DNA from: Flavobacteriales bacterium
GTDB lineage: Bacteria; Bacteroidota; Bacteroidia; Flavobacteriales_D; Crocinitomicaceae
Direction of reading: 5' to 3'
Length of the DNA: 64,000 bases
Assembly (NCBI GenBank): GCA_947500875.1
Contig: CANMUN010000005.1
Coordinates: 1 to 64,000 of the forward strand
Shown piece after piece: positions 1 through 64,000 of the stretch (its first letter is position 1; every line of letters starts with the position of its first letter). Made by a program: the position numbers and the translations under genes. Under the pieces are notes generated by a model, which was not told the DNA's origin, ran no database searches, and worked only from the letters and a program-made list of their open reading frames with translations.

Positions 1-548
1 GCGTTGATGCCTTTGTGTCCTAATTCTACACTTGTTTGGGCAATGACTAAATAAACTGAAGCGGAAGAACCGTTGGTAATCCAGTTTTTGGTGCCGTTCA
101 ATAGGTAATAATCTCCGTGATCAATAGCTGTGGTGCGCTGCGACGTAGCATCAGAACCCGCTTCCGGCTCCGACAAACAAAACGCCCCAATTTTCTCTCC
201 TTTAGCTAGCGGAACTAAGTACTTTTGTTTTTGCTCTTCGGTTCCGAATTTTTCCAATCCCCAACAAACCAATGAATTGTTCACTGACATGCACACCGAA
301 GTAGAAGCATCCACTTTGGAGATTTCTTCCATCGCCAATACATAGGATAAGGTATCCATCCCGGAACCTCCGTATTTTGGATCAACCATCATTCCCATAA
401 AACCTAACTCTCCCAATTGCTTCACTTCCTCGGCGGGAAATCGCTGCGCGTTGTCGCGTTCGATCACTCCGGGTTTCAATACGTTTTGGGCAAAATCTCT
501 CGCGGCTTCCTTTACGGCTAAATGCTCTTCGGTCAATTCAAAATGCAT
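1..548 (-). CDS. Acyl-CoA dehydrogenase, 5' part (cut by window edge)
   Basis: The first 182 residues of an acyl-CoA dehydrogenase, the FAD flavoenzyme that makes the alpha-beta double bond of acyl-CoA thioesters in beta-oxidation or branched amino-acid breakdown. The translation starts MHFELTEEHLAVKEAARDFA and contains the family stretch KIGAFCLSEPEAGSD followed by the substrate/FAD-loop region ending KNWITNGSSASVYLVIAQT. The catalytic glutamate lies beyond the window, so substrate class cannot be judged. The ATG at 548 follows a TACTTTTG box on the minus strand by a short leader. The family is certain; chain-length specificity is unknown. Confidence 0.9.
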   Translation of the reverse strand, partial: MHFELTEEHLAVKEAARDFAQNVLKPGVIERDNAQRFPAEEVKQLGELGFMGMMVDPKYGGSGMDTLSYVLAMEEISKVDASTSVCMSVNNSLVCWGLEKFGTEEQKQKYLVPLAKGEKIGAFCLSEPEAGSDATSQRTTAIDHGDYYLLNGTKNWITNGSSASVYLVIAQTSVELGHKGIN

Positions 549-575
549 GGGATGTAAATTTGATTGTTAATTTTA

Positions 576-583
576 CAAAAGTA
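576..583 (-). promoter_or_regulatory. -7 promoter box for the acyl-CoA dehydrogenase
   Basis: The minus strand reads TACTTTTG, an exact match to the Bacteroidota -7 consensus TAnnTTTG, 27 bases before the ATG. No clear TTTG -33 element was seen. The divergent anmK reading frame begins within 15 bases on the other strand. Confidence 0.6.
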
Positions 584-596
584 AGGTATTTTTCCA

Positions 597-1685
597 TTGA
601 TTAAATTACATTCCACCGAGGAAAAAAGAATTATTGGCCTCATGTCGGGCACCTCGCTGGATGGCTTGGATATCGCTTGCGTGGTTTTTCCCAACGCACC
701 TACGAGCCACGCTTTTCGCCTAGAACACGCGGAAACCGTTCCCCTACCCCAGGACCTCTTATTGGAACTCGAAAACATCGAAGAATTGAGTGCGCGGGCG
801 GTATTTCATTTGAACCAAAAATTAGGGCTTTTCTACGCTCACTCGGTGAACGCTTTTCTTTCAAAATTCGGCATCACTCCCAATTCAGTGGATGCTATTG
901 CCTCCCATGGTCAAACCGTTTTTCACCAACCAGAGCAGGGTTTTACCGTTCAACTCGGTTGCGGTGCTACCCTTGCCTACCGGACGGGACTGCCGGTGAT
1001 CAATGATTTTCGTTCCTTGGATGTGGCCGCAGGGGGCCAGGGCGCCCCGCTCGTTCCACTCGGGGATCAAGCATTGTTCAGCCACGAAGCCGATGCCTTT
1101 CTGAACCTAGGAGGTTTTGCCAACATCAGCTTTCAGAAGAACGGAAGGGTTATCGCCTATGACATTTGCCCAGGAAACCTACCGTTGAACCGTTTTGCAA
1201 AAGTCCTTGGAAAAGCCTTCGATGCCGGTGGAGAAATTGCCTCGAAACATGCAGCAGATTCAAGCTTGCTGAACGCCTTAAACCAGCTTCCATATTACGC
1301 ATTGGAGGGTCCAAAATCGTTGGGAACCGAATGGTTAGAAAACCAGTTTTACCCTTGTTTTCCGCAGAATATTGCCGCGGAAACAGCCATTGCTACCGTA
1401 ACGCAGCACCTCGCTGAACAACTTTCCAAGACCCTTAAAAAACATGAACTTCAAAGCGTTTACGTAACGGGAGGAGGAGCCCTGAACACGTACTTAATGG
1501 AAGAGCTGAAAAAACGGTACGCAGGTAACGTGGTGATTCCGTCCACTCAACTCTTAGAATTCAAGGAAGCCATCGTCTTTGCCTTTTTAGGAAAACGGTT
1601 CATCGACCAAGAATACAACTGCATAGCCTCCGTTACCGGAGCCAAGGAAAACGTATGCGGTGGTAGGCTTCATTTTCCGCGTTAA
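597..1685 (+). CDS. anmK: Anhydro-N-acetylmuramic acid kinase
   Basis: AnmK hydrolyses and phosphorylates 1,6-anhydroMurNAc released during peptidoglycan turnover, giving MurNAc-6-phosphate for recycling in the cytoplasm. The phosphate-binding motif GLMSGTSLDG is at residues 14-23, followed by ASHGQTVFH, LGGFANISF and VTGGGALNTYL, the expected order in the family; 362 residues is normal length. The only usual start codon in this open frame is TTG at 597, because a stop lies at 582-584 and no ATG precedes the conserved motif. It is divergent from the acyl-CoA dehydrogenase gene. Function is secure; the exact start is less so. Confidence 0.93.
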   Translation: MIKLHSTEEKRIIGLMSGTSLDGLDIACVVFPNAPTSHAFRLEHAETVPLPQDLLLELENIEELSARAVFHLNQKLGLFYAHSVNAFLSKFGITPNSVDAIASHGQTVFHQPEQGFTVQLGCGATLAYRTGLPVINDFRSLDVAAGGQGAPLVPLGDQALFSHEADAFLNLGGFANISFQKNGRVIAYDICPGNLPLNRFAKVLGKAFDAGGEIASKHAADSSLLNALNQLPYYALEGPKSLGTEWLENQFYPCFPQNIAAETAIATVTQHLAEQLSKTLKKHELQSVYVTGGGALNTYLMEELKKRYAGNVVIPSTQLLEFKEAIVFAFLGKRFIDQEYNCIASVTGAKENVCGGRLHFPR

Positions 1686-1724
1686 CAGGTTATCCACAGT
1701 ACAGCCTTGAGAATAAAAACGAAG

Positions 1725-1759
1725 TTTGCCCATTCCCTTAGGATCAACCTGTATTTTTG
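1725..1759 (+). promoter_or_regulatory. Promoter of the nhaD-like antiporter gene
   Basis: TTTG at 1725-1728 (-33) and TATTTTTG at 1752-1759 (-7), separated by 23 bases, match the Bacteroidota promoter pattern. An in-frame ATG at 1726 lies inside the -33 element and cannot be on this transcript, so the promoter supports the ATG at 1774 as the start. Confidence 0.65.
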
Positions 1760-1773
1760 TTGCTACTGAATTC

Positions 1774-3099
1774 ATGGAAATCGTTCTAGTCACTTTATTT
1801 CTCTTAGGGTATTTGGTCATCTCGACCGAACACGTGCACCGCATTGATAAGATGATTCCGGCCTTGCTCATGATGGTTCTCGCCTGGGGCTTACTTTTGA
1901 TGATGCCATTCGCCATGGAACAGTGGTTGAATCCTTCCAACGAAGTGCTTACAACCTTGACCGGGAATTCAGAGGCGCGCGTGTCCTTGATGCAAGCGAC
2001 GCTCATGCACCACTTAGGAAAAACCGCTGAAATCCTCATGTTCCTCATCGGGGCTATGACCTTGGTGGAGCTGATCGATCATTTCGACGGGTTCAAAGCG
2101 GTCTTACCGCTGATCAAAACCCGTAAAAAATATACGCTCCTGTGGGTGCTATGCCTCCTTGCTTTTTTTCTTTCAGCCATCATTGACAACCTCACCACCA
2201 CCTTGGTGATGATTGCGGTATATCGAAAATTGGTCCACAAAGCGGAAGATCGATTATGGTACGCGGGCTTTGTTGTCATTGCTGCCAACGCGGGTGGAGC
2301 TTGGTCGCCGATTGGAGACGTTACTACCACGATGCTGTGGATTGGTCAAAAAATCAGCATTGCCCCATTGATGATTGAAACATTTTTACCCTCGCTTCTT
2401 TGCATGGTTGTTCCCCTCGTCATCGCCCGATGGTTACCCGTTTTCCAAGGAGAATTAACCGTACCTGAAGAAAAGGGTAATAGCAAAGGAAGAACGGAGC
2501 TGTTATTGGGAATTGGGTTCTTTTTACTGGTGCCGGTTCTCAAAGCGGTAGTGCACTTACCACCTTACATGGGTATGCTGTTCGTACTTGGCCTCTTCGC
2601 CTTGTACGCGGAATGGAAATCGAACCGTACTTTCAAACTCACGGAATTCAACGAAGAGCAAAAACCGTATAGTCCAACGATGAAATCCTTGGAAAAAGTT
2701 GAGCTACCAACCATTCTGTTCTTCTTAGGCATTTTACTTACCGTAGCCGCTCTCGAATCGATGGGTATGATTTTACAGTTGGGGCAATCCGTTCAAGAGG
2801 CAGGCATTTCCACGTCCGTTTTCATGGGAATCCTCGGTATTGCTTCAGCCATTATCGACAATGTACCTTTGGTTGCCGGAGCCATGGGAATGTTCCCTTT
2901 TCCGATGGACCACGAGGCTTGGCATTTACTTGCTTACACTGCTGGAACGGGAGGGTCCATTTTAATCATTGGTTCCGCCGCTGGAGTGGTGGCGATGGGA
3001 ATGGAAAAAATTTCATTCACCTGGTATTTAAAACGCATTGCGCCCTTGGCTTTCTTGGGTTATACCGTTGGTTATTTGTTAATGTTGTTGAACTTGTAA
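1774..3099 (+). CDS. nhaD: NhaD-family Na+/H+ antiporter
   Basis: A 441-residue, strongly hydrophobic inner-membrane protein with about 11-12 predicted membrane segments, resembling NhaD antiporters of the ion transporter superfamily that expel Na+ in exchange for protons. Family-like stretches are FFLSAIIDNLTTTLVMIAVY and AGGAWSPIGDVTTTMLW in the first half, with IDNVPLVAGAMGMFP and GTGGSILIIGSAAGVVAMGM in the second, the paired half-repeats expected in this fold. The start at 1774 was chosen from the promoter position. It appears monocistronic; the next gene begins 31 bases downstream. The symbol is given by family resemblance. Confidence 0.88.
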   Translation: MEIVLVTLFLLGYLVISTEHVHRIDKMIPALLMMVLAWGLLLMMPFAMEQWLNPSNEVLTTLTGNSEARVSLMQATLMHHLGKTAEILMFLIGAMTLVELIDHFDGFKAVLPLIKTRKKYTLLWVLCLLAFFLSAIIDNLTTTLVMIAVYRKLVHKAEDRLWYAGFVVIAANAGGAWSPIGDVTTTMLWIGQKISIAPLMIETFLPSLLCMVVPLVIARWLPVFQGELTVPEEKGNSKGRTELLLGIGFFLLVPVLKAVVHLPPYMGMLFVLGLFALYAEWKSNRTFKLTEFNEEQKPYSPTMKSLEKVELPTILFFLGILLTVAALESMGMILQLGQSVQEAGISTSVFMGILGIASAIIDNVPLVAGAMGMFPFPMDHEAWHLLAYTAGTGGSILIIGSAAGVVAMGMEKISFTWYLKRIAPLAFLGYTVGYLLMLLNL

Positions 3100-3130
3100 C
3101 TTTTTTTCGCGTTTTACGATATAATCGCAC

Positions 3131-3898
3131 ATGACAACAAGCACATCCACCCATTTGGGCTATTTCGATAGCCTTCCACAAGAGAAGCGAAAAAGTGCGG
3201 CAATCTCCGCGGGATTGATTGCCTCATTGTGTTTATTGCTTTTTCTCATCAAATATACCACTCCCGATCCCCCACCTGTAGCGCATCTTATGGTGGAAGA
3301 TGAGATTCTGGATGCCATTTCAGTGGAAGACCTCTTAATTTCGGATGGAGGATCCGCCAAAGGTGGAGGAACGCCCGCCAACGATGAGCGTTCTGAACCC
3401 CTGCAGCAAAGCGAGCAACTGTTGACCGCAAAGGGAAATGAGCCCATGGAAAACGGAAAATCCAACCACAGCGTTGGAAGCAATCCCAACAATCCTTCGA
3501 GTGCGCCTTACAAAGCCAACAATCCCTTTGGGGATGGAGGGAACGGAGGAGGAAAAGGCGGTGGAAACGGTCCGTTTGACGGAAATGGCAAAGGAACCGG
3601 AGGAGAGGGCGACGGAGAAGGCGACGGATTTGGAAGCGGCAAGGAACGGATCCGAAACAACGATCCTGTACTTCCAAAATACAATACGGATGTTGACTTA
3701 AAAATACATTTAAAACTTACCGTATCGGGAGATGGGAATGTAACGAATGCCGTATTTATCAAGAGTAAAAGTACTACGACCGACCAAACCATCATCAGCG
3801 ATGTCATCCGTCAAGTTATTCGTCAGGTTAAGTATAACAAAGATGCCAACGGAAGGGTTTCGTATTGTTTTCTGACCGTAAAAGTAAATGCTCAATAA
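3131..3898 (+). CDS. TonB-like energy transducer protein
   Basis: A 255-residue protein with a short cytoplasmic tail, one membrane segment (about residues 24-41), an acidic stretch, a very glycine-rich linker (about 75-175, many GGG, GDG and GNG) and a C-terminal domain (about 180-255) with the TonB pattern: a VDLKIHLKLTV strand, SGDGNVTNAVFIKSKS, helix and closing strand SYCFLTVKVNAQ. TonB passes proton-motive energy from ExbB/ExbD to outer-membrane receptors. Usual TonB linkers are rich in proline and lysine; this one is glycine-rich. No exbB or exbD is adjacent. Its end overlaps folC by 11 bases, a gene order often seen in this phylum. Role in transport is inferred. Confidence 0.65.
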   Translation: MTTSTSTHLGYFDSLPQEKRKSAAISAGLIASLCLLLFLIKYTTPDPPPVAHLMVEDEILDAISVEDLLISDGGSAKGGGTPANDERSEPLQQSEQLLTAKGNEPMENGKSNHSVGSNPNNPSSAPYKANNPFGDGGNGGGKGGGNGPFDGNGKGTGGEGDGEGDGFGSGKERIRNNDPVLPKYNTDVDLKIHLKLTVSGDGNVTNAVFIKSKSTTTDQTIISDVIRQVIRQVKYNKDANGRVSYCFLTVKVNAQ

Positions 3899-5120
3899 TT
3901 ACTCCGAGGCGATATCCTGGTTATTCCAACAGTTTCCATCGTATCAAAACATCGGTGCTGCGGCTTACAAACCGGGGTTGGATAACACAGTCAACTTGCT
4001 TCAACGCCTAAGGAACCCGGAAAAAAACCTGCGGTTCATTCATGTAGCTGGCACCAACGGTAAGGGTTCAACCTGCGCATTTACGGCCAGTTTTCTTCAA
4101 CAAAAGGGCTTCCGGGTTGGATTGTTCACCTCACCGCATTTAGTGGATTTCCGCGAACGAATTCGCATTAATGGTCGCCCAATACCCGAAGAACAAGTCA
4201 CCGATTTCTGCAACATGGTGGTTCAATTTGACGTAGATCTTTCCTTTTTCGAAATCACTCTTGGGATGGCCTTGGTTTATTTTGAGCAGGAGCGCTGCGA
4301 CTATGTCGTGCTTGAAACGGGCATGGGTGGGAGACTGGACGCTACCAATGTAGTCACTCCCCTCGTTTCCGTAATTACAAATATTGGCTTGGACCACCAA
4401 GCATTTTTAGGAAATAGCCTCCCTGAAATTGCAGGAGAAAAAGCCGGAATCATCAAGCAGGGGGTTCCCGTTATTTGCGGAGAAGAGCGACCTGAACTTC
4501 AAGAAGTATTTCGCTCGAAAGCAGCAAACCTCAATGCCCCGATGCAATTCCAACATCGCAATGTCCAGACAACCTGTGATGAACTCCCCCTTTACCAACG
4601 TAAAAATGCGGCTCTTGCGGTCGAAACATTGGGCGTATTAAACATTCCAACAGAGTCGCTCGATCCTGTTTCCACATGGAAAAATTTGTTTTTGGACACC
4701 GGATTCTTGGGAAGATTAACTGCCTCAATACAATTCCCCAAGCTGTATTACGATGCATCGCACAATGCCGCGGGAATGGAAGCTACGTTGAAAGCCATGA
4801 GGTCTATGGGTGCCGAAAAAATAACCGCAGTTTTTGGCGCTTCCAATGATAAAAACTTGGCGCATTTGACACACTCCAAGGTAGACCAATGGGTCTTCTG
4901 TGAATTTTCGAACGCCCGAAGTTATCGTGGAAAGCACTTACAAGAAACCGTTGAAAAATTGTCCTTAACCCAGGTGCATTTTGCAGCCGATGTTAACCAA
5001 GGCATCGAAAAGGCGCTCAAATTGCAGCAAGAAGATTCGACCATTCTCGTGACCGGAAGTTTCTTTTTACTGAGCGATTGCCATGAAATCCGCCGGATGC
5101 TCCTTCAAGGAGACCAATGA
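3888..5120 (+). CDS. folC: Folylpolyglutamate / dihydrofolate synthase
   Basis: FolC adds L-glutamate to dihydropteroate and folates in the cytoplasm. The Mur-ligase-type P-loop GTNGKGST is near residues 54-61, followed by LFTSPHLVDFRERIRING and ETGMGGRLDATNVV, all family signatures, and the C-terminal domain carries YDASHNAAGMEA. Length 410 is typical. The ATG at 3888 overlaps the end of the TonB-like gene by 11 bases, suggesting coupled translation. Its 3' end overlaps the convergent rsmG gene by 16 bases. A second folate gene, folK, lies at 19.2 kb. Confidence 0.94.
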   Translation: MLNNYSEAISWLFQQFPSYQNIGAAAYKPGLDNTVNLLQRLRNPEKNLRFIHVAGTNGKGSTCAFTASFLQQKGFRVGLFTSPHLVDFRERIRINGRPIPEEQVTDFCNMVVQFDVDLSFFEITLGMALVYFEQERCDYVVLETGMGGRLDATNVVTPLVSVITNIGLDHQAFLGNSLPEIAGEKAGIIKQGVPVICGEERPELQEVFRSKAANLNAPMQFQHRNVQTTCDELPLYQRKNAALAVETLGVLNIPTESLDPVSTWKNLFLDTGFLGRLTASIQFPKLYYDASHNAAGMEATLKAMRSMGAEKITAVFGASNDKNLAHLTHSKVDQWVFCEFSNARSYRGKHLQETVEKLSLTQVHFAADVNQGIEKALKLQQEDSTILVTGSFFLLSDCHEIRRMLLQGDQ

Positions 5121-5728
5121 ACCACTTTTTTCGTTTCAAAAAATTCCTGCTCATAGAAATGTGCCAACGGGAACTCTTGAACTGTCCCTTGCACCCCTTT
5201 CAATTCGTCCGATAAATCCCCTCCCTTTAAGTACAGAATTCCTTTTGATAAACCATTATATCCTTTTCCATGCACAATTTTATCCTTCACCCAATCGATG
5301 AATACGGGCATGGCAGTTACCGCACGAGACACGACAAAGTCAAAGCGGCTATTCAACTGTTCTGCACGCACGTGATGGGCTTCCACATTCTTTAATCCCA
5401 AGGCATGAGCAACCTCGTTGACCACTTTAATTTTTTTACCGATGGAATCCACCAAAACGAAGCGGGTTTCGGGAAAGAGAATGGCTAAAGGGATGCCAGG
5501 AAAGCCTCCTCCTGTTCCAACATCTAAAATCCGTTCCTCCGGCTGAAAAGGATATACTTTGGCGATTCCGAGGGAATGGAGAACATGTCGTTCGTAAAAA
5601 TTCTCCAAATCTTTTCGTGAAATCACATTGATTTGTTCGTTCCAAAGCGCATACAAGCCCTTCAATTCCGAAAACTGCTTTTGTTGATGGGTCGTTAAAT
5701 CCGGAAAATAATGGAGGATTAAATCCAC
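5105..5728 (-). CDS. rsmG: 16S rRNA (guanine-527-N7)-methyltransferase
   Basis: RsmG (GidB) methylates G527 of 16S rRNA using S-adenosylmethionine. The SAM-binding motif ILDVGTGGGFPGIPLAI is clear at about residues 67-83, with an upstream NVISRKDLENFYERHVLHSL that fits the family, and VVSRAVTAMP later. The length of 207 residues is normal. The start codon is GTG at 5728. It follows the ECF sigma factor gene by 7 bases and probably shares its transcript. Its end overlaps folC tail-to-tail. Confidence 0.93.
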   Translation of the reverse strand: MDLILHYFPDLTTHQQKQFSELKGLYALWNEQINVISRKDLENFYERHVLHSLGIAKVYPFQPEERILDVGTGGGFPGIPLAILFPETRFVLVDSIGKKIKVVNEVAHALGLKNVEAHHVRAEQLNSRFDFVVSRAVTAMPVFIDWVKDKIVHGKGYNGLSKGILYLKGGDLSDELKGVQGTVQEFPLAHFYEQEFFETKKVVHWSP

Positions 5729-5735
5729 GGGGTAC

Positions 5736-6341
5736 TTATATCGTGTCCTTGGTTTTGTCCATCATACCCGCCAAGAAATCCCGTGCACGAAACAGCTGGG
5801 CCTTTACCGTACCAAGGGGTAAATTCAACTCATCGGCTATTTCTTCATAGGAAAGTTCTTCGAAATAGCGTTTTTCTACTAATTGACGGTATCTGGGTTT
5901 TAATTTACTCACCAAAAGCCTCATGTGTACCACCTTTTGATCGTGCATCATGGTTTCCTCTGGATTATTAACAGCGGCTTTCGCATCGATTCGAACGGTT
6001 TCTCCGTCTGCATTGGAGAAGCCCTGGTCCATGGACATTACATTTAATCGTTTTTTACGGATAAAATCAATGCCGTTATTGGAAGCGATTTTGAACAACC
6101 AAGTACTGAAAGCAAAGCTTGGCGAATATTGTTCAATTCGGTTAAAGGCCTTTCCGAACGCTTCTATGGTTAAATCATCTGCATCGTCTGGATTCTTTAC
6201 CATTTTCAGCATCATAAAATAAATGGATTCCCTGTAGCGTTCCATCAATTCAGCATAGGCAGCCTGGTTGCCTTCCTTTGCTTTATCAATCAGGATTAAA
6301 TCGTGTTTCGCTTTATCCGAAAGGTGTTCTGTTTCTACCAT
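5736..6341 (-). CDS. ECF-type RNA polymerase sigma factor
   Basis: A 201-residue sigma-70 family protein of the extracytoplasmic-function type. Region 2 (about residues 25-95) contains DDADDLTIEAFGKAFNRI, FAFSTWLFKIASNNGIDFIR, and region 4 (about 138-190) contains the helix-turn-helix ELSYEEIADELNLPLGTVKA. No anti-sigma factor gene is adjacent, which is unusual for ECF factors but common for housekeeping-like members in this phylum. Its start overlaps the end of the upstream glycosyltransferase gene by 7 bases, and rsmG follows 7 bases later. The regulon is unknown. Confidence 0.92.
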   Translation of the reverse strand: MVETEHLSDKAKHDLILIDKAKEGNQAAYAELMERYRESIYFMMLKMVKNPDDADDLTIEAFGKAFNRIEQYSPSFAFSTWLFKIASNNGIDFIRKKRLNVMSMDQGFSNADGETVRIDAKAAVNNPEETMMHDQKVVHMRLLVSKLKPRYRQLVEKRYFEELSYEEIADELNLPLGTVKAQLFRARDFLAGMMDKTKDTI

Positions 6342-7453
6342 TTACTTGTTGCTTTTCGTTTTACGGATAGGTAGAGTATAGGAATTAGAAGCGCATAAAG
6401 AAAATCCCATAAGGGAAAAAACCATGCCAAGCCCGGTTCTTTCAATTTCCTCAACCCATTTCCAATGACCATCCATTTCAACAACATCACTCCTCCAAAA
6501 ATTGCCAACTCGAGGCCCCCTACTCCTTTTATCCAGCACAAAAGAATAAAACTAATAGCTACCCACCACAAGGTGATTGGATATATTCCTAACAACGTTT
6601 TTTTGATAACGTCATACCTTCCAGACGTTGAATAATGCCTTGTTTTTTGCAATCTCCACCGGAACCACTCCGTATGAGCTTCCGAATAGCAAAAAGCATC
6701 GTGGGCGAATTGTACGGTATAATTCCGCTTTTTAGCTGCCTCTTGTATCAACAAGTCGTCGTCACCTGATACCAGATGGTAGTGTGATTTAAAGCCGCCA
6801 ACGCTGTCGAATACCTTTCTCGAATAGGCCAAATTCCTTCCGACCCCCATGTAAGGCACCTTCGCCAAGGCAAACGATGCGTAATTCATGGCAATGATGG
6901 CCGTATCGAAGCGAATCAAACGATTGAGGAACCCTGGCTTTTTACGATGGGGGCCATAACCCATCACGATTTCTTTTCCTTGAACAAACCCTTGAGCCAT
7001 CGAGCGCAACCAACTTCGAGAGGCAGGAATGCAGTCTGCATCCGTAAAAACAAAATGATCGTACTTAGCGGCTTTAATCGCGAGCGTTAATGGCAGCTTT
7101 TTCCCTGGGCGCAGGTGACGGCTTTTCTCCAATTGAACTATTTTTAAATTGGGGAATTGCCTTTCATAGGCCTTCAGAAGCCAAATGCTTTCGTCGGTAG
7201 ATTGATTGTTCACCACCACCACTTCAAAACAGGGATAGTCCTGTTCCATAACTTTCGGCAATAACTCGTAGAGGTTTTCCGACTCGTTTCTGGCTGCGAT
7301 TAGGACACTTAGTGGAGGAAAATCAGCAACAGGGTCCTCCGAAACAACCGTTTTAATCCGAAGAAAACGCGCGTAAAAAAACACTACGTACGCCCCATGA
7401 ATTGCCAAGGAGGTGTAATAAAAAATCAGAAGATAAGGCAACAGGGATTGCAT
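6335..7453 (-). CDS. Membrane-anchored family 2 glycosyltransferase
   Basis: A 372-residue glycosyltransferase with one N-terminal membrane segment (about 5-27), a GT-A catalytic domain (about 45-290) and several C-terminal membrane segments (about 295-365). Motifs seen are SVLIAARNESENL, VVVNNQSTDES, the metal-binding FTDADCIPA (DxD-like) and the acceptor-side SGDDDLLIQEAAK and KTRHYS. It probably transfers a sugar to a lipid or envelope glycan at the cytoplasmic membrane; donor and acceptor cannot be read from sequence. The gene is divergent from tgt, 74 bases apart, and overlaps the downstream sigma factor gene. Two near-consensus CAnnTTTG boxes lie just upstream. Confidence 0.88.
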   Translation of the reverse strand: MQSLLPYLLIFYYTSLAIHGAYVVFFYARFLRIKTVVSEDPVADFPPLSVLIAARNESENLYELLPKVMEQDYPCFEVVVVNNQSTDESIWLLKAYERQFPNLKIVQLEKSRHLRPGKKLPLTLAIKAAKYDHFVFTDADCIPASRSWLRSMAQGFVQGKEIVMGYGPHRKKPGFLNRLIRFDTAIIAMNYASFALAKVPYMGVGRNLAYSRKVFDSVGGFKSHYHLVSGDDDLLIQEAAKKRNYTVQFAHDAFCYSEAHTEWFRWRLQKTRHYSTSGRYDVIKKTLLGIYPITLWWVAISFILLCWIKGVGGLELAIFGGVMLLKWMVIGNGLRKLKEPGLAWFFPLWDFLYALLIPILYLSVKRKATSKW

Positions 7454-7495
7454 CAGGGCAAAAATGCAAAGATGGGACAGGAAAACAAATAGCTG

Positions 7496-7503
7496 TATCT
7501 TTG
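7496..7503 (+). promoter_or_regulatory. -7 promoter box for tgt
   Basis: TATCTTTG exactly matches TAnnTTTG and lies 24 bases before the tgt ATG at 7528. This makes the longer reading frame beginning at 7402 implausible as the start. No good -33 TTTG was seen. Confidence 0.6.
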
Positions 7504-7527
7504 CGGTTGAAATTTATTAACATCCTT

Positions 7528-8658
7528 ATGCACTTTGAAAAGCTCACCGTTGACCCCCAAACCAAAGCGAGAAGGGGAAGACTGCATACGGACCATGGCG
7601 TGATTGAAACACCGATCTTCATGCCGGTGGGAACCGCTGCAACGGTAAAAGGAATTCAACAAAAAGAATTAATACACGATATCAAAGCGCAGATCATTCT
7701 TGGTAACACCTATCACCTTTACATGCGTCCGGGAATGGAGGTAATGGAAGCTGCTGGTGGCTTGCATTCGTTCATGCATTGGGATGGTCCAATTTTGACC
7801 GACAGCGGGGGCTACCAAGTATATTCCTTGTCAAACTCCCGTAAAATCACCGAAGAAGGAGTTCGATTCCAAAGCCATCTTGACGGAAGCTACCACTGGT
7901 TTACGCCGGAGTCTGCGATCGATGTGCAGCGTACGATTGGGGCAGACATCATCATGGCATTTGACGAATGCACCCCCTACCCTTGCGAATACGGCTATGC
8001 GAAAAAATCGCTTAAATTAACCCACGATTGGTTGCTGCGCTGCCTTCAACAAATGAATCAAACGGAGGCTAAATATGGCCATCAACAGACCTTATTTCCC
8101 ATTGTGCAAGGATCCGTTTACCGAGATTTACGCATAGAATCAGCAGAATTCATGTCGGAATATGGCAAAGTAGGCATCGCCATTGGCGGACTATCCGTGG
8201 GGGAACCGGAAGAAGAATTGTACGCGATGACCGAAATTGTTACGGATATTCTTCCGAAGGACAAGGCCCGATACTTAATGGGCGTAGGAACTCCATGGAA
8301 TTTGCTCGAATGCATTGGCTTGGGAATCGACATGTTCGATTGCGTATTGCCGAGTCGAAATGCCCGTCACGGATTGCTCTACACCCGTGAAGGGAACATC
8401 AATATTAAAAATAAGCAATGGGAATTTGATTTCACTCCGATAGATCCAACCTCAACCTTAGCTAGCGATCATTATTACACGAAAGCCTATCTGCGGCATT
8501 TATTTAGAACCCAAGAGCAATTAGGATTGCAATTGGCCACTTTGCACAATTTGGCTTTTTACCTGGAATTGATGCGGGAAGCACGGGAGCACATCGAACA
8601 AGGCACTTTCGTTGCTTGGAAAACACAACTCGTTCCACAATTGAAAAGAAGGCTATAA
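7528..8658 (+). CDS. tgt: tRNA-guanine transglycosylase
   Basis: Tgt exchanges G34 for preQ1 in tRNAs with GUN anticodons during queuosine synthesis. The protein is 376 residues long. The substrate-binding aspartate is D92 in ILTDSGGYQV and the nucleophile is D271 in DMFDCVLPSRNARHG; AFDECTPYP and GGLSVGEP are also present. The C-terminal zinc site of well-studied bacterial enzymes (three cysteines and a histidine) is not intact: H340 in TLHNLAFY remains, but no cysteine follows D271-C272. This may be usual in the phylum. The start was chosen from the promoter position and family length. lptG begins at the next base. Confidence 0.95.
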   Translation: MHFEKLTVDPQTKARRGRLHTDHGVIETPIFMPVGTAATVKGIQQKELIHDIKAQIILGNTYHLYMRPGMEVMEAAGGLHSFMHWDGPILTDSGGYQVYSLSNSRKITEEGVRFQSHLDGSYHWFTPESAIDVQRTIGADIIMAFDECTPYPCEYGYAKKSLKLTHDWLLRCLQQMNQTEAKYGHQQTLFPIVQGSVYRDLRIESAEFMSEYGKVGIAIGGLSVGEPEEELYAMTEIVTDILPKDKARYLMGVGTPWNLLECIGLGIDMFDCVLPSRNARHGLLYTREGNINIKNKQWEFDFTPIDPTSTLASDHYYTKAYLRHLFRTQEQLGLQLATLHNLAFYLELMREAREHIEQGTFVAWKTQLVPQLKRRL

Positions 8659-9735
8659 ATGTTGAGCATTCTCGATAAATACATCGTACGAAAATTCCTT
8701 AGCACGTTTTTCTTCATGCTGGGCATCATCATGCTATTCGCAATGGTGTTTGATGTTTCCGAGAAATTGAGCGAATTCATTTCCAATAAGGCACCCGTAA
8801 ATGCCATCGTTTTCGAATATTACCTGAGTTTTTTCCTGTTCCACGGAAACATGTTTTCCTCCATGATCGTATTCATCTCCGTAATTTGGTTCACTGCGAA
8901 ACTGGCACAAGACACGGAGTTGGTCCCGATGTTCTATTCCGGAAAACCCATGCTTCGTTTTCTCAGGCCTTACATGCTCTCCGCCACGGTTTTAATGGTT
9001 ATTTCCCTCATTCTAAACCATTACATTGTTCCTAATGCCAACAAACTACGGCTTGGATTTGAGGAAAAATACTACCGAGATGTAATGACCGTGGAAAATT
9101 ACCATGCTGATTACCCGAACCGCACCACCGTGTATTTTTCCAATTACACCAACGATGAAGGTAAGGTTTCAAACCTCATTGTACAACGCTGGGATAGCAC
9201 TGGAAAACCCGTTTTTTTTCTCAAGGCCAATACGGCTAAAAACACCCCAAACTCCAACCAATGGAAGTTGCACCACGCTTACATCAAGGAGCTGAATTTT
9301 CCCAAAGGCACACTGCGCCATGTCCGGGAATTGGATACTGTTTTCAATTTTTCCATCCAAGAAATGGCACAACGCGAAAATGTGGCAGAAACCATGACCT
9401 CGCCTGAATTGGCGCGCATGATTGCAAAAGAAAAAAATAAAGGGTCCTCAAGGGTGCCATTCTATGAAATTGAACTTCACCAAAGGAACTCATATCCCTT
9501 CGCTACCTATATCCTGACCCTTATCGGTTTTTCCGTTTCATCCCGCAAGCGACGTGGTGGTATCGGTATGAACGTAGCCATAGGACTTGCATTTGTTTTC
9601 GTTTACATCTTTTCGATGAAAATCATGGCTGTATCAGCCTTAAACCTGGGCATACCCGCCGTAATTGCCGTATGGATTCCCAACCTGCTTTTCGGCATCG
9701 TTTCCATCGTGTTGTACCGACATGCGCAACGGTAA
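8659..9735 (+). CDS. lptG: LptF/LptG-family LPS export permease
   Basis: A 358-residue YjgP/YjgQ-family permease. With LptB it forms the ABC exporter that extracts lipopolysaccharide from the inner membrane toward the outer membrane. Three membrane segments precede (about 15-38, 50-80, 100-120) and three follow (about 280-357) a large periplasmic beta-jellyroll domain. The opening MLSILDKYIVRKFLSTFFF is typical. It starts directly after the tgt stop, so the two are probably cotranscribed. LptF and LptG are hard to tell apart by eye, so the symbol is tentative. Confidence 0.88.
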   Translation: MLSILDKYIVRKFLSTFFFMLGIIMLFAMVFDVSEKLSEFISNKAPVNAIVFEYYLSFFLFHGNMFSSMIVFISVIWFTAKLAQDTELVPMFYSGKPMLRFLRPYMLSATVLMVISLILNHYIVPNANKLRLGFEEKYYRDVMTVENYHADYPNRTTVYFSNYTNDEGKVSNLIVQRWDSTGKPVFFLKANTAKNTPNSNQWKLHHAYIKELNFPKGTLRHVRELDTVFNFSIQEMAQRENVAETMTSPELARMIAKEKNKGSSRVPFYEIELHQRNSYPFATYILTLIGFSVSSRKRRGGIGMNVAIGLAFVFVYIFSMKIMAVSALNLGIPAVIAVWIPNLLFGIVSIVLYRHAQR

Positions 9736-9743
9736 ATTCCGCT

Positions 9744-9803
9744 AAAACTACGTAGAAAGCCCTAGCCTCAACGTACAAATACGTATTCGATAACGCGTAG
9801 TTG
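9744..9803 (+). promoter_or_regulatory. Cluster of CGTA motifs and nested inverted repeats before the subtilase gene
   Basis: In the 169-base gap between lptG and the subtilase gene, four CGTA motifs start at 9751, 9772, 9782 and 9796. Two are within TACGTA palindromes (9749-9754 and 9780-9785). Arms AACTACG (9746-9752) and CGTAGTT (9796-9802) are inverted, as are ACGTA (9771-9775) and TACGT (9780-9784). The spacings of 21 and 10 bases fit one face of the helix. A regulator binding site is inferred. Confidence 0.35.
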
Positions 9804-9859
9804 ATGGTATTTAGCATCACAAAATCAAGCTTTTACGGCAGCGATATTCATAACCCCTC

Positions 9860-9867
9860 CATCTTTG
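9860..9867 (+). promoter_or_regulatory. Near-consensus -7 box for the subtilase gene
   Basis: CATCTTTG differs from TAnnTTTG only at the first base and lies 37 bases before the ATG at 9905, downstream of the CGTA motif cluster. Confidence 0.4.
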
Positions 9868-9904
9868 TCTCAGAAAACGGAAAATAACTTTAAAAACGAA
9901 TATC

Positions 9905-12037
9905 ATGAAAAAGCAAAACAACCTCGGAATCTTATTAGCAGGAATGCTAGGATTAAGCGCTTTAAGCGCAAACGCTCAAAACAGTTCTGTTTGGGCACGA
10001 ATTTATGACGATGTGCAAATGCCAAGCGTCCTTCCCAACGGAAGCATCGGTGCCGCTAACGGTGCTTTTGCCAGCGCCTTGAATCAAGTGGGAGTTACCC
10101 ACGTTGCACAGGCATTGCCCAATTCAAAAAACGAACAATTATTGAACGTTGTTTCGTTTCAATGTGCATGCGACGAAAATACCTTGACGCAAACTTTAAG
10201 GAACTTTCCGAACCTTGTCGCTGAAATTGAACGTGCTCCTGAATACCACACGCTTTATGTTCCCAACGATTACCATGCGGCCTTTGGTTCAAACTATGCC
10301 CTCGACCTGATCAAAGCTCCGCAAGCTTGGGACCTTTCGCATTCGAGCAATGCATTTGTTGTAGGGATCAGCGACGCGAACTTGAACCCATCGCATGAGG
10401 AATTAGCCGGGAAAATCACCTATTACGATAGCAACAACAGTTTATCTCCCGATCACGGAACAGCGGTTGCGAGCCTCGCAGCAGGAAATACCGAGAATTT
10501 TGTTGGAAGCAGTTCCATCGGATTCAATTCTTCCATCGCGTTTTATAAAATGGACTTCAATGAACTTCTAGTTGCAACGTATGCAGGAATTGATGTAATC
10601 AACATCAGTTGGTTTTCTGGATGTACTCCAAGTTCCTTTGAACAAGCGGTTATAGATGAGGTATATAGCAACGGGACCTTTATCATTGCAGCAGCGGGTA
10701 ACGGAACTACGTGCGGAGATGCAAGTGCGTTAACCTATCCTGCTGCCTACGATCGAGTATTTGCCGTAACCAGCATTGGAGATCACGATAACCATGAGGC
10801 AATTATTGGAGATCCTTCTACAGCTCATCAACACAACGGTCGTGTTGACTTAAGTGCTCCGGGGTACGACGTCAACATTCCCGTGGATGCAACCCATTAT
10901 GGAACCGCGTCCGGGTCCTCTTTAGCTGCTCCCTTTGTCACAGGAACTGTAGCATTAATGTTAAGTGCGAACCCTTGCTTGAGCAACGATCAAATTGAAA
11001 CCTTGCTTAAAAATACCGCTCAGAACATTGATGCCGTAAATCCTGCATACCATGGAATGCTTGGAGCGGGAAGGCTCAATGCTTTCGACGCAGTACAAGC
11101 AGCTTTGCAAGCACCTAATACCTTAGATTTAACCATTCATACGCACAACGGATGTGTTGAGGGTGAGGGAAGCATTGCCCTAAGTCCTTCCAACGGTCAA
11201 GAGCCTTATCAATACGTATGGAGCAACGGAGCTACAGGCCTAACCAACGAAGGTCTGAATTCTGGTAATTATGCTGTAACGCTCATCGATGCACATGGGT
11301 GTACACTTTCTCAAAACATGGTAATTCACAATTCTACGCCGGTAATCGACAACAGCATCGTACATAACGTTATCTGCAACGGAGGAGATAACGGGGCAAT
11401 CAATGTAACCGCTGCACAAGGAAACCCAACGTATACTTACACGTGGAACAATGGAGCAACAGGGAGTACGGTTTCCAACCTTGCCGCTGGCAACTATCAG
11501 GTAACCGTGACGGATATCAACGGATGCAGCACCTTTGGCCACTTCTACGTAACGGAACCGCAAGCTTTGGAAATCACCGCTGACATCGATGCAGATTTTG
11601 GCAACAACGATGGAAAAATCAAACTTACGGTTAACGGAGGAACTCCTGGATATACATTTGAATGGTCTAATGGTGCTACCATTCAGAACATCGGAGAGTT
11701 GGAAGCTGGAACTTACACGGTTACCATTACGGATGCCAATGGATGTGTAACTGAAATGGACTTCGTAGTAGAAAACGAAACCACCGCAAACACGATTTCG
11801 TTGATGGATGTAAGTTTATTCCTTTCACCTAATCCTTCTGACGGAGACGTTCGCATCAAGTGGAAAGGAGCCGCTTCTCAATTGATCATTGTCAACCAAA
11901 TGGGAAGTGTGATATTGACAAAGAAAATTTTCAACACCCAAACCACCGAAGTATTAGATCTTCCGTCAGGATTGTACTCTGTGAAAGTGATTGGAGTGAA
12001 TGGATCAACGGCAAGCCGACAACTGGTGATTATTTAA
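9905..12037 (+). CDS. Secreted subtilisin-family (S8) protease with SprB repeats and type IX sorting domain
   Basis: A 710-residue secreted or surface protease. A signal peptide ends near residue 24 (SANAQ). The S8 catalytic triad is D157 (VVGISDANL), H184 (DHGTAVAS) and S339 (SGSSLAAP), with N266 in AAAGNG as the oxyanion-hole asparagine. Three repeats of about 70 residues follow (about 403-625), each with a W-(S/N)-NGAT core and an ending like YTVTITDANGC, matching the SprB repeat. The last 75 residues (LFLSPNPSDGD to the end) match the type A type IX sorting domain, removed on export. Monocistronic, with a strong terminator. Substrate unknown. Confidence 0.92.
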   Translation: MKKQNNLGILLAGMLGLSALSANAQNSSVWARIYDDVQMPSVLPNGSIGAANGAFASALNQVGVTHVAQALPNSKNEQLLNVVSFQCACDENTLTQTLRNFPNLVAEIERAPEYHTLYVPNDYHAAFGSNYALDLIKAPQAWDLSHSSNAFVVGISDANLNPSHEELAGKITYYDSNNSLSPDHGTAVASLAAGNTENFVGSSSIGFNSSIAFYKMDFNELLVATYAGIDVINISWFSGCTPSSFEQAVIDEVYSNGTFIIAAAGNGTTCGDASALTYPAAYDRVFAVTSIGDHDNHEAIIGDPSTAHQHNGRVDLSAPGYDVNIPVDATHYGTASGSSLAAPFVTGTVALMLSANPCLSNDQIETLLKNTAQNIDAVNPAYHGMLGAGRLNAFDAVQAALQAPNTLDLTIHTHNGCVEGEGSIALSPSNGQEPYQYVWSNGATGLTNEGLNSGNYAVTLIDAHGCTLSQNMVIHNSTPVIDNSIVHNVICNGGDNGAINVTAAQGNPTYTYTWNNGATGSTVSNLAAGNYQVTVTDINGCSTFGHFYVTEPQALEITADIDADFGNNDGKIKLTVNGGTPGYTFEWSNGATIQNIGELEAGTYTVTITDANGCVTEMDFVVENETTANTISLMDVSLFLSPNPSDGDVRIKWKGAASQLIIVNQMGSVILTKKIFNTQTTEVLDLPSGLYSVKVIGVNGSTASRQLVII

Positions 12038-12051
12038 GGAATAATTTAGAT

Positions 12052-12083
12052 AACAAAAAAGGGGCTTCGGCCCCTTTTTTGTT
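12052..12083 (+). terminator. Rho-independent terminator after the subtilase gene
   Basis: A GGGGC stem with a TTCG tetraloop and GCCCC return, extended by an A-run on the 5' side and a T-run (TTTTTTGTT) on the 3' side. It lies 15 bases after the stop and 18 bases before the next start, isolating the two secreted-protein genes. The flanking runs make it able to work in both directions. Confidence 0.9.
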
Positions 12084-12100
12084 AACTTTAAGAAAAAAGC

Positions 12101-13516
12101 ATGAAAAAAATCCTATTTATCTTGATTGTTTTGGGGACAAGTTTCAGGGCGCAAACCCAAAATTGGGTTGACCAACAGTATTCATATGACAGCGTTTTAA
12201 ACGTTGAATACGGTAGTGCTGTTGATTTCAACGGAAATAACGTCAACCTTTACATGGATATTTATTCTCCCCAATGTCCGAATCCGAATCAAACATCCCG
12301 TTGGCCATTGATGGTTGTGATTCATGGAGGAGCATTCATTGAGGGCAGTAAGAACGATGCAAGCGTACAAGACTATTGCAAGGAATTTGCTCGGCGCGGT
12401 TATGTCACTGCAAGTATTTCATATCGATTAGGGTTCATTTCAGATGATAATGCATGGAGTTGCAACTATCCCAACTATCCTTGCCTATTCGCCTCGGACA
12501 GCGCTGAATGGTCTCGTGCATATTACCGCGGTATACAAGATGGAAAGGGTGCATTGCGGTATTTAATGAACCGTAACCAAACCTACGCGATAGATACCAA
12601 CAATGTTTTTCTTGTTGGAGAAAGCGCGGGAGCCTTTATTGCGTTAGGTATTGGCCTCATGAACGATGCCTCTGAGCGTCCCGCATCAACTTTTGCCCTT
12701 AATCCTCTACCCGCTCCTCATCCGAATGCAATGAATTGTTCGCATAATGCTGGAGAGACGTTTGGTAACAGCCTCCCAAGGCCCGATTTAGGAGGGATAG
12801 AAGGCGACATAGAGCCAAGTTCGGTAAATTTCACCATCAAAGGGATTGGAAACATTTTTGGCGCCTTGATGTCGGATCTTTTGCAAGTACACCCACCAAA
12901 CAAGGTAAAGCCCAGCATATACACTTACCATCAACCCTGTGATATTATCGTACCCATTGACAGCAAACAGGTGTTATGGGGATTGGATTGGTGCATGACG
13001 AATGGATATAATTGCTACGCCATAGCCAACACTCCGGTGGTACATGGCAGTCAAACCATCAGCGACTGGAACAACCAAAACAACTACGGGTACACGATTC
13101 AAAATCACTTTACCCCAAATGCATTTCCGTACCAATATGCTTTCCTTCAAGGAAGTTGCCTGGACCAAGTGAACACACCTTGCCACGCCTACGATAACAT
13201 GAACCAACGTCAATTAGAAATCGCGCAATTTTTCGCACCGCAAATCAGCAGTTCAGAAATTTGTCAAACCCTGAGCCTTCAACATGAAATCGTCCAATTT
13301 CAACTAGTACCTAACCCCGGCAACCAGCAACTTGAAGTTATAATTAGCGATGGACTTCCGACGGTTGTAACACTTTACACCATGAACGGGGTGAGAGTTT
13401 TGTCCACCGAAGACAACGGCCCAATCGACCTTCGTTTCCTGACCCAGGGTATTTATCTCGTTGAACTATCACGAAACAACCAACGGATTGGTCTGGCACG
13501 TTATGTAAAACGTTAA
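12101..13516 (+). CDS. Secreted carboxylesterase-like alpha/beta hydrolase with type IX sorting domain
   Basis: A 471-residue secreted hydrolase. The signal peptide ends near TQN (residue 21). The oxyanion-hole motif VIHGGAF is at 73-79 and the nucleophile S175 sits in LVGESAGAF, as in type B carboxylesterases and lipases. Histidine candidates lie later in the chain; the acid residue was not assigned. The last 75 residues, from FQLVPNPGNQQLEV to LARYVKR, form a type IX sorting domain, so it is probably exported to the surface or medium. It meets pdhB tail-to-tail with only two bases between stop codons. The substrate is unknown. Confidence 0.87.
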   Translation: MKKILFILIVLGTSFRAQTQNWVDQQYSYDSVLNVEYGSAVDFNGNNVNLYMDIYSPQCPNPNQTSRWPLMVVIHGGAFIEGSKNDASVQDYCKEFARRGYVTASISYRLGFISDDNAWSCNYPNYPCLFASDSAEWSRAYYRGIQDGKGALRYLMNRNQTYAIDTNNVFLVGESAGAFIALGIGLMNDASERPASTFALNPLPAPHPNAMNCSHNAGETFGNSLPRPDLGGIEGDIEPSSVNFTIKGIGNIFGALMSDLLQVHPPNKVKPSIYTYHQPCDIIVPIDSKQVLWGLDWCMTNGYNCYAIANTPVVHGSQTISDWNNQNNYGYTIQNHFTPNAFPYQYAFLQGSCLDQVNTPCHAYDNMNQRQLEIAQFFAPQISSSEICQTLSLQHEIVQFQLVPNPGNQQLEVIISDGLPTVVTLYTMNGVRVLSTEDNGPIDLRFLTQGIYLVELSRNNQRIGLARYVKR

Positions 13517-13518
13517 GT

Positions 13519-14496
13519 TTAGCGGTAAAGCGTTCTCTTAACTGCTTTAATTAAGCGATCTACGTTGGGCAAAGCCTCATCGATCAGCGTCGGAGAGAAG
13601 GCAAAAGGTGTATCGGTTTGTGTAACTCTTTCTACCGGCGCATCCAAATAATCAAAGGCATAACGCTGTAAGTGGTATGCAATCTCGGAGGAGATGCTTG
13701 CTAGGGGCCAAGATTCTTCTAAAACAACGCAACGATTGGTCTTTTTAATAGAATTAACCACACATACGTAATCAATGGGGCGGATGGTACGTAAATCGAT
13801 GATTTCAATATGGATGTTCTCTTTAGCAAGAATTTCGGCAGCCTCATGAGCCACTTTAATAATTTTACCAAAAGATACCACGGTTACATCGCTTCCCTTT
13901 CGTTTAATATCCGCGACACCTATGGGGATGATGAATTCGCCTTCTGGAACTTCCCCTTTATCGCCGTACATTTTTTCTGATTCTAGAAAAACCACTGGAT
14001 CTTCGTCCCGAATCGCCGCTTTCAGCAGGCCTTTTGCATCCGCTGGGGTTGAGGGAGTGATAACTTTCAATCCGGGAACATGGGCGTAAAAGGCCTCAAA
14101 ACTTTGAGAGTGCGTGGCGGCTAATTGTCCCGCCGTACCGTTCCCTCCGCGGAAAACAATAGGACAATGGTATTGTCCTCCGGACATTTGCAACATTTTT
14201 GCCGCTGAGTTAATGATTTGATCTGCTGCCAGAATCGCAAAATTCCAGGTCATGAATTCTACAATCGGACGCAGGCCATTCATAGAAGCACCCACCGCAA
14301 TTCCCGCAAAACCAAGCTCAGCAATTGGGGTGTCAATGACTCTCTTCGGACCAAACTCGTCCAACATTCCTTGTGAAACTTTATAGGCACCGTTGTATTC
14401 AGCGACTTCCTCTCCTAAAAGAAAAACAGAAGGGTCTCTGCGCATTTCTTCGGACATTGCCTCACGCAGTGCTTCGCGAAATTGTAGTGTTTTCAT
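13519..14496 (-). CDS. pdhB: Pyruvate dehydrogenase E1 component, beta subunit
   Basis: A 325-residue E1-beta subunit of a 2-oxoacid dehydrogenase complex, which with E1-alpha and thiamine diphosphate decarboxylates pyruvate and acetylates the lipoyl domain of E2. Seen are FREALREAMSEEMRRD, LLGEEVAEYNGAYKVSQGML, DTPIAELGFAGIAVGAS and VVLEESWP near the end, all typical of PdhB. The subunits for alpha, E2 and E3 are not in the window. It lies 22 bases downstream of clpX on the same strand. A branched-chain 2-oxoacid complex is a less likely alternative. Confidence 0.9.
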   Translation of the reverse strand: MKTLQFREALREAMSEEMRRDPSVFLLGEEVAEYNGAYKVSQGMLDEFGPKRVIDTPIAELGFAGIAVGASMNGLRPIVEFMTWNFAILAADQIINSAAKMLQMSGGQYHCPIVFRGGNGTAGQLAATHSQSFEAFYAHVPGLKVITPSTPADAKGLLKAAIRDEDPVVFLESEKMYGDKGEVPEGEFIIPIGVADIKRKGSDVTVVSFGKIIKVAHEAAEILAKENIHIEIIDLRTIRPIDYVCVVNSIKKTNRCVVLEESWPLASISSEIAYHLQRYAFDYLDAPVERVTQTDTPFAFSPTLIDEALPNVDRLIKAVKRTLYR

Positions 14497-14518
14497 GTTT
14501 TGTTTATTTAAAATTTAG

Positions 14519-15742
14519 CTAGGCAGCTGTAAGCCTTTTAAAGTTTGTTTTATCAAAAACGGTTCGAGCATAGGGCTCGTCAACGTGCAACTTTTTCTTG
14601 GAAGAAGAAGGAAGTTCATACATGGCATCCATGAAAATCGCCTCAACGATGGACCTTAGTCCTCTCGCGCCTAATTGAAACTCAATCGCTTTATCCACAA
14701 CAAAGTCCAACACTTCTTGGTCAAAAGTAAGTTTAACCCCGTCAATTTCGAACATGCGAACGAATTGTTTCATAAGGGCGTTTTTGGGTTCGGTAAGAAT
14801 GCGTTTGAGGGCATCTCGATCCAAAGGAGTCAGGTAGGTAAGCACCGGAAAGCGACCGATTAATTCGGGAATTAACCCATAGGACTTCAAATCCAAGGGA
14901 GAAATATTGCTCAATAAATCTTCCTTGTCGATGCTTTTTTTATCCGCAGAAGAAAATCCAATGGTGCTTTTATTCACACGATTTGCAATTAACTTTTCTA
15001 TCCCATCAAACGCACCACCGCAGATAAATAAGATGTTTTTTGTGTCAACTTGGATCATTTTTTGGTCCGGGTGTTTGCGTCCCCCCTGCGGCGGAACATT
15101 CACCACCGATCCTTCTAAAAGCTTTAAAAGTGCTTGTTGTACCCCTTCTCCGGAGACATCCCGTGTAATTGAAGGATTATCGCGTTTACGAGCGATCTTA
15201 TCGATTTCATCAATGAACACGATACCGCGTTGAGCCCTTTCCACGTCGTAATCCGAAGCCTGAAGTAAGCGCACCAAAATATTTTCCACGTCCTCACCAA
15301 CGTAACCTGCCTCGGTTAATACCGTGGCATCCGCGATGCAAAAAGGAACGTCCAGCATTCGCGCAATCGTCTTCGCTAAAAGGGTTTTACCCGTACCAGT
15401 TCTACCCACTAAAACAATGTTGGACTTCTCGATTTCCACGTCTTCCTTGGAACTTGGATTCAAAATCCGTTTATAGTGGTTGTACACCGCTACGCTGAGA
15501 ACTTTCTTGGCTTCTTTCTGACCGATAACATAATCGTCTAAGAGCGCATTTAACTCCTTTGGTTTAACCGATTTGAACGCATTATCTTCCGTAATGACCC
15601 CTGGCTTTTTTCGTTCCGAATCGACAATCCTCCCTGCCTGAACCACGCATTCATCGCAAATCAATGCAGATATACCTGAAATCAGTACATTCGGTGGATT
15701 AACTTCTTTCCCGCAAAAAGAACATTCTTTTTTCGATGGCAT
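14519..15742 (-). CDS. clpX: ATP-dependent Clp protease ATP-binding subunit ClpX
   Basis: ClpX is the hexameric AAA+ unfoldase that feeds substrates to ClpP. The N-terminal zinc-binding domain shows C7, C10, C29 and C32 (ECSFCGKEV and ICDECV). Walker A is GRTGTGKT at 113-120, Walker B is IVFIDEID at about 174-181, and the ClpX pore and sensor regions follow ([12 protein letters not shown], then [12 protein letters not shown]). Length 407 is normal. It starts one base after the clpP stop, so the two are cotranscribed from the clpP promoter. Confidence 0.97.
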
Positions 15743-15743
15743 C

Positions 15744-16412
15744 TTATTTTGGGTTACGGATCAACACCTCGTCCACCATTCCGTACACTTTTGCTTCTTC
15801 CGATGTCATCCAATAATCCCGATCGGAATCTGCGTAAACTTTATCGTATTCCTGCTTGGAATGATGCGCAATAATGTCGTAAAGTTCTTTTTTCAATTTT
15901 TGAATTTCACGAGCGGTAATCTCAATATCCGAAGCTTGACCTTGGGCTCCTCCGAGGGGTTGATGAATCATAACTCGGGCGTGTTTGAGAGCGCTTCGTT
16001 TACCTTCTGCTCCTGCACACAAGAGGACAGCGCCCATGGAGGCTGCAATTCCCGTACAAATTGTTGCAACGTCTGGACGAATATATTGCATCGTATCGTA
16101 AATTCCTAAACCGGCATAAACAGAACCGCCCGGAGAATTCATGTAAATTTGAATGTCTTTTTTCGCATCTAAGGATTCGAGAAACAACAATTGCGCATTG
16201 ATGATGTTGGCTACTTGGTCGTTGATACCGGTACCCAAGAAGATAATTCGGTCCATCATTAACCTGGAAAAAACGTCCATTTGCGTCATGTTCATTGGAC
16301 GTTCCTCAATGATGTACGGAGTCATCGAGGACTCGATGTAATGACCCGTATGCATGCTGTTCAATCCATGATGCTTGGTGGCATATTTTAAAAACTCAGT
16401 TCCTTCGTTCAT
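15744..16412 (-). CDS. clpP: ATP-dependent Clp protease proteolytic subunit ClpP
   Basis: ClpP forms the barrel-shaped serine protease that degrades proteins unfolded by ClpX. The triad is S125 (GIAASMGAV), H150 (VMIHQPLGG) and D199 (DSDRDYWM), with spacings of 25 and 49 residues as in well-known ClpP. The 222-residue form has an N-terminal extension of about 30 residues before the conserved MTPYIIEE, consistent with a processed propeptide. It is first in the clpP-clpX(-pdhB) group and divergent from a glycosyltransferase gene. Confidence 0.97.
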
Positions 16413-16430
16413 TTGTTATATTTTAGTTGT

Positions 16431-16438
16431 CAAAAATA
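16431..16438 (-). promoter_or_regulatory. -7 promoter box for clpP-clpX
   Basis: The minus strand reads TATTTTTG, an exact TAnnTTTG match, 18 bases before the clpP ATG. No palindromic heat-shock operator was seen in the 52-base gap to the divergent gene. Confidence 0.6.
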
Positions 16439-16464
16439 ACCAATTCGAAGCATAAGACCCGCGA

Positions 16465-17403
16465 ATGACGTCAAAAATTAATCGAATTTCTGCTCTTGCT
16501 AACGTGCGAAATCGAAGAATTCTATTCGGTGCCTTGAATTGGGGAATGGGACATGTTAGCCGATCCATTCCATTAATTGCATCCTTGCTGGAGCAAGAAA
16601 ACCGAATATTCATCGCTTGCAATCCCGCGCAAGAAACCATTTACCGCGTTTATTTCCCCCATTTAACGTACTATTCGCTCGAAGATTATCCCTTTCTGTT
16701 TTCCGAAAAAGGTTTTAGACCCGTTGACTTCCTACGACGTATTCCGCAGTTGTTCCGACACATCCAACGGGAAAAAGTCCGTGTTACTGAAGTCGTAGGT
16801 ATCGAGCGCATCGATTTAGTCATAAGCGACCATCGGTATGGATTCTTGAGCTCGAAAGTAGAAAGCATCTTTATTACGCACCAGTGCCGTTTACCCCTTC
16901 CTCCATACGGCAGAATTTTTCAATTTTTCCACCGCAATTTAATGCGAAAATTCAACGCTTGCTGGATTGCCGATGATCAGATCTTACGCTTGGCAGGGAA
17001 ACTTTCTTGTGAGCCGAAAATGCCTCATTTATACATAGGGGTTCTTTCGAGGTTTAGCGTGAGCCGCGGTCACCAACCATGGAAAGTTTTGCTATTAAAC
17101 GGCCCAGAAGCTTTTCACACCTTATTAATCCAGCACTTCGAACAAGAGCTGCATGATGTGGACTTTGCCATTGGAACCCACCCTTTAATACCCGAAGGTA
17201 TCCCGCAGATCACCAACTGGGAAGAAGCGGATGAGATTTTGAAGGCTTCGCATACCGTTATTAGTTTTTGTGGATATTCAACGCTCATGGACATGCAAGC
17301 ACTGCAATGCCATTGGATTACCCTACCAACTCCAGGGCAATATGAGCAGGAATACTTATTCCAACAAAAAACCCTCCGCGAGGGAGGGTTTCACAATAAT
17401 TAA
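16465..17403 (+). CDS. Glycosyltransferase-like protein (MurG/GT28-type fold)
   Basis: A 312-residue protein resembling family 28-type glycosyltransferases of the GT-B fold. The N-terminal half has RILFGALNWGMGHVSRSIPL, a glycine-rich nucleotide-fold loop, and the C-terminal half has SHTVISFCGYSTLMDMQALQCHWITLPTPGQYEQEYL, the sugar-nucleotide binding end of MurG-like enzymes. Donor and acceptor are unknown. Its last residues (LREGGFHNN) are encoded by a terminator hairpin serving the convergent gene, so its C-terminus may not be functionally constrained. A GTG at 16504 is an alternative start. Confidence 0.72.
   Translation: MTSKINRISALANVRNRRILFGALNWGMGHVSRSIPLIASLLEQENRIFIACNPAQETIYRVYFPHLTYYSLEDYPFLFSEKGFRPVDFLRRIPQLFRHIQREKVRVTEVVGIERIDLVISDHRYGFLSSKVESIFITHQCRLPLPPYGRIFQFFHRNLMRKFNACWIADDQILRLAGKLSCEPKMPHLYIGVLSRFSVSRGHQPWKVLLLNGPEAFHTLLIQHFEQELHDVDFAIGTHPLIPEGIPQITNWEEADEILKASHTVISFCGYSTLMDMQALQCHWITLPTPGQYEQEYLFQQKTLREGGFHNN
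17369..17391 (-). terminator. Rho-independent terminator of the OmpA/TPR lipoprotein gene, inside a convergent gene
   Basis: AAACCCTCC and GGAGGGTTT form a 9-base-pair stem around a five-base loop. On the minus strand it is followed by a T-run (TTTTTTGTT), which fits termination of the gene ending at 17414. The hairpin lies entirely within the last codons of the plus-strand glycosyltransferase gene ending at 17403. Confidence 0.8.
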
Positions 17404-17413
17404 TCGAGAACGT

Positions 17414-19126
17414 TTACTTTACAGCGGCACTGAACGTTGCGTCATCCATGAACTTGATGAATTCACGGTCTTTCGCTGCTTTTTCGCGTAATTTGGAATC
17501 TTTAGCGATAGCCGACTTCAAGCTGCTAACCACGGCATCAACTCCTGCATTGGAGCGAGCAGCGATGATTGCTTTCAAATAATGACCATCTGCTGCGTCT
17601 TTATCTTTGCTATCCGCCAATGTTTTACTTGCCTCGTCTAGAGTTCCAACCAACACCTGCGCTAAAGCCTTGTTGAAAGAAGCTGATCCAAAACCACTAA
17701 CAGCGTTGCTGTAATTCCCTTCCAAAACTGCTATAATCGCATTGTTGTAGTTCACTTCTGCATTTTTTTCCTTTACCTGACCCAATAACTTTTTCGCGGT
17801 TGCGCGGTCCCCTTGTACCATGGCTACGCCCGCAAGGTTGTTTTTGCTTTTGTTATTATCCTTAGCACTCAAAGCCTTGTCGAAGTTGGTCTTTGCTTTT
17901 GCATAGTTTCCTTGCATGTAGGCAACGGCTCCTGCGTTGTTCCACGCACGGACGTCCGTTGGATAGCTTAGCGCCGCAGCATCGTAAATCTTTCCTTGAT
18001 CATTCAGGTCTTTGACCAATTTAGAAGCGGTAAAAATCAACTCATCTGCCGTCATAGCTGCAGGAGATGACATGGCTTTCGCACGTAATTCGTCGTCGTT
18101 TAATCCCATTTCAGTGTAGCTTACTACGATTTCTGCACGTCGAAGTGCCGGGAAAATTTCTTTCTCCAATTGCGTAAACCCTTTGGAAAGCGCATAGATA
18201 TCGTCTTCTTTCTTGTCGTTTTGACCCCCCATGGACAAAACACGGATAAACAAATCTTTATCTTCTTGTTTAATGGTGGTACTCTGTGCTAGAGCATTTT
18301 GAAAACCTGCCATATCTTCTCCGTTTCCGGAAAGCGCATACATATTCGTATCAAGGTATTGCGTAAGGTTGTTCTTTTTCATCAAAGCAATAACTGCTGT
18401 CCTAGCGGTTCTTGTACGACGACCGGACAAAGGATCGTTGTACGTTTCTTCACCGTCTGGAGAAGCGTAACCGTTGATGGCAATTGAATTGATTTTAATT
18501 TTTGGGTTGGTCTGAGCTGTCTGAATCCAAGTAACTAAATCCAGGATGTCCTTATCCTTTAGCTCAGTGGCTCTTACTTCGTCCTTACCTTTCAAGAAAT
18601 TCAATTGAGCGCTTGCCGTTTTGTTCGTTGAACGAGGTATATCTGCGGTTTCGGTTAACATCATGAATACTGGGCGGACCATCAAAGGCGTAACAATGGT
18701 AGCGTCGGCTAATTTCGTTGAGGGTATTGCCTCTTTCGATTTTTCTTTCGTTCCTTTGAAAACCTTACCTGTAAAACGTAATTCAGACGCCTCCATGGAA
18801 GGATCGTAAGCAACCACTTCGGTAAATGTTGCCGAACCGCCTGGTTTAAAGGTGATGGTTTGTCCGTTTCCAGTTGCTTTCTCCCCTTGAATTTTCCAAG
18901 TAGAAAGTTTAGCATTTCCCAAGGTAGGAGTAATCTCGACACTTACTTTCTTCTTAATGCCTTTTGGAGGAATATTGACAGTCACAGAAATTGCGACACT
19001 GTCACCGTGCATTTCCAACGGATTCGGAGTCGTGGTGTAGGATAGATCTTTAAGTTGATCACAACTCGTGAAAAGCAACCCAAAGGATAAACCTAAGATG
19101 GAAAAAGCGTAAAAATTAAGTTTCAT
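17414..19126 (-). CDS. Lipoprotein with OmpA-like domain and TPR-like repeats
   Basis: A 570-residue predicted lipoprotein, lipidated at C22 (LLFTSC). After an Ig-like N-terminal part (about 30-150), residues about 185-345 resemble an OmpA-type domain: INSIAINGYASPDGEE followed by LSGRRTRTARTAVIALM and, after a long insertion, PALRRAEIVVSY. The C-terminal half contains tetratricopeptide-like helical repeats (DVRAWNNAGAVAYMQGNYAKA and similar). OmpA-type domains usually hold peptidoglycan, so an envelope-spanning scaffold in the periplasm is likely. It is monocistronic with its own terminator. The precise function is unknown. Confidence 0.8.
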   Translation of the reverse strand: MKLNFYAFSILGLSFGLLFTSCDQLKDLSYTTTPNPLEMHGDSVAISVTVNIPPKGIKKKVSVEITPTLGNAKLSTWKIQGEKATGNGQTITFKPGGSATFTEVVAYDPSMEASELRFTGKVFKGTKEKSKEAIPSTKLADATIVTPLMVRPVFMMLTETADIPRSTNKTASAQLNFLKGKDEVRATELKDKDILDLVTWIQTAQTNPKIKINSIAINGYASPDGEETYNDPLSGRRTRTARTAVIALMKKNNLTQYLDTNMYALSGNGEDMAGFQNALAQSTTIKQEDKDLFIRVLSMGGQNDKKEDDIYALSKGFTQLEKEIFPALRRAEIVVSYTEMGLNDDELRAKAMSSPAAMTADELIFTASKLVKDLNDQGKIYDAAALSYPTDVRAWNNAGAVAYMQGNYAKAKTNFDKALSAKDNNKSKNNLAGVAMVQGDRATAKKLLGQVKEKNAEVNYNNAIIAVLEGNYSNAVSGFGSASFNKALAQVLVGTLDEASKTLADSKDKDAADGHYLKAIIAARSNAGVDAVVSSLKSAIAKDSKLREKAAKDREFIKFMDDATFSAAVK

Positions 19127-19186
19127 TTCGATTCGATTTAATTATTTGCGTGCTAAATTAAGAAAAAAATAGAAATATTAAAAAAA

Positions 19187-19588
19187 TTAAACAAGCTCCT
19201 TCAATGGTTCGGTTACAAAAGGTCTTTCGCTCCACCTTGGATGGGGAAGGGTCAAGGTTTCTGAAATCAACGTAATGTCATCGTAAAATAGAATGTCGAC
19301 ATCAATTATTCTATCGGAAATGCTACCCTTGGCGTCTTTCACCCTCCCCATATCCAACTCAATGTTTTGAGTAATTCGCAACAAGTCCAAAGGCTTTAAT
19401 TCGGTTGACAATTTGGCGCAAACATTGCAAAACTCGTGTTTTGAAATATAGCCCATGGCTTCTGAATAATAAGGACTCGAAACAGAAAGCACGTCTCCAG
19501 CTCTTTCGGAGAGCAAAGCAAGCGCCGTGGCAATATGTTCCTCGCGCTGGCCGAGGTTCGACCCTAAGGAAAGGATGGCAATGCTCAT
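19187..19588 (-). CDS. folK: 6-hydroxymethyl-7,8-dihydropterin pyrophosphokinase
   Basis: FolK transfers pyrophosphate from ATP to 6-hydroxymethyl-dihydropterin in folate synthesis. SLGSNLGQREEHIATAL is at the N-terminus, YYSEAMGY and the metal/ATP motif DRIIDVDILFYDD follow, and LPHPRWSERPFVTEPL closes the fold. At 133 residues it is on the short side but contains every core element. The ATG at 19588 overlaps the gldD stop as ATGA, making it the last gene of the ssb-gldE-gldD-folK group. Confidence 0.94.
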   Translation of the reverse strand: MSIAILSLGSNLGQREEHIATALALLSERAGDVLSVSSPYYSEAMGYISKHEFCNVCAKLSTELKPLDLLRITQNIELDMGRVKDAKGSISDRIIDVDILFYDDITLISETLTLPHPRWSERPFVTEPLKELV

Positions 19589-20214
19589 TTATTCCAGCGG
19601 AAACTTGACAACATTCTGTCCATGTCAACCTTCAAGTAATCAATGACGGGTCGAAGGCTGTCGTAATTAGGTGTGCAATTGAAACGTAGAAATCCAAGAA
19701 CAAATCGACTCGTGGAGTCCGTAAAATGAAAACGAAAATTATGCGCTGAATTACCCCTCAAATAAAACATGGTCCCGTAAACAGAATTTTTCGAATCGAT
19801 CACTCGTTGGTAACTGTCGGAATCAATCATAATTTTGTCTTCGTCGACTAAATCACATGAAAAGTCAATTAATTTTTTCAATGAATCTTTCGTTTGAAAT
19901 TTGAATGAAAACAACTCCATCCTACCATTTAAATAACCAATGTCTATTATTTGTCTCGAACTAAACTGCGTAAATTTTTGAGGCTCAAAGTAAAAAAAAG
20001 GCTGTTTATCATTGAGAATAAAATCCCCGACAGAACCATAACTTCCAAAATCGAAATTATAACTAAAACACGGGTGTATTATATGCATCTTTGAATATTC
20101 ATGATTGGGCAAATTTAACCGCAAGTATGATCTAGGTTTTGGCACCGGAGATTTTTCCTTACAGGAACTGAACAAAATCAAGAGTAGCAAACCTAAAATT
20201 CTCCTGACTTTCAT
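19585..20214 (-). CDS. gldD: Gliding motility lipoprotein GldD
   Basis: GldD is a lipoprotein needed for gliding and linked to type IX secretion in Flavobacterium. The sequence starts MKVRRILGLLLLILFSSCKE, a signal peptide with lipidated C18, then the family stretch KPRSYLRLNLP, and MFYLRGNSAHNFRFHFTDS late in the chain. The ATG at 20214 was chosen because it overlaps the gldE stop as ATGA and gives a short basic signal peptide; an ATG 24 bases upstream is possible. The order ssb-gldE-gldD matches that known in flavobacteria. Confidence 0.93.
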   Translation of the reverse strand: MKVRRILGLLLLILFSSCKEKSPVPKPRSYLRLNLPNHEYSKMHIIHPCFSYNFDFGSYGSVGDFILNDKQPFFYFEPQKFTQFSSRQIIDIGYLNGRMELFSFKFQTKDSLKKLIDFSCDLVDEDKIMIDSDSYQRVIDSKNSVYGTMFYLRGNSAHNFRFHFTDSTSRFVLGFLRFNCTPNYDSLRPVIDYLKVDMDRMLSSFRWNK

Positions 20215-21521
20215 GAATCTTTTTGCACTTTTATCCATTTAATCCTGCGTTTATCCGAGGCAATGACGGTCAACCTCCAAGGCCCTTGGGTAATGAACTC
20301 TCGGTTCTTAAGGATCCTACCGGATTTCTCTACAAGAAACCCTCCCAAGGTTTCAGAGTCGCCTTTTTCCGATTCGAAAACCTCTCCATCGATGTCCAAA
20401 ATTTTATAAAAATCCTTTAACGATGTTCTTCCTGAAAATGAAAAGCCGTCGTCGTGCTTTTGATATTCCACTTGGTCGTCATCGAATTCATCGGTAATGT
20501 CTCCCACAATCTCTTCCAATATATCCTCCAACGTCACAATGCCCCCTGCTCCGCCATATTCATCCACAACCACCGCCATATGCATCTTCATGGTCCGGAA
20601 TTCCTGCAATAAATCATCGATTTTTTTATTTTCCGGGATAAAATAAGGTTTACGTATGAGGTCCTGCCACGAGAAATCTTCTTGTTTGCTGAAATGCGGC
20701 ATTAAATCCTTGATATATAGTATACCCACAATGTTGTCGGACTTGTACTGGTAAACCGGAATTCTCGAATATCCTGCTTCCAAAACAAACTCCAAAACTT
20801 TCGGGAAACTCAACTGTAAATTCAAGGCCTCGACTTCAATTCTCGGCGTCATGATTTGCACCGCTTCGGTTTTACCAAATTTGACAATGCCCTCGAGCAA
20901 CTTTTGTTCCTCATTGTCGGCATTCGAATCAGCGGTCAATGCAATAGCATACTCGAGATCATCGGAAGAAATTTTGACATTTCTCCCACCAATCCTTCCG
21001 ATAAACGCGGTTCCATTGACCAACAACGATTTCAACCAGGATATGGGGGGTGTTTTACGAATCAACTCTATGGGTAGTGCCATAAAACGTGCAACTTTCA
21101 ATGCATTATTGGCGCCGTAGATCTTGGGAATCACTTCGCCCGTTATTAAAATCAACAAGGTTATGCCAAAAATCTCTACCAATAACTTGGAAATTTCACT
21201 ATATCCTTCCATCATCTTATTGAGGATCAGCGTGGACAAAATAACTATGCCCACATTCACAAAATTGATTGAAATCAAGAGCAGGGCAATAAGCTCTCGA
21301 GGTTTTGAAATCAACGATAAAATGGCTTTCGCTCCTTTGTTTTGCTCATTTTTCAATTGCTCTTTATCCTCAGGCCGCAATGAAAAAAAAGCGGATTCTG
21401 AGCTTGTTGTTATGGCAGCCAACAACAATAAAAGCACAATGATGATGAGGTAAATGGTCTCGGCACTTGTCCAACTAACCGACAAAATAATTAAGTTCAG
21501 GGATTCGGAAGGGTCAGGCAT
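20211..21521 (-). CDS. gldE: Gliding motility-associated membrane protein GldE
   Basis: A 436-residue protein of the CNNM/CorC (hemolysin C-like) family. It has an N-terminal DUF21 membrane domain (about 20-190), a CBS-domain pair (about 215-335, with MTPRIEVEALNL and MAVVVDEYGGAGGIVTLEDI) and a C-terminal CorC_HlyC domain ending in RIKWIKVQKDS. The position directly before gldD and after ssb identifies it as GldE, known to interact genetically with GldD. Its stop overlaps the gldD start. Transport of metal ions is possible from the family but unproven. Confidence 0.93.
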   Translation of the reverse strand: MPDPSESLNLIILSVSWTSAETIYLIIIVLLLLLAAITTSSESAFFSLRPEDKEQLKNEQNKGAKAILSLISKPRELIALLLISINFVNVGIVILSTLILNKMMEGYSEISKLLVEIFGITLLILITGEVIPKIYGANNALKVARFMALPIELIRKTPPISWLKSLLVNGTAFIGRIGGRNVKISSDDLEYAIALTADSNADNEEQKLLEGIVKFGKTEAVQIMTPRIEVEALNLQLSFPKVLEFVLEAGYSRIPVYQYKSDNIVGILYIKDLMPHFSKQEDFSWQDLIRKPYFIPENKKIDDLLQEFRTMKMHMAVVVDEYGGAGGIVTLEDILEEIVGDITDEFDDDQVEYQKHDDGFSFSGRTSLKDFYKILDIDGEVFESEKGDSETLGGFLVEKSGRILKNREFITQGPWRLTVIASDKRRIKWIKVQKDS

Positions 21522-21527
21522 AATGAT

Positions 21528-21965
21528 TTAAAATGGGAGAATATCGTCTTCTTTTTCCCGAAAAACCTCGGGAACGTTACTGTTTACGGTTGATTGTTCC
21601 GTATATGGCGCCATGGGAGGTTTAACTTCGGGTTTGGACAAAAGAATTAACTCCTCTGCCACCACTTCGAAAACCGTTTTAGAAAGACCTTCCTTATCTT
21701 GATAACTTCTTTTTTTCAATTTTCCTTCAACATAGACCCTTGCTCCTTTGGTGAGGATTTTTTCCGCAACCAAGGCCAAGCCTCTCCATGCAACTACGTC
21801 GTGCCAGTCGGTAATTTCGCGTCTTTCTCCCGTTTGCGCATCCGAAAATGATTCGGAGGTAGCTACGGAAAAACTGGCCACCACTCCGCCGTTTTCAAAA
21901 TGCCGGACCTCAGGGTCTCTGCCTAAATTTCCAAGTAAAATAATCTTATTAACGCTTTGGCTCAT
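21528..21965 (-). CDS. ssb: Single-stranded DNA-binding protein
   Basis: SSB coats single-stranded DNA in replication and repair. The N-terminal OB-fold (about 1-110) has NKIILLGNLGRDPEVR, VASFSVATSE and VYVEGKLKKRSY. A flexible tail ends in the acidic tip DDILPF, which recruits partner proteins. At 145 residues it is typical. It lies 23 bases after topA and 6 bases before gldE, so it probably belongs to one transcript with both. Confidence 0.96.
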   Translation of the reverse strand: MSQSVNKIILLGNLGRDPEVRHFENGGVVASFSVATSESFSDAQTGERREITDWHDVVAWRGLALVAEKILTKGARVYVEGKLKKRSYQDKEGLSKTVFEVVAEELILLSKPEVKPPMAPYTEQSTVNSNVPEVFREKEDDILPF

Positions 21966-21988
21966 GGGACTTTGTTAGGACTAATTTA

Positions 21989-24301
21989 CTATTTTTTTTT
22001 CTTGAAAGGTTTCTTATTCGACTTCTCTGGTTTATTGGCAGCGATGGTCAAACATTCTTCCAAGGATAATTCCTCAGGAACCGCCTCTTTTGGCAATTTA
22101 AAGTTGTCCTTCCCAATTTTCAGATAAGGCCCAAACTTTCCCTTTAACAGCAAAATATCCGGTCTTTCTTCGAAGGATTTAAGGGTATTATTGGCAGCGG
22201 CGGACTTCTTTTCTTCCAGCAGTTCAATGGCTCGCTCCAAGGTGATTTCCATGATGTCCTCTTCTTTCGGGATGGAGGCAAACGTTTTTATGTGCTGAAC
22301 GTACGGGCCGAATTTCCCCACGTTCGCTTTAATCTCAGCACCTTCGTATTCGCCTAATGTCCTCGGAAGCTTGAACAATTCCAACGCCTCTTCCAGACCA
22401 ATTGTCTGAATGGATTGGGACTTCAATAATGAGGCGAATCGCGGTTTTTCACCGTCCTCTTGCTCGTTACCAATTTGAACAATGGCTCCAAACTTACCCA
22501 TTCTTGCAATGATCTTTCGACCCGAAATGGGGTCCACTCCTAAATCGCGTTCACCGGTTACCCTTTCGCTTTGTTCTAGGGTGTTTTCGACCGTTGCATG
22601 AAACGTTTTATAAAAATCTGCCATCATGGTTTCCCAGGGCAAATTTCCTTGAGCTACTTCATCGAACGAAGCTTCAACCTGAGCAGTAAAATGATAATCC
22701 ATGATGGTGGAGAATTGCTGCTCTAAAAACTGGGTCACTAGCATTCCGATGTCGGTAGGCACCAATCGATTCTTATCCCCTCCCACGGTTTCAGTTAGTG
22801 TTTCTCGTTGGCACCGACCTTTATCCCATACCAACTGGGTGTATTCCCTTACCGTTCCTTCTTTTTCATTTTTAGCAACATATCCCCTTTTTTGCACCGT
22901 GGAAATGGTTGGGGCATACGTTGAAGGTCTACCGATACCCAATTCCTCCATTTTTTTCACCAAGCTTGCCTCGGAATACCTCGCAGGTCCTCGGGTAAAC
23001 CTTTGGGTCGATTTCAATTCTTGAAGGTTTAATTTGGTTCCTTTCTCCATTTGCGGCAAACGTCCCTGAGATTCGTCTTCGTCGTTTTGTGCGACCGCAT
23101 CGTAGACCTTCAAAAACCCTTCAAATTTAATCACTTCACCCTTGGCCTGAAAGCGCGGTTCCATGCCTTCGATAGCAATTAGAACTGAGGTCTTTTCCAG
23201 TTGTGCAGGTGACATTTGGCTCGCCATCGTACGTTTCCAAATCAATTCATAGAGTTTTTGTTCTTCCCGAACAGAAGAAACCTCTAAGGCTGCAAAATTC
23301 GAAGGCCTTATCGCTTCGTGAGCCTCCTGTGCATTAGCAGATTTCGTTCTGTATTGCGTAGGGTTAGAAAAAGTTTCACCGAAACTCGAAACGATGTGTT
23401 TTTGTGCTTGATCAATTGCCGACTGAGACAAATTGGTGGCATCGGTTCTCATGTACGTTATGTGACCTGCCTCGTACAATTTTTGCGCAATGGACATGGT
23501 GCGAGCCACGGCATAACCGAGCCGTACCGAAGCCTCTTGCTGGAGGCTCGATGTAGTAAAAGGTGCAGAGGGAGTACGTTTCAGCGGTTTTACCTCAACG
23601 GACTCAACGGTCAATTGTGGATCTTTTAAAGCACTTACAAACTCCTTTGCAGCTACTTCATCTGCGAAATTACGGTCCAATTCCGCTTTAAAAACCCCAT
23701 TATTTGCCGCTAAAACCGCCGAAGTTTTGAAATAACTTTCCGAGTTAAAAGCGTTGATTTCTTGTTCTCGGTCCACAATTAAACGAACGGCTACCGATTG
23801 CACGCGTCCTGCTGACAGGCTCGGCCGAACTTTTCTCCACAAAACTGGCGACAATTCAAAACCTACGATTCGATCAAGTATCCTTCGCGCTTGCTGAGCG
23901 TCTACCAAATGCTTATCAATCGATCGGGGCTTACTAATGGCTCTTAAGATCGCATCTTTGGTTATCTCATTAAAGGTGATCCTTTGCGTTTTTTTCGGGT
24001 CTAATTGAAGGGTTTCCAAAAGGTGCCAAGAAATGGCCTCTCCCTCGCGGTCCTCATCGGTCGCTAACCAAACGCATTCGGCGCCAGCTGCCAGTTTTTG
24101 TAGTTCCGCAACCAGCTGTCGTTTGTCTGCTGACACCTCATAATTGGGTTTAAACTTGTTTTCAATGTCAACTGACAAACCTTTTTTAGGCAAATCCCGG
24201 ACGTGTCCATTGCTGGAACGCACTTTAAAATCAGCCCCCAAATAGCCTTCAATGGTTTTTGCTTTTGCAGGAGACTCAACAATGACTAAATTTTTGGCCA
24301 T
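21989..24301 (-). CDS. topA: DNA topoisomerase I
   Basis: TopA relaxes negative supercoils by cutting one strand. The N-terminal Toprim domain has E9 (VIVESPAKAKT) and the acidic TDEDREGE at 81-88; the catalytic tyrosine is Y283 in HITYMRTDATN. The C-terminal third carries repeated GKFGPYVQHI / GKFGPYLKIG modules instead of cysteine zinc fingers, ending in a lysine-rich tail. Length 770 fits Bacteroidota TopA. It opens the minus-strand series topA-ssb-gldE-gldD-folK and is divergent from miaB. Confidence 0.97.
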   Translation of the reverse strand: MAKNLVIVESPAKAKTIEGYLGADFKVRSSNGHVRDLPKKGLSVDIENKFKPNYEVSADKRQLVAELQKLAAGAECVWLATDEDREGEAISWHLLETLQLDPKKTQRITFNEITKDAILRAISKPRSIDKHLVDAQQARRILDRIVGFELSPVLWRKVRPSLSAGRVQSVAVRLIVDREQEINAFNSESYFKTSAVLAANNGVFKAELDRNFADEVAAKEFVSALKDPQLTVESVEVKPLKRTPSAPFTTSSLQQEASVRLGYAVARTMSIAQKLYEAGHITYMRTDATNLSQSAIDQAQKHIVSSFGETFSNPTQYRTKSANAQEAHEAIRPSNFAALEVSSVREEQKLYELIWKRTMASQMSPAQLEKTSVLIAIEGMEPRFQAKGEVIKFEGFLKVYDAVAQNDEDESQGRLPQMEKGTKLNLQELKSTQRFTRGPARYSEASLVKKMEELGIGRPSTYAPTISTVQKRGYVAKNEKEGTVREYTQLVWDKGRCQRETLTETVGGDKNRLVPTDIGMLVTQFLEQQFSTIMDYHFTAQVEASFDEVAQGNLPWETMMADFYKTFHATVENTLEQSERVTGERDLGVDPISGRKIIARMGKFGAIVQIGNEQEDGEKPRFASLLKSQSIQTIGLEEALELFKLPRTLGEYEGAEIKANVGKFGPYVQHIKTFASIPKEEDIMEITLERAIELLEEKKSAAANNTLKSFEERPDILLLKGKFGPYLKIGKDNFKLPKEAVPEELSLEECLTIAANKPEKSNKKPFKKKK

Positions 24302-24314
24302 ACCGAACTTTTGA

Positions 24315-24322
24315 CAAAATTA
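24315..24322 (-). promoter_or_regulatory. -7 promoter box for topA
   Basis: The minus strand reads TAATTTTG, an exact TAnnTTTG match, 13 bases before the ATG at 24301, leaving a leader of only a few bases. Confidence 0.55.
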
Positions 24323-24379
24323 AAACTAAAACCATGCAAAAGACCGAAGCAAGAACTTAAAATTATTCGCCTTTTTACC

Positions 24380-24394
24380 TTAACCTATGGTTAA
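24380..24394. promoter_or_regulatory. 15-bp palindrome between the divergent topA and miaB promoters
   Basis: TTAACC and GGTTAA flank a three-base centre. It lies between the topA -7 box (24315-24322) and the miaB -33 element (24425). Direct repeats TTGACAT at 24413 and 24426 lie between it and the miaB promoter. An operator role is inferred only. Confidence 0.3.
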
Positions 24395-24424
24395 TAATTT
24401 TAGCCGAAGGAATTGACATGACAA

Positions 24425-24455
24425 TTTGACATAAACGCAAATTGATTTAACTTTG
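24425..24455 (+). promoter_or_regulatory. Promoter of the miaB operon
   Basis: TTTG at 24425-24428, 19 bases, then TAACTTTG at 24448-24455: one of the best matches to the Bacteroidota promoter in the window. The ATG of miaB begins only four bases after the box, so transcription probably starts at or next to the start codon. Confidence 0.7.
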
Positions 24456-24459
24456 CGCC

Positions 24460-25917
24460 ATGCAACCCATCAATTCGAATGAACCCTTGGACGAAATCCG
24501 CCAGGGAGAGGTCACCCTTCTGGAAAACGGCCCAACTCCCCGCGGAGATAAAAAACTGTACTTGGAAAGTTACGGCTGTCAAATGAATTTTTCCGACAGT
24601 GAAGTTGTTGCCTCCATTTTGGCAACCGACGGATACCAAACCACGCGGAACATCGAAGACGCCGATTTAGTACTTATTAATACGTGTTCCATCCGTGACA
24701 ATGCGGAACAGCGGGTGAGAAAGCGCTTAACGGAATTCAAGTCCTTAAAGAAAAACAATCCCGAACTTGTTGTTGGGATTTTAGGCTGCATGGCCGAGCG
24801 GCTCAAAAAAAACCTGCTCGAAGAAGAACATTTGGTCGATTTAGTTGCAGGGCCCGATGCTTATCGCGATCTACCCAACTTGTTGAACGAGGTTGGCACC
24901 GGTCAAAGGGCTGTCAACGTACTCCTTTCCCGAGAAGAAACCTACGCTGACATAACACCGGTACGCTTGGACCAAGGAGGAATTTCTGCCTTTGTAACGA
25001 TCATGCGTGGTTGCGACAACATGTGTTCTTTCTGCGTGGTACCTTTTACCCGGGGAAGGGAGCGTTCTCGGAACCCCCATACGATCGTAGAAGAGTGCCG
25101 CGAACTTTTCAAAAACGGCTACCGAGAAGTAACCCTTCTTGGTCAAAACGTGGACAGTTACCGATGGAACCTCACATCGAAAGGAGCCATCATAGAGCCC
25201 AACGAGGCGACCGTGAACTTTGCGCAGCTTTTGATCATGGTTGCCGGAGTTTCTCCCGAGTTGCGTGTTAGGTTCAGCACGTCGCATCCCAAAGACATGA
25301 CGGATGAGGTGCTACACGCCATTGCCGATCACCACAACATTTGCAACTACATCCACCTCCCCGTTCAATCCGGCAACAGCCAAGTACTTGAACGAATGAA
25401 CCGAGGATATTCACGAGAATGGTATCTGAATCGCATCGAAGCCATTCACCGAATCATACCGAATTGCGCCATTTCCACAGATATTATCTCTGGGTTTTGC
25501 GGGGAAACAGAGGAAGAACATCAATCAACCATTGAACTGATGAAGGAAGTTTGCTTTGACTACGCCTACATGTTTAAATACTCCGAAAGGCCTAAAACGC
25601 TCGCGGAACGAAAATTTGAAGACGACGTACCTGAAGAGGTCAAAGGAAGGCGTTTGACGGAGATCATTGAACTGCAAACGGGACATAGTTTGTTGAAAAA
25701 TCAACGACAGATTGGACAGATTCAAGAAATTTTGGTTGAAGGACCCTCTCGACGTTCAGACGACCAATTTTGCGGAAGAAATTCACAAAACAGCATGGTG
25801 GTATTTGACAAAAAAACGGCTGTTAAAGGAAGTTATGTGTTCGTTAAAATTGTGGATTGTACCTCGGCTACCTTGATGGGAGAATTGGTTGAAAACAAAA
25901 ACAGCGAGCATCCATGA
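24460..25917 (+). CDS. miaB: tRNA-2-methylthio-N6-dimethylallyladenosine synthase
   Basis: MiaB is a radical-SAM enzyme that adds a methylthio group to i6A37 of tRNA using two iron-sulfur clusters. C40, C76 and C110 (YGCQMN, NTCSIRD, GCMAERL) bind the auxiliary cluster and C185, C189, C192 (CDNMCSFC) the radical-SAM cluster. The TRAM domain lies at about 415-480. At 485 residues it is normal. A start after the promoter must be at this ATG because the conserved core begins soon after. It leads a tightly packed operon; its stop overlaps the next start as ATGA. Confidence 0.96.
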
Positions 25918-27146
25918 CCGTACAGCAAATTAAACAACGTTTCTCTATTGTAGGTAATTCTTCGGGTTTGAACAGAGCCCTTGAAATTGCCGCTCAGGTT
26001 GCAGCAACGGATTTGGCCGTATTGGTGACCGGAGAAAGCGGGACTGGAAAAGAGATCATTCCACAAGTAATTCATCAACTTAGCAGTAGAAAACACAAAG
26101 AGTACATTGCGGTCAATTGCGGTGCAATCCCGGAAGGAACCATTGATTCTGAGTTATTTGGACATGAAAAAGGCTCGTTCACCGGTGCCGCAGGAAACCG
26201 TCAAGGATATTTCGAAGTTGCCAACGGCGGAACCATTTTCTTGGATGAAGTGGCGGAATTACCCATGCAAACCCAGGTTCGATTGTTGAGGGTTTTGGAA
26301 ACGGGCGAATACCTGAGAGTTGGGGCTTCAAAGCCTCAAAAAACCAATGTGCGTGTCGTAGCCGCTACCAACGAAAACATGCAGCAGGCCATTGCGAAAG
26401 GAAAATTTCGGGAAGACCTTTTTTACCGACTAAACACCATACCTATTGCACTTCCTTCGCTTCGGGACCGCGGTGAAGACATCCACCTTTTGTTTCGGAA
26501 ATTTGCCAGCGATTTTGCAGACCGTTATCGCATGCCAACCATCAAGCTCAACGATGAGGCAATAGAACTGCTCAATGCCTATCGATGGCCTGGCAACATC
26601 CGTCAGCTGAAAAACATCGTTGAACAGTTGAGCATCATCGAAACGGAACGAAACATCGATCGCATCCTGCTCAAAAATTACCTTCCAAAGTCCGCAGAAT
26701 CAGGGGCGCTTGTAGTCAATACCCCCAACCAGGAATCAATTTCTGAACGCGAACTAATGTACAAGTTTTTGTTCGATATGAAACGTGACCTCACGGACCT
26801 AAAAAAATTAGTCGTAGAGGTGTTAAGCCAGACCGGTGGTATTGAACTCAACCCTGACCAGAACATCTTAGTGAATAAACTGTACCAAGATTTCGGGGCA
26901 AGTGTGCCGGGTACAATACTCCCACAAAGCCTAATGCCTCCTAAAATTCAGGAATTGGAGGAACAAGAAGATTTTACCCTTCACGAAGATTTTGAAGAAT
27001 CCTTGTCGTTGGAGGAACGCGAACGCGAGCTCATCCAAAAAGCCTTGGAAAAACACCGGGGCAAGCGCAAATATGCAGCCAAGGAGTTAGGTATTTCCGA
27101 GAGAACCTTGTACCGTAAGATTAAGGAATTTAATTTAGCAGAGTGA
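25914..27146 (+). CDS. Sigma-54-dependent transcriptional activator without sensory domain
   Basis: A 410-residue NtrC-family activator consisting only of the AAA+ domain (about 12-240) and a Fis-type helix-turn-helix (about 373-408, [20 protein letters not shown]), joined by an acidic linker. Walker A is GESGTGKE (40-47), the sigma-54 contact loop is GSFTGA (87-92; the commonest form is GAFTGA) and Walker B is GGTIFLDE (105-112). No receiver or ligand-binding domain is present, so its activity may be set by abundance or a partner. It sits between miaB and lptE in an overlapping operon. No sigma-54 promoter was seen in the window. Confidence 0.93.
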
Positions 27147-27652
27147 AAATTATCATTGTCGGCATACTATCGGTCCTGCTCTTCGGTTGTTGGCCAAGCC
27201 GAATAGGATTCAAGGACGTTGGAGGCATGCCCGAAGAATGGGAGCGCTTTTACCTTCAAACGCTTAGAATAAGTGCCCCTACTTGTCCACTGAGTTACGC
27301 AGCAGGGCTTTCGGAATCGATTAAAGATGGGATTCAAAACAATACGAGGCTTGGATTAACTCCCAATTTGAACGATGCCCAAGTTCAACTTTCAGGAGAA
27401 ATCACCAATTATTCGGTCAACCCAATTGCCTTACAGAACGGGGATAATGCGGCGAAAAACCGTTTAACCGTGAGCGTTGTTTTTGATGTTAATGTTACGC
27501 TACCTAAAAAGGAGGAGACTAAATTGGTGGTAACCCGTTTTGCAGATTTCGACGCCGGTGCAAATTTTGCAAGCGTTGAAAACCAACTTTTAACCCAGGT
27601 TAACGAACAGGTGGTACAAGATGTTATCAATAAACTAATGAGTAACTGGTGA
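27143..27652 (+). CDS. lptE: LptE-like LPS assembly lipoprotein
   Basis: A 169-residue lipoprotein with signal peptide and lipidated C16 (VLLFGCW). The conserved Bacteroidota LptE pattern is visible: IGFKDVGGMPEEWERFYLQTL, then LSGEITNYSVNPIAL, and a long C-terminal amphipathic helix QLLTQVNEQVVQDVINKLM. LptE plugs the outer-membrane LptD barrel that inserts lipopolysaccharide. The start codon is GTG, overlapping the previous stop as GTGA; the next gene begins in the same manner. Confidence 0.88.
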   Translation: MKIIIVGILSVLLFGCWPSRIGFKDVGGMPEEWERFYLQTLRISAPTCPLSYAAGLSESIKDGIQNNTRLGLTPNLNDAQVQLSGEITNYSVNPIALQNGDNAAKNRLTVSVVFDVNVTLPKKEETKLVVTRFADFDAGANFASVENQLLTQVNEQVVQDVINKLMSNW

Positions 27653-28482
27653 GTTGGAATAAGCACCATATCAACAATCTCCTCTTAAATCCAGGGTTAA
27701 TTGCACCCGCGGACATTGATCAATTGCAGCAATTGTGCGTTGATTACCCCTACTCCGGCTTATTTGCCCTAACCTACTTACAGGCTTTGCACCAGCACGC
27801 TGACATTCGTTTGGGAAAAGAGCTTCCGAAATATGCTTATTTAGTCAGTGATCGAACTCGATTGTACCAACTCTTGCACCAAACGGCCTTGGAGATTGAC
27901 ACGTCCAACAACTCGTTTTCAAGCAGTGCAGAGGTAACGGAAGTCCTGCAACCTCCTATTGAAACGCTTGATACTGGAGTGATAGATGAAAAACTCTCGA
28001 CGGAAACCATGGAGCCCGCTGAACCTGAGCAATCCCAAGAAACCGAATCCGACCCCTTGGACCAATTGATTAAAGAATCGGTTGCCTCAACGATGTATTC
28101 GCTTGAACTTGAAGAACTTTCCAAAGATCCAGTAGAAAACCCAGAAGTTTCGGAAGGGAGCTCCGATGAGCAAAGCGCACTGGTCAAGGAAGGCAAAAGT
28201 TTTACGGATTGGCTGGGGCAAGCCCCTCTTGAAAAATTCGCGCCAGCCACTGCTGCTCGAATCGAACGCCCCACGGTCGACTTTTATTCCCCTATCAAAA
28301 AAGCCAAAGAAAGCGTTAATTCGGAGAACATACCCGTAAGTGAAACCTTGGCGAAAATATTTGTGATTCAAGGAAATTATCCGAAAGCTGTTCAAATTTA
28401 TGAACAATTAATTTTGACTTTTCCCGAAAAAAAGGCTTACTTTGCAGGCCAAATTATAAAACTTACGAAAAAAGAAGCTTAA
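27649..28482 (+). CDS. Conserved-type hypothetical protein between lptE and secG
   Basis: A 277-residue protein of unknown function with no signal peptide or membrane segment. The N-terminal part (about 1-80) is helical, with pairs of helices such as PADIDQLQQLCVDYPYSGLFA and RTRLYQLLHQTALEI. The middle (85-190) is acidic and low in complexity. The C-terminal 45 residues, VSETLAKIFVIQGNYPKAVQI followed by a second helix, look like a single tetratricopeptide repeat. The start is GTG, overlapping the lptE stop as GTGA; secG follows with no gap. The location suggests an envelope-biogenesis role, but this is inference. Confidence 0.75.
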   Translation: MSWNKHHINNLLLNPGLIAPADIDQLQQLCVDYPYSGLFALTYLQALHQHADIRLGKELPKYAYLVSDRTRLYQLLHQTALEIDTSNNSFSSSAEVTEVLQPPIETLDTGVIDEKLSTETMEPAEPEQSQETESDPLDQLIKESVASTMYSLELEELSKDPVENPEVSEGSSDEQSALVKEGKSFTDWLGQAPLEKFAPATAARIERPTVDFYSPIKKAKESVNSENIPVSETLAKIFVIQGNYPKAVQIYEQLILTFPEKKAYFAGQIIKLTKKEA

Positions 28483-28791
28483 ATGATCACTACCATTTTG
28501 TCCATCATCATTTCACTTGCAGCGTTATTGTTGATTTTTGTTGTTTACATTCAAAATCCAAAAGGAGGCGGTTTAAGCAGCGATTTCGGAAGTCCAACCC
28601 AACTTGGGGGGGTAAAACAAACCACCGAATTCATCGATAAATTGACTTGGGGTCTTGCAGCAACGATTGTGGTAAGCGCCGTGATCATGACCATGCAGCA
28701 ACCGAAGCCACAAGCAGCGAATAAAAACACTCCTCAAACCCAACAAGCTCCGGCAAAAGGAGGACAAAACGCACCCCAAGGAGGCAAATAA
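28483..28791 (+). CDS. secG: Preprotein translocase subunit SecG
   Basis: SecG is the small auxiliary subunit of the SecYEG inner-membrane channel. Two membrane segments (about 2-22 and 50-70) flank the conserved loop VYIQNPKGGGLSSDFGS. A Gln/Pro/Gly-rich tail ends the 102-residue protein. It starts immediately after the preceding stop and closes the miaB-led operon; groES follows 128 bases later with a separate regulatory region. Confidence 0.94.
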   Translation: MITTILSIIISLAALLLIFVVYIQNPKGGGLSSDFGSPTQLGGVKQTTEFIDKLTWGLAATIVVSAVIMTMQQPKPQAANKNTPQTQQAPAKGGQNAPQGGK

Positions 28792-28804
28792 ATCGTTGCT
28801 AAAA

Positions 28805-28825
28805 GAAGTGTCAGGCTGTCACTTC
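28805..28825. promoter_or_regulatory. 21-bp near-perfect palindrome upstream of groES
   Basis: Arms GAAGTG and CACTTC plus the inner bases match their own reverse complement at every position except one symmetric pair and the centre base. It lies 95 bases before the groES start. It is not the CIRCE element bound by HrcA. A heat-shock operator is inferred from position. No clear -33/-7 promoter was recognised between it and groES. Confidence 0.5.
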
Positions 28826-28919
28826 ATCCTGCCAATATTGTTGACTTTACTGAAAAAATGTCTCAATTCGTACATTGGTATGATAATCGAGCTGTTACAG
28901 CAAATCAAAAAATAATTCT

Positions 28920-29195
28920 ATGTCAGTAAAATTTAAACCATTGGCGGATCGAGTTCTTGTAGAGCCCGCGCCAGCAGAACAAAAAACAGCGAGTGGTATT
29001 ATTATTCCTGATACCGCTAAAGAAAAGCCTCTGAAAGGCAAAGTTGTAGCCGTTGGAGGAGGAAAAAAAGATGAACCGATGTCCCTGAAAGTGGGTGACG
29101 ATGTGTTGTACGGACAATACTCCGGAACCGAAATTAAACTGGACGGCACGTCTTATTTAATCATGAGGGAATCGGACATTTACGGAATATTCTAA
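28920..29195 (+). CDS. groES: Co-chaperonin GroES
   Basis: GroES is the heptameric lid of the GroEL folding chamber. The 91-residue protein shows [21 protein letters not shown], the mobile loop [17 protein letters not shown] and [14 protein letters not shown]. It is 35 bases upstream of groEL. Confidence 0.97.
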
Positions 29196-29230
29196 CAATC
29201 ATTCAATTAAAACTAAAAACGAAATAAATC

Positions 29231-30868
29231 ATGGCAAAAGACATATTATTCGACATCGAAGGACGCGAAAAGCTGAAAAGCGGAGTTGACGCCTTGGCAA
29301 ATGCAGTAAAGGTAACCTTAGGCCCCAAAGGAAGAAATGTGGTAATCGGTAAAAAATTCGGAGCTCCACAAATCACAAAAGACGGGGTTACCGTTGCCAA
29401 GGAAATTGAACTGAAAGACCCCATGGAGAATATGGGTGCCCAAATGGTTAAAGAGGTAGCGTCCAAAACGGCAGATATTGCAGGAGATGGTACCACGACC
29501 GCAACCGTTTTAGCACAAGCCATCATTACTGCTGGACTTAAAAACGTTGCTGCTGGAGCAAATCCGATGGATTTGAAAAGAGGCATTGACAAAGCCGTTG
29601 CGGAAGTCGTAAAAAATCTAAAAAAACTTTCCAAAGAAGTTGGAAAAGATGCTTCTAAAATCGAGCAGATTGCCACCATTTCTGCCAACAACGATGAAAC
29701 CATTGGAAAACTCATTTCTCAGGCGATGAAAGTCGTTGGTAACGACGGAGTAATTACCGTGGAAGAGGCCAAAGGAACGGAAACTGAGGTTAAAATCGTT
29801 GAAGGAATGCAGTTTGACCGAGGTTATTTATCTCCCTATTTCGTTACCAACACGGAGAAAATGGTAACGGAAATGGAAAATCCCTTGATTCTTATTACGG
29901 AGAAGAAAATTTCGAGCATGAAGGAATTGCTTCCCATTCTAGAACCGGTAGTTCAAGCCGGAAAAGGGTTGCTAATCATTGCCGAAGATGTAGATGGCGA
30001 AGCACTTGGCACCTTGGTAGTCAACCGTTTGAGAGGCTCCCTAAAAGTCGCTGCGGTTAAAGCACCAGGGTTCGGGGATCGGCGAAAAGCCATGTTGGAG
30101 GATATTGCCATCCTAACCGGTGGGCAAGTAATATCGGAAGAGCGAGGTATGACGCTTGAAAACGTAACCATGGATATGCTTGGTCAAGCGCAAAAGGTTG
30201 ATATCGATAAAGATAACACCACGATTATTAACGGAAAAGGTAAAAAAGATGATATCAAAGCACGCGTGAATCAAATTCGTGCTCAAATCGAAGCTACCAC
30301 CTCGGATTACGACCGGGAAAAACTGCAAGAACGTTTAGCCAAATTAGCCGGTGGAGTTGCTGTCCTTTACGTTGGAGCGCCAACGGAGGTCGAAATGAAA
30401 GAGAAGAAAGACCGCGTCGATGATGCATTAGCGGCTACACGCGCGGCGGTGGAGGAAGGAATCGTTCCTGGTGGTGGTGTTGCGTTAATTCGATCCATCG
30501 AAACTTTAGATAAGTTAAAAGCTGAAAACGAAGATGAGGCAACCGGCATTGCCATTGTCAAAAGAGCAGCGGAAGAACCCCTTCGACAAATCATTGCGAA
30601 CGCCGGAGGAGAAGGAGCCATCATCGTTCAGAAAGTTCGAGAAGGAAAAGATGACTTTGGATACAATGCGCGAACCGACAAATTTGAAAAATTATATTCG
30701 GCAGGGGTTATAGACCCAACGAAAGTAACGCGAATTGCGGTCGAAAATGCAGCTTCCATTGCCTCCATGTTGCTGACAACTGAGTGTGTAATCGTTGATC
30801 AACCGGAAGAAACAAATCCATCTGCCGCCATGGGAGGCATGGGAGGAGGTATGCCCGGAATGATGTAG
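29231..30868 (+). CDS. groEL: Chaperonin GroEL
   Basis: GroEL is the 60-kDa ring chaperonin. The opening [20 protein letters not shown], the ATP-binding [14 protein letters not shown] (about 86-99) and [17 protein letters not shown] (about 403-419) are diagnostic, and the flexible tail ends [11 protein letters not shown]. Length 545 is standard. It forms a two-gene operon with groES, probably controlled by the palindrome at 28805, and is followed by strong hairpins. Confidence 0.98.
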
Positions 30869-30939
30869 GTTCCACAAGCTCACCTGCACAATCATTGGAA
30901 AAGGAGAGTTTAGTAGCCGGTTCATGGTTTAATGAAAAT

Positions 30940-30961
30940 AGCGTCCCGCATGCGGGACGCT
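30940..30961. terminator. Perfect 22-bp palindrome downstream of groEL
   Basis: AGCGTCCCGC is followed directly by its complement GCGGGACGCT around a central AT, 71 bases after the groEL stop. The following bases (TTCTCGTTTCTTG) are T-rich but not a clean T-run. It probably terminates or protects the groESL message. Confidence 0.6.
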
Positions 30962-31011
30962 TTCTCGTTTCTTGCTTCCCGGAAAACGGATAGTTAGAGA
31001 CGTCTACATAG

Positions 31012-31030
31012 AGTCCCGCCCAGCGGGACT
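31012..31030. terminator. Second hairpin between groEL and the convergent esterase gene
   Basis: AGTCCCGC and GCGGGACT form an 8-bp stem around a three-base loop, then TTCTATTT. The stem shares the GTCCCGC/GCGGGAC core with the palindrome at 30940. It lies just after the stop of the minus-strand esterase gene. Confidence 0.55.
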
Positions 31031-31032
31031 TT

Positions 31033-31956
31033 CTATTTGTGCAGTTTATTAAGAATGTTTCCAATCCTTTTGGACCAATCTTGCTCAGAGTGCCCTGAAT
31101 TGGCAATCAGCCGAATTTGGATTTTATTGCGGGAAGCAAGATGGGCCATGGCATCCGTAAAATCCGGAAAATACGGCGCATAAAAGGCATCAAGGGATTG
31201 ATCACCACGGTCAATATAAATGCGTTTGTTGCGAATTCGAGGGGCGTTTTCAACTAAAAATTTATGATAAGAATGCGCTAAAGGCTCTTTCAATCGGCTT
31301 TGATAGAGGCTTTGGTTTACCAAGGGAAGATGAATGGATAAACAGGCAGCCTTCGCTACTTCCTCGGGGTAAAGCGCCATAAAGGTTAAGGAGGCGATAG
31401 CTCCCATGCTGGAGCCCACCATGGTTCGGTGATCGCCGCCTCGATGCACCCTCCACGCGTTTTCTACCATCGGAAAAACCGTAGAAATTATGGCATCTGA
31501 GTAGGAATAAAACAAGGGCAGGCCGTTCCAAAGCGAATCCCGTAAGGAAGTTTGAATCTCAAGCGGAAGATTAGGATAAATGGGAGCAGGAAAAAACTCT
31601 GCATACCTGTTTTTCGGATCATTATCAATGCCAACGAATGCGCAACGTTCCTTGGAAGCGAAACTCTTACCTGCATTCGTCAAATCCCAGGATTGATGGT
31701 TCCAAGTTTTTGTGGAATCAAACAGCATTTGACCGTCATGAAAATAAACCACATCAAACGCTTGTGTCGAGGAAAAATAGCGATCCGGTAGCCAAATAGT
31801 AAGGGTTCTTCCCGCTAAATATCCCGAGGGAATGGAGGCTTCATAAAGTTGACCGTGCAGAGGTTGCCGAGCAGACTTATTCCAAACGACGGATGGGGTC
31901 TGAGCGTTGAATTGATGTACCATCAACAACACAAAAAAGAGGGCTGAACATTTCAT
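31033..31956 (-). CDS. Secreted esterase-like alpha/beta hydrolase
   Basis: A 307-residue hydrolase of the esterase D / enterochelin-esterase type. From the ATG at 31956 the protein starts MKCSALFFVLLMVHQFNAQ, a signal peptide; an upstream ATG would add 18 non-signal-like residues. The nucleophile serine is in TMVGSSMGAIASL, with VVYFHDGQMLFD as the family N-terminal strand, YIDRGDQSLDAFY as the likely acid region and the catalytic histidine in IANSGHSEQDW. It probably acts in the periplasm or outside the cell. The substrate is unknown; siderophore esters or acylated sugars are possible. Confidence 0.82.
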   Translation of the reverse strand: MKCSALFFVLLMVHQFNAQTPSVVWNKSARQPLHGQLYEASIPSGYLAGRTLTIWLPDRYFSSTQAFDVVYFHDGQMLFDSTKTWNHQSWDLTNAGKSFASKERCAFVGIDNDPKNRYAEFFPAPIYPNLPLEIQTSLRDSLWNGLPLFYSYSDAIISTVFPMVENAWRVHRGGDHRTMVGSSMGAIASLTFMALYPEEVAKAACLSIHLPLVNQSLYQSRLKEPLAHSYHKFLVENAPRIRNKRIYIDRGDQSLDAFYAPYFPDFTDAMAHLASRNKIQIRLIANSGHSEQDWSKRIGNILNKLHK

Positions 31957-31999
31957 ACCACAAATATTATAAAAGCCACTGAATAAGCGCACCATTCCG

Positions 32000-32007
32000 T
32001 ATTTTTG
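32000..32007 (+). promoter_or_regulatory. -7 promoter box for ccsBA
   Basis: TATTTTTG exactly matches TAnnTTTG, 13 bases before the ATG at 32020. An in-frame ATG at 32005 overlaps the box and is therefore unlikely to be the start. Confidence 0.6.
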
Positions 32008-32019
32008 CAAGAAAAAAAC

Positions 32020-35000
32020 ATGGAGCGATTTCTTAGACTGATTTTTTCAATGAAATGGGTGGCCGTTGGCTTGTTTGTTTTTTTAACCTCGATTGGCATC
32101 GCCACCTTTATTGAGTCCATGCATGGAGTTCAGGCGTCCAAGATAGCTATTTACAATGCGGGATGGTTTACGGCCTTGCTTCTATACCTATCCCTTGCGA
32201 TGATGTTCAACATCTATTTGTACCGAATGTGGCAACGTGAAAAAATGGCGTTACTCAGTTTCCATGTCGCTTTTTTAATCATCATGATTGGTGCAGCAAT
32301 AACCCGTTATCGCGGTTTTGAGGGGCAATTAGTGGCTCGAGAAGGAGAATCGGTAAACTACATCTACACAGCAGACCCTAAGCTATTGGTATCCATTCGT
32401 GACAATGAAAAGTCCACGGTTGAGGGATATACGACCTGGTTATCGGATTGGAAGTGGATTAATAACCGGTTTACTCATAATATCAAACATGGCGCAAACA
32501 CGGTTCAAATTGAATATCAAGATTTTATTTCCAATGCCATCGACACGTTTGAATTCAATTCAAAAACAAAAGACGCGGTCCTAGATGTCGTTGTTGGACA
32601 GATGAAATCAAATTACCTGGAATACGGCGATAAATTGCTTTCTGGGTCCTTACCCATTTCCTACCATCAAGAAAACAACGACGGTGTCTCTTTCAAGTTA
32701 AGTGAAGGAAAAATCTTCTTAAAGAGCGTGGTGCCGTTGCGCATGTTGCCCATGACGCGCATGATGGAAGCACGACAGTCTGGAATGCCCATTCCGGATT
32801 CTGCTTACGTAAGCATTCCCACGAATGAATGGGTACCCGCTAACATTAAGACCTTGTATCAATCGGGTTCCGATCAATTTGTACTTAAAAACGTGTTCTA
32901 CCATGCTAAAAAGAAGCTTAAAAAAGCAGCCATCAAAAACCAAGGATTGGACTATTTAACGGTGCTGGTTCGTTGCGGTAACGATCAAAAAACCGTGCGC
33001 TTGAAGGGGGGGCAGAATAACATTCCCGTGCCTGAGTATTTTTCCTTGAAGGGTGTTTACATCCAATTGGAATACGGTGCTGTAAAGCGATCCATTCCTT
33101 TCAACGTTATTTGCGATGCATTTGAACTGAAAAACTATCCAGGATCCGACGCCCCTTCCTCCTTCGAAAGTTACATTCGAATTGAAGATCCCAAAAACAA
33201 CTACCGCAGCAAGCGGCATATTTTTATGAACCATGTTACCGACTATGCGGGTTACCGTTTTTTTCAATCCTCGTATGAACTCGACAATCCTTCGACCCCT
33301 GAAAACGAGGAAGGAACGAAGTTAAGTGTGAACCATGATGCCTGGGGCACCAACATCACCTACTTCGGTTATTTGCTGATGTCAATAGGAATGATCCTGT
33401 CCATTTTTGCCCCAAAAAGTCGGTTCAGAGCCCTGAACGACGCCCTTTCCAAACTAAAAAAAAACAGCTTGACTGCGGTATTTCTGTTATTTGGATTCAC
33501 CGGTTTCGCACAGGAAGACCCATCGAAAATATTCCATGTTATTTCGGAGGAACACGCTGAAGCGTTGGCCTCTCTTTTAGTACAAGACCAAAGTGGGAGA
33601 ATCATGCCCATGCATACCTTGAGCGATCAGTTATTGCGAAAAATCTACGGTTCAAACCGATACAAAGAATACAATGCCGTTCAAACGGTGTTAAGCTGGC
33701 ACATGTATGGCAGGTATTGGATGAAGCAACCCATCATATTGGTTCCCAGTGCCGTTCGTGCAAGATTGAACTTAAAGAAGTATTGTTCCTTGGAAGAATT
33801 AACCACTAAAGACAACCATTACAAATTTGAAAAAGAATATGCCGCAGCTCACGGTAAAGCGGAAAAATTTCAAGATGAATTTGAAAAAAAACTTATCAAA
33901 CTCACAGAACGATTCCAAGTGTTTCAAGGTGCCATCAGTTGGCAATTTCTGACCATAATCCCCAAAAAGAACGATAAAAACAACCGTTGGTATGTTCCTA
34001 TGAGCATGGAAATTCAAGGTGAAGATACCATCTCCAACTTAGTGGCGCTGAAGTATTTTTATTCGTTGGTTGAAGCTTCTAGAAACCAGGATTACACCAA
34101 TTCCAATTCATTGCTCGGAAATTTAAAACTCATTCAACGAACCATCAGCAAGTCCATTGTCCCCTCGGAAAGTAAGGTGGCCTATGAAATCCGTTATAAC
34201 AAACTATCGATTTTCAAAACTGTTTATCAAAGCTATATCTCCTTAGGGTTGTTGCTGTTGGTTCTTTACATCGTAGGGCTTTTCGGCACTGATTCAGCGC
34301 CTCGAACCAAGGTGCTTCGGTTCATCAAAGTGGTATTAATCGCTTTCAGCACCCTACTCTTTCTTTACCATGGTACAGGACTTGGGTTTCGGTGGTTTAT
34401 ATCGGGACATGCTCCATGGAGCAACGGATATGAGGCCATCGTGTTCATTGCTTGGGTAACGGTATTGGCGGGGGGCTTATTCATGCGAAAGGTAGAAGTT
34501 GCCTTGTCGGTTGCCTTGATTCTTGCTTCGATGATGCTTTTCGTTTCAGAGCTGAACTTGCTCGATCCAGAAATCAGTCCCTTAGTACCCGTATTGAAAT
34601 CCTACTGGCTCATGATCCATGTTGCCATCATTACCAGCAGCTATGCTTTTCTCGGGCTCTCATTCATCCTTGGATTACTCAATTTATGCTTTTACTTATT
34701 TCAGCATCCAAAACGTGGAGAAAAACTCAGCAACCATATTCAACAGATTACGGCAGTCAATGAAATGACCATGACTGTTGGGATTTTCATGTTAACCATT
34801 GGGACCTTTTTAGGTGGCGTTTGGGCGAATGAAAGCTGGGGAAGGTATTGGGGATGGGACCCGAAAGAAACGTGGGCCCTTGTATCCATCCTTGTTTACG
34901 CAATCATTTTACACCTGCGATTTATTCCCGGGTTGAAAAGTCCTTTTACCTTTAATTTGTGGGCATTTTGGGGGTATTCCGCCATTCTTTTTACCTATTT

Positions 35001-35154
35001 CGGGGTTAATTTCATGCTGGTAGGGCTACATTCCTATGCCCAAGGAGACGGACTGGGTAGTTTTCCGAACTGGTTGATTTATACCATTATTTTCTTCATG
35101 ATTTTGAGTATTTTATCGTATGTGAAGTATCGGAAATCAACCCAACCTGCTTAA
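32020..35154 (+). CDS. ccsBA: Cytochrome c biogenesis protein, fused ResB/CcsA (CcsBA)
   Basis: A 1044-residue inner-membrane protein joining ResB (CcsB)-like and CcsA-like parts, which carry heme across the membrane and attach it to apocytochrome c in system II. The N-terminal half has about four membrane segments and a large periplasmic region; the C-terminal part (about 735-1040) has at least eight segments and the tryptophan-rich heme-handling motif ESWGRYWGWDPKETWALV. The start is set by the promoter box. It ends 14 bases before the pseudouridine synthase gene. Confidence 0.93.
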   Translation: MERFLRLIFSMKWVAVGLFVFLTSIGIATFIESMHGVQASKIAIYNAGWFTALLLYLSLAMMFNIYLYRMWQREKMALLSFHVAFLIIMIGAAITRYRGFEGQLVAREGESVNYIYTADPKLLVSIRDNEKSTVEGYTTWLSDWKWINNRFTHNIKHGANTVQIEYQDFISNAIDTFEFNSKTKDAVLDVVVGQMKSNYLEYGDKLLSGSLPISYHQENNDGVSFKLSEGKIFLKSVVPLRMLPMTRMMEARQSGMPIPDSAYVSIPTNEWVPANIKTLYQSGSDQFVLKNVFYHAKKKLKKAAIKNQGLDYLTVLVRCGNDQKTVRLKGGQNNIPVPEYFSLKGVYIQLEYGAVKRSIPFNVICDAFELKNYPGSDAPSSFESYIRIEDPKNNYRSKRHIFMNHVTDYAGYRFFQSSYELDNPSTPENEEGTKLSVNHDAWGTNITYFGYLLMSIGMILSIFAPKSRFRALNDALSKLKKNSLTAVFLLFGFTGFAQEDPSKIFHVISEEHAEALASLLVQDQSGRIMPMHTLSDQLLRKIYGSNRYKEYNAVQTVLSWHMYGRYWMKQPIILVPSAVRARLNLKKYCSLEELTTKDNHYKFEKEYAAAHGKAEKFQDEFEKKLIKLTERFQVFQGAISWQFLTIIPKKNDKNNRWYVPMSMEIQGEDTISNLVALKYFYSLVEASRNQDYTNSNSLLGNLKLIQRTISKSIVPSESKVAYEIRYNKLSIFKTVYQSYISLGLLLLVLYIVGLFGTDSAPRTKVLRFIKVVLIAFSTLLFLYHGTGLGFRWFISGHAPWSNGYEAIVFIAWVTVLAGGLFMRKVEVALSVALILASMMLFVSELNLLDPEISPLVPVLKSYWLMIHVAIITSSYAFLGLSFILGLLNLCFYLFQHPKRGEKLSNHIQQITAVNEMTMTVGIFMLTIGTFLGGVWANESWGRYWGWDPKETWALVSILVYAIILHLRFIPGLKSPFTFNLWAFWGYSAILFTYFGVNFMLVGLHSYAQGDGLGSFPNWLIYTIIFFMILSILSYVKYRKSTQPA

Positions 35155-35168
35155 TTGCTCATTCGTCC

Positions 35169-35837
35169 ATGGAATCTTTCGATGAAGGTCAGGTAGTTTA
35201 TGAGGACAATCATTTAATCGTTGTCAATAAACGCGTAGGGCAATTGGTTCAAGGCGACAAAACCGGCGACGCCTGCTTAGCGGATGAAATTAAAGCTTAT
35301 TTAAAAACAAAATATCAAAAGCCGGGTAACGTATTTTGCGGGGTCATTCATCGGTTGGACCGCCCGACTTCGGGCTTGGTGGTTTTTGCGAAAACGAGCA
35401 AAGCTTTGGAACGAATGAACCTTCAATTTCAACAGAGGCAGCCCAAAAAAATCTACCATGCGCTGGTGCAAGGCTCTTTGAAAGGTGAAGGGGAACTGTC
35501 CCATCATTTGTTGAAAAATGAACCTCAAAACAAAAGCTATGTGGTGGATTCGACCAAGGGCAAACACGCCGTTTTAAGGTACCAAGTACTCAACACATTC
35601 CACCACTATACCTTGGTAAAAATTGAGTTGGATACGGGACGTCATCACCAAATAAGGTGTCAAATGGCTCATTTAGGACATCCGTTGAAAGGTGACTTAA
35701 AGTACGGAGCCAAAAGGTCCAATGGGAACAACGGGATTTGCTTGCATTCAGCTGAGTTGCATTTCACACATCCGGTGAGTTTAGCATCTTTGGCGTTTAC
35801 TGCTGCTTTACCTGAAGATGGAAATTGGATCCAATAA
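35169..35837 (+). CDS. RluA-family RNA pseudouridine synthase
   Basis: A 222-residue pseudouridine synthase of the RluA/RluD family, converting specific uridines in rRNA or tRNA. The catalytic aspartate is D64 in CGVIHRLDRPTSGLVVFAKT. The closing motif GRHHQIRCQMAHLGHPLKGD is also characteristic. There is no S4 domain at the N-terminus, so it resembles RluA or TruC more than RluD; the target position is unknown. It follows ccsBA closely and ends at a bidirectional terminator. Confidence 0.92.
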   Translation: MESFDEGQVVYEDNHLIVVNKRVGQLVQGDKTGDACLADEIKAYLKTKYQKPGNVFCGVIHRLDRPTSGLVVFAKTSKALERMNLQFQQRQPKKIYHALVQGSLKGEGELSHHLLKNEPQNKSYVVDSTKGKHAVLRYQVLNTFHHYTLVKIELDTGRHHQIRCQMAHLGHPLKGDLKYGAKRSNGNNGICLHSAELHFTHPVSLASLAFTAALPEDGNWIQ

Positions 35838-35861
35838 AAAAGGCTCCCTCGGGAGCCTTTT
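35838..35861. terminator. Bidirectional terminator between the pseudouridine synthase and DUF1573 genes
   Basis: AAAAGGCTCC and GGAGCCTTTT pair around a CTCG loop. T-runs lie on both strands, so it can end both converging genes. Confidence 0.88.
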
Positions 35862-35879
35862 GTTAGCAACTTCAATGCA

Positions 35880-36320
35880 TTAATTGTTGGTTGGGGCACC
35901 GCTGTTATTCACAGGAACACCCGATTCTGGAGCTGGACCAACTTCTCCTTTGATTCGAACGATTTTCTCTGGCTCATTTACGGCATTCGAAGAAATCGTA
36001 ACGCTTTTGTTAATTGGACCTGAGCGCTTGGTATCGTATTTAACTTTAATGGTTCCTTTCGCACCTGGAGCAATGGGTTCTTTTGGCCATTCAGGCACGG
36101 TGCAACCGCAAGAGCCTTTTGCGTTAGAAATGATCAACGGCTCATCTCCTGTGTTTGTGAATTCAAACGTACAGTTGGGATCACCGTCGTACTTGATGTT
36201 CCCGTAGTCATGCACCTCTTTTGAGAAAGTGATTTTAGGACCTTTGTCGATGGTGGTGCCTTGAGCATTAACGGCAAACGCTGCTAATACTAAGCTAAGC
36301 GAAAGTAAAAATTGTTTCAT
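35880..36320 (-). CDS. Secreted DUF1573-domain protein
   Basis: A 146-residue exported protein. The signal peptide ends at AVNAQ (about residue 20). The DUF1573 fold is a single Ig-like beta sandwich: ITFSKEVHDYGNIKYDGDPN, then CTFEFTNTGDEPLIISNAKGS with the conserved cysteine pair in SCGCTVPEWP, and IKVKYDTKRSGPINKSVTI. A proline- and asparagine-rich tail follows. It is probably periplasmic or surface located. The function of the family is not established. It is transcribed alone. Confidence 0.9.
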   Translation of the reverse strand: MKQFLLSLSLVLAAFAVNAQGTTIDKGPKITFSKEVHDYGNIKYDGDPNCTFEFTNTGDEPLIISNAKGSCGCTVPEWPKEPIAPGAKGTIKVKYDTKRSGPINKSVTISSNAVNEPEKIVRIKGEVGPAPESGVPVNNSGAPTNN

Positions 36321-36345
36321 GGGTTTTGTTTTTTTAATTATAGTT

Positions 36346-36375
36346 CAAAAATAGAGCGAAAGTTGAAAGTACAAA
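36346..36375 (-). promoter_or_regulatory. Promoter of the DUF1573 gene
   Basis: The minus strand has TATTTTTG at 36353-36346 (-7) and TTTG at 36375-36372 (-33), 18 bases apart. The upstream TTTG is itself the end of a second TATTTTTG copy (36379-36372), so two overlapping promoters are possible. Confidence 0.65.
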
Positions 36376-36403
36376 AATATTTAACACATCATTAACAGCC
36401 GTT

Positions 36404-36970
36404 CTAACGTGCTTGTTTTCGGTTTGCAAAATCCATCCACGATAAATGGAGGTATTTTAAGCGTTCTTTGACTTCTCGTTTTTTGGTGCTGGGATACTTT
36501 TCATCCTTTAACAGCAGCAGGTAATACCTCCGCACTGAGGCGGTGTCTCGGGGAGTAATGAACATGTCATAGGCTGAGGCCATGCTTTCTAACAGGAGCG
36601 TTCGATTGGCGTAATTGGGAAAATTACGAAGCAAGCTATCCCCATAAGCAACGCTTTTTTGCTGCGCATTTAAACCCGAATAAATCATGTGCAGTTTGAA
36701 CAAGCATTCCGCCGAGTATGCATCTTTTGGAAAAGATTGGCAATAGGCCTCTAAGCGATTAATTAACTCTATCTGGGTCAAATTGTAGGCAGCGGGAGAC
36801 GTTTTCGAAGGATCCAAAGTAGCAATCGAATCTTCCATTTGCAAAATCCTTTCCTTCATGGATTTTGGGCTATTCGCCGTCTCCGTCGAAACCATTTTAT
36901 CATCATTACTCGAGCAAGCTGTTAGCCACAAAGAGGCCAATAGCAACATCCTATTTACATTTTTTTTCAT
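36404..36970 (-). CDS. Hypothetical lipoprotein with TPR-like helices
   Basis: A 188-residue predicted lipoprotein, signal peptide with lipidated C19 (WLTACSS). The mature part is helical with tetratricopeptide-like pairs, for example LINRLEAYCQSFPKDAYSAE followed by LFKLHMIYSGLN and QKSVAYGDSLLRNFPNY, resembling the helical repeat unit of outer-membrane assembly or cell-division coordinator lipoproteins. No known family was recognised. Its ATG overlaps the def stop as ATGA, so it is translated from the def transcript. Confidence 0.7.
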   Translation of the reverse strand: MKKNVNRMLLLASLWLTACSSNDDKMVSTETANSPKSMKERILQMEDSIATLDPSKTSPAAYNLTQIELINRLEAYCQSFPKDAYSAECLFKLHMIYSGLNAQQKSVAYGDSLLRNFPNYANRTLLLESMASAYDMFITPRDTASVRRYYLLLLKDEKYPSTKKREVKERLKYLHLSWMDFANRKQAR

Positions 36971-37554
36971 CGCTTTAAAGGATAAAATTTCAATTTATAT
37001 TCGGTACTTACTTGACCTTCTGAAATGAGTTTTAAACGCTTTTGGATCAATTTCTTTTTTAACGGATTCAGCAAATCGGTAAACAAAATCCCTTCGATGT
37101 GGTCGTATTCGTGTTGTATGATCCGAGCTGCGTAACCGTTGAACGTTTCTTCTTGATGCTCCCATCGTTCATTGTAGTATGAAAGAACCACCGATTCTTT
37201 GCGGCTCACATTCTCCCGAATTTTAGGAATGGATAAACAGCCTTCTTGAAAGGACCAAGGCTCTCCAAACTCATCGATTATTTTGGGATTGATGAACACT
37301 TGTTTAAACGACTCAATGCCTTTCGCCCTGGGATCGGGTTCATCCCCTTCCTCATCCGCGAACGGTGCGCCATCTACAATAAAAAGTCGAAGGTTAAGGC
37401 CTATCTGAGGAGCAGCTAAACCTACCCCTTTTGCTTGGTACATCGTTTCATACATGTTTTGAATCAAACCGTCCAAATCCGGATAATCCCGTTCAACCTC
37501 CCGAGAAGGTTTCTTTAATGATGGATCGCCGTAAGCTATAATAGGTAAAATCAT
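36967..37554 (-). CDS. def: Peptide deformylase
   Basis: Def removes the formyl group from new N-terminal methionines, using a metal ion. The three signatures are GVGLAAPQIG, EGCLSIP (metal-binding cysteine) and HEYDHIEG (two metal-binding histidines and the catalytic glutamate). The length is 195 residues. The ATG at 37554 was chosen; the in-frame codon six bases upstream is a TTG. The gene has its own promoter although ruvX lies just 29 bases upstream. It is cotranscribed with the lipoprotein gene downstream. Confidence 0.96.
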   Translation of the reverse strand: MILPIIAYGDPSLKKPSREVERDYPDLDGLIQNMYETMYQAKGVGLAAPQIGLNLRLFIVDGAPFADEEGDEPDPRAKGIESFKQVFINPKIIDEFGEPWSFQEGCLSIPKIRENVSRKESVVLSYYNERWEHQEETFNGYAARIIQHEYDHIEGILFTDLLNPLKKKLIQKRLKLISEGQVSTEYKLKFYPLKR

Positions 37555-37567
37555 AATCAATTAACTA

Positions 37568-37575
37568 CAAAAGTA
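37568..37575 (-). promoter_or_regulatory. -7 promoter box for def
   Basis: The minus strand reads TACTTTTG, exact match, 13 bases before the ATG at 37554, in the short gap after ruvX. Confidence 0.6.
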
Positions 37576-37583
37576 AAGCAGTT

Positions 37584-38000
37584 CTACGAATTTTCTCGTT
37601 CGTTTAAATAATCTTGTAAAATTAAGGCCGCACTTACTTTATCAAGCAGCGCTTTGTCTTTATTCAGTTTTTTCTTTCCCACAAGATGAATGGCATTGGA
37701 CGCCCTCTTCGAACTGTAGCGTTCGTCTTGCAAATGCACTTGAACCTCCTTGAATTGCTTTTCCAACGCTTCTTTGAGTAAAACGACGTTTCCGGTAACA
37801 TGCGTTGCTTCTCCGTTCAGTGAAAGCGGATAACCTAGGACGAACAACTGAATTTTGTTTTTGCTGGAGTACTCGATCAACCAATGCATGAGTTTATCGC
37901 TACTTAAGGTACATAGCGGTGAGGCTATTCTCGCTTCTGAATCCGTAACGGCAATTCCCGTTCTCTTCAGCCCGAAATCAATTCCTATGATCACTCCCAT
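37584..38000 (-). CDS. ruvX: Holliday junction resolvase-like protein YqgF/RuvX
   Basis: A 138-residue RNase H-fold nuclease of the YqgF/RuvX family, linked to pre-16S rRNA processing and proposed to resolve Holliday junctions. The first catalytic aspartate is D8 in IIGIDFGLKRTGIAV. Then follow VLGYPLSLNGEATHVTGNV, LQDERYSSKRA with the catalytic Glu, and KALLDKVSAALILQDYL with the final aspartate. The ATG begins only five bases after a perfect -7 box. Confidence 0.93.
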   Translation of the reverse strand: MGVIIGIDFGLKRTGIAVTDSEARIASPLCTLSSDKLMHWLIEYSSKNKIQLFVLGYPLSLNGEATHVTGNVVLLKEALEKQFKEVQVHLQDERYSSKRASNAIHLVGKKKLNKDKALLDKVSAALILQDYLNERENS

Positions 38001-38005
38001 CTTTG

Positions 38006-38013
38006 CAAAAGTA
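38006..38013 (-). promoter_or_regulatory. -7 promoter box for ruvX
   Basis: The minus strand reads TACTTTTG, exact match. Only five bases separate it from the ATG at 38000, so the message is probably leaderless or nearly so. Confidence 0.6.
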
Positions 38014-38088
38014 ATTAAAGGTGGTTTCCATCAACCTATTCGATTTCCAATTGTTGTTATTTCTGGGTAGAATGGCATCGAAATTTTC

Positions 38089-38096
38089 TACTTTTG
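38089..38096 (+). promoter_or_regulatory. -7 promoter box for the lipoprotein/barrel/GLPGLI operon
   Basis: TACTTTTG matches TAnnTTTG exactly and lies 16 bases before the ATG at 38113. No good -33 element was seen. Confidence 0.6.
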
Positions 38097-38112
38097 CAGA
38101 CGAACTCATACC

Positions 38113-38922
38113 ATGAATAAACTTGCGCTCTTTATTTCTCTTCTGGTGGTCAGTTATGCGTGTTCACCTGCTGACCGTCAACGCTTGCGACTCGGAAGTC
38201 AAAACACCCCTGTTACCGATAAGGAAGAACAACTGTTCAACGGGCAATGGGAATACGATTCGCTCATCAATGTGATTGATACCACGAGTACCTTGGCGGA
38301 TTTTTACAGCTTAGAATACTCCGATACCCATCAAAATAACCGTTATGTAAAGGGGAAATTGAATTCCAAAAATGCCGTCGTAATGATGGAAATGGAGGAA
38401 ACCTATGCCAAAGGATTACAAATTAATACGCGCTACTATTATTCGGGAGATTTGCTCTTTTATGCCCAACAAACGGTAAAAGACTACCAAAAGAAGAAGA
38501 ACGGCTTCATGGAGGTCTATTCGTATTTTGGAAATAACCGAAAAGTCATTGTTTCGGCCTCGAGATTGGGAGAGGATGAAGAAGATTTGCTATCCAAAAC
38601 TCCCACAGTTTGTAAGAAGGTGTCCTTTGATCCACAAGAGGCTTTGGATTTGGTCAACCAGAAGGGTAAATATGAAACCCGATTTCAAGGAACCTTGGAA
38701 ACCGAAACCTTAAAATTCATCATTGTTGGTACTCAAGGAAACCCGACCATACAAAGTGCTATCGCCTATAACAAAGACTTTCCATTGGCAGTTCATATGG
38801 CCGCAAATGAAGCACAGTATTTAAACCGTTTGTTGAAAGTAGAATTTCAGAAAGTTACCGGTGAAAATGGATTTACGTATCAAGGTCTCACACGGTTAAA
38901 ACTGATTGATGAAAACGAATAA
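38113..38922 (+). CDS. Hypothetical lipoprotein, first gene of an overlapping three-gene operon
   Basis: A 269-residue predicted lipoprotein with signal peptide and lipidated C17 (VVSYACSPA). No family was recognised. The mature part is mixed alpha/beta with lengthy strands such as QINTRYYYSGDLLFYAQQTV and a central TRFQGTLETETLKFIIVGTQG. It overlaps the outer-membrane barrel gene by 14 bases and lies first after a clear promoter, so its product is probably made with the barrel protein and may sit on the periplasmic or outer face of the outer membrane as an accessory subunit. Confidence 0.75.
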   Translation: MNKLALFISLLVVSYACSPADRQRLRLGSQNTPVTDKEEQLFNGQWEYDSLINVIDTTSTLADFYSLEYSDTHQNNRYVKGKLNSKNAVVMMEMEETYAKGLQINTRYYYSGDLLFYAQQTVKDYQKKKNGFMEVYSYFGNNRKVIVSASRLGEDEEDLLSKTPTVCKKVSFDPQEALDLVNQKGKYETRFQGTLETETLKFIIVGTQGNPTIQSAIAYNKDFPLAVHMAANEAQYLNRLLKVEFQKVTGENGFTYQGLTRLKLIDENE

Positions 38923-41671
38923 ACTGCTCTTCACGCTGGCCTTTTTGGTAATAACGGGTTGTTTCACTTCCCTTCATGCTCAAGTCATGACCATTTCGGG
39001 GATCGTTAACGATTCTTCGGGGAACGTATTACTTCCGAAAGCAGTTGTTTCCCTTATTCGATTGAACGACTCAACCTTGGTTGATTTTCAACGAACAGGT
39101 GAAAAAGGCACCTTTTATTTTGACGTGGAATTGGATACCTTCATGGTGCTCATTGAACACCCTCAATTTGAACCAAAAACCTTGTATGTTTTCGGAAACC
39201 CTGCCGAGAAATCCGTTGAAATTCCTTTTATTCGAATGGGTGTGAAAGTTAAAAACCTTGCGGAAGTGGTGGTTCAAGGGAATAAAAACCGTGTTTACTA
39301 CAAAGGAGACACCCTCGTCTATGTTGCCGACAGTTTTAAGGTTGCAGAAAATGCAGTTGTTGAAGACCTCTTAAAAAAACTTCCAGGAATCAAAATCGAC
39401 GAAAACGGACAAATCACTTCGCAGGGAAGAGAGATTAGCCAAGTTTTGGTGGACGGGGATGAATTTTTCGGTTCGGATCCCACAATTGCCACCAAAAATT
39501 TAGGTGCGAAAGGCGTTGAATCGGTTCAGATTTATGAAAAGAAAGCCCAAGACAATACCTCGGGCATGGACGAGAAGATTCAAGTCATGGATTTGAAATT
39601 AAAAGCTGATGCAAAAAGAGGGTATTTCGGAAAAGCATCCTTTGCCACCGATGCGGGCTTGATTGGGAATCCCACCACTAATTTTCCTTTTTACGAGGGG
39701 GAATTATTGTTCAACCGTTTCGATAAGAAACAAAAATTTTCCGTGTTCTTTTTGAGTTCAAACACCCCTCGTTCGAATTTCAGGTTCGGTGACATGAACA
39801 AGTTTGGGTTGGAGAATGAAAGAGACCAAAGCGGGATGTCGATGTGGAATCAGAACGGGCAGCGCACCAATGCGGGAATTCCTCAAACCACGAAGGCTGG
39901 AATTTACTTCAACGATCGAATTAAAGATTGGGGGAAAATTGGATTTAATTACAGTTTCAATCAAAACCGCCTGAACGCAACGCAGAGCAGTTTATCGCAG
40001 TACTTTTTACAAGACACCTCGTATTACACCAAGGATTCAATTTCCAATATCAGCCTCAATACATCGCATAAAGTCAACTTAAATTTCCAAGCAAAACTTG
40101 ACTCATTAACCACCTTAGAAATTAAACCCTCCGTGAGTTTTGACGAGGGAATCACAGAGAATACTACCATCAATGCTTTCCAAACGGAAGCTATGGTGCC
40201 TACTTTTACTTCAGTCATAGATAACACCAACAATTCTAAAGGTTATACAGCGCGCCTGGAAAGTACGATTTACCGCATGTTCAGAAAACCTCGGCGAGAA
40301 TTAGAACTTAAATACATTTTCAACAAAGCCGATAATCAAACAGAAGGATCTCTTTTAACACAAAGTGTTTTTACCGGCTTTACCGATTCCATTGACCAGA
40401 AAAAACAAAACGATAACGGCAATCAATTGAATTATGCGATTGTAACGTACAAAGAACCCTTGTCGGCCAAATGGAAGTTGCAGTTGGAGTATTATCTGGA
40501 ATCGGGTAAATCCTACCAAACAAGGAATACTTTTTCACCAATGCTTGGAACCTATTCTCAACGGGTGGATTCTCTTTCGAATGCCTTCGAAAACAGCCGT
40601 TTCCAAAACCGGGGAACCTTGCTCATGGTCTATGAAACCAACAAACACACTTTTAACTTCGGTGTTGGATTTCGAAATATTCAATTGGACAACTACAACG
40701 TAATTGGTGATTCGAGCATTTTGCAAAGCATCAACAATGTACTTCCACGCATGAGTTATAACTATAAACCGGGCATGGGAACCCGTTTGAATTTTAATTA
40801 TTTCACCCGTTCCGACCAACCTTCTATCAATGATATTCAGCCAGTGCCCGACAATTCAAATCCCAATCGTTTGAAAATCGGTAACGCAGATTTGAAGCCC
40901 AATTACATTCATACACTGAACTTTCAATTTAACCGATGGGAAGCGCTTTCTGGAAGGTATATCTGGAGTGGATTAAATGCCACACTAACCGATAATGCTT
41001 TTGCAACGGATACCTATTTTGATGCCTTCGGTAGAACCATAGCAAAAACGGTCAACGTGGATGGTAATTTTTCAGCCAACGCCTATGCAGGTGCAGGTTT
41101 TCCGTTATTCAGCCGTAAGCTGGAAGTCATGCCGAATTTCAACGCGAACTATTCTAAATTCACCAATTATATCAATGGCCAAGAAAACATTACCTACAAT
41201 CCTTCCATCGGAGGGGGTCTGTCCTTGGAGTTAAAGTTTGATTCTTTGGAGGTATCTGTGACGCAGAATTATTTTTATTCAAGTCCTAAGAGCACGTTCA
41301 ATTCGCTCTCCAGCACTCCGTTCTCAACGCAAGAGTATTCGATGGATTTTAAATGGACTATGCCCTTTGGTTTCAAAATCATTGCCGATGGAAAATACAC
41401 CATCAATTCACAACGGGCTTCTGGGTTTAACCGCAATATTTTTGTAATCAATGCCGAAATTCAACGCGCATTTTTACCTACAGGCAATTTAATTCTCGCG
41501 GTGTACGGATACGATTTATTGAATCAAAACCTCAACTTGCAGCGACAAGTGAATGGAAACGTTGTAACGGATAATTACACCCGTCTCATTACGCGATATT
41601 TCTTGTTGAAATTAACGTATCGCTTTAATAAAAATAAAACCAAGGAAGATGATTTCGAAGGCTGGCATTAA
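38909..41671 (+). CDS. Outer-membrane beta-barrel protein with carboxypeptidase-regulatory-like and plug-like domains
   Basis: A 920-residue protein from the ATG at 38909 (the codon three bases earlier is TTG). The signal peptide ends at LHAQ. Residues about 28-105 form a carboxypeptidase-regulatory-like Ig domain (SGIVNDSSGNVLLPKAVVSL). Residues about 125-215 resemble a TonB-receptor plug (VEDLLKKLPGIKIDENGQI, VLVDGDEFFGSD, VESVQIYEKKAQD). The rest is an antiparallel beta barrel with many alternating aromatic strands. It belongs to the outer membrane beta-barrel family often placed beside GLPGLI genes. Cargo unknown. It overlaps both neighbours. Confidence 0.88.
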   Translation: MKTNKLLFTLAFLVITGCFTSLHAQVMTISGIVNDSSGNVLLPKAVVSLIRLNDSTLVDFQRTGEKGTFYFDVELDTFMVLIEHPQFEPKTLYVFGNPAEKSVEIPFIRMGVKVKNLAEVVVQGNKNRVYYKGDTLVYVADSFKVAENAVVEDLLKKLPGIKIDENGQITSQGREISQVLVDGDEFFGSDPTIATKNLGAKGVESVQIYEKKAQDNTSGMDEKIQVMDLKLKADAKRGYFGKASFATDAGLIGNPTTNFPFYEGELLFNRFDKKQKFSVFFLSSNTPRSNFRFGDMNKFGLENERDQSGMSMWNQNGQRTNAGIPQTTKAGIYFNDRIKDWGKIGFNYSFNQNRLNATQSSLSQYFLQDTSYYTKDSISNISLNTSHKVNLNFQAKLDSLTTLEIKPSVSFDEGITENTTINAFQTEAMVPTFTSVIDNTNNSKGYTARLESTIYRMFRKPRRELELKYIFNKADNQTEGSLLTQSVFTGFTDSIDQKKQNDNGNQLNYAIVTYKEPLSAKWKLQLEYYLESGKSYQTRNTFSPMLGTYSQRVDSLSNAFENSRFQNRGTLLMVYETNKHTFNFGVGFRNIQLDNYNVIGDSSILQSINNVLPRMSYNYKPGMGTRLNFNYFTRSDQPSINDIQPVPDNSNPNRLKIGNADLKPNYIHTLNFQFNRWEALSGRYIWSGLNATLTDNAFATDTYFDAFGRTIAKTVNVDGNFSANAYAGAGFPLFSRKLEVMPNFNANYSKFTNYINGQENITYNPSIGGGLSLELKFDSLEVSVTQNYFYSSPKSTFNSLSSTPFSTQEYSMDFKWTMPFGFKIIADGKYTINSQRASGFNRNIFVINAEIQRAFLPTGNLILAVYGYDLLNQNLNLQRQVNGNVVTDNYTRLITRYFLLKLTYRFNKNKTKEDDFEGWH

Positions 41672-42386
41672 ACTCTTGTTTCTCTTGGTATTCTTAAGTG
41701 TAGAATTTGCCGCTCAGTGCCAGTTTTATTCAGCTGGAACAGTTTACTACACGCGAAGAACCAATTTGCAGAAACGTTTTACCGATCAACGCATGAAGCG
41801 TTTTGTAAACGAGGACAACAAGATAAAAAACGATCGATTTTCTTTGACCTTTAATGACACGGTTTCGGTATTCAAGTACATCGCTCCGAACGTTCAAGAC
41901 GAAATGGCTTGGCTTACTTCTAAAAATGAATATTACCAATATTTAGGGTCACAAAAACAATTGACCATATTCCAATTTTTTGGCACCTCGGTTTTTGTAA
42001 AAGATTCTTTACCGGAGCGGAAGTGGAAAATAACCGACAGCAAGCGAACCATTTGTGGATTTCAATGCCGAAAAGCCGTTTACCAAAAAAACGATTCTAC
42101 GCGCATTTATGCTTGGTATGCTCCGAACATTGTTCCATCCATTGGACCTGAAGGGTTTTGCGGTTTACCCGGCGCCATTTTAGGCATTGCCACCGAAGAT
42201 GGAGGGATTATCTATTTTGCCGATAAGGTCGACTTCAGCGAAGCTCCGACGCAAGAAAAGTTGTTGGCTGAAATCGGAAAAAACAAAGTGTTCAACCTCA
42301 AGGAACTTCGCGAAAAACTGGAAAAAGATTACGGCAATACCCCTTGGGGAAAACGGATGTTCGACGAAATGTTCCGTTGGCTTTAG
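41649..42386 (+). CDS. GLPGLI-family protein
   Basis: A 245-residue exported protein with signal peptide ending near AAQC. The family motif occurs as GPEGFCGLPGAILGI (about residues 165-180), a variant of GLPGLI. Two cysteines in TICGFQCRKAVY precede it. Strands such as TVYYTRRTNLQKRF open the mature chain. GLPGLI proteins commonly accompany TonB-type receptors in Bacteroidota; their role is unknown. It overlaps the barrel gene by 23 bases, the last gene of the trio. Confidence 0.87.
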   Translation: MISKAGIKLLFLLVFLSVEFAAQCQFYSAGTVYYTRRTNLQKRFTDQRMKRFVNEDNKIKNDRFSLTFNDTVSVFKYIAPNVQDEMAWLTSKNEYYQYLGSQKQLTIFQFFGTSVFVKDSLPERKWKITDSKRTICGFQCRKAVYQKNDSTRIYAWYAPNIVPSIGPEGFCGLPGAILGIATEDGGIIYFADKVDFSEAPTQEKLLAEIGKNKVFNLKELREKLEKDYGNTPWGKRMFDEMFRWL

Positions 42387-42417
42387 TTGGCTATGCCAAC
42401 CTACTTCCCTATCTTTG
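42387..42417 (+). promoter_or_regulatory. Promoter of rfbA
   Basis: TTG at 42387-42389 and TATCTTTG at 42410-42417, 20 bases apart, match the Bacteroidota pattern. The rfbA ATG follows 19 bases later. Confidence 0.6.
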
Positions 42418-42436
42418 AGGAACAAAGACATTGCCC

Positions 42437-43303
42437 ATGAAAGGAATAATCTTAGCTGGAGGTTCAGGTACCAGGTTGCATCCATTAACGCTGGCCGTAT
42501 CGAAGCAATTGATGCCGGTATACGACAAACCCATGATTTATTACCCTCTTGGGACTTTAATGAGTGCTGGGATACGTGAGATTTTAATCATTTCAACCCC
42601 CCATGACTTACCGCATTTTGAAAAATTATTAGGCGACGGTTCACGCCTTGGATGCCGTTTTGAATATGCCGTACAAGAAGTACCCAACGGTTTAGCGCAG
42701 GCTTTTGTAATTGGTGACAACTTTATTGGAAAGGACAAGGTAGCGCTCATCCTCGGGGATAATATCTTTTATGGCAATGGCTTGGATGATTTGTTATCCA
42801 ACTACATAAATCCAAAAGGAGGGGTTGTTTTTGCCTACCACGTGAGCGATCCGGAACGATATGGCGTGGTTGAATTCGACGAGGAAAACAGAGCTGTTTC
42901 GATCGAAGAAAAACCCAAAAACCCGAAATCCAATTATGCTGTACCGGGTTTGTATTTTTACGATAACACGGTCGTGGAGATTGCTAAAAATCTTAAGCCA
43001 TCCGATCGTGGGGAATATGAAATCACGGATGTGAATGCTGCTTACTTGAAACAAGGAAAATTGAAGGTAGCGATTTTGGACCGAGGGACGGCATGGCTGG
43101 ACACTGGAACCTTCAGTTCATTAATGCAGGCAGGACAATTCGTACAAGTTATTGAGGAACGTCAAGGATTAAAAATTGGGTGTATTGAAGAAATTGCCTA
43201 CCGCAAGGGATTTATCGACAAAAAACAACTCAAACTTATCGCAGAGCCCTTGGTGAAAAGTGGATATGGGGCTTATTTACTCCAATTAATTAAACGAAAA
43301 TGA
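42437..43303 (+). CDS. rfbA: Glucose-1-phosphate thymidylyltransferase
   Basis: RfbA joins glucose-1-phosphate and dTTP to make dTDP-glucose, the first step toward dTDP-rhamnose and other deoxysugars of surface glycans. The signatures are [23 protein letters not shown] split as the nucleotide-binding start, then [28 protein letters not shown] and [13 protein letters not shown]. The 288-residue length is typical. rfbB, rfbC and rfbD are not in the window, an unusual isolated position. It overlaps the prenyl synthase gene as ATGA. Confidence 0.95.
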
Positions 43304-44262
43304 CCTTGTACGAAAGCCGATTAACGGCCATAGAAAACTATTTAGCAACGACGGAATACCCCAAGGAACCCTCCAACCTTTACGACCCCATCCGTTATTT
43401 TATGGCCTTGGGGGGGAAAAGGATTCGGCCCCTATTCACGGTATTAAGTGCAGAATTATTTGGAGGAACCTTGGACAATAGCCTTCCCGCAGCAGCAGCC
43501 TTAGAAATGTTCCACAATTTCACGCTAATCCACGACGATATCATGGACGGCGCACCCAAGCGAAGGAATTTACCTACCGTGCATGAAAAATGGAACTCTA
43601 ACATCGCTATTCTTTCCGGGGACGCCTTGATGATACATGCATTCCAAGAATTGTCGAACTATGAGGCTAATACCTTTAAAGCGCTCAGTTCCCTGCTGCA
43701 TAAAACGTCCATCGAAGTATGCATAGGACAGCAAATGGACTTGGATTTTGAATCGATGGAGGTGGTGAGCGAGGCTCAATACCTTGAAATGATTCGCTTA
43801 AAAACTTCTGTATTGCTTGGCTGTGCTTGCGCATTTGGCGGGATCCTTGAAAAGACCAGTACATCCAATATTGATCATCTTTATCGGTTTGGCGAACAAC
43901 TCGGAATTGCCTTTCAAATTCAAGACGACATCCTGGATGCTTTTGGTAGCGAAACCAAGGTTGGCAAACAAATCGGCGGAGATATTTTAAGCGATAAAAA
44001 GACCCTCTTGTATACCACGTTTCAGCATCGCGCTAGTTCCGTTGAAAAAGCACGACACCAACAACTTAGCAAAACCTCTCCCGAAGAAAAAATACAAGGT
44101 ATCAAGCAACTTTATTTAGATTGCGAGGTGCTCGACTATTGCAAAGCGGTTCAGGAAAATCACTGGCAAAAGTGTCAGGAAAATTTAAGCGATTTGGAAA
44201 CCAATGAGCCTAAAGATTTATTAAAAGAACTACTGAATTTTATAAATCATCGTAATTATTAG
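43300..44262 (+). CDS. Trans-isoprenyl diphosphate synthase (polyprenyl synthetase family)
   Basis: A 320-residue enzyme condensing isopentenyl diphosphate with an allylic diphosphate. The first aspartate-rich motif is [10 protein letters not shown] (about 75-84) and the second [12 protein letters not shown] (about 205-216); GGKRIRPLF near the start binds diphosphate. The residues before the first motif ([14 protein letters not shown]) suggest a short-chain product such as farnesyl or geranylgeranyl diphosphate, but the chain length cannot be decided by eye. It overlaps rfbA by four bases; the link between a nucleotide sugar and a prenyl enzyme may be fortuitous. Confidence 0.92.
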
Positions 44263-44290
44263 AAGAAGCCGATAATTGAGAAAATTTCTC

Positions 44291-44298
44291 TATTTTTG
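44291..44298 (+). promoter_or_regulatory. -7 promoter box for the third type IX cargo gene
   Basis: TATTTTTG, exact TAnnTTTG match, 27 bases before the ATG at 44326. It excludes the in-frame start at 44296. Confidence 0.6.
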
Positions 44299-44325
44299 GT
44301 AACATTAACACTAAATTATTTTATC

Positions 44326-46116
44326 ATGAAAAAAGTTTACTTAAGCGTTTTAGGTATTATGGTTTTCGGATTATCGGGTGTGGCTCAAAAGCATATTGCA
44401 CAACCGTTAACCAATTCCAAGAATTCGCTCCTTGAGCATACGGTTAAAAAAGAAACTCAAGTGAGCAGCAAAGGAATCATTATTTGGCAGAATGATTTTT
44501 CGAATCCTGCACAATGGACCGCTTCCAATTTTCCTGCAGGAACTCCTGCACATACGGCTGGCGATTGGGAAATTACCACCGATTTACAAGCCATTCCTCG
44601 CGCAGAGTTGCGTCCAGCAGGACATACAACCGCTGCGAACGGTTACGCATTGATTGATTCGGATGGTGCAGGTGGACAAGCCACTCAAAATGCACAATTC
44701 GTATACAACCAAAACATCGACCTATCCTCTGAGCCATTGGTTTTGTTGAAGTTCGAGCAATCACACCGACGTTTTGCTGAAACCACTTACGTGGTATATT
44801 CAACGGACGGAGGAGCAACTTGGCAAGAAGTGGAAGTAAACGGTGATATGAACACGAACACCAACACTACCAATCCAGCGACGCTTCAGCTCAATTTATC
44901 CAATGAAATTGGTGGTCACGACAGCGTCCGCATCGGATTCAAATATGTGGGGCAATGGGACTGGTTTTGGGCCATCGACGATGTTAAATTGACCACTCCA
45001 GATGCACACGATGTAGCTGTAGCAGGCGTTTATTGGGGTTCAACTGATGCTTGGGGAGCTCGTTTACCATATTACCAAGTACCAACCGCACAAGTAGCGG
45101 AGATTGAATTCTCAGGTGTTATCCAAAACCTTGGATACGAGAATCAAAACGTTACGTTCAATGTAACGGCTGGTGCTTACAACGGTAGTTCAAATCCTAC
45201 CTTAATCAATGCCTTTTCAAGCGATACAGCAGACTGTACCGCTGGATTTACGCCAGCTGCTGTTAATGCGAACATCACCGTAGGTGTCAACGTTCAAATC
45301 GACAGCACAGATGCTACACCTGCGAACAATACCATTGCCAATGCTGCCACTATTTCAGTTAATACCAGCATTTATGCTCGTGACAAGGACAACGTTACCG
45401 GTGGGTCTTACAACGCGGGAGATGGCTTCGAAGTAGGAAACATTTTTGATGTTTACGCAAGTGCAGCTTTGAGTGCCATTGATGTTTACATTAACGGTGT
45501 TGCAGAAGCGGGCGCCACTATTTACTCTAAATTGTACTCTATCGATCCTCAAACGGGAGATTTCATCTTTGTGGACGAATCCAACCCTTACACGTTAGCT
45601 GCAAATGATTTGGACGCTTTAATTACCCTACCTCTTTCTGGAGGTGCGTATACCTTGAATGCCAATGAGCCTTACTTAGTAGTTGTTGGATCATTAGGTG
45701 ACGGTGGGGCAACCAACGATTTAGTGGTTGGTACTTCGGGTGTTTCTGAGGCTCAAACTTCGTTCTACTTGGATTTGACCAACACCACTTGGTATTACAC
45801 CACGGCTACTCCTATGGTACGTATGAATTTCTCCAGTGCTTCGATTGAAGAAAACGTTGCTTCTCATAGCTTCAGCGTTTCTCCGAATCCTGCTGCTGGA
45901 AGTGCTACAATTGCATTATCCGCCAAAACAGGTGTTGACGTAACGGTTTCTATCGTGGATGTATCAGGAAAAGAAGTTTACAACAACGTTGTTTCATCGT
46001 TGAGCGGAACAGCTTCCCTTGAAGTGAATACTGCTGCGTTCGGAAATGGAATGTACTTGGTAAATGTTGTTTCCAACGGAACCAAAACTTCTAAAAAATT
46101 AGTCGTAAGAAACTAA
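44326..46116 (+). CDS. Secreted protein with type IX sorting domain
   Basis: A 596-residue exported protein. The signal peptide is MKKVYLSVLGIMVFGLSGVAQ. Residues about 45-220 resemble a jelly-roll domain (IIWQNDFSNPAQWTASNFP, SHRRFAETTYVVYSTDGGATWQ, GFKYVGQWDWFWAIDDVKLT), the MAM/cleaved-adhesin-like pattern of surface proteins. A middle Ig-like part follows. The C-terminal 75 residues (SFSVSPNPAAGSATIALS to KKLVVRN) are a type A type IX sorting domain. An adhesin or carbohydrate-binding role is likely but not shown. A strong terminator follows. Confidence 0.87.
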   Translation: MKKVYLSVLGIMVFGLSGVAQKHIAQPLTNSKNSLLEHTVKKETQVSSKGIIIWQNDFSNPAQWTASNFPAGTPAHTAGDWEITTDLQAIPRAELRPAGHTTAANGYALIDSDGAGGQATQNAQFVYNQNIDLSSEPLVLLKFEQSHRRFAETTYVVYSTDGGATWQEVEVNGDMNTNTNTTNPATLQLNLSNEIGGHDSVRIGFKYVGQWDWFWAIDDVKLTTPDAHDVAVAGVYWGSTDAWGARLPYYQVPTAQVAEIEFSGVIQNLGYENQNVTFNVTAGAYNGSSNPTLINAFSSDTADCTAGFTPAAVNANITVGVNVQIDSTDATPANNTIANAATISVNTSIYARDKDNVTGGSYNAGDGFEVGNIFDVYASAALSAIDVYINGVAEAGATIYSKLYSIDPQTGDFIFVDESNPYTLAANDLDALITLPLSGGAYTLNANEPYLVVVGSLGDGGATNDLVVGTSGVSEAQTSFYLDLTNTTWYYTTATPMVRMNFSSASIEENVASHSFSVSPNPAAGSATIALSAKTGVDVTVSIVDVSGKEVYNNVVSSLSGTASLEVNTAAFGNGMYLVNVVSNGTKTSKKLVVRN

Positions 46117-46136
46117 TTCCAAATTAACCATTGCTT

Positions 46137-46163
46137 AAGAGGCCTTCGGGCCTCTTTTTTTTT
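46137..46163 (+). terminator. Rho-independent terminator after the type IX cargo gene
   Basis: AAGAGGCC and GGCCTCTT pair around a TTCG tetraloop, followed by a run of nine T. It lies 20 bases after the stop at 46116. Confidence 0.92.
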
Positions 46164-46171
46164 GCCTTAAC

Positions 46172-46861
46172 CTATGGAATTATTTGGGAAAAATCTTGGG
46201 CGGTAAGGTTCCAACCTTTAGCAGTGCCTGGCCGAAGCAATTGAACGGTCTGTAATCCTGCTGCTGAGGCCGCCTCTAATTCTTCCTTGATGTCCGACAA
46301 AAACAGCACCTTGCTCGGGGTAGTATTCAACAAGCCGGCAATTTTTACATACGTTGCAGCATCCCTTTTCATCCCGGTATTGGTATCGAAATGGGCTTTA
46401 AAAAAGGCACTTAAATCCCCTGAAGTGGAATGCTGAAAGAGCAATTTTTGGGCTGCAACCGACCCGCTTGAAAAAATAGCCATGGAGATGCCATTTTGCG
46501 ACCATCGAATTAAAGCCTCTTTTACCTCCGGATAAACATGTCCTTGAAGTGCTCCAGACTCGAAGCCCGCTTTCCATACAAAGCCCTGAAGTTCTTTCAG
46601 CGGAGTTACTTTTCGATCTTTCCGTGCCCAATCGCTCAACCTTTCCAACAAGTTCATTCGGCTCAGACCCACCTCGCCGGTTTCCTCTTCGATGAAGTCC
46701 GCTGTTTGCTGTAGGATTCGATTGACTTCTTGAGAAGTATCGTGTTCCAAACCATCGAGGTTATCTAAGAAATACGGAAAAAGAACGTTATAAACGAAAG
46801 CAATATCGGTGGTGGTGCCTTCAATGTCCGTTAGAATCCATTCAATGCCCTCAAAATCCAT
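46172..46861 (-). CDS. mtnC: Acireductone synthase (enolase-phosphatase E1)
   Basis: MtnC is a HAD-superfamily enzyme of the methionine salvage pathway that enolises and dephosphorylates 2,3-diketo-5-methylthiopentyl-1-phosphate to the acireductone. The nucleophile motif is WILTDIEGTTTDIAFVYNVLFPYF split as the standard MtnC start; SSGSVAAQKLLF and VLFLSDIKEELEAA are HAD motifs II and IV. The ATG at 46861, one base after the mtnD stop, gives the usual short N-terminus; an ATG at 46882 overlapping mtnD is also possible. The length is 229 residues. Confidence 0.93.
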   Translation of the reverse strand: MDFEGIEWILTDIEGTTTDIAFVYNVLFPYFLDNLDGLEHDTSQEVNRILQQTADFIEEETGEVGLSRMNLLERLSDWARKDRKVTPLKELQGFVWKAGFESGALQGHVYPEVKEALIRWSQNGISMAIFSSGSVAAQKLLFQHSTSGDLSAFFKAHFDTNTGMKRDAATYVKIAGLLNTTPSKVLFLSDIKEELEAASAAGLQTVQLLRPGTAKGWNLTAQDFSQIIP

Positions 46862-46862
46862 C

Positions 46863-47384
46863 TCACAGGTATTTTTGATCAATCCCAGAACCGGTATATT
46901 CAGGAATCCATCCGCTTTGGTCGATAAAAATTCGAATGGCTTTTACAAAAGGGTCATTGGCTCCGGCATCGAACCAGTGTTTTGTACCAGCAGGTACACT
47001 GATTAGGTCGCCTTTTTGGCAAAGCACATTGAAAACGGGAACCCCCTCCAAATTAAACCAAAAGAAGCCTTGTCCATCGACAAAAAAACGGATTTCATCT
47101 TCACTGTGAGTGTGCTCTGCGAGGAATTTTGCCCGTATGGCTCCATAATTTTCGGTCAATGAGTTAATGGAGATGACGTCGGCGGTTAAGTAGCCACCAC
47201 GCTCCATGAAGGGCTTTAAATCACGTTCATAGGCCTCCAAGATTTCTTCTTGGGAAGCTCGATCATCAAAAACAACGGAACACGACCACTGGTCGAAGAA
47301 AATTCCTTGTTGGTTGAGATACATCCTAATCTCATCCGTTGAAGAAATAACGCGTTGCTCGTCGGGAATGGATAAAACCGCCAT
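46863..47384 (-). CDS. mtnD: Acireductone dioxygenase
   Basis: MtnD is a cupin metalloenzyme that oxidises the acireductone to the keto-acid precursor of methionine and formate (with iron). The metal ligands are visible in FLAEHTHSEDEIRFFVDG (H-x-H-x4-E) and the later histidine in VPAGTKHWFD. At 173 residues it is normal. It lies between mtnB (3-base gap) and mtnC, in pathway-consistent company. Confidence 0.94.
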   Translation of the reverse strand: MAVLSIPDEQRVISSTDEIRMYLNQQGIFFDQWSCSVVFDDRASQEEILEAYERDLKPFMERGGYLTADVISINSLTENYGAIRAKFLAEHTHSEDEIRFFVDGQGFFWFNLEGVPVFNVLCQKGDLISVPAGTKHWFDAGANDPFVKAIRIFIDQSGWIPEYTGSGIDQKYL

Positions 47385-47387
47385 AAT

Positions 47388-47987
47388 TTATGGATTAAGT
47401 AAACGTTCAGCGTGGCACAAATAGGCAAAAGCCTCCATCAACCTTTTCGCTTCAAAAATACTGTTTCCCCAAGTGTAATAACCGTGTTTTTCTATCATAA
47501 AAACACCGTAGTTCAATTCACTTTTCCTTTCCAATAATGCGTTTTTAATAACGTTCATATCTTGGCTGTTAGGGATTATTGGAATGGATATTTCCCCTTC
47601 ATGCGTAACAACTCCTCGAAACGCTTTTTGCAGTTCGTAACCTTCAAAAACCTTCCTGCTTAAACCAACGGTTTGTACCAACGCGTGGATGTCATGGGAA
47701 TGCAAAATAACTTGGATATCTGGAAACATGTGGTAAATCGCACAATGAATCCCCGTTTCTGCCGAGGGGGGGATAGTTTCAAAAGGTGGTAGTGGGGTTC
47801 CTTCAGGACTAATTTCTATGAAATCTTCAAACTGCATCAAGGATTTATCGATTCCCGAACGGGTAATCCACATTTTTCCATTGCCATCACGGCACGAATA
47901 ATTGGTAGAGGTCGCTGGGCTATGCCCTGTTCGATGGAGTTCCCGAATGCACTGTGTAAGTTGGTTCAATATCAACAAATCTCCCAT
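47388..47987 (-). CDS. mtnB: Methylthioribulose-1-phosphate dehydratase
   Basis: MtnB is a class II aldolase-fold zinc enzyme that dehydrates 5-methylthioribulose-1-phosphate. The zinc region is ILHSHDIHALVQTV, with a later histidine in EKHGYYTWG, and the N-terminal HSPATSTNYSCR is the family phosphate-binding pattern. The 199-residue length fits. It is first of the mtnB-mtnD-mtnC operon. mtnA, mtnN/mtnP and mtnK are not in the window. The ATG is seven bases from its -7 box. Confidence 0.92.
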   Translation of the reverse strand: MGDLLILNQLTQCIRELHRTGHSPATSTNYSCRDGNGKMWITRSGIDKSLMQFEDFIEISPEGTPLPPFETIPPSAETGIHCAIYHMFPDIQVILHSHDIHALVQTVGLSRKVFEGYELQKAFRGVVTHEGEISIPIIPNSQDMNVIKNALLERKSELNYGVFMIEKHGYYTWGNSIFEAKRLMEAFAYLCHAERLLNP

Positions 47988-47994
47988 GGTACAT

Positions 47995-48002
47995 CAAAGG
48001 TA
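47995..48002 (-). promoter_or_regulatory. -7 promoter box for mtnB-mtnD-mtnC
   Basis: The minus strand reads TACCTTTG, an exact TAnnTTTG match, seven bases before the ATG at 47987, in the short gap after yqeY. A leaderless or very short leader transcript is likely. Confidence 0.55.
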
Positions 48003-48025
48003 AGGGAAAAGGAGTAAAAAATTGT

Positions 48026-48472
48026 CTAGCCCAAGGTTGATTTTACCAATGCAGCGATGACTTTACCATCGGCTTTACCGGCAAGTTTGCTGCTTAGATG
48101 TCCCATGAGTTTCCCCATATCTTTAGGACCTTCAACACCAAGAGCCACCATCGCTTCTTGAATTTCCGCCTGAATTTCGGACTCACTCAACTGCTTTGGT
48201 AAGAACTCTTCGATTACCTTTGCTTGAACAAGCTCCTCTTGCGCGAGGTCTTGTCTGCCTTGATTTACATACAAATCATAGGTTTCCATCCGCTGCTTGT
48301 ACAATTTCATACAAATCTTAACGGCGGTTTCATCGCTCACTTCCGAGCCGCCTCCCGAGGTCGCTTCGAGAAGCAACTTTGACTTAATATCCCGCAATGC
48401 GGCCAAGCGATCTTTTTCTTTGGCCAGCATGGCCTGTTTAATTTGATCGTTGATTTGAACGGCAATGCTCAT
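48026..48472 (-). CDS. yqeY: GatB/YqeY domain protein
   Basis: A 148-residue helical protein of the YqeY family, related to the tail domain of the GatB amidotransferase subunit. MLAKEKDRLAALRDIKSKLLLEA, then EELVQAKVIEEFLPKQLSE, and GPKDMGKLMGHLSSKLAGKADGK are the family signatures. Function is unclear; a tRNA-related role is inferred from GatB. It starts one base after the ftsZ stop, so it is the last gene of the dcw transcript. Confidence 0.93.
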   Translation of the reverse strand: MSIAVQINDQIKQAMLAKEKDRLAALRDIKSKLLLEATSGGGSEVSDETAVKICMKLYKQRMETYDLYVNQGRQDLAQEELVQAKVIEEFLPKQLSESEIQAEIQEAMVALGVEGPKDMGKLMGHLSSKLAGKADGKVIAALVKSTLG

Positions 48473-48473
48473 A

Positions 48474-50291
48474 TTAATCTACGTTGTCGTGTAAGAAAGA
48501 ATTGTTACCTAGTCCTGATTCTCCGTTGGCACCGTCCGACAAACCGAAGCGGCTAATGCGTTGCTCTTCCGACGGTTTTTCATCGCGGATTTCTACATTA
48601 CGTCGTAAATACGCAGGCTGAGTTTCATACTCCGAAAGGTTCTCTGAATTTTGAATCTTAGAGGTAATTTCTTGAATTTTCGCCACGCGCTCATCGTTTC
48701 TACGCTGTACTTCTTCTGGGGACAAAAGCGGTTGTGTCCGTGTGTTCGTGATTTCGTTTAAATCGTCTTGTAAATTGTGGCGAATAACTTCCGGTTCTTT
48801 TGTCGGAGGAACTTCATTCACCGGAGCGGAAGTTTCTTCTTCCCAGGTATTATCCGATGTTGAGTTCTCCGTAAAATCAAAGGTAGGTGTAGTCGTTGGT
48901 TGTACATCCCATACAATATCCGAACTGCTGTTTTCAACGGAACTGGTAGCTTCAAGTTCATCGAAAAGGCCAAATTTCACTGGATTCGGCGAAACGTTCT
49001 CCGAATTTGAAAGGTTTTCATTAGGTGTTTCGGTTGACCAGGTGTTTTCTGGAAGGGTAGAACCTTCCGTTCCTTCAACGGAGGCATTAACTGAGGTCGA
49101 TCCGGTCCAAGGGCTATTATTCCAGGACTCTTGGTTATCGGCGGTTGTAGAATTACCTTCTGAAGGCTCCACTTTCAAGAACGGCTCATCTTGAGGCGTA
49201 CTGGCTGTAGCGTCGAAAGGCGAACTCAAAGGAGCGGTAATTTCATTCTTCACCTCATCGGTTAAGTTCATCACTTTACGTTCAGGGATGGCAACGGATG
49301 CTTCGTTCGTGTTGGATGAAAAACCGGTAGCAACCAACGTAACGCATAAATTATTATCCAAATTCGAATCATAACCGTAGCCCCAGATAACTTCAGCATT
49401 ATCGCCTGCTGCGTCTTGAATGAAATCGGTAATTTCCATGATTTCATCCATGAGGATTTCCTCGTTACCATAGGTAATGTTGAGCAATACATAGGACGCA
49501 CCGTGAATGTCATGGTCGTTGAGTAAAGGAGAATTCATAGCTCCTTTAACCGCCTCTAGGGCACGATTCTCACCGCTAGCCATAGCGCTTCCCATGAGGG
49601 CTCTTCCTGAGTTTCTAAGTACGGTATTTACATCGTTAAAATCCACGTTGATCAATCCGGTTTCTGCGATAACTTCAGCAATACCTTTCGCGGCAACGGT
49701 TAGGATGTTATCCGCTTTTTGAAACGCTTCGCTAACGGAAAGGCTTTTCCCGATGGTTCGTAACTTATCGTTGCTGATCACGAGTAACGTGTCCACGTTT
49801 TGTCGGAGTCGTTCCAATCCTTCTTCGGCTTGCATTTTACGCTTCTTTCCTTCGAAGTCGAAAGGAACGGTTACTATTCCAACGGTTAGGATACCTAACT
49901 CCTTTGAAATCTGAGCAATTACAGGCGCCGCACCCGTACCGGTTCCTCCGCCCATCCCCGCAGTAACGAAGACCATTTTGGTGTTTTCTGAAAGCAGTTC
50001 TCGAAGCTCTTCAATGTTCTCGAAAGCCGCATTCATCCCCACTTCGGGCAACATTCCTGCGCCTCGTCCTTCCGTTAGGGTTTTGCCCAGCTGAATTTTA
50101 CAAGGTACAGGTGAAATGTCCAAGGCCTGTCGGTCAGTATTGCACACGACGAAATCTACGCCTTTGATTCCTTGATTGTACATGTAATTAACGGCATTGC
50201 TTCCGCCTCCGCCTACTCCAATAACTTTAATAATTTCGCTCATCTTTGATCGGTGTTGATTACTAAACATATGTTCTTTTTTATTCGTCAT
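48474..50291 (-). CDS. ftsZ: Cell division protein FtsZ
   Basis: FtsZ is the tubulin-like GTPase that forms the division ring. The N-terminal IIKVIGVGGGGSNAVNYM, the GTP-binding tubulin signature GGGTGTG (114-120) and the T7 loop NVDFNDVNTVL (about 215-225) are all present. After the core ends near residue 325, a long Ser/Thr/Asn/Glu-rich linker of about 220 residues leads to the tail, ending NNSFLHDNVD, the form typical of this phylum. At 605 residues it is longer than in E. coli. The ATG at 50291 overlaps ftsA by 11 bases; ATGs at 50270 and 50243 are also possible. Confidence 0.96.
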   Translation of the reverse strand: MTNKKEHMFSNQHRSKMSEIIKVIGVGGGGSNAVNYMYNQGIKGVDFVVCNTDRQALDISPVPCKIQLGKTLTEGRGAGMLPEVGMNAAFENIEELRELLSENTKMVFVTAGMGGGTGTGAAPVIAQISKELGILTVGIVTVPFDFEGKKRKMQAEEGLERLRQNVDTLLVISNDKLRTIGKSLSVSEAFQKADNILTVAAKGIAEVIAETGLINVDFNDVNTVLRNSGRALMGSAMASGENRALEAVKGAMNSPLLNDHDIHGASYVLLNITYGNEEILMDEIMEITDFIQDAAGDNAEVIWGYGYDSNLDNNLCVTLVATGFSSNTNEASVAIPERKVMNLTDEVKNEITAPLSSPFDATASTPQDEPFLKVEPSEGNSTTADNQESWNNSPWTGSTSVNASVEGTEGSTLPENTWSTETPNENLSNSENVSPNPVKFGLFDELEATSSVENSSSDIVWDVQPTTTPTFDFTENSTSDNTWEEETSAPVNEVPPTKEPEVIRHNLQDDLNEITNTRTQPLLSPEEVQRRNDERVAKIQEITSKIQNSENLSEYETQPAYLRRNVEIRDEKPSEEQRISRFGLSDGANGESGLGNNSFLHDNVD

Positions 50292-51636
50292 CTTTTGTAA
50301 AGAAATTCTCCAATTTCTTTAGGGTTTCTTTGGACAATACTTTGGAAAAAAAGGAACCTTTTTTTCGAATGTCGGTATGGTTTCTGACCTCGCTGGTATT
50401 CGATGCAACATCGGATGCTCCTCCTTTTTCCAGGTGTTCAAAACCTTTAAGCACCAATCCAATTCCTGTTGCATAGATTGGGCAATCGATGTCTTCTATT
50501 TTATTGGTATTCGCCAAATGCACGGTAGGATAACCAATGCGGGTGGTCATTCCAGTTTTAAATTCAAACAGTTGTGGCAAATGTTTTAATTGTGAGCCGC
50601 CACCGGTAACCACTATCCCCCCAATAATTTTATGTTCTACACCGGAATTTCGAATTTCCACTTGAACCAGTTCCACAATTTCCTCCATGCGCGCTTGAAT
50701 AATTCCCGCCAAGGTAGCAACACTGATTTCTTTCGAGTTGTTTCCATTGATTCCCGGAATACAAACGATCTCGGGGCCCTTACTTTCGCTGACAAGAGCG
50801 CTTCCGTATTTAACCTTTAAAATCTCGGCATAACGCGGAATTATTTTACAGCCGTTTCGAATATCTTCGGTAATCGCATTTCCGCCAAAGGGTATAACCG
50901 CTGTATGGCGAATTAATCCGTCGTAAAACACCGCAATATCCGTCGTTCCTCCCCCTATGTCCACCAATACCACGCCTGCCTCTTTTTCTTCATCATTCAG
51001 CACTGCATGGGCAGAGGCAATGGGTTCTAAAATAATTTCATTTATGCTCAAACCTGCTCGTTCTACACAGGTACGGATGTTCGTAACGTTGGAAACATGA
51101 CCGGTAATGATGTGAAAATTAGCTTCGAGCCGAACTCCTGCCATACCCCGGGGATCTTTAATTCCCTGCTCGTTATCCACAATGTATTCTTGAGGCAGAA
51201 CAGTTACAATTTCTTCTCCGGGCGTCATCACCAAAGAATACATATCATCGATGAGCGCGTCAATGTCCTTCTGAGAAATTTCACCTTGGGGATTTTTTCG
51301 AACGTACATGCCTCGGGTTTGTACGCTTTTTATGTGCTGTCCAGCAATACCAACGTTTACGTTGTTAATTTTCAAACTGCCCTCTACGCGCTCTTGCGCA
51401 AGAGCAACGGACTGAACAATGGATTGAATGGTTTTTTCTATGTTGGACACCACGCCGCGCAAAACCCCTAAGGATTCTGTTTTTCCCATCGAAATGATTT
51501 CGATTTTTCCGAATTCATTTTTGATACCCACGAAGCATGCAATTTTGGTGGTTCCTATGTCTAAACCAACGACCACTTTTGATTTTTTCTTAGTTGATGC
51601 TGCTGTTGTTTCTTCTGCAAACGATTTGTCCGTCAT
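50281..51636 (-). CDS. ftsA: Cell division protein FtsA
   Basis: FtsA is the actin-fold protein that anchors FtsZ to the membrane. The first phosphate loop is VVGLDIGTTKIACFVG (about 22-37), VVLVDIGGGTTDIAVFYDG is the second, and VVTGGGSQLKHLPQLFE the adenosine motif. A C-terminal stretch ending SFFSKVLSKETLKKLENFF is a candidate membrane-targeting amphipathic helix. At 451 residues it is typical for the phylum. It overlaps ftsQ by 47 bases and ftsZ by 11. Confidence 0.96.
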   Translation of the reverse strand: MTDKSFAEETTAASTKKKSKVVVGLDIGTTKIACFVGIKNEFGKIEIISMGKTESLGVLRGVVSNIEKTIQSIVQSVALAQERVEGSLKINNVNVGIAGQHIKSVQTRGMYVRKNPQGEISQKDIDALIDDMYSLVMTPGEEIVTVLPQEYIVDNEQGIKDPRGMAGVRLEANFHIITGHVSNVTNIRTCVERAGLSINEIILEPIASAHAVLNDEEKEAGVVLVDIGGGTTDIAVFYDGLIRHTAVIPFGGNAITEDIRNGCKIIPRYAEILKVKYGSALVSESKGPEIVCIPGINGNNSKEISVATLAGIIQARMEEIVELVQVEIRNSGVEHKIIGGIVVTGGGSQLKHLPQLFEFKTGMTTRIGYPTVHLANTNKIEDIDCPIYATGIGLVLKGFEHLEKGGASDVASNTSEVRNHTDIRKKGSFFSKVLSKETLKKLENFFTKDDE

Positions 51637-52405
51637 ATTTCACATTTATTTCCGAATACTTTTTCCACCCTTCATAAGGCAATCCTTCTTCATAAAAAAT
51701 CTTCAATCGTTTGAATTTATCCTCCACCTGTTGATTGGAATGGGCGGAACCAAAAATGATTTTTTGCTCGCCCACCAAAGGAATCAGCACAAACTCTCCG
51801 TTGTTCTCCAAGTACACTTGCCCTATTAATGGCGCAAGAAATGGATCATTGCAAACATAATTTGAAATTCGATAGAAATCATCGAGTTTTCTAATATTTT
51901 TCAAAGAATCATTGTTAATAATTTCTTGAACATCTATTCCATGAATTGGCTCATTTATTTTTCCAGAAAAAACCAAAACATTTGCGGTATGCAGCTTAGT
52001 TACGCCAATGGTTTTTCCATCGCTGTCCAAATAGCATGAAGCCCCGTCTTCTGCAAAAATTCGAGCGATGGGCTTCCTCAGCCAAGCCTCGATAAACCAT
52101 TTACCACCTAACTTCTTATAAACGCGCACCGATTTGACCTCTTCCATTTTTCGCACGAAACGTTCTACCTTCAATAAATCCAATTGGCTTAAGCTCCCGT
52201 TGGGATCAAATACGCGTTCTAACAGCAGCCGTTCTTTCAATTCTTTATCGTTCAACAAGGCTTCTGCTCCCTCGACATGAACTAAAACCTCGGGTGCCAC
52301 CAACCTTCGTTGTGCATCCTTTCTTTTAGCCGCAACGAGGGCAATTACCACCAACATTGCTAGCGTAAGTCCTCCAGCAATTTTTAACCACTTCAATTTT
52401 TTCAT
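51590..52405 (-). CDS. ftsQ: Cell division protein FtsQ
   Basis: A 271-residue bitopic inner-membrane protein with a membrane segment at about 8-26 and a periplasmic body. NGSLSQLDLLKVERFVRKM and VKSVRVYKKLGGKWFIEAWLR followed by KPIARIF form the POTRA-like/FtsQ domain. It bridges FtsZ-ring and peptidoglycan-synthesising proteins. The position between murC and ftsA supports the call. Its start overlaps the murC stop as ATGA, and its 3' end overlaps ftsA by 47 bases. Confidence 0.88.
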   Translation of the reverse strand: MKKLKWLKIAGGLTLAMLVVIALVAAKRKDAQRRLVAPEVLVHVEGAEALLNDKELKERLLLERVFDPNGSLSQLDLLKVERFVRKMEEVKSVRVYKKLGGKWFIEAWLRKPIARIFAEDGASCYLDSDGKTIGVTKLHTANVLVFSGKINEPIHGIDVQEIINNDSLKNIRKLDDFYRISNYVCNDPFLAPLIGQVYLENNGEFVLIPLVGEQKIIFGSAHSNQQVEDKFKRLKIFYEEGLPYEGWKKYSEINVKYDGQIVCRRNNSSIN

Positions 52406-53775
52406 GTTAATTCATTGGCAATTAGAAGTTCTTTAATTGGAGCCACTAAACGGTCGATATCTCCAGCGCCAATGGTTATCAAGACTCCGTCTTCGAAATC
52501 CCGGAGTCGGGTCATTAAATCTCCCGGAGACACTAACTCCTTTTGCTCCATGCGCACTTTAGATAACAACCAAGGACTATCTACTCCCAAAAGGGGTTGT
52601 TCCCTCGCTGGATAAATGGGTAAAAGCAGTAAGCGGTCCAGTTTCGAAAGTTCTTCCGCAAATCCGTCTGCAAAATCCTTGGTTCGAGAAAACAGATGCG
52701 GTTGAAATATCCCCGTTACCCTTTTACCTGGATACATAGCCCTAACGGAACAAATCAGCCTACGAATCTCTGTAGGATGGTGGGCATAATCATCAATAAA
52801 CGCTACATGATCGGTATTGTAAACCAATTCAAACCTGCGCTTGATTCCACGAAAGTTGGCAAATGCCGGAATCAATTCTGCCAGATCCATGCCTAATTCT
52901 GCGCACAGCGCCAAGGCAGCAACTGCATTTTCTGCGTTGTGTTCACCGTTAATTCCAATGCAAACGTTTGCATAGTTTGATTTAGGCGTTTTCAAACTAA
53001 ACGTGATTCCCTGATTGCTTTCTTTTAGGTTGAACCCAGCATAATCGGCGGTGGACGACTCCAATGCGTAGCTTACCTTGCGGCACAGCCCCGGCAAGGC
53101 TATACCTTCGCGAAGCACAAGCACCCCTTGCGGGTCAATTTTCATAGCAAATTGACGGAATCCCTCGATGAACTTTTCCGAGTTACCATAGATGTCTAAA
53201 TGATCGGGGTCGACGGATGTGACAATGCTTGCGAGGGGTGAAAGGAACAAAAAGGAACGGTCGAATTCATCCGCCTCCATAACGGTGTACTCTGCCGATT
53301 CAGAAAACACATAGTTGTTGTTAAAATTAGTAGCAATGGCGCCTAGGAAGGCATTACAACCTCGCTTTGTTTGACTCAACAAATAGGCAAGCATGGTTGA
53401 AGTGGTTGATTTTCCATGGGTACCTGCAACGCCCAAGGAACGCTCATTGCGGGTAATTTGTCCGAGAACCTCCGCTCTTTTATAACGCATGAAGCCCTTT
53501 TGTTCGAAGGTTTTTAATAATTCACTGGTAGGGGGAATCGCGGGAGTTATTATCACGATGCAATTGGACGGGTCCAAAAGTTGAAATTCAGGAGCCCAGT
53601 GGTCATCGTACACAATCTTCGCTCCTTCCTCCTCAAGCAGCTTCGTTAAGGAGGAAGCTGACCGGTCGTAACCATATACCGCTTTTCCTTTTCCTAAAAA
53701 GAAACGTGCCAATGCGGACATCCCGATTCCGCCTATTCCCAAAAAAAACACGCAAGGAGCATTCATTTTATTCAT
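52402..53775 (-). CDS. murC: UDP-N-acetylmuramate-L-alanine ligase
   Basis: MurC adds L-alanine to UDP-MurNAc, the first amino acid of the peptidoglycan stem. The UDP-binding FFLGIGGIGMSALARFFLG (about 10-28) and ATP loop GTHGKSTTSTML (about 117-128), EADEFDRSFL and DDYAHHPTEIRR are all MurC hallmarks. At 457 residues it is normal. Its ATG overlaps the murG stop by eight bases; the ATG nine bases further on is possible. Confidence 0.97.
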   Translation of the reverse strand: MNKMNAPCVFFLGIGGIGMSALARFFLGKGKAVYGYDRSASSLTKLLEEEGAKIVYDDHWAPEFQLLDPSNCIVIITPAIPPTSELLKTFEQKGFMRYKRAEVLGQITRNERSLGVAGTHGKSTTSTMLAYLLSQTKRGCNAFLGAIATNFNNNYVFSESAEYTVMEADEFDRSFLFLSPLASIVTSVDPDHLDIYGNSEKFIEGFRQFAMKIDPQGVLVLREGIALPGLCRKVSYALESSTADYAGFNLKESNQGITFSLKTPKSNYANVCIGINGEHNAENAVAALALCAELGMDLAELIPAFANFRGIKRRFELVYNTDHVAFIDDYAHHPTEIRRLICSVRAMYPGKRVTGIFQPHLFSRTKDFADGFAEELSKLDRLLLLPIYPAREQPLLGVDSPWLLSKVRMEQKELVSPGDLMTRLRDFEDGVLITIGAGDIDRLVAPIKELLIANELT

Positions 53776-54868
53776 GAATTATGGCTTTTGTGCAAATACT
53801 AACAATTTCATGGGTGGCATTGGGCTTAGCAAAACGGCTAAGGGAATCCGACATTCTTTCCCCCATTTTTTCATCGTCTAAAAGCGTAAAAATTCGGTTC
53901 CAAAGTTGTTCAGAAGCCTCTGCATCGGATACCATGACAGCTGCCTCTTTTTGAACCAAGGCCATGGCGTTTTTCGTTTGGTGGTCTTCGGAAACATTGG
54001 GCGAGGGCACAAGGATGGTGGGTTTTGCCACCAACGACAATTCGGAAATGGAAGTAGCGCCAGCCCTTGATACAATAACATCTGCCACAGCATAGGCTAA
54101 ATCCATTTTTTCGATAAAGGGCAAGAGGTGAACGTTAATGGGTATCGAGCGTTCTTGGAGCTGAGAAAAATTTGTTGTTCCGCACTGCCAAATTACTTGG
54201 ATATCGTCTCGCTTTTCAATGGTATTCAACTGCTTCAATACCGATTCGTTGAGGGTTTTGGCCCCCAAAGATCCGCCCATGATCAACACCGTTTTCTTCG
54301 ATGCATCCAAGCGATAAAAAGCATACCCTTCGGACTTTTTATTGCGCCAGTCCAGGATGTCCGTCCTCACGGGATTTCCTGTTAAAACCAGTTTCTCCTT
54401 GGGAAAAAACCGTTCCATTCCGTCGTAGGCAACGGCGATTGCAAACGCCTTTTTTGCCAATAGCAGGTTCGTCTTTCCGGGAAACGAATTTTGTTCTTGG
54501 ATAACCGTTGGAATCTTCATCCATTGCGCCATTTTGAGGGTTGGTCCGCTGGCATAACCACCAACACCGATAACCACCTGCGGATTGAATTTTCTCAGGA
54601 TAGACCGTACCCCGAACAAACTATTGAAAACCTTCAAAGGAAGGCCCACATTCTTAAACAACGATTTACGGTTAAACCCAGCGATGGTGAGCCCGTGGAT
54701 TTCAAATCCAGCCTGAGGAACCTTTTCCATTTCCATTCGGCCCTTTGCGCCGATGAATAAAATGGCACAATTCGGAAAATGCTGTTGAATGGATTTGGCA
54801 ATGGCAATGGCAGGATAGATATGACCTCCTGTTCCTCCTCCAGATATGATGACGCGTTCTAGGTTCAT
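53768..54868 (-). CDS. murG: UDP-GlcNAc:lipid I N-acetylglucosaminyltransferase
   Basis: MurG converts lipid I to lipid II at the inner face of the membrane. The N-terminal glycine loop ISGGGTGGHIYPAIAIAKSI and the second IGVGGYASGPTLKMA match the family, and DVIVSRAGATSISELSLV binds the nucleotide sugar. At 366 residues it is typical. The start overlaps the end of ftsW by four bases. Confidence 0.97.
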   Translation of the reverse strand: MNLERVIISGGGTGGHIYPAIAIAKSIQQHFPNCAILFIGAKGRMEMEKVPQAGFEIHGLTIAGFNRKSLFKNVGLPLKVFNSLFGVRSILRKFNPQVVIGVGGYASGPTLKMAQWMKIPTVIQEQNSFPGKTNLLLAKKAFAIAVAYDGMERFFPKEKLVLTGNPVRTDILDWRNKKSEGYAFYRLDASKKTVLIMGGSLGAKTLNESVLKQLNTIEKRDDIQVIWQCGTTNFSQLQERSIPINVHLLPFIEKMDLAYAVADVIVSRAGATSISELSLVAKPTILVPSPNVSEDHQTKNAMALVQKEAAVMVSDAEASEQLWNRIFTLLDDEKMGERMSDSLSRFAKPNATHEIVSICTKAIIHE

Positions 54869-56028
54869 TCTTCGTCGATTTGCGCCGTTGTAACAGCGGT
54901 TTGTTTAACGGCAATCGCTTGAATAATTCCAATGGAAACGCAGGCCATCAGCAAAGCAGACCCTCCCATTGCGAGAAAGGGCATGTTTTGTCCTGTAACA
55001 GGAAATACCCCTGTACAAACTAACATGTTAATGCTAGCTTGAGCAAGTAAATGCAATCCGATTGCCATGCAAACATAGGTTTCAAACAGTTGATCAGACT
55101 TCAACCCGATTCGAATGATTCGGAACAGCAGCACCATGTAAATGAACGTTAATAACAGCGCTGATACAAAGCCAAATTCTTCAACGAAACTTGCATAATA
55201 AAAATCAGCGTAGGCCTCGGGGAGATACTCCTTGAGTTTGCCATCCCCCACTCCTAAACCCACCCAAGAGCCGGCATGAATGGCACGTCTCGCGTCTAAT
55301 GCTTGGGCATTTTCTACGACATTTTGTTCCGTTGTTACCTTATTCGCCAAGCGGTTTTTCCATGTTTCATACCTGGGTAAAATGTTGGCTTGAGGAATCG
55401 CAGTGTGGAGTCCAATTACTAACATGAGTAAGAGAACGCCAGCGCCTCCCATGGTCATCAACTTCGACATGGGAACTTGTCCAATGAACAATACGGCAAT
55501 CGCCAATGCAAAAACGAGTAACGACGTAGAAAGATTGTCCTTGAATATCAGGCTGCAAATAACCACAATTGGAATCATTAAAGGCAGTATGCCTTCTTTC
55601 CAATCGTTGAGTTTGTCCTTTTTACGAACTAATAACCTGGATAAATAAAGAAAAAGTGCCAGCTTTGCGAAATCCGAAGACTGAAAAGTCAAGCCTATAA
55701 GAGGAATAGAAACCCATCTTCCTGCCCCATTTACCTCCTTACCGAAAAAGAAGGTGAAGATGAGAAGGGCTACCGCGAAATAGTAGCTAAACTTCGCAAT
55801 TTGAGCAAAATACTTGGGGTCAACGCGGTGTAGGAAAAAAATTGAGGTAAAACCAAGAACGACGTAAATCATATGTTTGAACAAATAATGAAAAGGACTG
55901 CTACCTTCCATTTTAACGAGGATTGGTACAAAACTGTACACGGTCACGATGGATAACGCCAACAACAACAACGTAATGATCCAAATGACCAAATCTCCCT
56001 TTAAATAGGTAATCAGCAGTTTTTTCAT
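54865..56028 (-). CDS. ftsW: Lipid II glycan polymerase FtsW
   Basis: A 387-residue SEDS-family inner-membrane protein with about ten membrane segments, polymerising lipid II for septal wall together with FtsI. The family signatures are RWVSIPLIGLTFQSSDFAKL, the aspartate-bearing loop before GLGVGDGKLKEYLPEAYADF, and GVFPVTGQNMPFLAMGGSALL near the end. Location inside the dcw cluster argues for FtsW rather than RodA. The ATG overlaps the previous stop by four bases. Confidence 0.94.
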   Translation of the reverse strand: MKKLLITYLKGDLVIWIITLLLLALSIVTVYSFVPILVKMEGSSPFHYLFKHMIYVVLGFTSIFFLHRVDPKYFAQIAKFSYYFAVALLIFTFFFGKEVNGAGRWVSIPLIGLTFQSSDFAKLALFLYLSRLLVRKKDKLNDWKEGILPLMIPIVVICSLIFKDNLSTSLLVFALAIAVLFIGQVPMSKLMTMGGAGVLLLMLVIGLHTAIPQANILPRYETWKNRLANKVTTEQNVVENAQALDARRAIHAGSWVGLGVGDGKLKEYLPEAYADFYYASFVEEFGFVSALLLTFIYMVLLFRIIRIGLKSDQLFETYVCMAIGLHLLAQASINMLVCTGVFPVTGQNMPFLAMGGSALLMACVSIGIIQAIAVKQTAVTTAQIDEE

Positions 56029-56483
56029 TGCTTCAAAGTTGGATTTAACGAAGAGGTAAAATCCCGCAGCATTCGGTCTCCTTCGGTTCCTTTTGCGGTC
56101 ACTACCACAATTCCTTTATGCTGCAGCAATTCGGCTTTGTGAAACACTTCAAAAAAAGAAGCAATGGGCTGTGTTTCTCCAAAAAAACCTTCTACAGACC
56201 GGTGGGTTGGGACAATAAACACGTTCTTTACGTTGGGAAAAACATTTTGGTGCTCCGAGCATTGGTCATAAAAGACATCTTCAGTACTTACCCAAAATAT
56301 TGGAAAAGGCATCGAATCCAGGGTAGCAATTAACTTTTCCCGGCTTGGGTTCAACCAGGTGAACACCTCAAAGCCGTTGAACTTGCCCCATGATTTTATA
56401 TCCCATTCCTTGGCTTGATGTTCCAGTGCTTGTTGACGTGCTTCGAACAAATCAACCCCTTTCGTTGGAATCGCTTTTTTCAT
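56025..56483 (-). CDS. Uncharacterised gene inserted between murD and ftsW in the dcw cluster
   Basis: A 152-residue soluble protein with no signal peptide, membrane segment or recognised family. It is alpha/beta in character: basic N-terminal helix, then FNGFEVFTWLNPSREKLIATL, PFPIFWVSTEDVFYDQC, FPNVKNVFIVPTHRSVEGFF, FFEVFHKAELLQHKGIVVVT and AKGTEGDRMLRDFTSSL. The ending resembles, only weakly, the last strand-helix of Mur ligases (MurF has a VLVKGSRG-type motif). It starts two bases after the murD stop and overlaps ftsW as ATGA, so it is translated as part of the wall-synthesis operon. The function is unknown; no homolog was identified by eye. Confidence 0.75.
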   Translation of the reverse strand: MKKAIPTKGVDLFEARQQALEHQAKEWDIKSWGKFNGFEVFTWLNPSREKLIATLDSMPFPIFWVSTEDVFYDQCSEHQNVFPNVKNVFIVPTHRSVEGFFGETQPIASFFEVFHKAELLQHKGIVVVTAKGTEGDRMLRDFTSSLNPTLKQ

Positions 56484-56485
56484 GC

Positions 56486-57829
56486 TTACAGGTTACGTAC
56501 TGCTTTTTTAAACTGAGTTCCTCGATCTTCGTAGTTGCTGAACAAATCGAAACTGGCGCATGCAGGAGACAGCAACACCGTTGAACCGTTATCGGCTAAG
56601 CGAAATGCAGCTTCAACAGCGTCTTTAGCGCTCCTGGTCTCTACGATTTGTGATACCTCCGTTGAAAAAGCATCCACGATTTTATGGTTATCAACCCCCA
56701 AGCAAACAATGGCCTTCACTTTAGCTTTTACTAAGGCTAACAGCTCGCTGTAATCGTTTCCTTTATCCACCCCTCCGACAATCCAAACGGTAGGCTTATC
56801 CATGCTTTCCAAGGCATACCACGCTGCATTGATATTGGTGGCCTTAGAATCGTTGATGAACTCTACGCCGTTTACCTTGGCAACGAATTCCAATCGATGT
56901 TCAACGTTCTCGAAATCGGTTAGGCTCTCCCGAACCAATTCTGGACGGATTTCCAAAAGACGAGCAGCAATTCCTGCCGCCAATGCATTCTGTGCATTGT
57001 GTTTGCCCTTAAGGGCTAGTTCATGAATGGACATAGTTGTTGTTGTTTTTATATTGATTACTAAATTTTCGTTTTGTATGAAAGCTCCGAATTCCAGAGG
57101 TTTAGACATGGAAAAAGGAGCGAGAATAGCTCGGGTGGAGCTTTGATTCATCGCATTGACCAACGCTTCATCGTCGGCGTTGTAGACAAAAAAGCAACCT
57201 TCATCCATGTTCTGAAGGATCCTAAATTTTGCTGCGATATAGCGCTCCATTTGATAATTGTAGCGGTCTAAATGGTCGGGAGAAATATTCGTCATTACGG
57301 CTATATCCGCTTTGAATTCGTGCATGTCGTCCAATTGAAAGGAGCTCAGCTCGAGTACAAACCAATCGGCATCGTTTTGCGCTACCTGTTTCGCGTAACT
57401 TGTACCGATATTCCCCGCCAGCGCGACATCCATACCGGCCTTTCTTAGGATGTGATAAATCCATAAGGTGGTAGTGGTTTTACCGTTGCTTCCCGTTATG
57501 CAAATCGTTTTTCCTCGAGAAAATGGTCGAGCAAATTCAATTTCCGAAATAACAGGAATTCCGTGATCCAAAATTGCCTTTATCAATGGAATGTCGCTTG
57601 GGATTCCGGGGGATTTAACGACCAGCGTGGCTGCTAGAATCTTGTCCAAGGAGTGCCCATTTTCCTCGAACGGAATGTTCTCCGAGGATAAAAAACCACG
57701 CGTTTCATCGCTGAGCCTTTTACCTTCAGAAACCAGCACAGAAAACCCCTTGGAAACCGCTAAAATTGCCGCTCCAATCCCGCTTTCTGCCGCGCCCAAT
57801 ATTACGATATGTTGGTAGTTATAGGGCAA
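56486..57829 (-). CDS. murD: UDP-N-acetylmuramoyl-L-alanine-D-glutamate ligase
   Basis: MurD adds D-glutamate to UDP-MurNAc-L-alanine. The N-terminal IVILGAAESGIGAAILAV, ATP loop ITGSNGKTTTTLWIYH (about 110-125) and NISPDHLDRY are diagnostic, as is FINDSKATNINAAWYALE. At 447 residues it is normal. The start codon is TTG at 57829, one base after the mraY stop; a stop codon upstream in frame leaves no ATG option. Confidence 0.96.
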   Translation of the reverse strand: MPYNYQHIVILGAAESGIGAAILAVSKGFSVLVSEGKRLSDETRGFLSSENIPFEENGHSLDKILAATLVVKSPGIPSDIPLIKAILDHGIPVISEIEFARPFSRGKTICITGSNGKTTTTLWIYHILRKAGMDVALAGNIGTSYAKQVAQNDADWFVLELSSFQLDDMHEFKADIAVMTNISPDHLDRYNYQMERYIAAKFRILQNMDEGCFFVYNADDEALVNAMNQSSTRAILAPFSMSKPLEFGAFIQNENLVINIKTTTTMSIHELALKGKHNAQNALAAGIAARLLEIRPELVRESLTDFENVEHRLEFVAKVNGVEFINDSKATNINAAWYALESMDKPTVWIVGGVDKGNDYSELLALVKAKVKAIVCLGVDNHKIVDAFSTEVSQIVETRSAKDAVEAAFRLADNGSTVLLSPACASFDLFSNYEDRGTQFKKAVRNL

Positions 57830-57830
57830 G

Positions 57831-59075
57831 TTATCGCAGCTTTAAGGTAACAATGGTGATGACCGCCAATAGGATGCCTACGATCCAAAAACGGGCTACA
57901 ATTTTCGCTTCATGTAGGCCTTTTTTCTGATAGTGATGATGCAAGGGTGCCATTAAAAAGATCCTTCGGCCCTCTCCAAAGCGTTTTTTGGTAAGTTTGA
58001 AATACCCCACCTGAAGCATGACCGAAAGGTTTTCAATCAGGAAAACACCGCACAAAACAGGAATCAACAATTCTTTGCGGATGGAAATGGCAAAAACCGC
58101 GATAATCCCTCCCAAGGCTAAACTGCCGGTATCGCCCATGAAGACTTGCGCTGGGTAAGAATTATACCAGAGAAATCCTACGCATGCACCGACAAAAGCA
58201 GCAATGAAAACCACGAGTTCCTCTGCTTGAGGGATGTACATGACGTTCAAATAGTCGGCAAACTTACCGTTGGAACTGACATAAGCTAAAACGGCCAAAG
58301 CGATGCCGATAATGGCTGAAGTTCCCGTGGCTAAACCGTCTAACCCGTCGGTCATGTTCGCACCGTTGGAGACGGCGATTACGATGAAAATAACAATGGG
58401 AATGAACAGCAACCAACCGTAGTTTTTATTCGAGTCTCCAATTAGCCAATTGTAATTAAACTCGTTGCCTTTAATGAAAGGAATGGTCGTGGTCATGTCA
58501 TCGGTAGCAATCCACCGAAACTGTTCTTTTTCGTCTTGCACGTGCTCTTTGGTGACAAAAACCTCATCCTTCTGCAATTGGTAATCACTCGATACCCTCT
58601 TGTGAACTTTTACCCCTTCGGAAAAATAGAGGATGGATCCAACAATGATGCCCACCCCTACCTGACCGATGACTTTAAATCTCCCTTTGAGACCTTCTTT
58701 ATTCTTACGAAACACCTTAATGTAGTCGTCAAGAAATCCGATCATTCCCAACCACACCGTTGCAATGAGCATGGTTATTACATAGATGTTATCCAATCTT
58801 GCAAATAAAAGGGTCGGGATAATAATAGCACTCAAAATGATAAGACCTCCCATGGTTGGCGTACCGGACTTCTCCATTTGACCGCTTAACCCTAAATCGC
58901 GCACAGTTTCACCGATTTGCTGCCGTCGCAAACGGTCTATGATGCGTTTGCCAAAAATAACGGAAACAATAAGCGAACCTACTAAGGCCATGGAAGCTCG
59001 AAACGAAATGTAATCGAACAGTCCTGCCCCGGGGAAATCGTAGTGATCTAAAAAGCGAAAGAAATAATAAAGCAT
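57831..59075 (-). CDS. mraY: Phospho-N-acetylmuramoyl-pentapeptide transferase
   Basis: MraY makes lipid I from UDP-MurNAc-pentapeptide and undecaprenyl phosphate in the inner membrane. It has about ten membrane segments. The active-site motifs are [10 protein letters not shown] (D116, D117), [13 protein letters not shown] (about 238-250) and [13 protein letters not shown]. At 414 residues it exceeds the roughly 360 of E. coli because of an insertion (about 151-222) after the fourth segment, seen as charged periplasmic or loop sequence with [19 protein letters not shown]. Confidence 0.96.
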
Positions 59076-59080
59076 CGTAC

Positions 59081-60526
59081 TTAGTTTTGATTGAAAATTT
59101 CTTGAGCGGTTTTAAAGTCGTCGAAAGGATGGCGTATTCCTTTAATTTCTTGGTAGTTTTCATGCCCTTTTCCAGCGATCAGGACAATATCCCCTTGCTG
59201 AGAAAGAAGGGAAGCCGTAAGAATGGCATGGCGTCTATCCTCAATGGAAATGGCGGGAACTTGGCTCATGGGGTCAAGACCTTGGGACATTTCTTGAAGA
59301 ATAGTGGCTGGATTTTCCGACCTTGGATTGTCCGAGGTAAGGATAACCTGACTGCTGAACCGTTGGGCGATGTTCGCCATTAAGGGCCTTTTCGTTTTAT
59401 CGCGATCACCTCCGCATCCTATGAGAGTAATAACCTTTTTGCCGCTTGAGAAATGGGCGATGGTTTTTAACACATTTTCCAACGCATCTGGCGTATGAGC
59501 GTAATCCACCACCACGGTAACCCCCAGGTTAGACTTAAAAAACTGAAATCTGCCGGATACGGAACTCAAGGAGGACATTTCACGGAGCAAGTTCCATTTC
59601 TCAACCCCCAATAACTCCCCAACACCGTAAACCGCCAATAAATTATAGGCATTGAACTTTCCAATCAGTTTGCTGTGCAATTCGATTTGGTTGATTTTCA
59701 ATAAGAGCCCTTCCAGGGAATTTTCCATGAGAACTCCTTTGAAATCGGCCATGGAATTCAGGGCGTAGCGGTATTTTTTAGCGGCAGAATTTTGGAGCAT
59801 TACACTCCCGTTTTTATCATCTGCGTTCACCAAGGCGAAAGCCTCAGCAGGTAGCGCATCGAAAAACCCTTTCTTGGCAGCAATGTACTCGGCAAACGTG
59901 TGGTGATAATCTAAATGATCGTGGGTAATGTTGGTGAATACTCCACCGGTAAAATGCAGCCCGTGGATTCTGTTTTGATGCATTGCATGGGAGCTTACTT
60001 CCATAAAGCAATGGGTGCAACCATCCGTAACCATCGAATGCAAAAGGGCATTAATCGCAAATGGATCCGGTGTTGTGTGGGTGGATGGAATGTCTTGTGC
60101 CTTGATTTTATTCACAACGGTTGAAATCAATCCGCTGGCAAAACCTAATGCACTGAACAATTGATACAAAAGCGTAGTTGTAGTGGTTTTCCCATTGGTG
60201 CCTGTCACTCCTATCAATTTCAGGGAACGGCTTGGATGATTGTACCAAGCGCAGGCTAATTCCGCTAAAGCCCGACGGGTGTCGGCAACCTTAAATAAAA
60301 CCATGCCATCGGGGCACTCGCAATCCTTTTGAACCAGTGCGAAACAGCAACCTTGATCGCGAACCGTTTGAAGGAAATCATGTCCATCGTTGGTGGATCC
60401 TACAACGGCGACGAAAAGAGAATTCCTCGTGGCTTTTCTCGAATCAAAAACAACGGCATCGATTACCTCAGAGCTGTCCTTGAACTCCACCTTTAATTCG
60501 TGCAAAAGCGTTGACAGTACTTTCAT
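59081..60526 (-). CDS. murE: UDP-MurNAc-tripeptide synthetase MurE
   Basis: MurE adds the third stem residue (usually meso-diaminopimelate in Gram-negatives). The ATP loop is [20 protein letters not shown] (about 108-127); [29 protein letters not shown] and [13 protein letters not shown] are family signatures, and the latter DNPR motif is associated with diaminopimelate specificity. At 481 residues it is normal. The ATG overlaps the ftsI stop by four bases; mraY follows five bases later. Confidence 0.96.
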
Positions 60527-62607
60527 TGCATGGAGAGTTTTATGACGATACCTGAATGAACATCAGAACCTGGTTCGATGCTTTGGCTCTTGACTTTACC
60601 AGCACCTTCTATGCGCACGCTCAACCTTCGGCTCTCCAGCAGAAAAACAGCATCTTTCGCCGTCATACCGCGAACATCGGGAACTTTATTCTCGGGAAAT
60701 TTTAATCCTTGAAGGTGGAGTTTATCGTTCTTTGGGGTTGTTCTTAGCCAAGATGCATTGCTCTCAAAATGGTAAGGAATGTGCAGTTTTTTAAAGAGTT
60801 TGAGTAAGTCATCATGGTTCCCAACATGAACGTCTGGCAGTTCTTTAAGCTTGGATTTTGAGCGATTAATTGCTGGATGATACCTTAGGTTGGATGCGTA
60901 AATTTTATTTGCCAAAGCAACGAAGACCGGACCCGCAACCAAGGCGGCATATTTTTCCTCTTTCGGTCGGGTAATCAACACCAAGCAGGTATATTTCGGT
61001 TTATCTGCAGGGAAGTACCCCACAAACGAGGCTTGAAAGTCGCTCTGAGCCTCATCGACATATTGCTTGTTTTTATCCGGTAATTTAGCCGTACCCGTTT
61101 TACCTGCGATGGTAAATTGACTAGAGGTTAGTTTCTTACCCGTACCACTCGTCATCACCCCTTCCAAGCAACGTTTCATGATGTTCAAGGTTGAAGGGGA
61201 ACAAATTTGCTTGCGGATTACGACCGGCTCAAAGGATTTAACCACTTTACCCGCTCGGCGAATTTCTTTTACGAACAAGGGGCGTAAAAATTTACCGTTG
61301 TTGGCTACTGCATTGTAAAAGGCGCATGTTTGCAATGGGATTTGTTGGTATTCGTATCCAATGGCCATGGACGGAATGGAGTAAGGAGACCACTGAACTT
61401 GTCCCGGACGGTAAAATTTGGGGGCCAATTCACCCGAAAGCTCAATTCCGAGAGGCTGGGTTAAACCAAATTGATCCAAGCGTGCCATGAATTTTTCAGG
61501 ATCGCTTCGGTAAGCTTTGTGCAGAATCCAAGCGATAATGTTGGAAGATTTTTCAAAGGCTTCTTGGATGGAAATGTTACCGTAGCCCCTTCCATCGTTG
61601 GAATCCATGAATCTTTTTCGAATGACCAAGTACGACCCTGTTGCATTCACGCGGTCTTTGATGTTGATTTTTCCGTCTTCCAAAGCTGCCATTATGGAAG
61701 CGAGCTTCATGGTAGAGCCCGGAACTTCTCGAAGGCCAATGGCATAATTGAACTTTTCACTAAAAGAACCATCCTCTTCCTTCGTCAAATTGGCAATGGC
61801 TTTTACATGACCCGTACTTACCTCCATCAGAATTACGGTGCCGCTTTCTGCATCCATTTCTTTAATCTGATGTTCTAATTCCGAATGCGCTAACTCCTGA
61901 ATATCCTTGTCGATGGTTGTTACGATATCCGCTCCCTCAACGGGCTCTTTGGTGAAGCGGCCTGTTTTTTTCCAGCCCGTAGTTATGCGTTGTTCAATTT
62001 CCTTTCCGACCTCTCCCTCTAGAAAGCTATGATAAGCCCCTTCAATTCCCACCTCTAACTTCAGGTCCTTTTTGTAGTACCCCAAGGTTCTTCGCAACAA
62101 AATACCATTCGGTGCTTTTCGAACAATGGTCTCTTCGTTATCAATAATCCCTCCTTTCATGCGTCCCAAGTTGAAAATGGGAAGGGCATTAATTCGCTTG
62201 CGTTCTTCGTTGGTAACCTTTTTTCGAATCAATAAGTAGCGGGAACCGTTGGCGCGAGCGTTCCGAATTTCATTTTCATAAGCGCGTGACGATTTTTCGG
62301 AGTACAGCCTATGCAGTCCCTGGGCTAAATTCGATACTTCTGCATCAAAGGTTTTTTGATCCACCACGGTTGGATCCATTCGAATGTCAAAATACGAAAC
62401 AGAAGTTAGCAAGGGATTCAAATTGGCATCTAATACATCCCCCATTCGTGGTGCGCGATCCGCAAACCGAATGGGTAAATCCACCTCGCTATTGGTGAAC
62501 TGAAGCATCAAGGTTTTATAAAGCACAAGCACCATGATGGCGACGAAACCGAAGTAAAGAAGGTACGCCCGAAAAACTAAGGGTCCTTTACTGCTCTTCA
62601 TGGTCAT
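60523..62607 (-). CDS. ftsI: Division-specific transpeptidase (PBP3/FtsI) with PASTA domain
   Basis: A 694-residue class B penicillin-binding protein cross-linking septal peptidoglycan with FtsW. One membrane segment (about 10-33) anchors it. Transpeptidase motifs are S298-T-M-K301, S354-S-N356 and K503-T-G505. The final 50 residues (PDVRGMTAKDAVFLLES onward) form one PASTA domain, unusual for proteobacterial FtsI but seen in this phylum. The start overlaps the ftsL-like gene by 20 bases. Confidence 0.96.
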   Translation of the reverse strand: MTMKSSKGPLVFRAYLLYFGFVAIMVLVLYKTLMLQFTNSEVDLPIRFADRAPRMGDVLDANLNPLLTSVSYFDIRMDPTVVDQKTFDAEVSNLAQGLHRLYSEKSSRAYENEIRNARANGSRYLLIRKKVTNEERKRINALPIFNLGRMKGGIIDNEETIVRKAPNGILLRRTLGYYKKDLKLEVGIEGAYHSFLEGEVGKEIEQRITTGWKKTGRFTKEPVEGADIVTTIDKDIQELAHSELEHQIKEMDAESGTVILMEVSTGHVKAIANLTKEEDGSFSEKFNYAIGLREVPGSTMKLASIMAALEDGKINIKDRVNATGSYLVIRKRFMDSNDGRGYGNISIQEAFEKSSNIIAWILHKAYRSDPEKFMARLDQFGLTQPLGIELSGELAPKFYRPGQVQWSPYSIPSMAIGYEYQQIPLQTCAFYNAVANNGKFLRPLFVKEIRRAGKVVKSFEPVVIRKQICSPSTLNIMKRCLEGVMTSGTGKKLTSSQFTIAGKTGTAKLPDKNKQYVDEAQSDFQASFVGYFPADKPKYTCLVLITRPKEEKYAALVAGPVFVALANKIYASNLRYHPAINRSKSKLKELPDVHVGNHDDLLKLFKKLHIPYHFESNASWLRTTPKNDKLHLQGLKFPENKVPDVRGMTAKDAVFLLESRRLSVRIEGAGKVKSQSIEPGSDVHSGIVIKLSMQ

Positions 62608-62986
62608 TGCGAATTGCGTTAGACTTAATTACCTGAATGGCATTTTCAGACTCTACCAGGTTTTTTTTCTTGAGCCTTTCCACCATTTTATAGCGACGGG
62701 TTCTTTCTTCAAAAAGCGTTTTAGTCTCGATATAATCTGCGGTATTTTGATCTAACTCCGTGCGTGTTTCTTGAACTTTTTTCACAAGAGACTTTCCGTA
62801 ATACCCCTTGGCCACTAGGATAAATAGCAAAAAGAATAGGAAAAGAATGTAGGCCAAATTGTTCAGCACAAAATCCTTGGTCAAAAAGTCACCGTTGAGA
62901 ATAATCATGAGTGCACTTTGTTTTTTAGCCTTCGGTTTCTTTGCGGATTCCGTCCATTCTTCCTCCGCCATTTGGTTTGGTTTCAT
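62588..62986 (-). CDS. ftsL: FtsL-like cell division protein
   Basis: A 132-residue bitopic protein in the ftsL position, between rsmH and ftsI. A lysine-rich cytoplasmic tail is followed by one membrane segment (about 43-60, NLAYILFLFFLLFILVAKG) and a coiled-coil region (about 63-115, VKKVQETRTELDQNTADYI and so on), as FtsL has for its FtsB/FtsQ complex. Sequence identity to known FtsL is too low to judge by eye; the call rests on topology and place. The ATG overlaps the rsmH stop by four bases. Confidence 0.78.
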   Translation of the reverse strand: MKPNQMAEEEWTESAKKPKAKKQSALMIILNGDFLTKDFVLNNLAYILFLFFLLFILVAKGYYGKSLVKKVQETRTELDQNTADYIETKTLFEERTRRYKMVERLKKKNLVESENAIQVIKSNAIRNDHEEQ

Positions 62987-63894
62987 AGCCGTTCTGCCGT
63001 TCTTAGTTTAGCGCTTCGAGCGCGGTTATTTTGCTCAATCTCCACATCATTTGGCACCATCGGATGGCGGTTAACTTCCACGAAAGGCCGAAGAAGGTTT
63101 CCGAAAAAATCCTTGGTCTCTTTCCCCTCAAAATCCCCTTTTTTAAAGTAATTCTTGACCAAGCGGTCCTCAATAGAGTGATAGGAAATAACGGAAATCC
63201 TTCCGCCTTTTTTTAATAAATCGGCTGCATCGAGCAGCAAATTCCGCAACGCGGCGATTTCGTCATTCACTTCGATTCGAAGCGCCTGGAATACCTGAGC
63301 CAGGTATTTATGCTCTTTATTTTTAGGAGCTAAACGCTTGGCAACCGCGGTTAAATCATGGGTTGTAGCAAAAGGTTTTATAGCGCGATCATTGAGCAGG
63401 GCTTGGACCAACCGAAAAACGTTATTTAAATCTGAATATGTATTGAACACCCTCAGAAGCTCCTCTTCGGAAGATTCATTGAGTAAGCTAGCTGCGGTAC
63501 GTCCAGAGCGTTGATTCATGCGCATGTCCAAAGGTGCATCCGCACGAAAGCTAAATCCGCGTTGTTCTTCGTCGAATTGATGGGACGACACCCCGATATC
63601 CGCCAAGATGGCATCCACCTGCGTTATCCCTTCGGCGCTTAAATGGTTCTTAAGGTATTTAAAATTTGCCTCAAGCAGCTTGAAATTAGGTGCTTTCAAA
63701 GCATTGGAAACAGCATCAAGGTCCTGATCAAAAGCATAAAGAAATCCGTGTTCGGAAAGCTGCGAAAGAATGTAAGCCGAATGCCCACCTCCCCCAAAGG
63801 TGACATCCACCACGACGGAATCCTTGCGCAACGCAAGGCCATCAACGCTTTCTTTTAAAAGAACAGGAATATGGTACTTACTTTCAGTCGTCAT
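62983..63894 (-). CDS. rsmH: 16S rRNA (cytosine-1402-N4)-methyltransferase
   Basis: RsmH (MraW) methylates C1402 of 16S rRNA. YHIPVLLKESVDGLALR and the SAM motif VVDVTFGGGGHSAYIL are at the start; ADIGVSSHQFDEEQRGFSF and ISYHSIEDRLVKNYFK follow. The ATG at 63894 gives 303 residues and the usual start MTTESKYHIPVL, overlapping mraZ by 11 bases; an ATG at 63906 is also possible. Confidence 0.95.
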   Translation of the reverse strand: MTTESKYHIPVLLKESVDGLALRKDSVVVDVTFGGGGHSAYILSQLSEHGFLYAFDQDLDAVSNALKAPNFKLLEANFKYLKNHLSAEGITQVDAILADIGVSSHQFDEEQRGFSFRADAPLDMRMNQRSGRTAASLLNESSEEELLRVFNTYSDLNNVFRLVQALLNDRAIKPFATTHDLTAVAKRLAPKNKEHKYLAQVFQALRIEVNDEIAALRNLLLDAADLLKKGGRISVISYHSIEDRLVKNYFKKGDFEGKETKDFFGNLLRPFVEVNRHPMVPNDVEIEQNNRARSAKLRTAERL

Positions 63895-64000
63895 GATTCG
63901 CTTCACCCATTACATCGTTCGCCAAATCCGAGAAATCAGCCATGTTCCCTTCGATCATCTCGAAGTACTTGGCCTTATCCCAAATTTCTATGCGGTCGTT
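63884..64000 (-). CDS. mraZ: Transcriptional regulator MraZ, C-terminal end (cut by window edge)
   Basis: The last 38 residues of MraZ: the RIEIWDKAKYFEMIEGN stretch matches the second AbrB-like half, ending in an acidic tail MADFSDLANDVMGEANHDD. MraZ is a DNA-binding ring protein that controls the dcw operon from its own promoter, which lies outside the window. The stop overlaps the rsmH start. Confidence 0.9.
   Translation of the reverse strand, partial: NDRIEIWDKAKYFEMIEGNMADFSDLANDVMGEANHDD

Follow-up and report, generated by a model that had tools for sequence, protein, structure and literature searches.

The stretch of DNA analysed here, called the window below, comprises 64,000 nucleotides from a member of the Crocinitomicaceae (genome G000 of our set). 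In it, groES and groEL are preceded by a run of genes on the same strand. A sigma-54 activator (bEBP) is encoded four genes before groES in an operon that begins with miaB, and secG is the last gene before the site studied here. The features are collected in Table 1.

Table 1. Features of the miaB-groEL region, in positions of the window
Feature	Position	Strand	Basis
Second site copy TGACAATTTGACA ahead of miaB and the bEBP gene, putative autorepression site	24419..24431	.	identical 13-mer
Promoter element resembling a -7 box, TAACTTTG, of the miaB-bEBP operon	24448..24455	+	near-fixed distance to site
miaB, first gene of the bEBP operon	24460..25917	+	TIGR01574
Sigma-54 activator (bEBP), 410 aa, proposed binder of the core	25914..27146	+	PF00158, HTH_8, alignment, linkage, model
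lptE, same gene run	27143..27652	+	PF04390
secG, last gene before the core site	28483..28791	+	PF03840
Near-palindrome, 21 bp, GAAGTGTCAGGCTGTCACTTC	28805..28825	.	read on +
Conserved core TGTCAGGCTGTCA, proposed enhancer (UAS) site	28809..28821	+	conservation and helical phasing before groES
TGCCA, degenerate third half-site	28830..28834	+	TGACA at the same place in relatives
Sigma-54-like -24/-12 element TGGTATGATAATCGAG of groESL	28876..28891	+	67 bp after core start
groES, proposed target gene	28920..29195	+	PF00166
groEL, proposed target gene	29231..30868	+	TIGR02348

The near-palindrome between secG and groES is identical to its own reverse complement at 18 of 21 positions, as an earlier sequence-only reading had stated, and 94 bases separate it from the groES start codon. 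The similar stretch which that reading saw shortly after it is real as well (CTGCCAATATTG, which includes the TGCCA of Table 1). The palindrome itself was ruled out as the signal, since the window holds three odd 21-mers that pair at 9 or more of 10 positions, against a mean of 2.9 from ten first-order Markov simulations. Its palindromicity is not above chance, and the palindrome is incidental to a 13-bp core. Placed side by side, the groES leaders of relatives differ in the outer arms, already in the closest relative (G036), and only the core is conserved. TGTCA-N3-TGTCA recurs about 110-145 bp before the groES start codon in most relatives. The core of G036, TGTCAGCTTGACA, is a perfect inverted repeat except for the spacer. 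A third match of the core in G000, on contig C82, has no evident gene beneath it.

The comparison was based on 122 groES upstreams. Of these, 60 came from the G genomes, with second copies of G042, G045, and G055 among them, and 62 from 80 named loci. Some named loci look identical to G genomes (e.g., L255/G056, L263/G055, and L297/G059), so the joint counts do not represent independent genomes. groES was detected in 57 of the 60 relatives. A composite pattern, the core followed 44-74 bases on by TGGYAY, matches in 45 of the 60 genomes; 46 of its 49 matching rows lie at groES, and the reversed-pattern control gave 4 hits. In the window, the downstream element TGGTATGATAATCGAG has the GG at -24, the G at -12, and the fixed spacing of a sigma-54 promoter, and no sigma-70-like promoter was called on the + strand before groES. 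The GG...G is kept in 74 groES upstreams, but by the rule with which they were selected. The -12 element of the window reads TCGA, not TTGC, the C of GC being replaced by A, which counts against an enhancer reading.

Core and promoter were both located in 74 of the 122 upstreams, and their spacings fall at whole helical turns: 45-46, 56-58, 66-69, 76-79, 86-89, and a single 138, with nothing between. The periodicity is strong at 10.3 bp (Rayleigh R=0.92) and was reached by none of 5000 uniform random sets. This null draws uniform integers, maximises R over periods of 8-14, and ignores ancestry. The analysis was therefore repeated with the 18 distinct spacing values (R=0.79) and with the 17 distinct family-by-spacing pairs of the G set alone (R=0.86), each with 0/5000 nulls. 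Relative to the promoter, the upstream sites thus share one face of the helix, as a UAS would.

The strict pair of core and promoter was not found in the other 48 upstreams, which were examined apart and count against an enhancer reading. A looser rule finds a promoter in 41 of them and none in 7. Among these 41, two have no site of at least 8/10, 24 have a site at 25 bp, in phase, and 7 have one at 17 bp, out of phase. G040 and G051, with a core and no promoter by the rule used, count against the enhancer reading too. In many groES leaders of Flavobacteriaceae (e.g., L284 and L314), the site is shifted to 25 bp before TGG, where it appears as TGAAA/TGCAA-GTT-TGTCA with 8-9/10 letters.

Near-copies of the core were also found before other chaperone genes. 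Among 52 dnaK upstreams, 21 had been picked by the composite pattern; the unbiased 31 consist of 30 of the 56 dnaK genomes and G000. A sigma-54-like element is present by rule in all 31 unselected leaders, G000 included, and a site of at least 9/10 core letters in 27 of them; shuffles would yield 0.78 sites for all 52 leaders. The dnaK sites share the phase of the groES sites (mean cosine 0.911; 0/20000 nulls). In G000, the dnaK site is TGACAAATCGTCA, at a spacing of 56. The dnaK upstreams of G001, G006, G038, and G045 hold no 9/10 site, which counts against the enhancer reading. Across the phylum, 54 of 395 genomes gave a match to the composite pattern, and the control columns showed considerable background. 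Loci were given for 30 rows of that scan; among the 27 new ones inspected from the matches listed, 21 start dnaK and 6 do not. The clpB sites are degenerate and weaker than those of dnaK. Only 11 of 28 upstreams (27 of 30 loci and G000; L174 and L185, both truncated by a contig end, and L180, from G001, were excluded) carry a site of at least 9/10, which likewise counts against the enhancer reading, and the mean cosine is 0.654 (2/20000 nulls). The clpB sites of G000, CGTCAAATTGACA, are at spacings of 58 and 26; for clpB of G036, the stretch L336 held just 137 bases.

These results bear on the proposal of the sequence-only reading that the palindrome may be the operator of a non-CIRCE, non-sigma-32 chaperone regulator, to be given up if the motif were missing before groESL of relatives or before other chaperone genes. 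The idea of a regulator site survives, because the core stands before groES in most relatives and near-copies precede dnaK and clpB. The 21-bp operator does not: the protected unit is the 13-bp core, which resembles the enhancer of a sigma-54 activator rather than a classical operator. CIRCE is an inverted repeat before groESL, as is the core, but the two sequences are unrelated. Its absence here, also claimed earlier, holds: even the best fit to TTAGCACTC-N9-GAGTGCTAA among the 122 groES upstreams departs from it at 5 of its 18 fixed positions, and CIRCE was rejected on these mismatches (at least 5/18) and on the lack of hrcA in G000. An HrcA gene is absent in 59 of the 60 genomes, G000 among them; the only one is G046:C176:8908-9444 (L337). 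rpoN was found in 58 of the 60 genomes (in G000 at G000:C2:37065-37538, E 6.1e-50). An Rfam element was rejected as well; the only match is sub-threshold and inside groES, a SAM-III riboswitch at window 28991-29073 with 21.5 bits against a gathering threshold of 45, and was taken as chance.

The bEBP encoded upstream has a Sigma54_activat AAA+ domain (PF00158, 229 bits) with Walker A and a GAFTGA-like loop (GSFTGA), and a C-terminal Fis-type HTH (PF02954, residues 365-406) whose helices are also seen in the structural model. An N-terminal sensor domain was not found; the AAA+ match starts at residue 12. PspF, too, is not known to have an N-terminal sensor domain. With 285 bits against a cut-off of 443.55, the protein is not a member of the PspF equivalog TIGR02974; it would work like PspF but is not PspF. 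The AlphaFold2 model (34 sequences; mean pLDDT 79.4, pTM 0.59) consists of an AAA+ module up to roughly residue 258, a lower-confidence helix at 278-306, disorder at about 326-364, and a three-helix C-terminal domain. K284, F287, M289, and K297 are invariant or near-invariant in the helix region which, as a speculation from the model, may be a place of contact with a partner.

The gene is linked to groES. In 52 of the 57 groES-bearing genomes, it is located a short way upstream of groES; none was found in G031 and G043, and in G047 it is on another contig. In G038 and G052, it is located elsewhere, yet groES keeps its phased site. In named records, the bEBP is present across Bacteroidota, with groES in the same locus in 62 of 80. 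Moreover, the core marks the promoter of the bEBP's own operon. The 943 kb of named loci contain 64 exact TGWCA-N3-TGWCA, 59 of them before groES or miaB: 28 before groES (28/62 loci) and 31 before miaB (31/48 loci). The five others precede the bEBP operon (L274), the bEBP gene (L281, L315, and L316), and a groESL-type promoter (L280). In further relatives, the site precedes miaB in 8 of 9. When a site stands both in the promoter of a regulator and ahead of its neighbour, that regulator is usually the cognate one. Since the core marks both its own operon promoter and the neighbouring groES, the bEBP is the likely binder. A box resembling the TAnnTTTG promoter consensus (PMC9723704) follows 28-33 nt after the start of the site in 41 of 43 cases, which places the site over the -33 region. 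This position suggests that the bEBP may repress its own operon.

The topA-miaB intergenic region also contains TTAACCTATGGTTAA (window 24380-24394), a near-perfect palindrome of the form TTAACC-N3-GGTTAA. It is found in 7 of 9 relatives, one base shorter in an eighth, and in just 3 of the 80 named loci. Possibly, it is the site of another regulator.

Conservation, phasing, linkage, the site shared with the activator's own promoter, and the absence of HrcA can all be read directly from the sequences. On these grounds, we consider it probable that the core is an enhancer and that the bEBP, acting through it, is a PspF-like sigma-54 activator of chaperone genes which represses itself. As a dimer, the bEBP would bind TGWCA-N3-TGWCA upstream of groESL and then assemble. 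From one face of the helix, the assembled activator would contact the sigma-54 RNA polymerase waiting at -24/-12, 67 bp away, and this contact would fire groESL, presumably in response to protein-folding stress. dnaK and clpB would be driven likewise by the same bEBP. An identical site covers the -33 region in the promoter of the bEBP operon; by binding there as well, the bEBP would limit its own amount, in the fashion of PspF.

It is improbable that the core is bound by another DNA-binding protein, such as a chaperone-gene repressor, with the linked bEBP as a bystander. The half-site and its symmetry are not enough to name the binder, and the site at the bEBP operon overlaps the promoter as that of a repressor would. 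However, sites that stand in phase 25-90 bp ahead of sigma-54 promoters suit a looping activator, and such promoters need a bEBP. Furthermore, the core sits in the promoter of this very bEBP, and HrcA is missing from 59 of the 60 genomes.

The element might be nothing more than an intrinsic terminator for the secG operon, its palindrome forming an RNA hairpin, which we regard as very improbable. In most relatives, the groES core does form the left arm of a hairpin that follows secG and resembles a terminator (AAATGTCAGTATGtcacgCATACTGACATTTTTTTT, with TGACA as the right arm). TGRCA and a T run follow the core in 62 of 77 motif-bearing groES upstreams, and the hairpin of G019 folds at -17.6 kcal/mol (z -7.1). 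The combination of TGRCA and T run is missing in the window's genome and 14 others. The window stretch has an ordinary fold (-8.0, z -0.36) and no T run, and a terminator at 28805-28825 was rejected, with none called there on the + strand. The core outlives the hairpin, as 15 of the 77 upstreams, the window included, keep it without a hairpin; further copies lie ahead of dnaK, clpB, and the bEBP operon, and the core is helically phased to the promoter. By comparison of the sequences, the window's lineage appears to have lost the hairpin only and kept the core. In leaders of some relatives (e.g., L050 and L122), one stretch is apparently both the secG terminator hairpin and the enhancer core. 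In the Flavobacteriaceae leaders with the shifted site (e.g., L284 and L314), the terminator is TGCCAACT...AGTTGGCA.

The core might also be the enhancer for a second bEBP. G000 encodes two PF00158 proteins, and the second, G000:C25, counts against the reading in which the linked bEBP is the binder. Only the groES-type bEBP was seen in G010 (99% complete), G034, and G047, although an assembly gap is possible in G010, whose near relatives carry two. With the core marking the groES-type bEBP's own promoter as well, the second protein is a highly improbable candidate. A chance palindrome without function, of which about three of 21 bp are expected per window, can be practically dismissed, as it is the core and not the palindrome that is conserved and phased.

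Sigma-54 promoters at flavobacterial chaperone genes are already published. In Flavobacterium psychrophilum, which is reported to have sigma-54 and seven ECF factors besides sigma-A, sequencing of transcription start sites mapped sigma-54 (SM4) -24/-12 promoters at groESL, dnaK, grpE-dnaJ, htpG, clpB, and lon (PMC9723704). SM4 promoters of this species were reportedly induced on blood agar and by osmotic stress, plasma, and freshwater. In the parts of that paper covered here, heat does not appear as an inducing condition, which counts against the enhancer reading. By locus tag, a sigma-54 regulator gene (THC0290_0733) is near groES (THC0290_0729), but the activator was left open among three PF00158 candidates, and those parts give no enhancer (PMC9723704). 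The chaperone genes studied here have the same -24/-12 elements, to which a proposed enhancer, its phasing, and a likely activator are added. Sigma-54 control of chaperones has also been predicted in Bacteroidota, with a 2009 paper on Blattabacterium cited for the sigma-54 dependence of GrpE and GroES (PMC12316311). An enhancer TGWCA-N3-TGWCA or an assigned chaperone activator was not found in openly searchable full texts, subscription journals being outside this search, so that an earlier description is possible.

The bEBP resembles PspF in that it is sensor-less, has a site in its own promoter, and has stress genes as its proposed targets. PspF of E. coli is a sigma-54 activator kept low by negative autoregulation and serves stress genes (PMC7229158). 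The two differ in their targets, since PspF acts on psp, a membrane-stress operon, and the bEBP of the window is proposed for chaperone genes; PspF is also restrained by PspA. According to the model, the bEBP is further set apart from PspF by an additional conserved helix (278-306) and by a disordered stretch leading to the HTH. The NorR site, GT-N7-AC, was not used as evidence. Sites of the bEBPs FlrA and DVU2894, GTCA-N6-TGAC or TGGC (PMC4641369), share the GTCA/TGAC half-sites of the core, but their spacer is 6 instead of 3 and their targets are flagellar, not chaperone genes.

A wider proposal can be made, which we think unlikely as a whole. The sensor-less bEBP would be the phylum-wide master regulator of chaperones in Bacteroidota, replacing sigma-32 and HrcA. 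It would be self-repressed, held inactive by free GroEL or DnaK on helix 278-306, and freed by unfolded proteins. With a phased, proposed enhancer common to groESL, dnaK, clpB, and the operon of the activator itself, chaperone control can be put directly to the test. Such an enhancer also suggests how Bacteroidota may regulate chaperone genes in the absence of the familiar heat-shock regulators.
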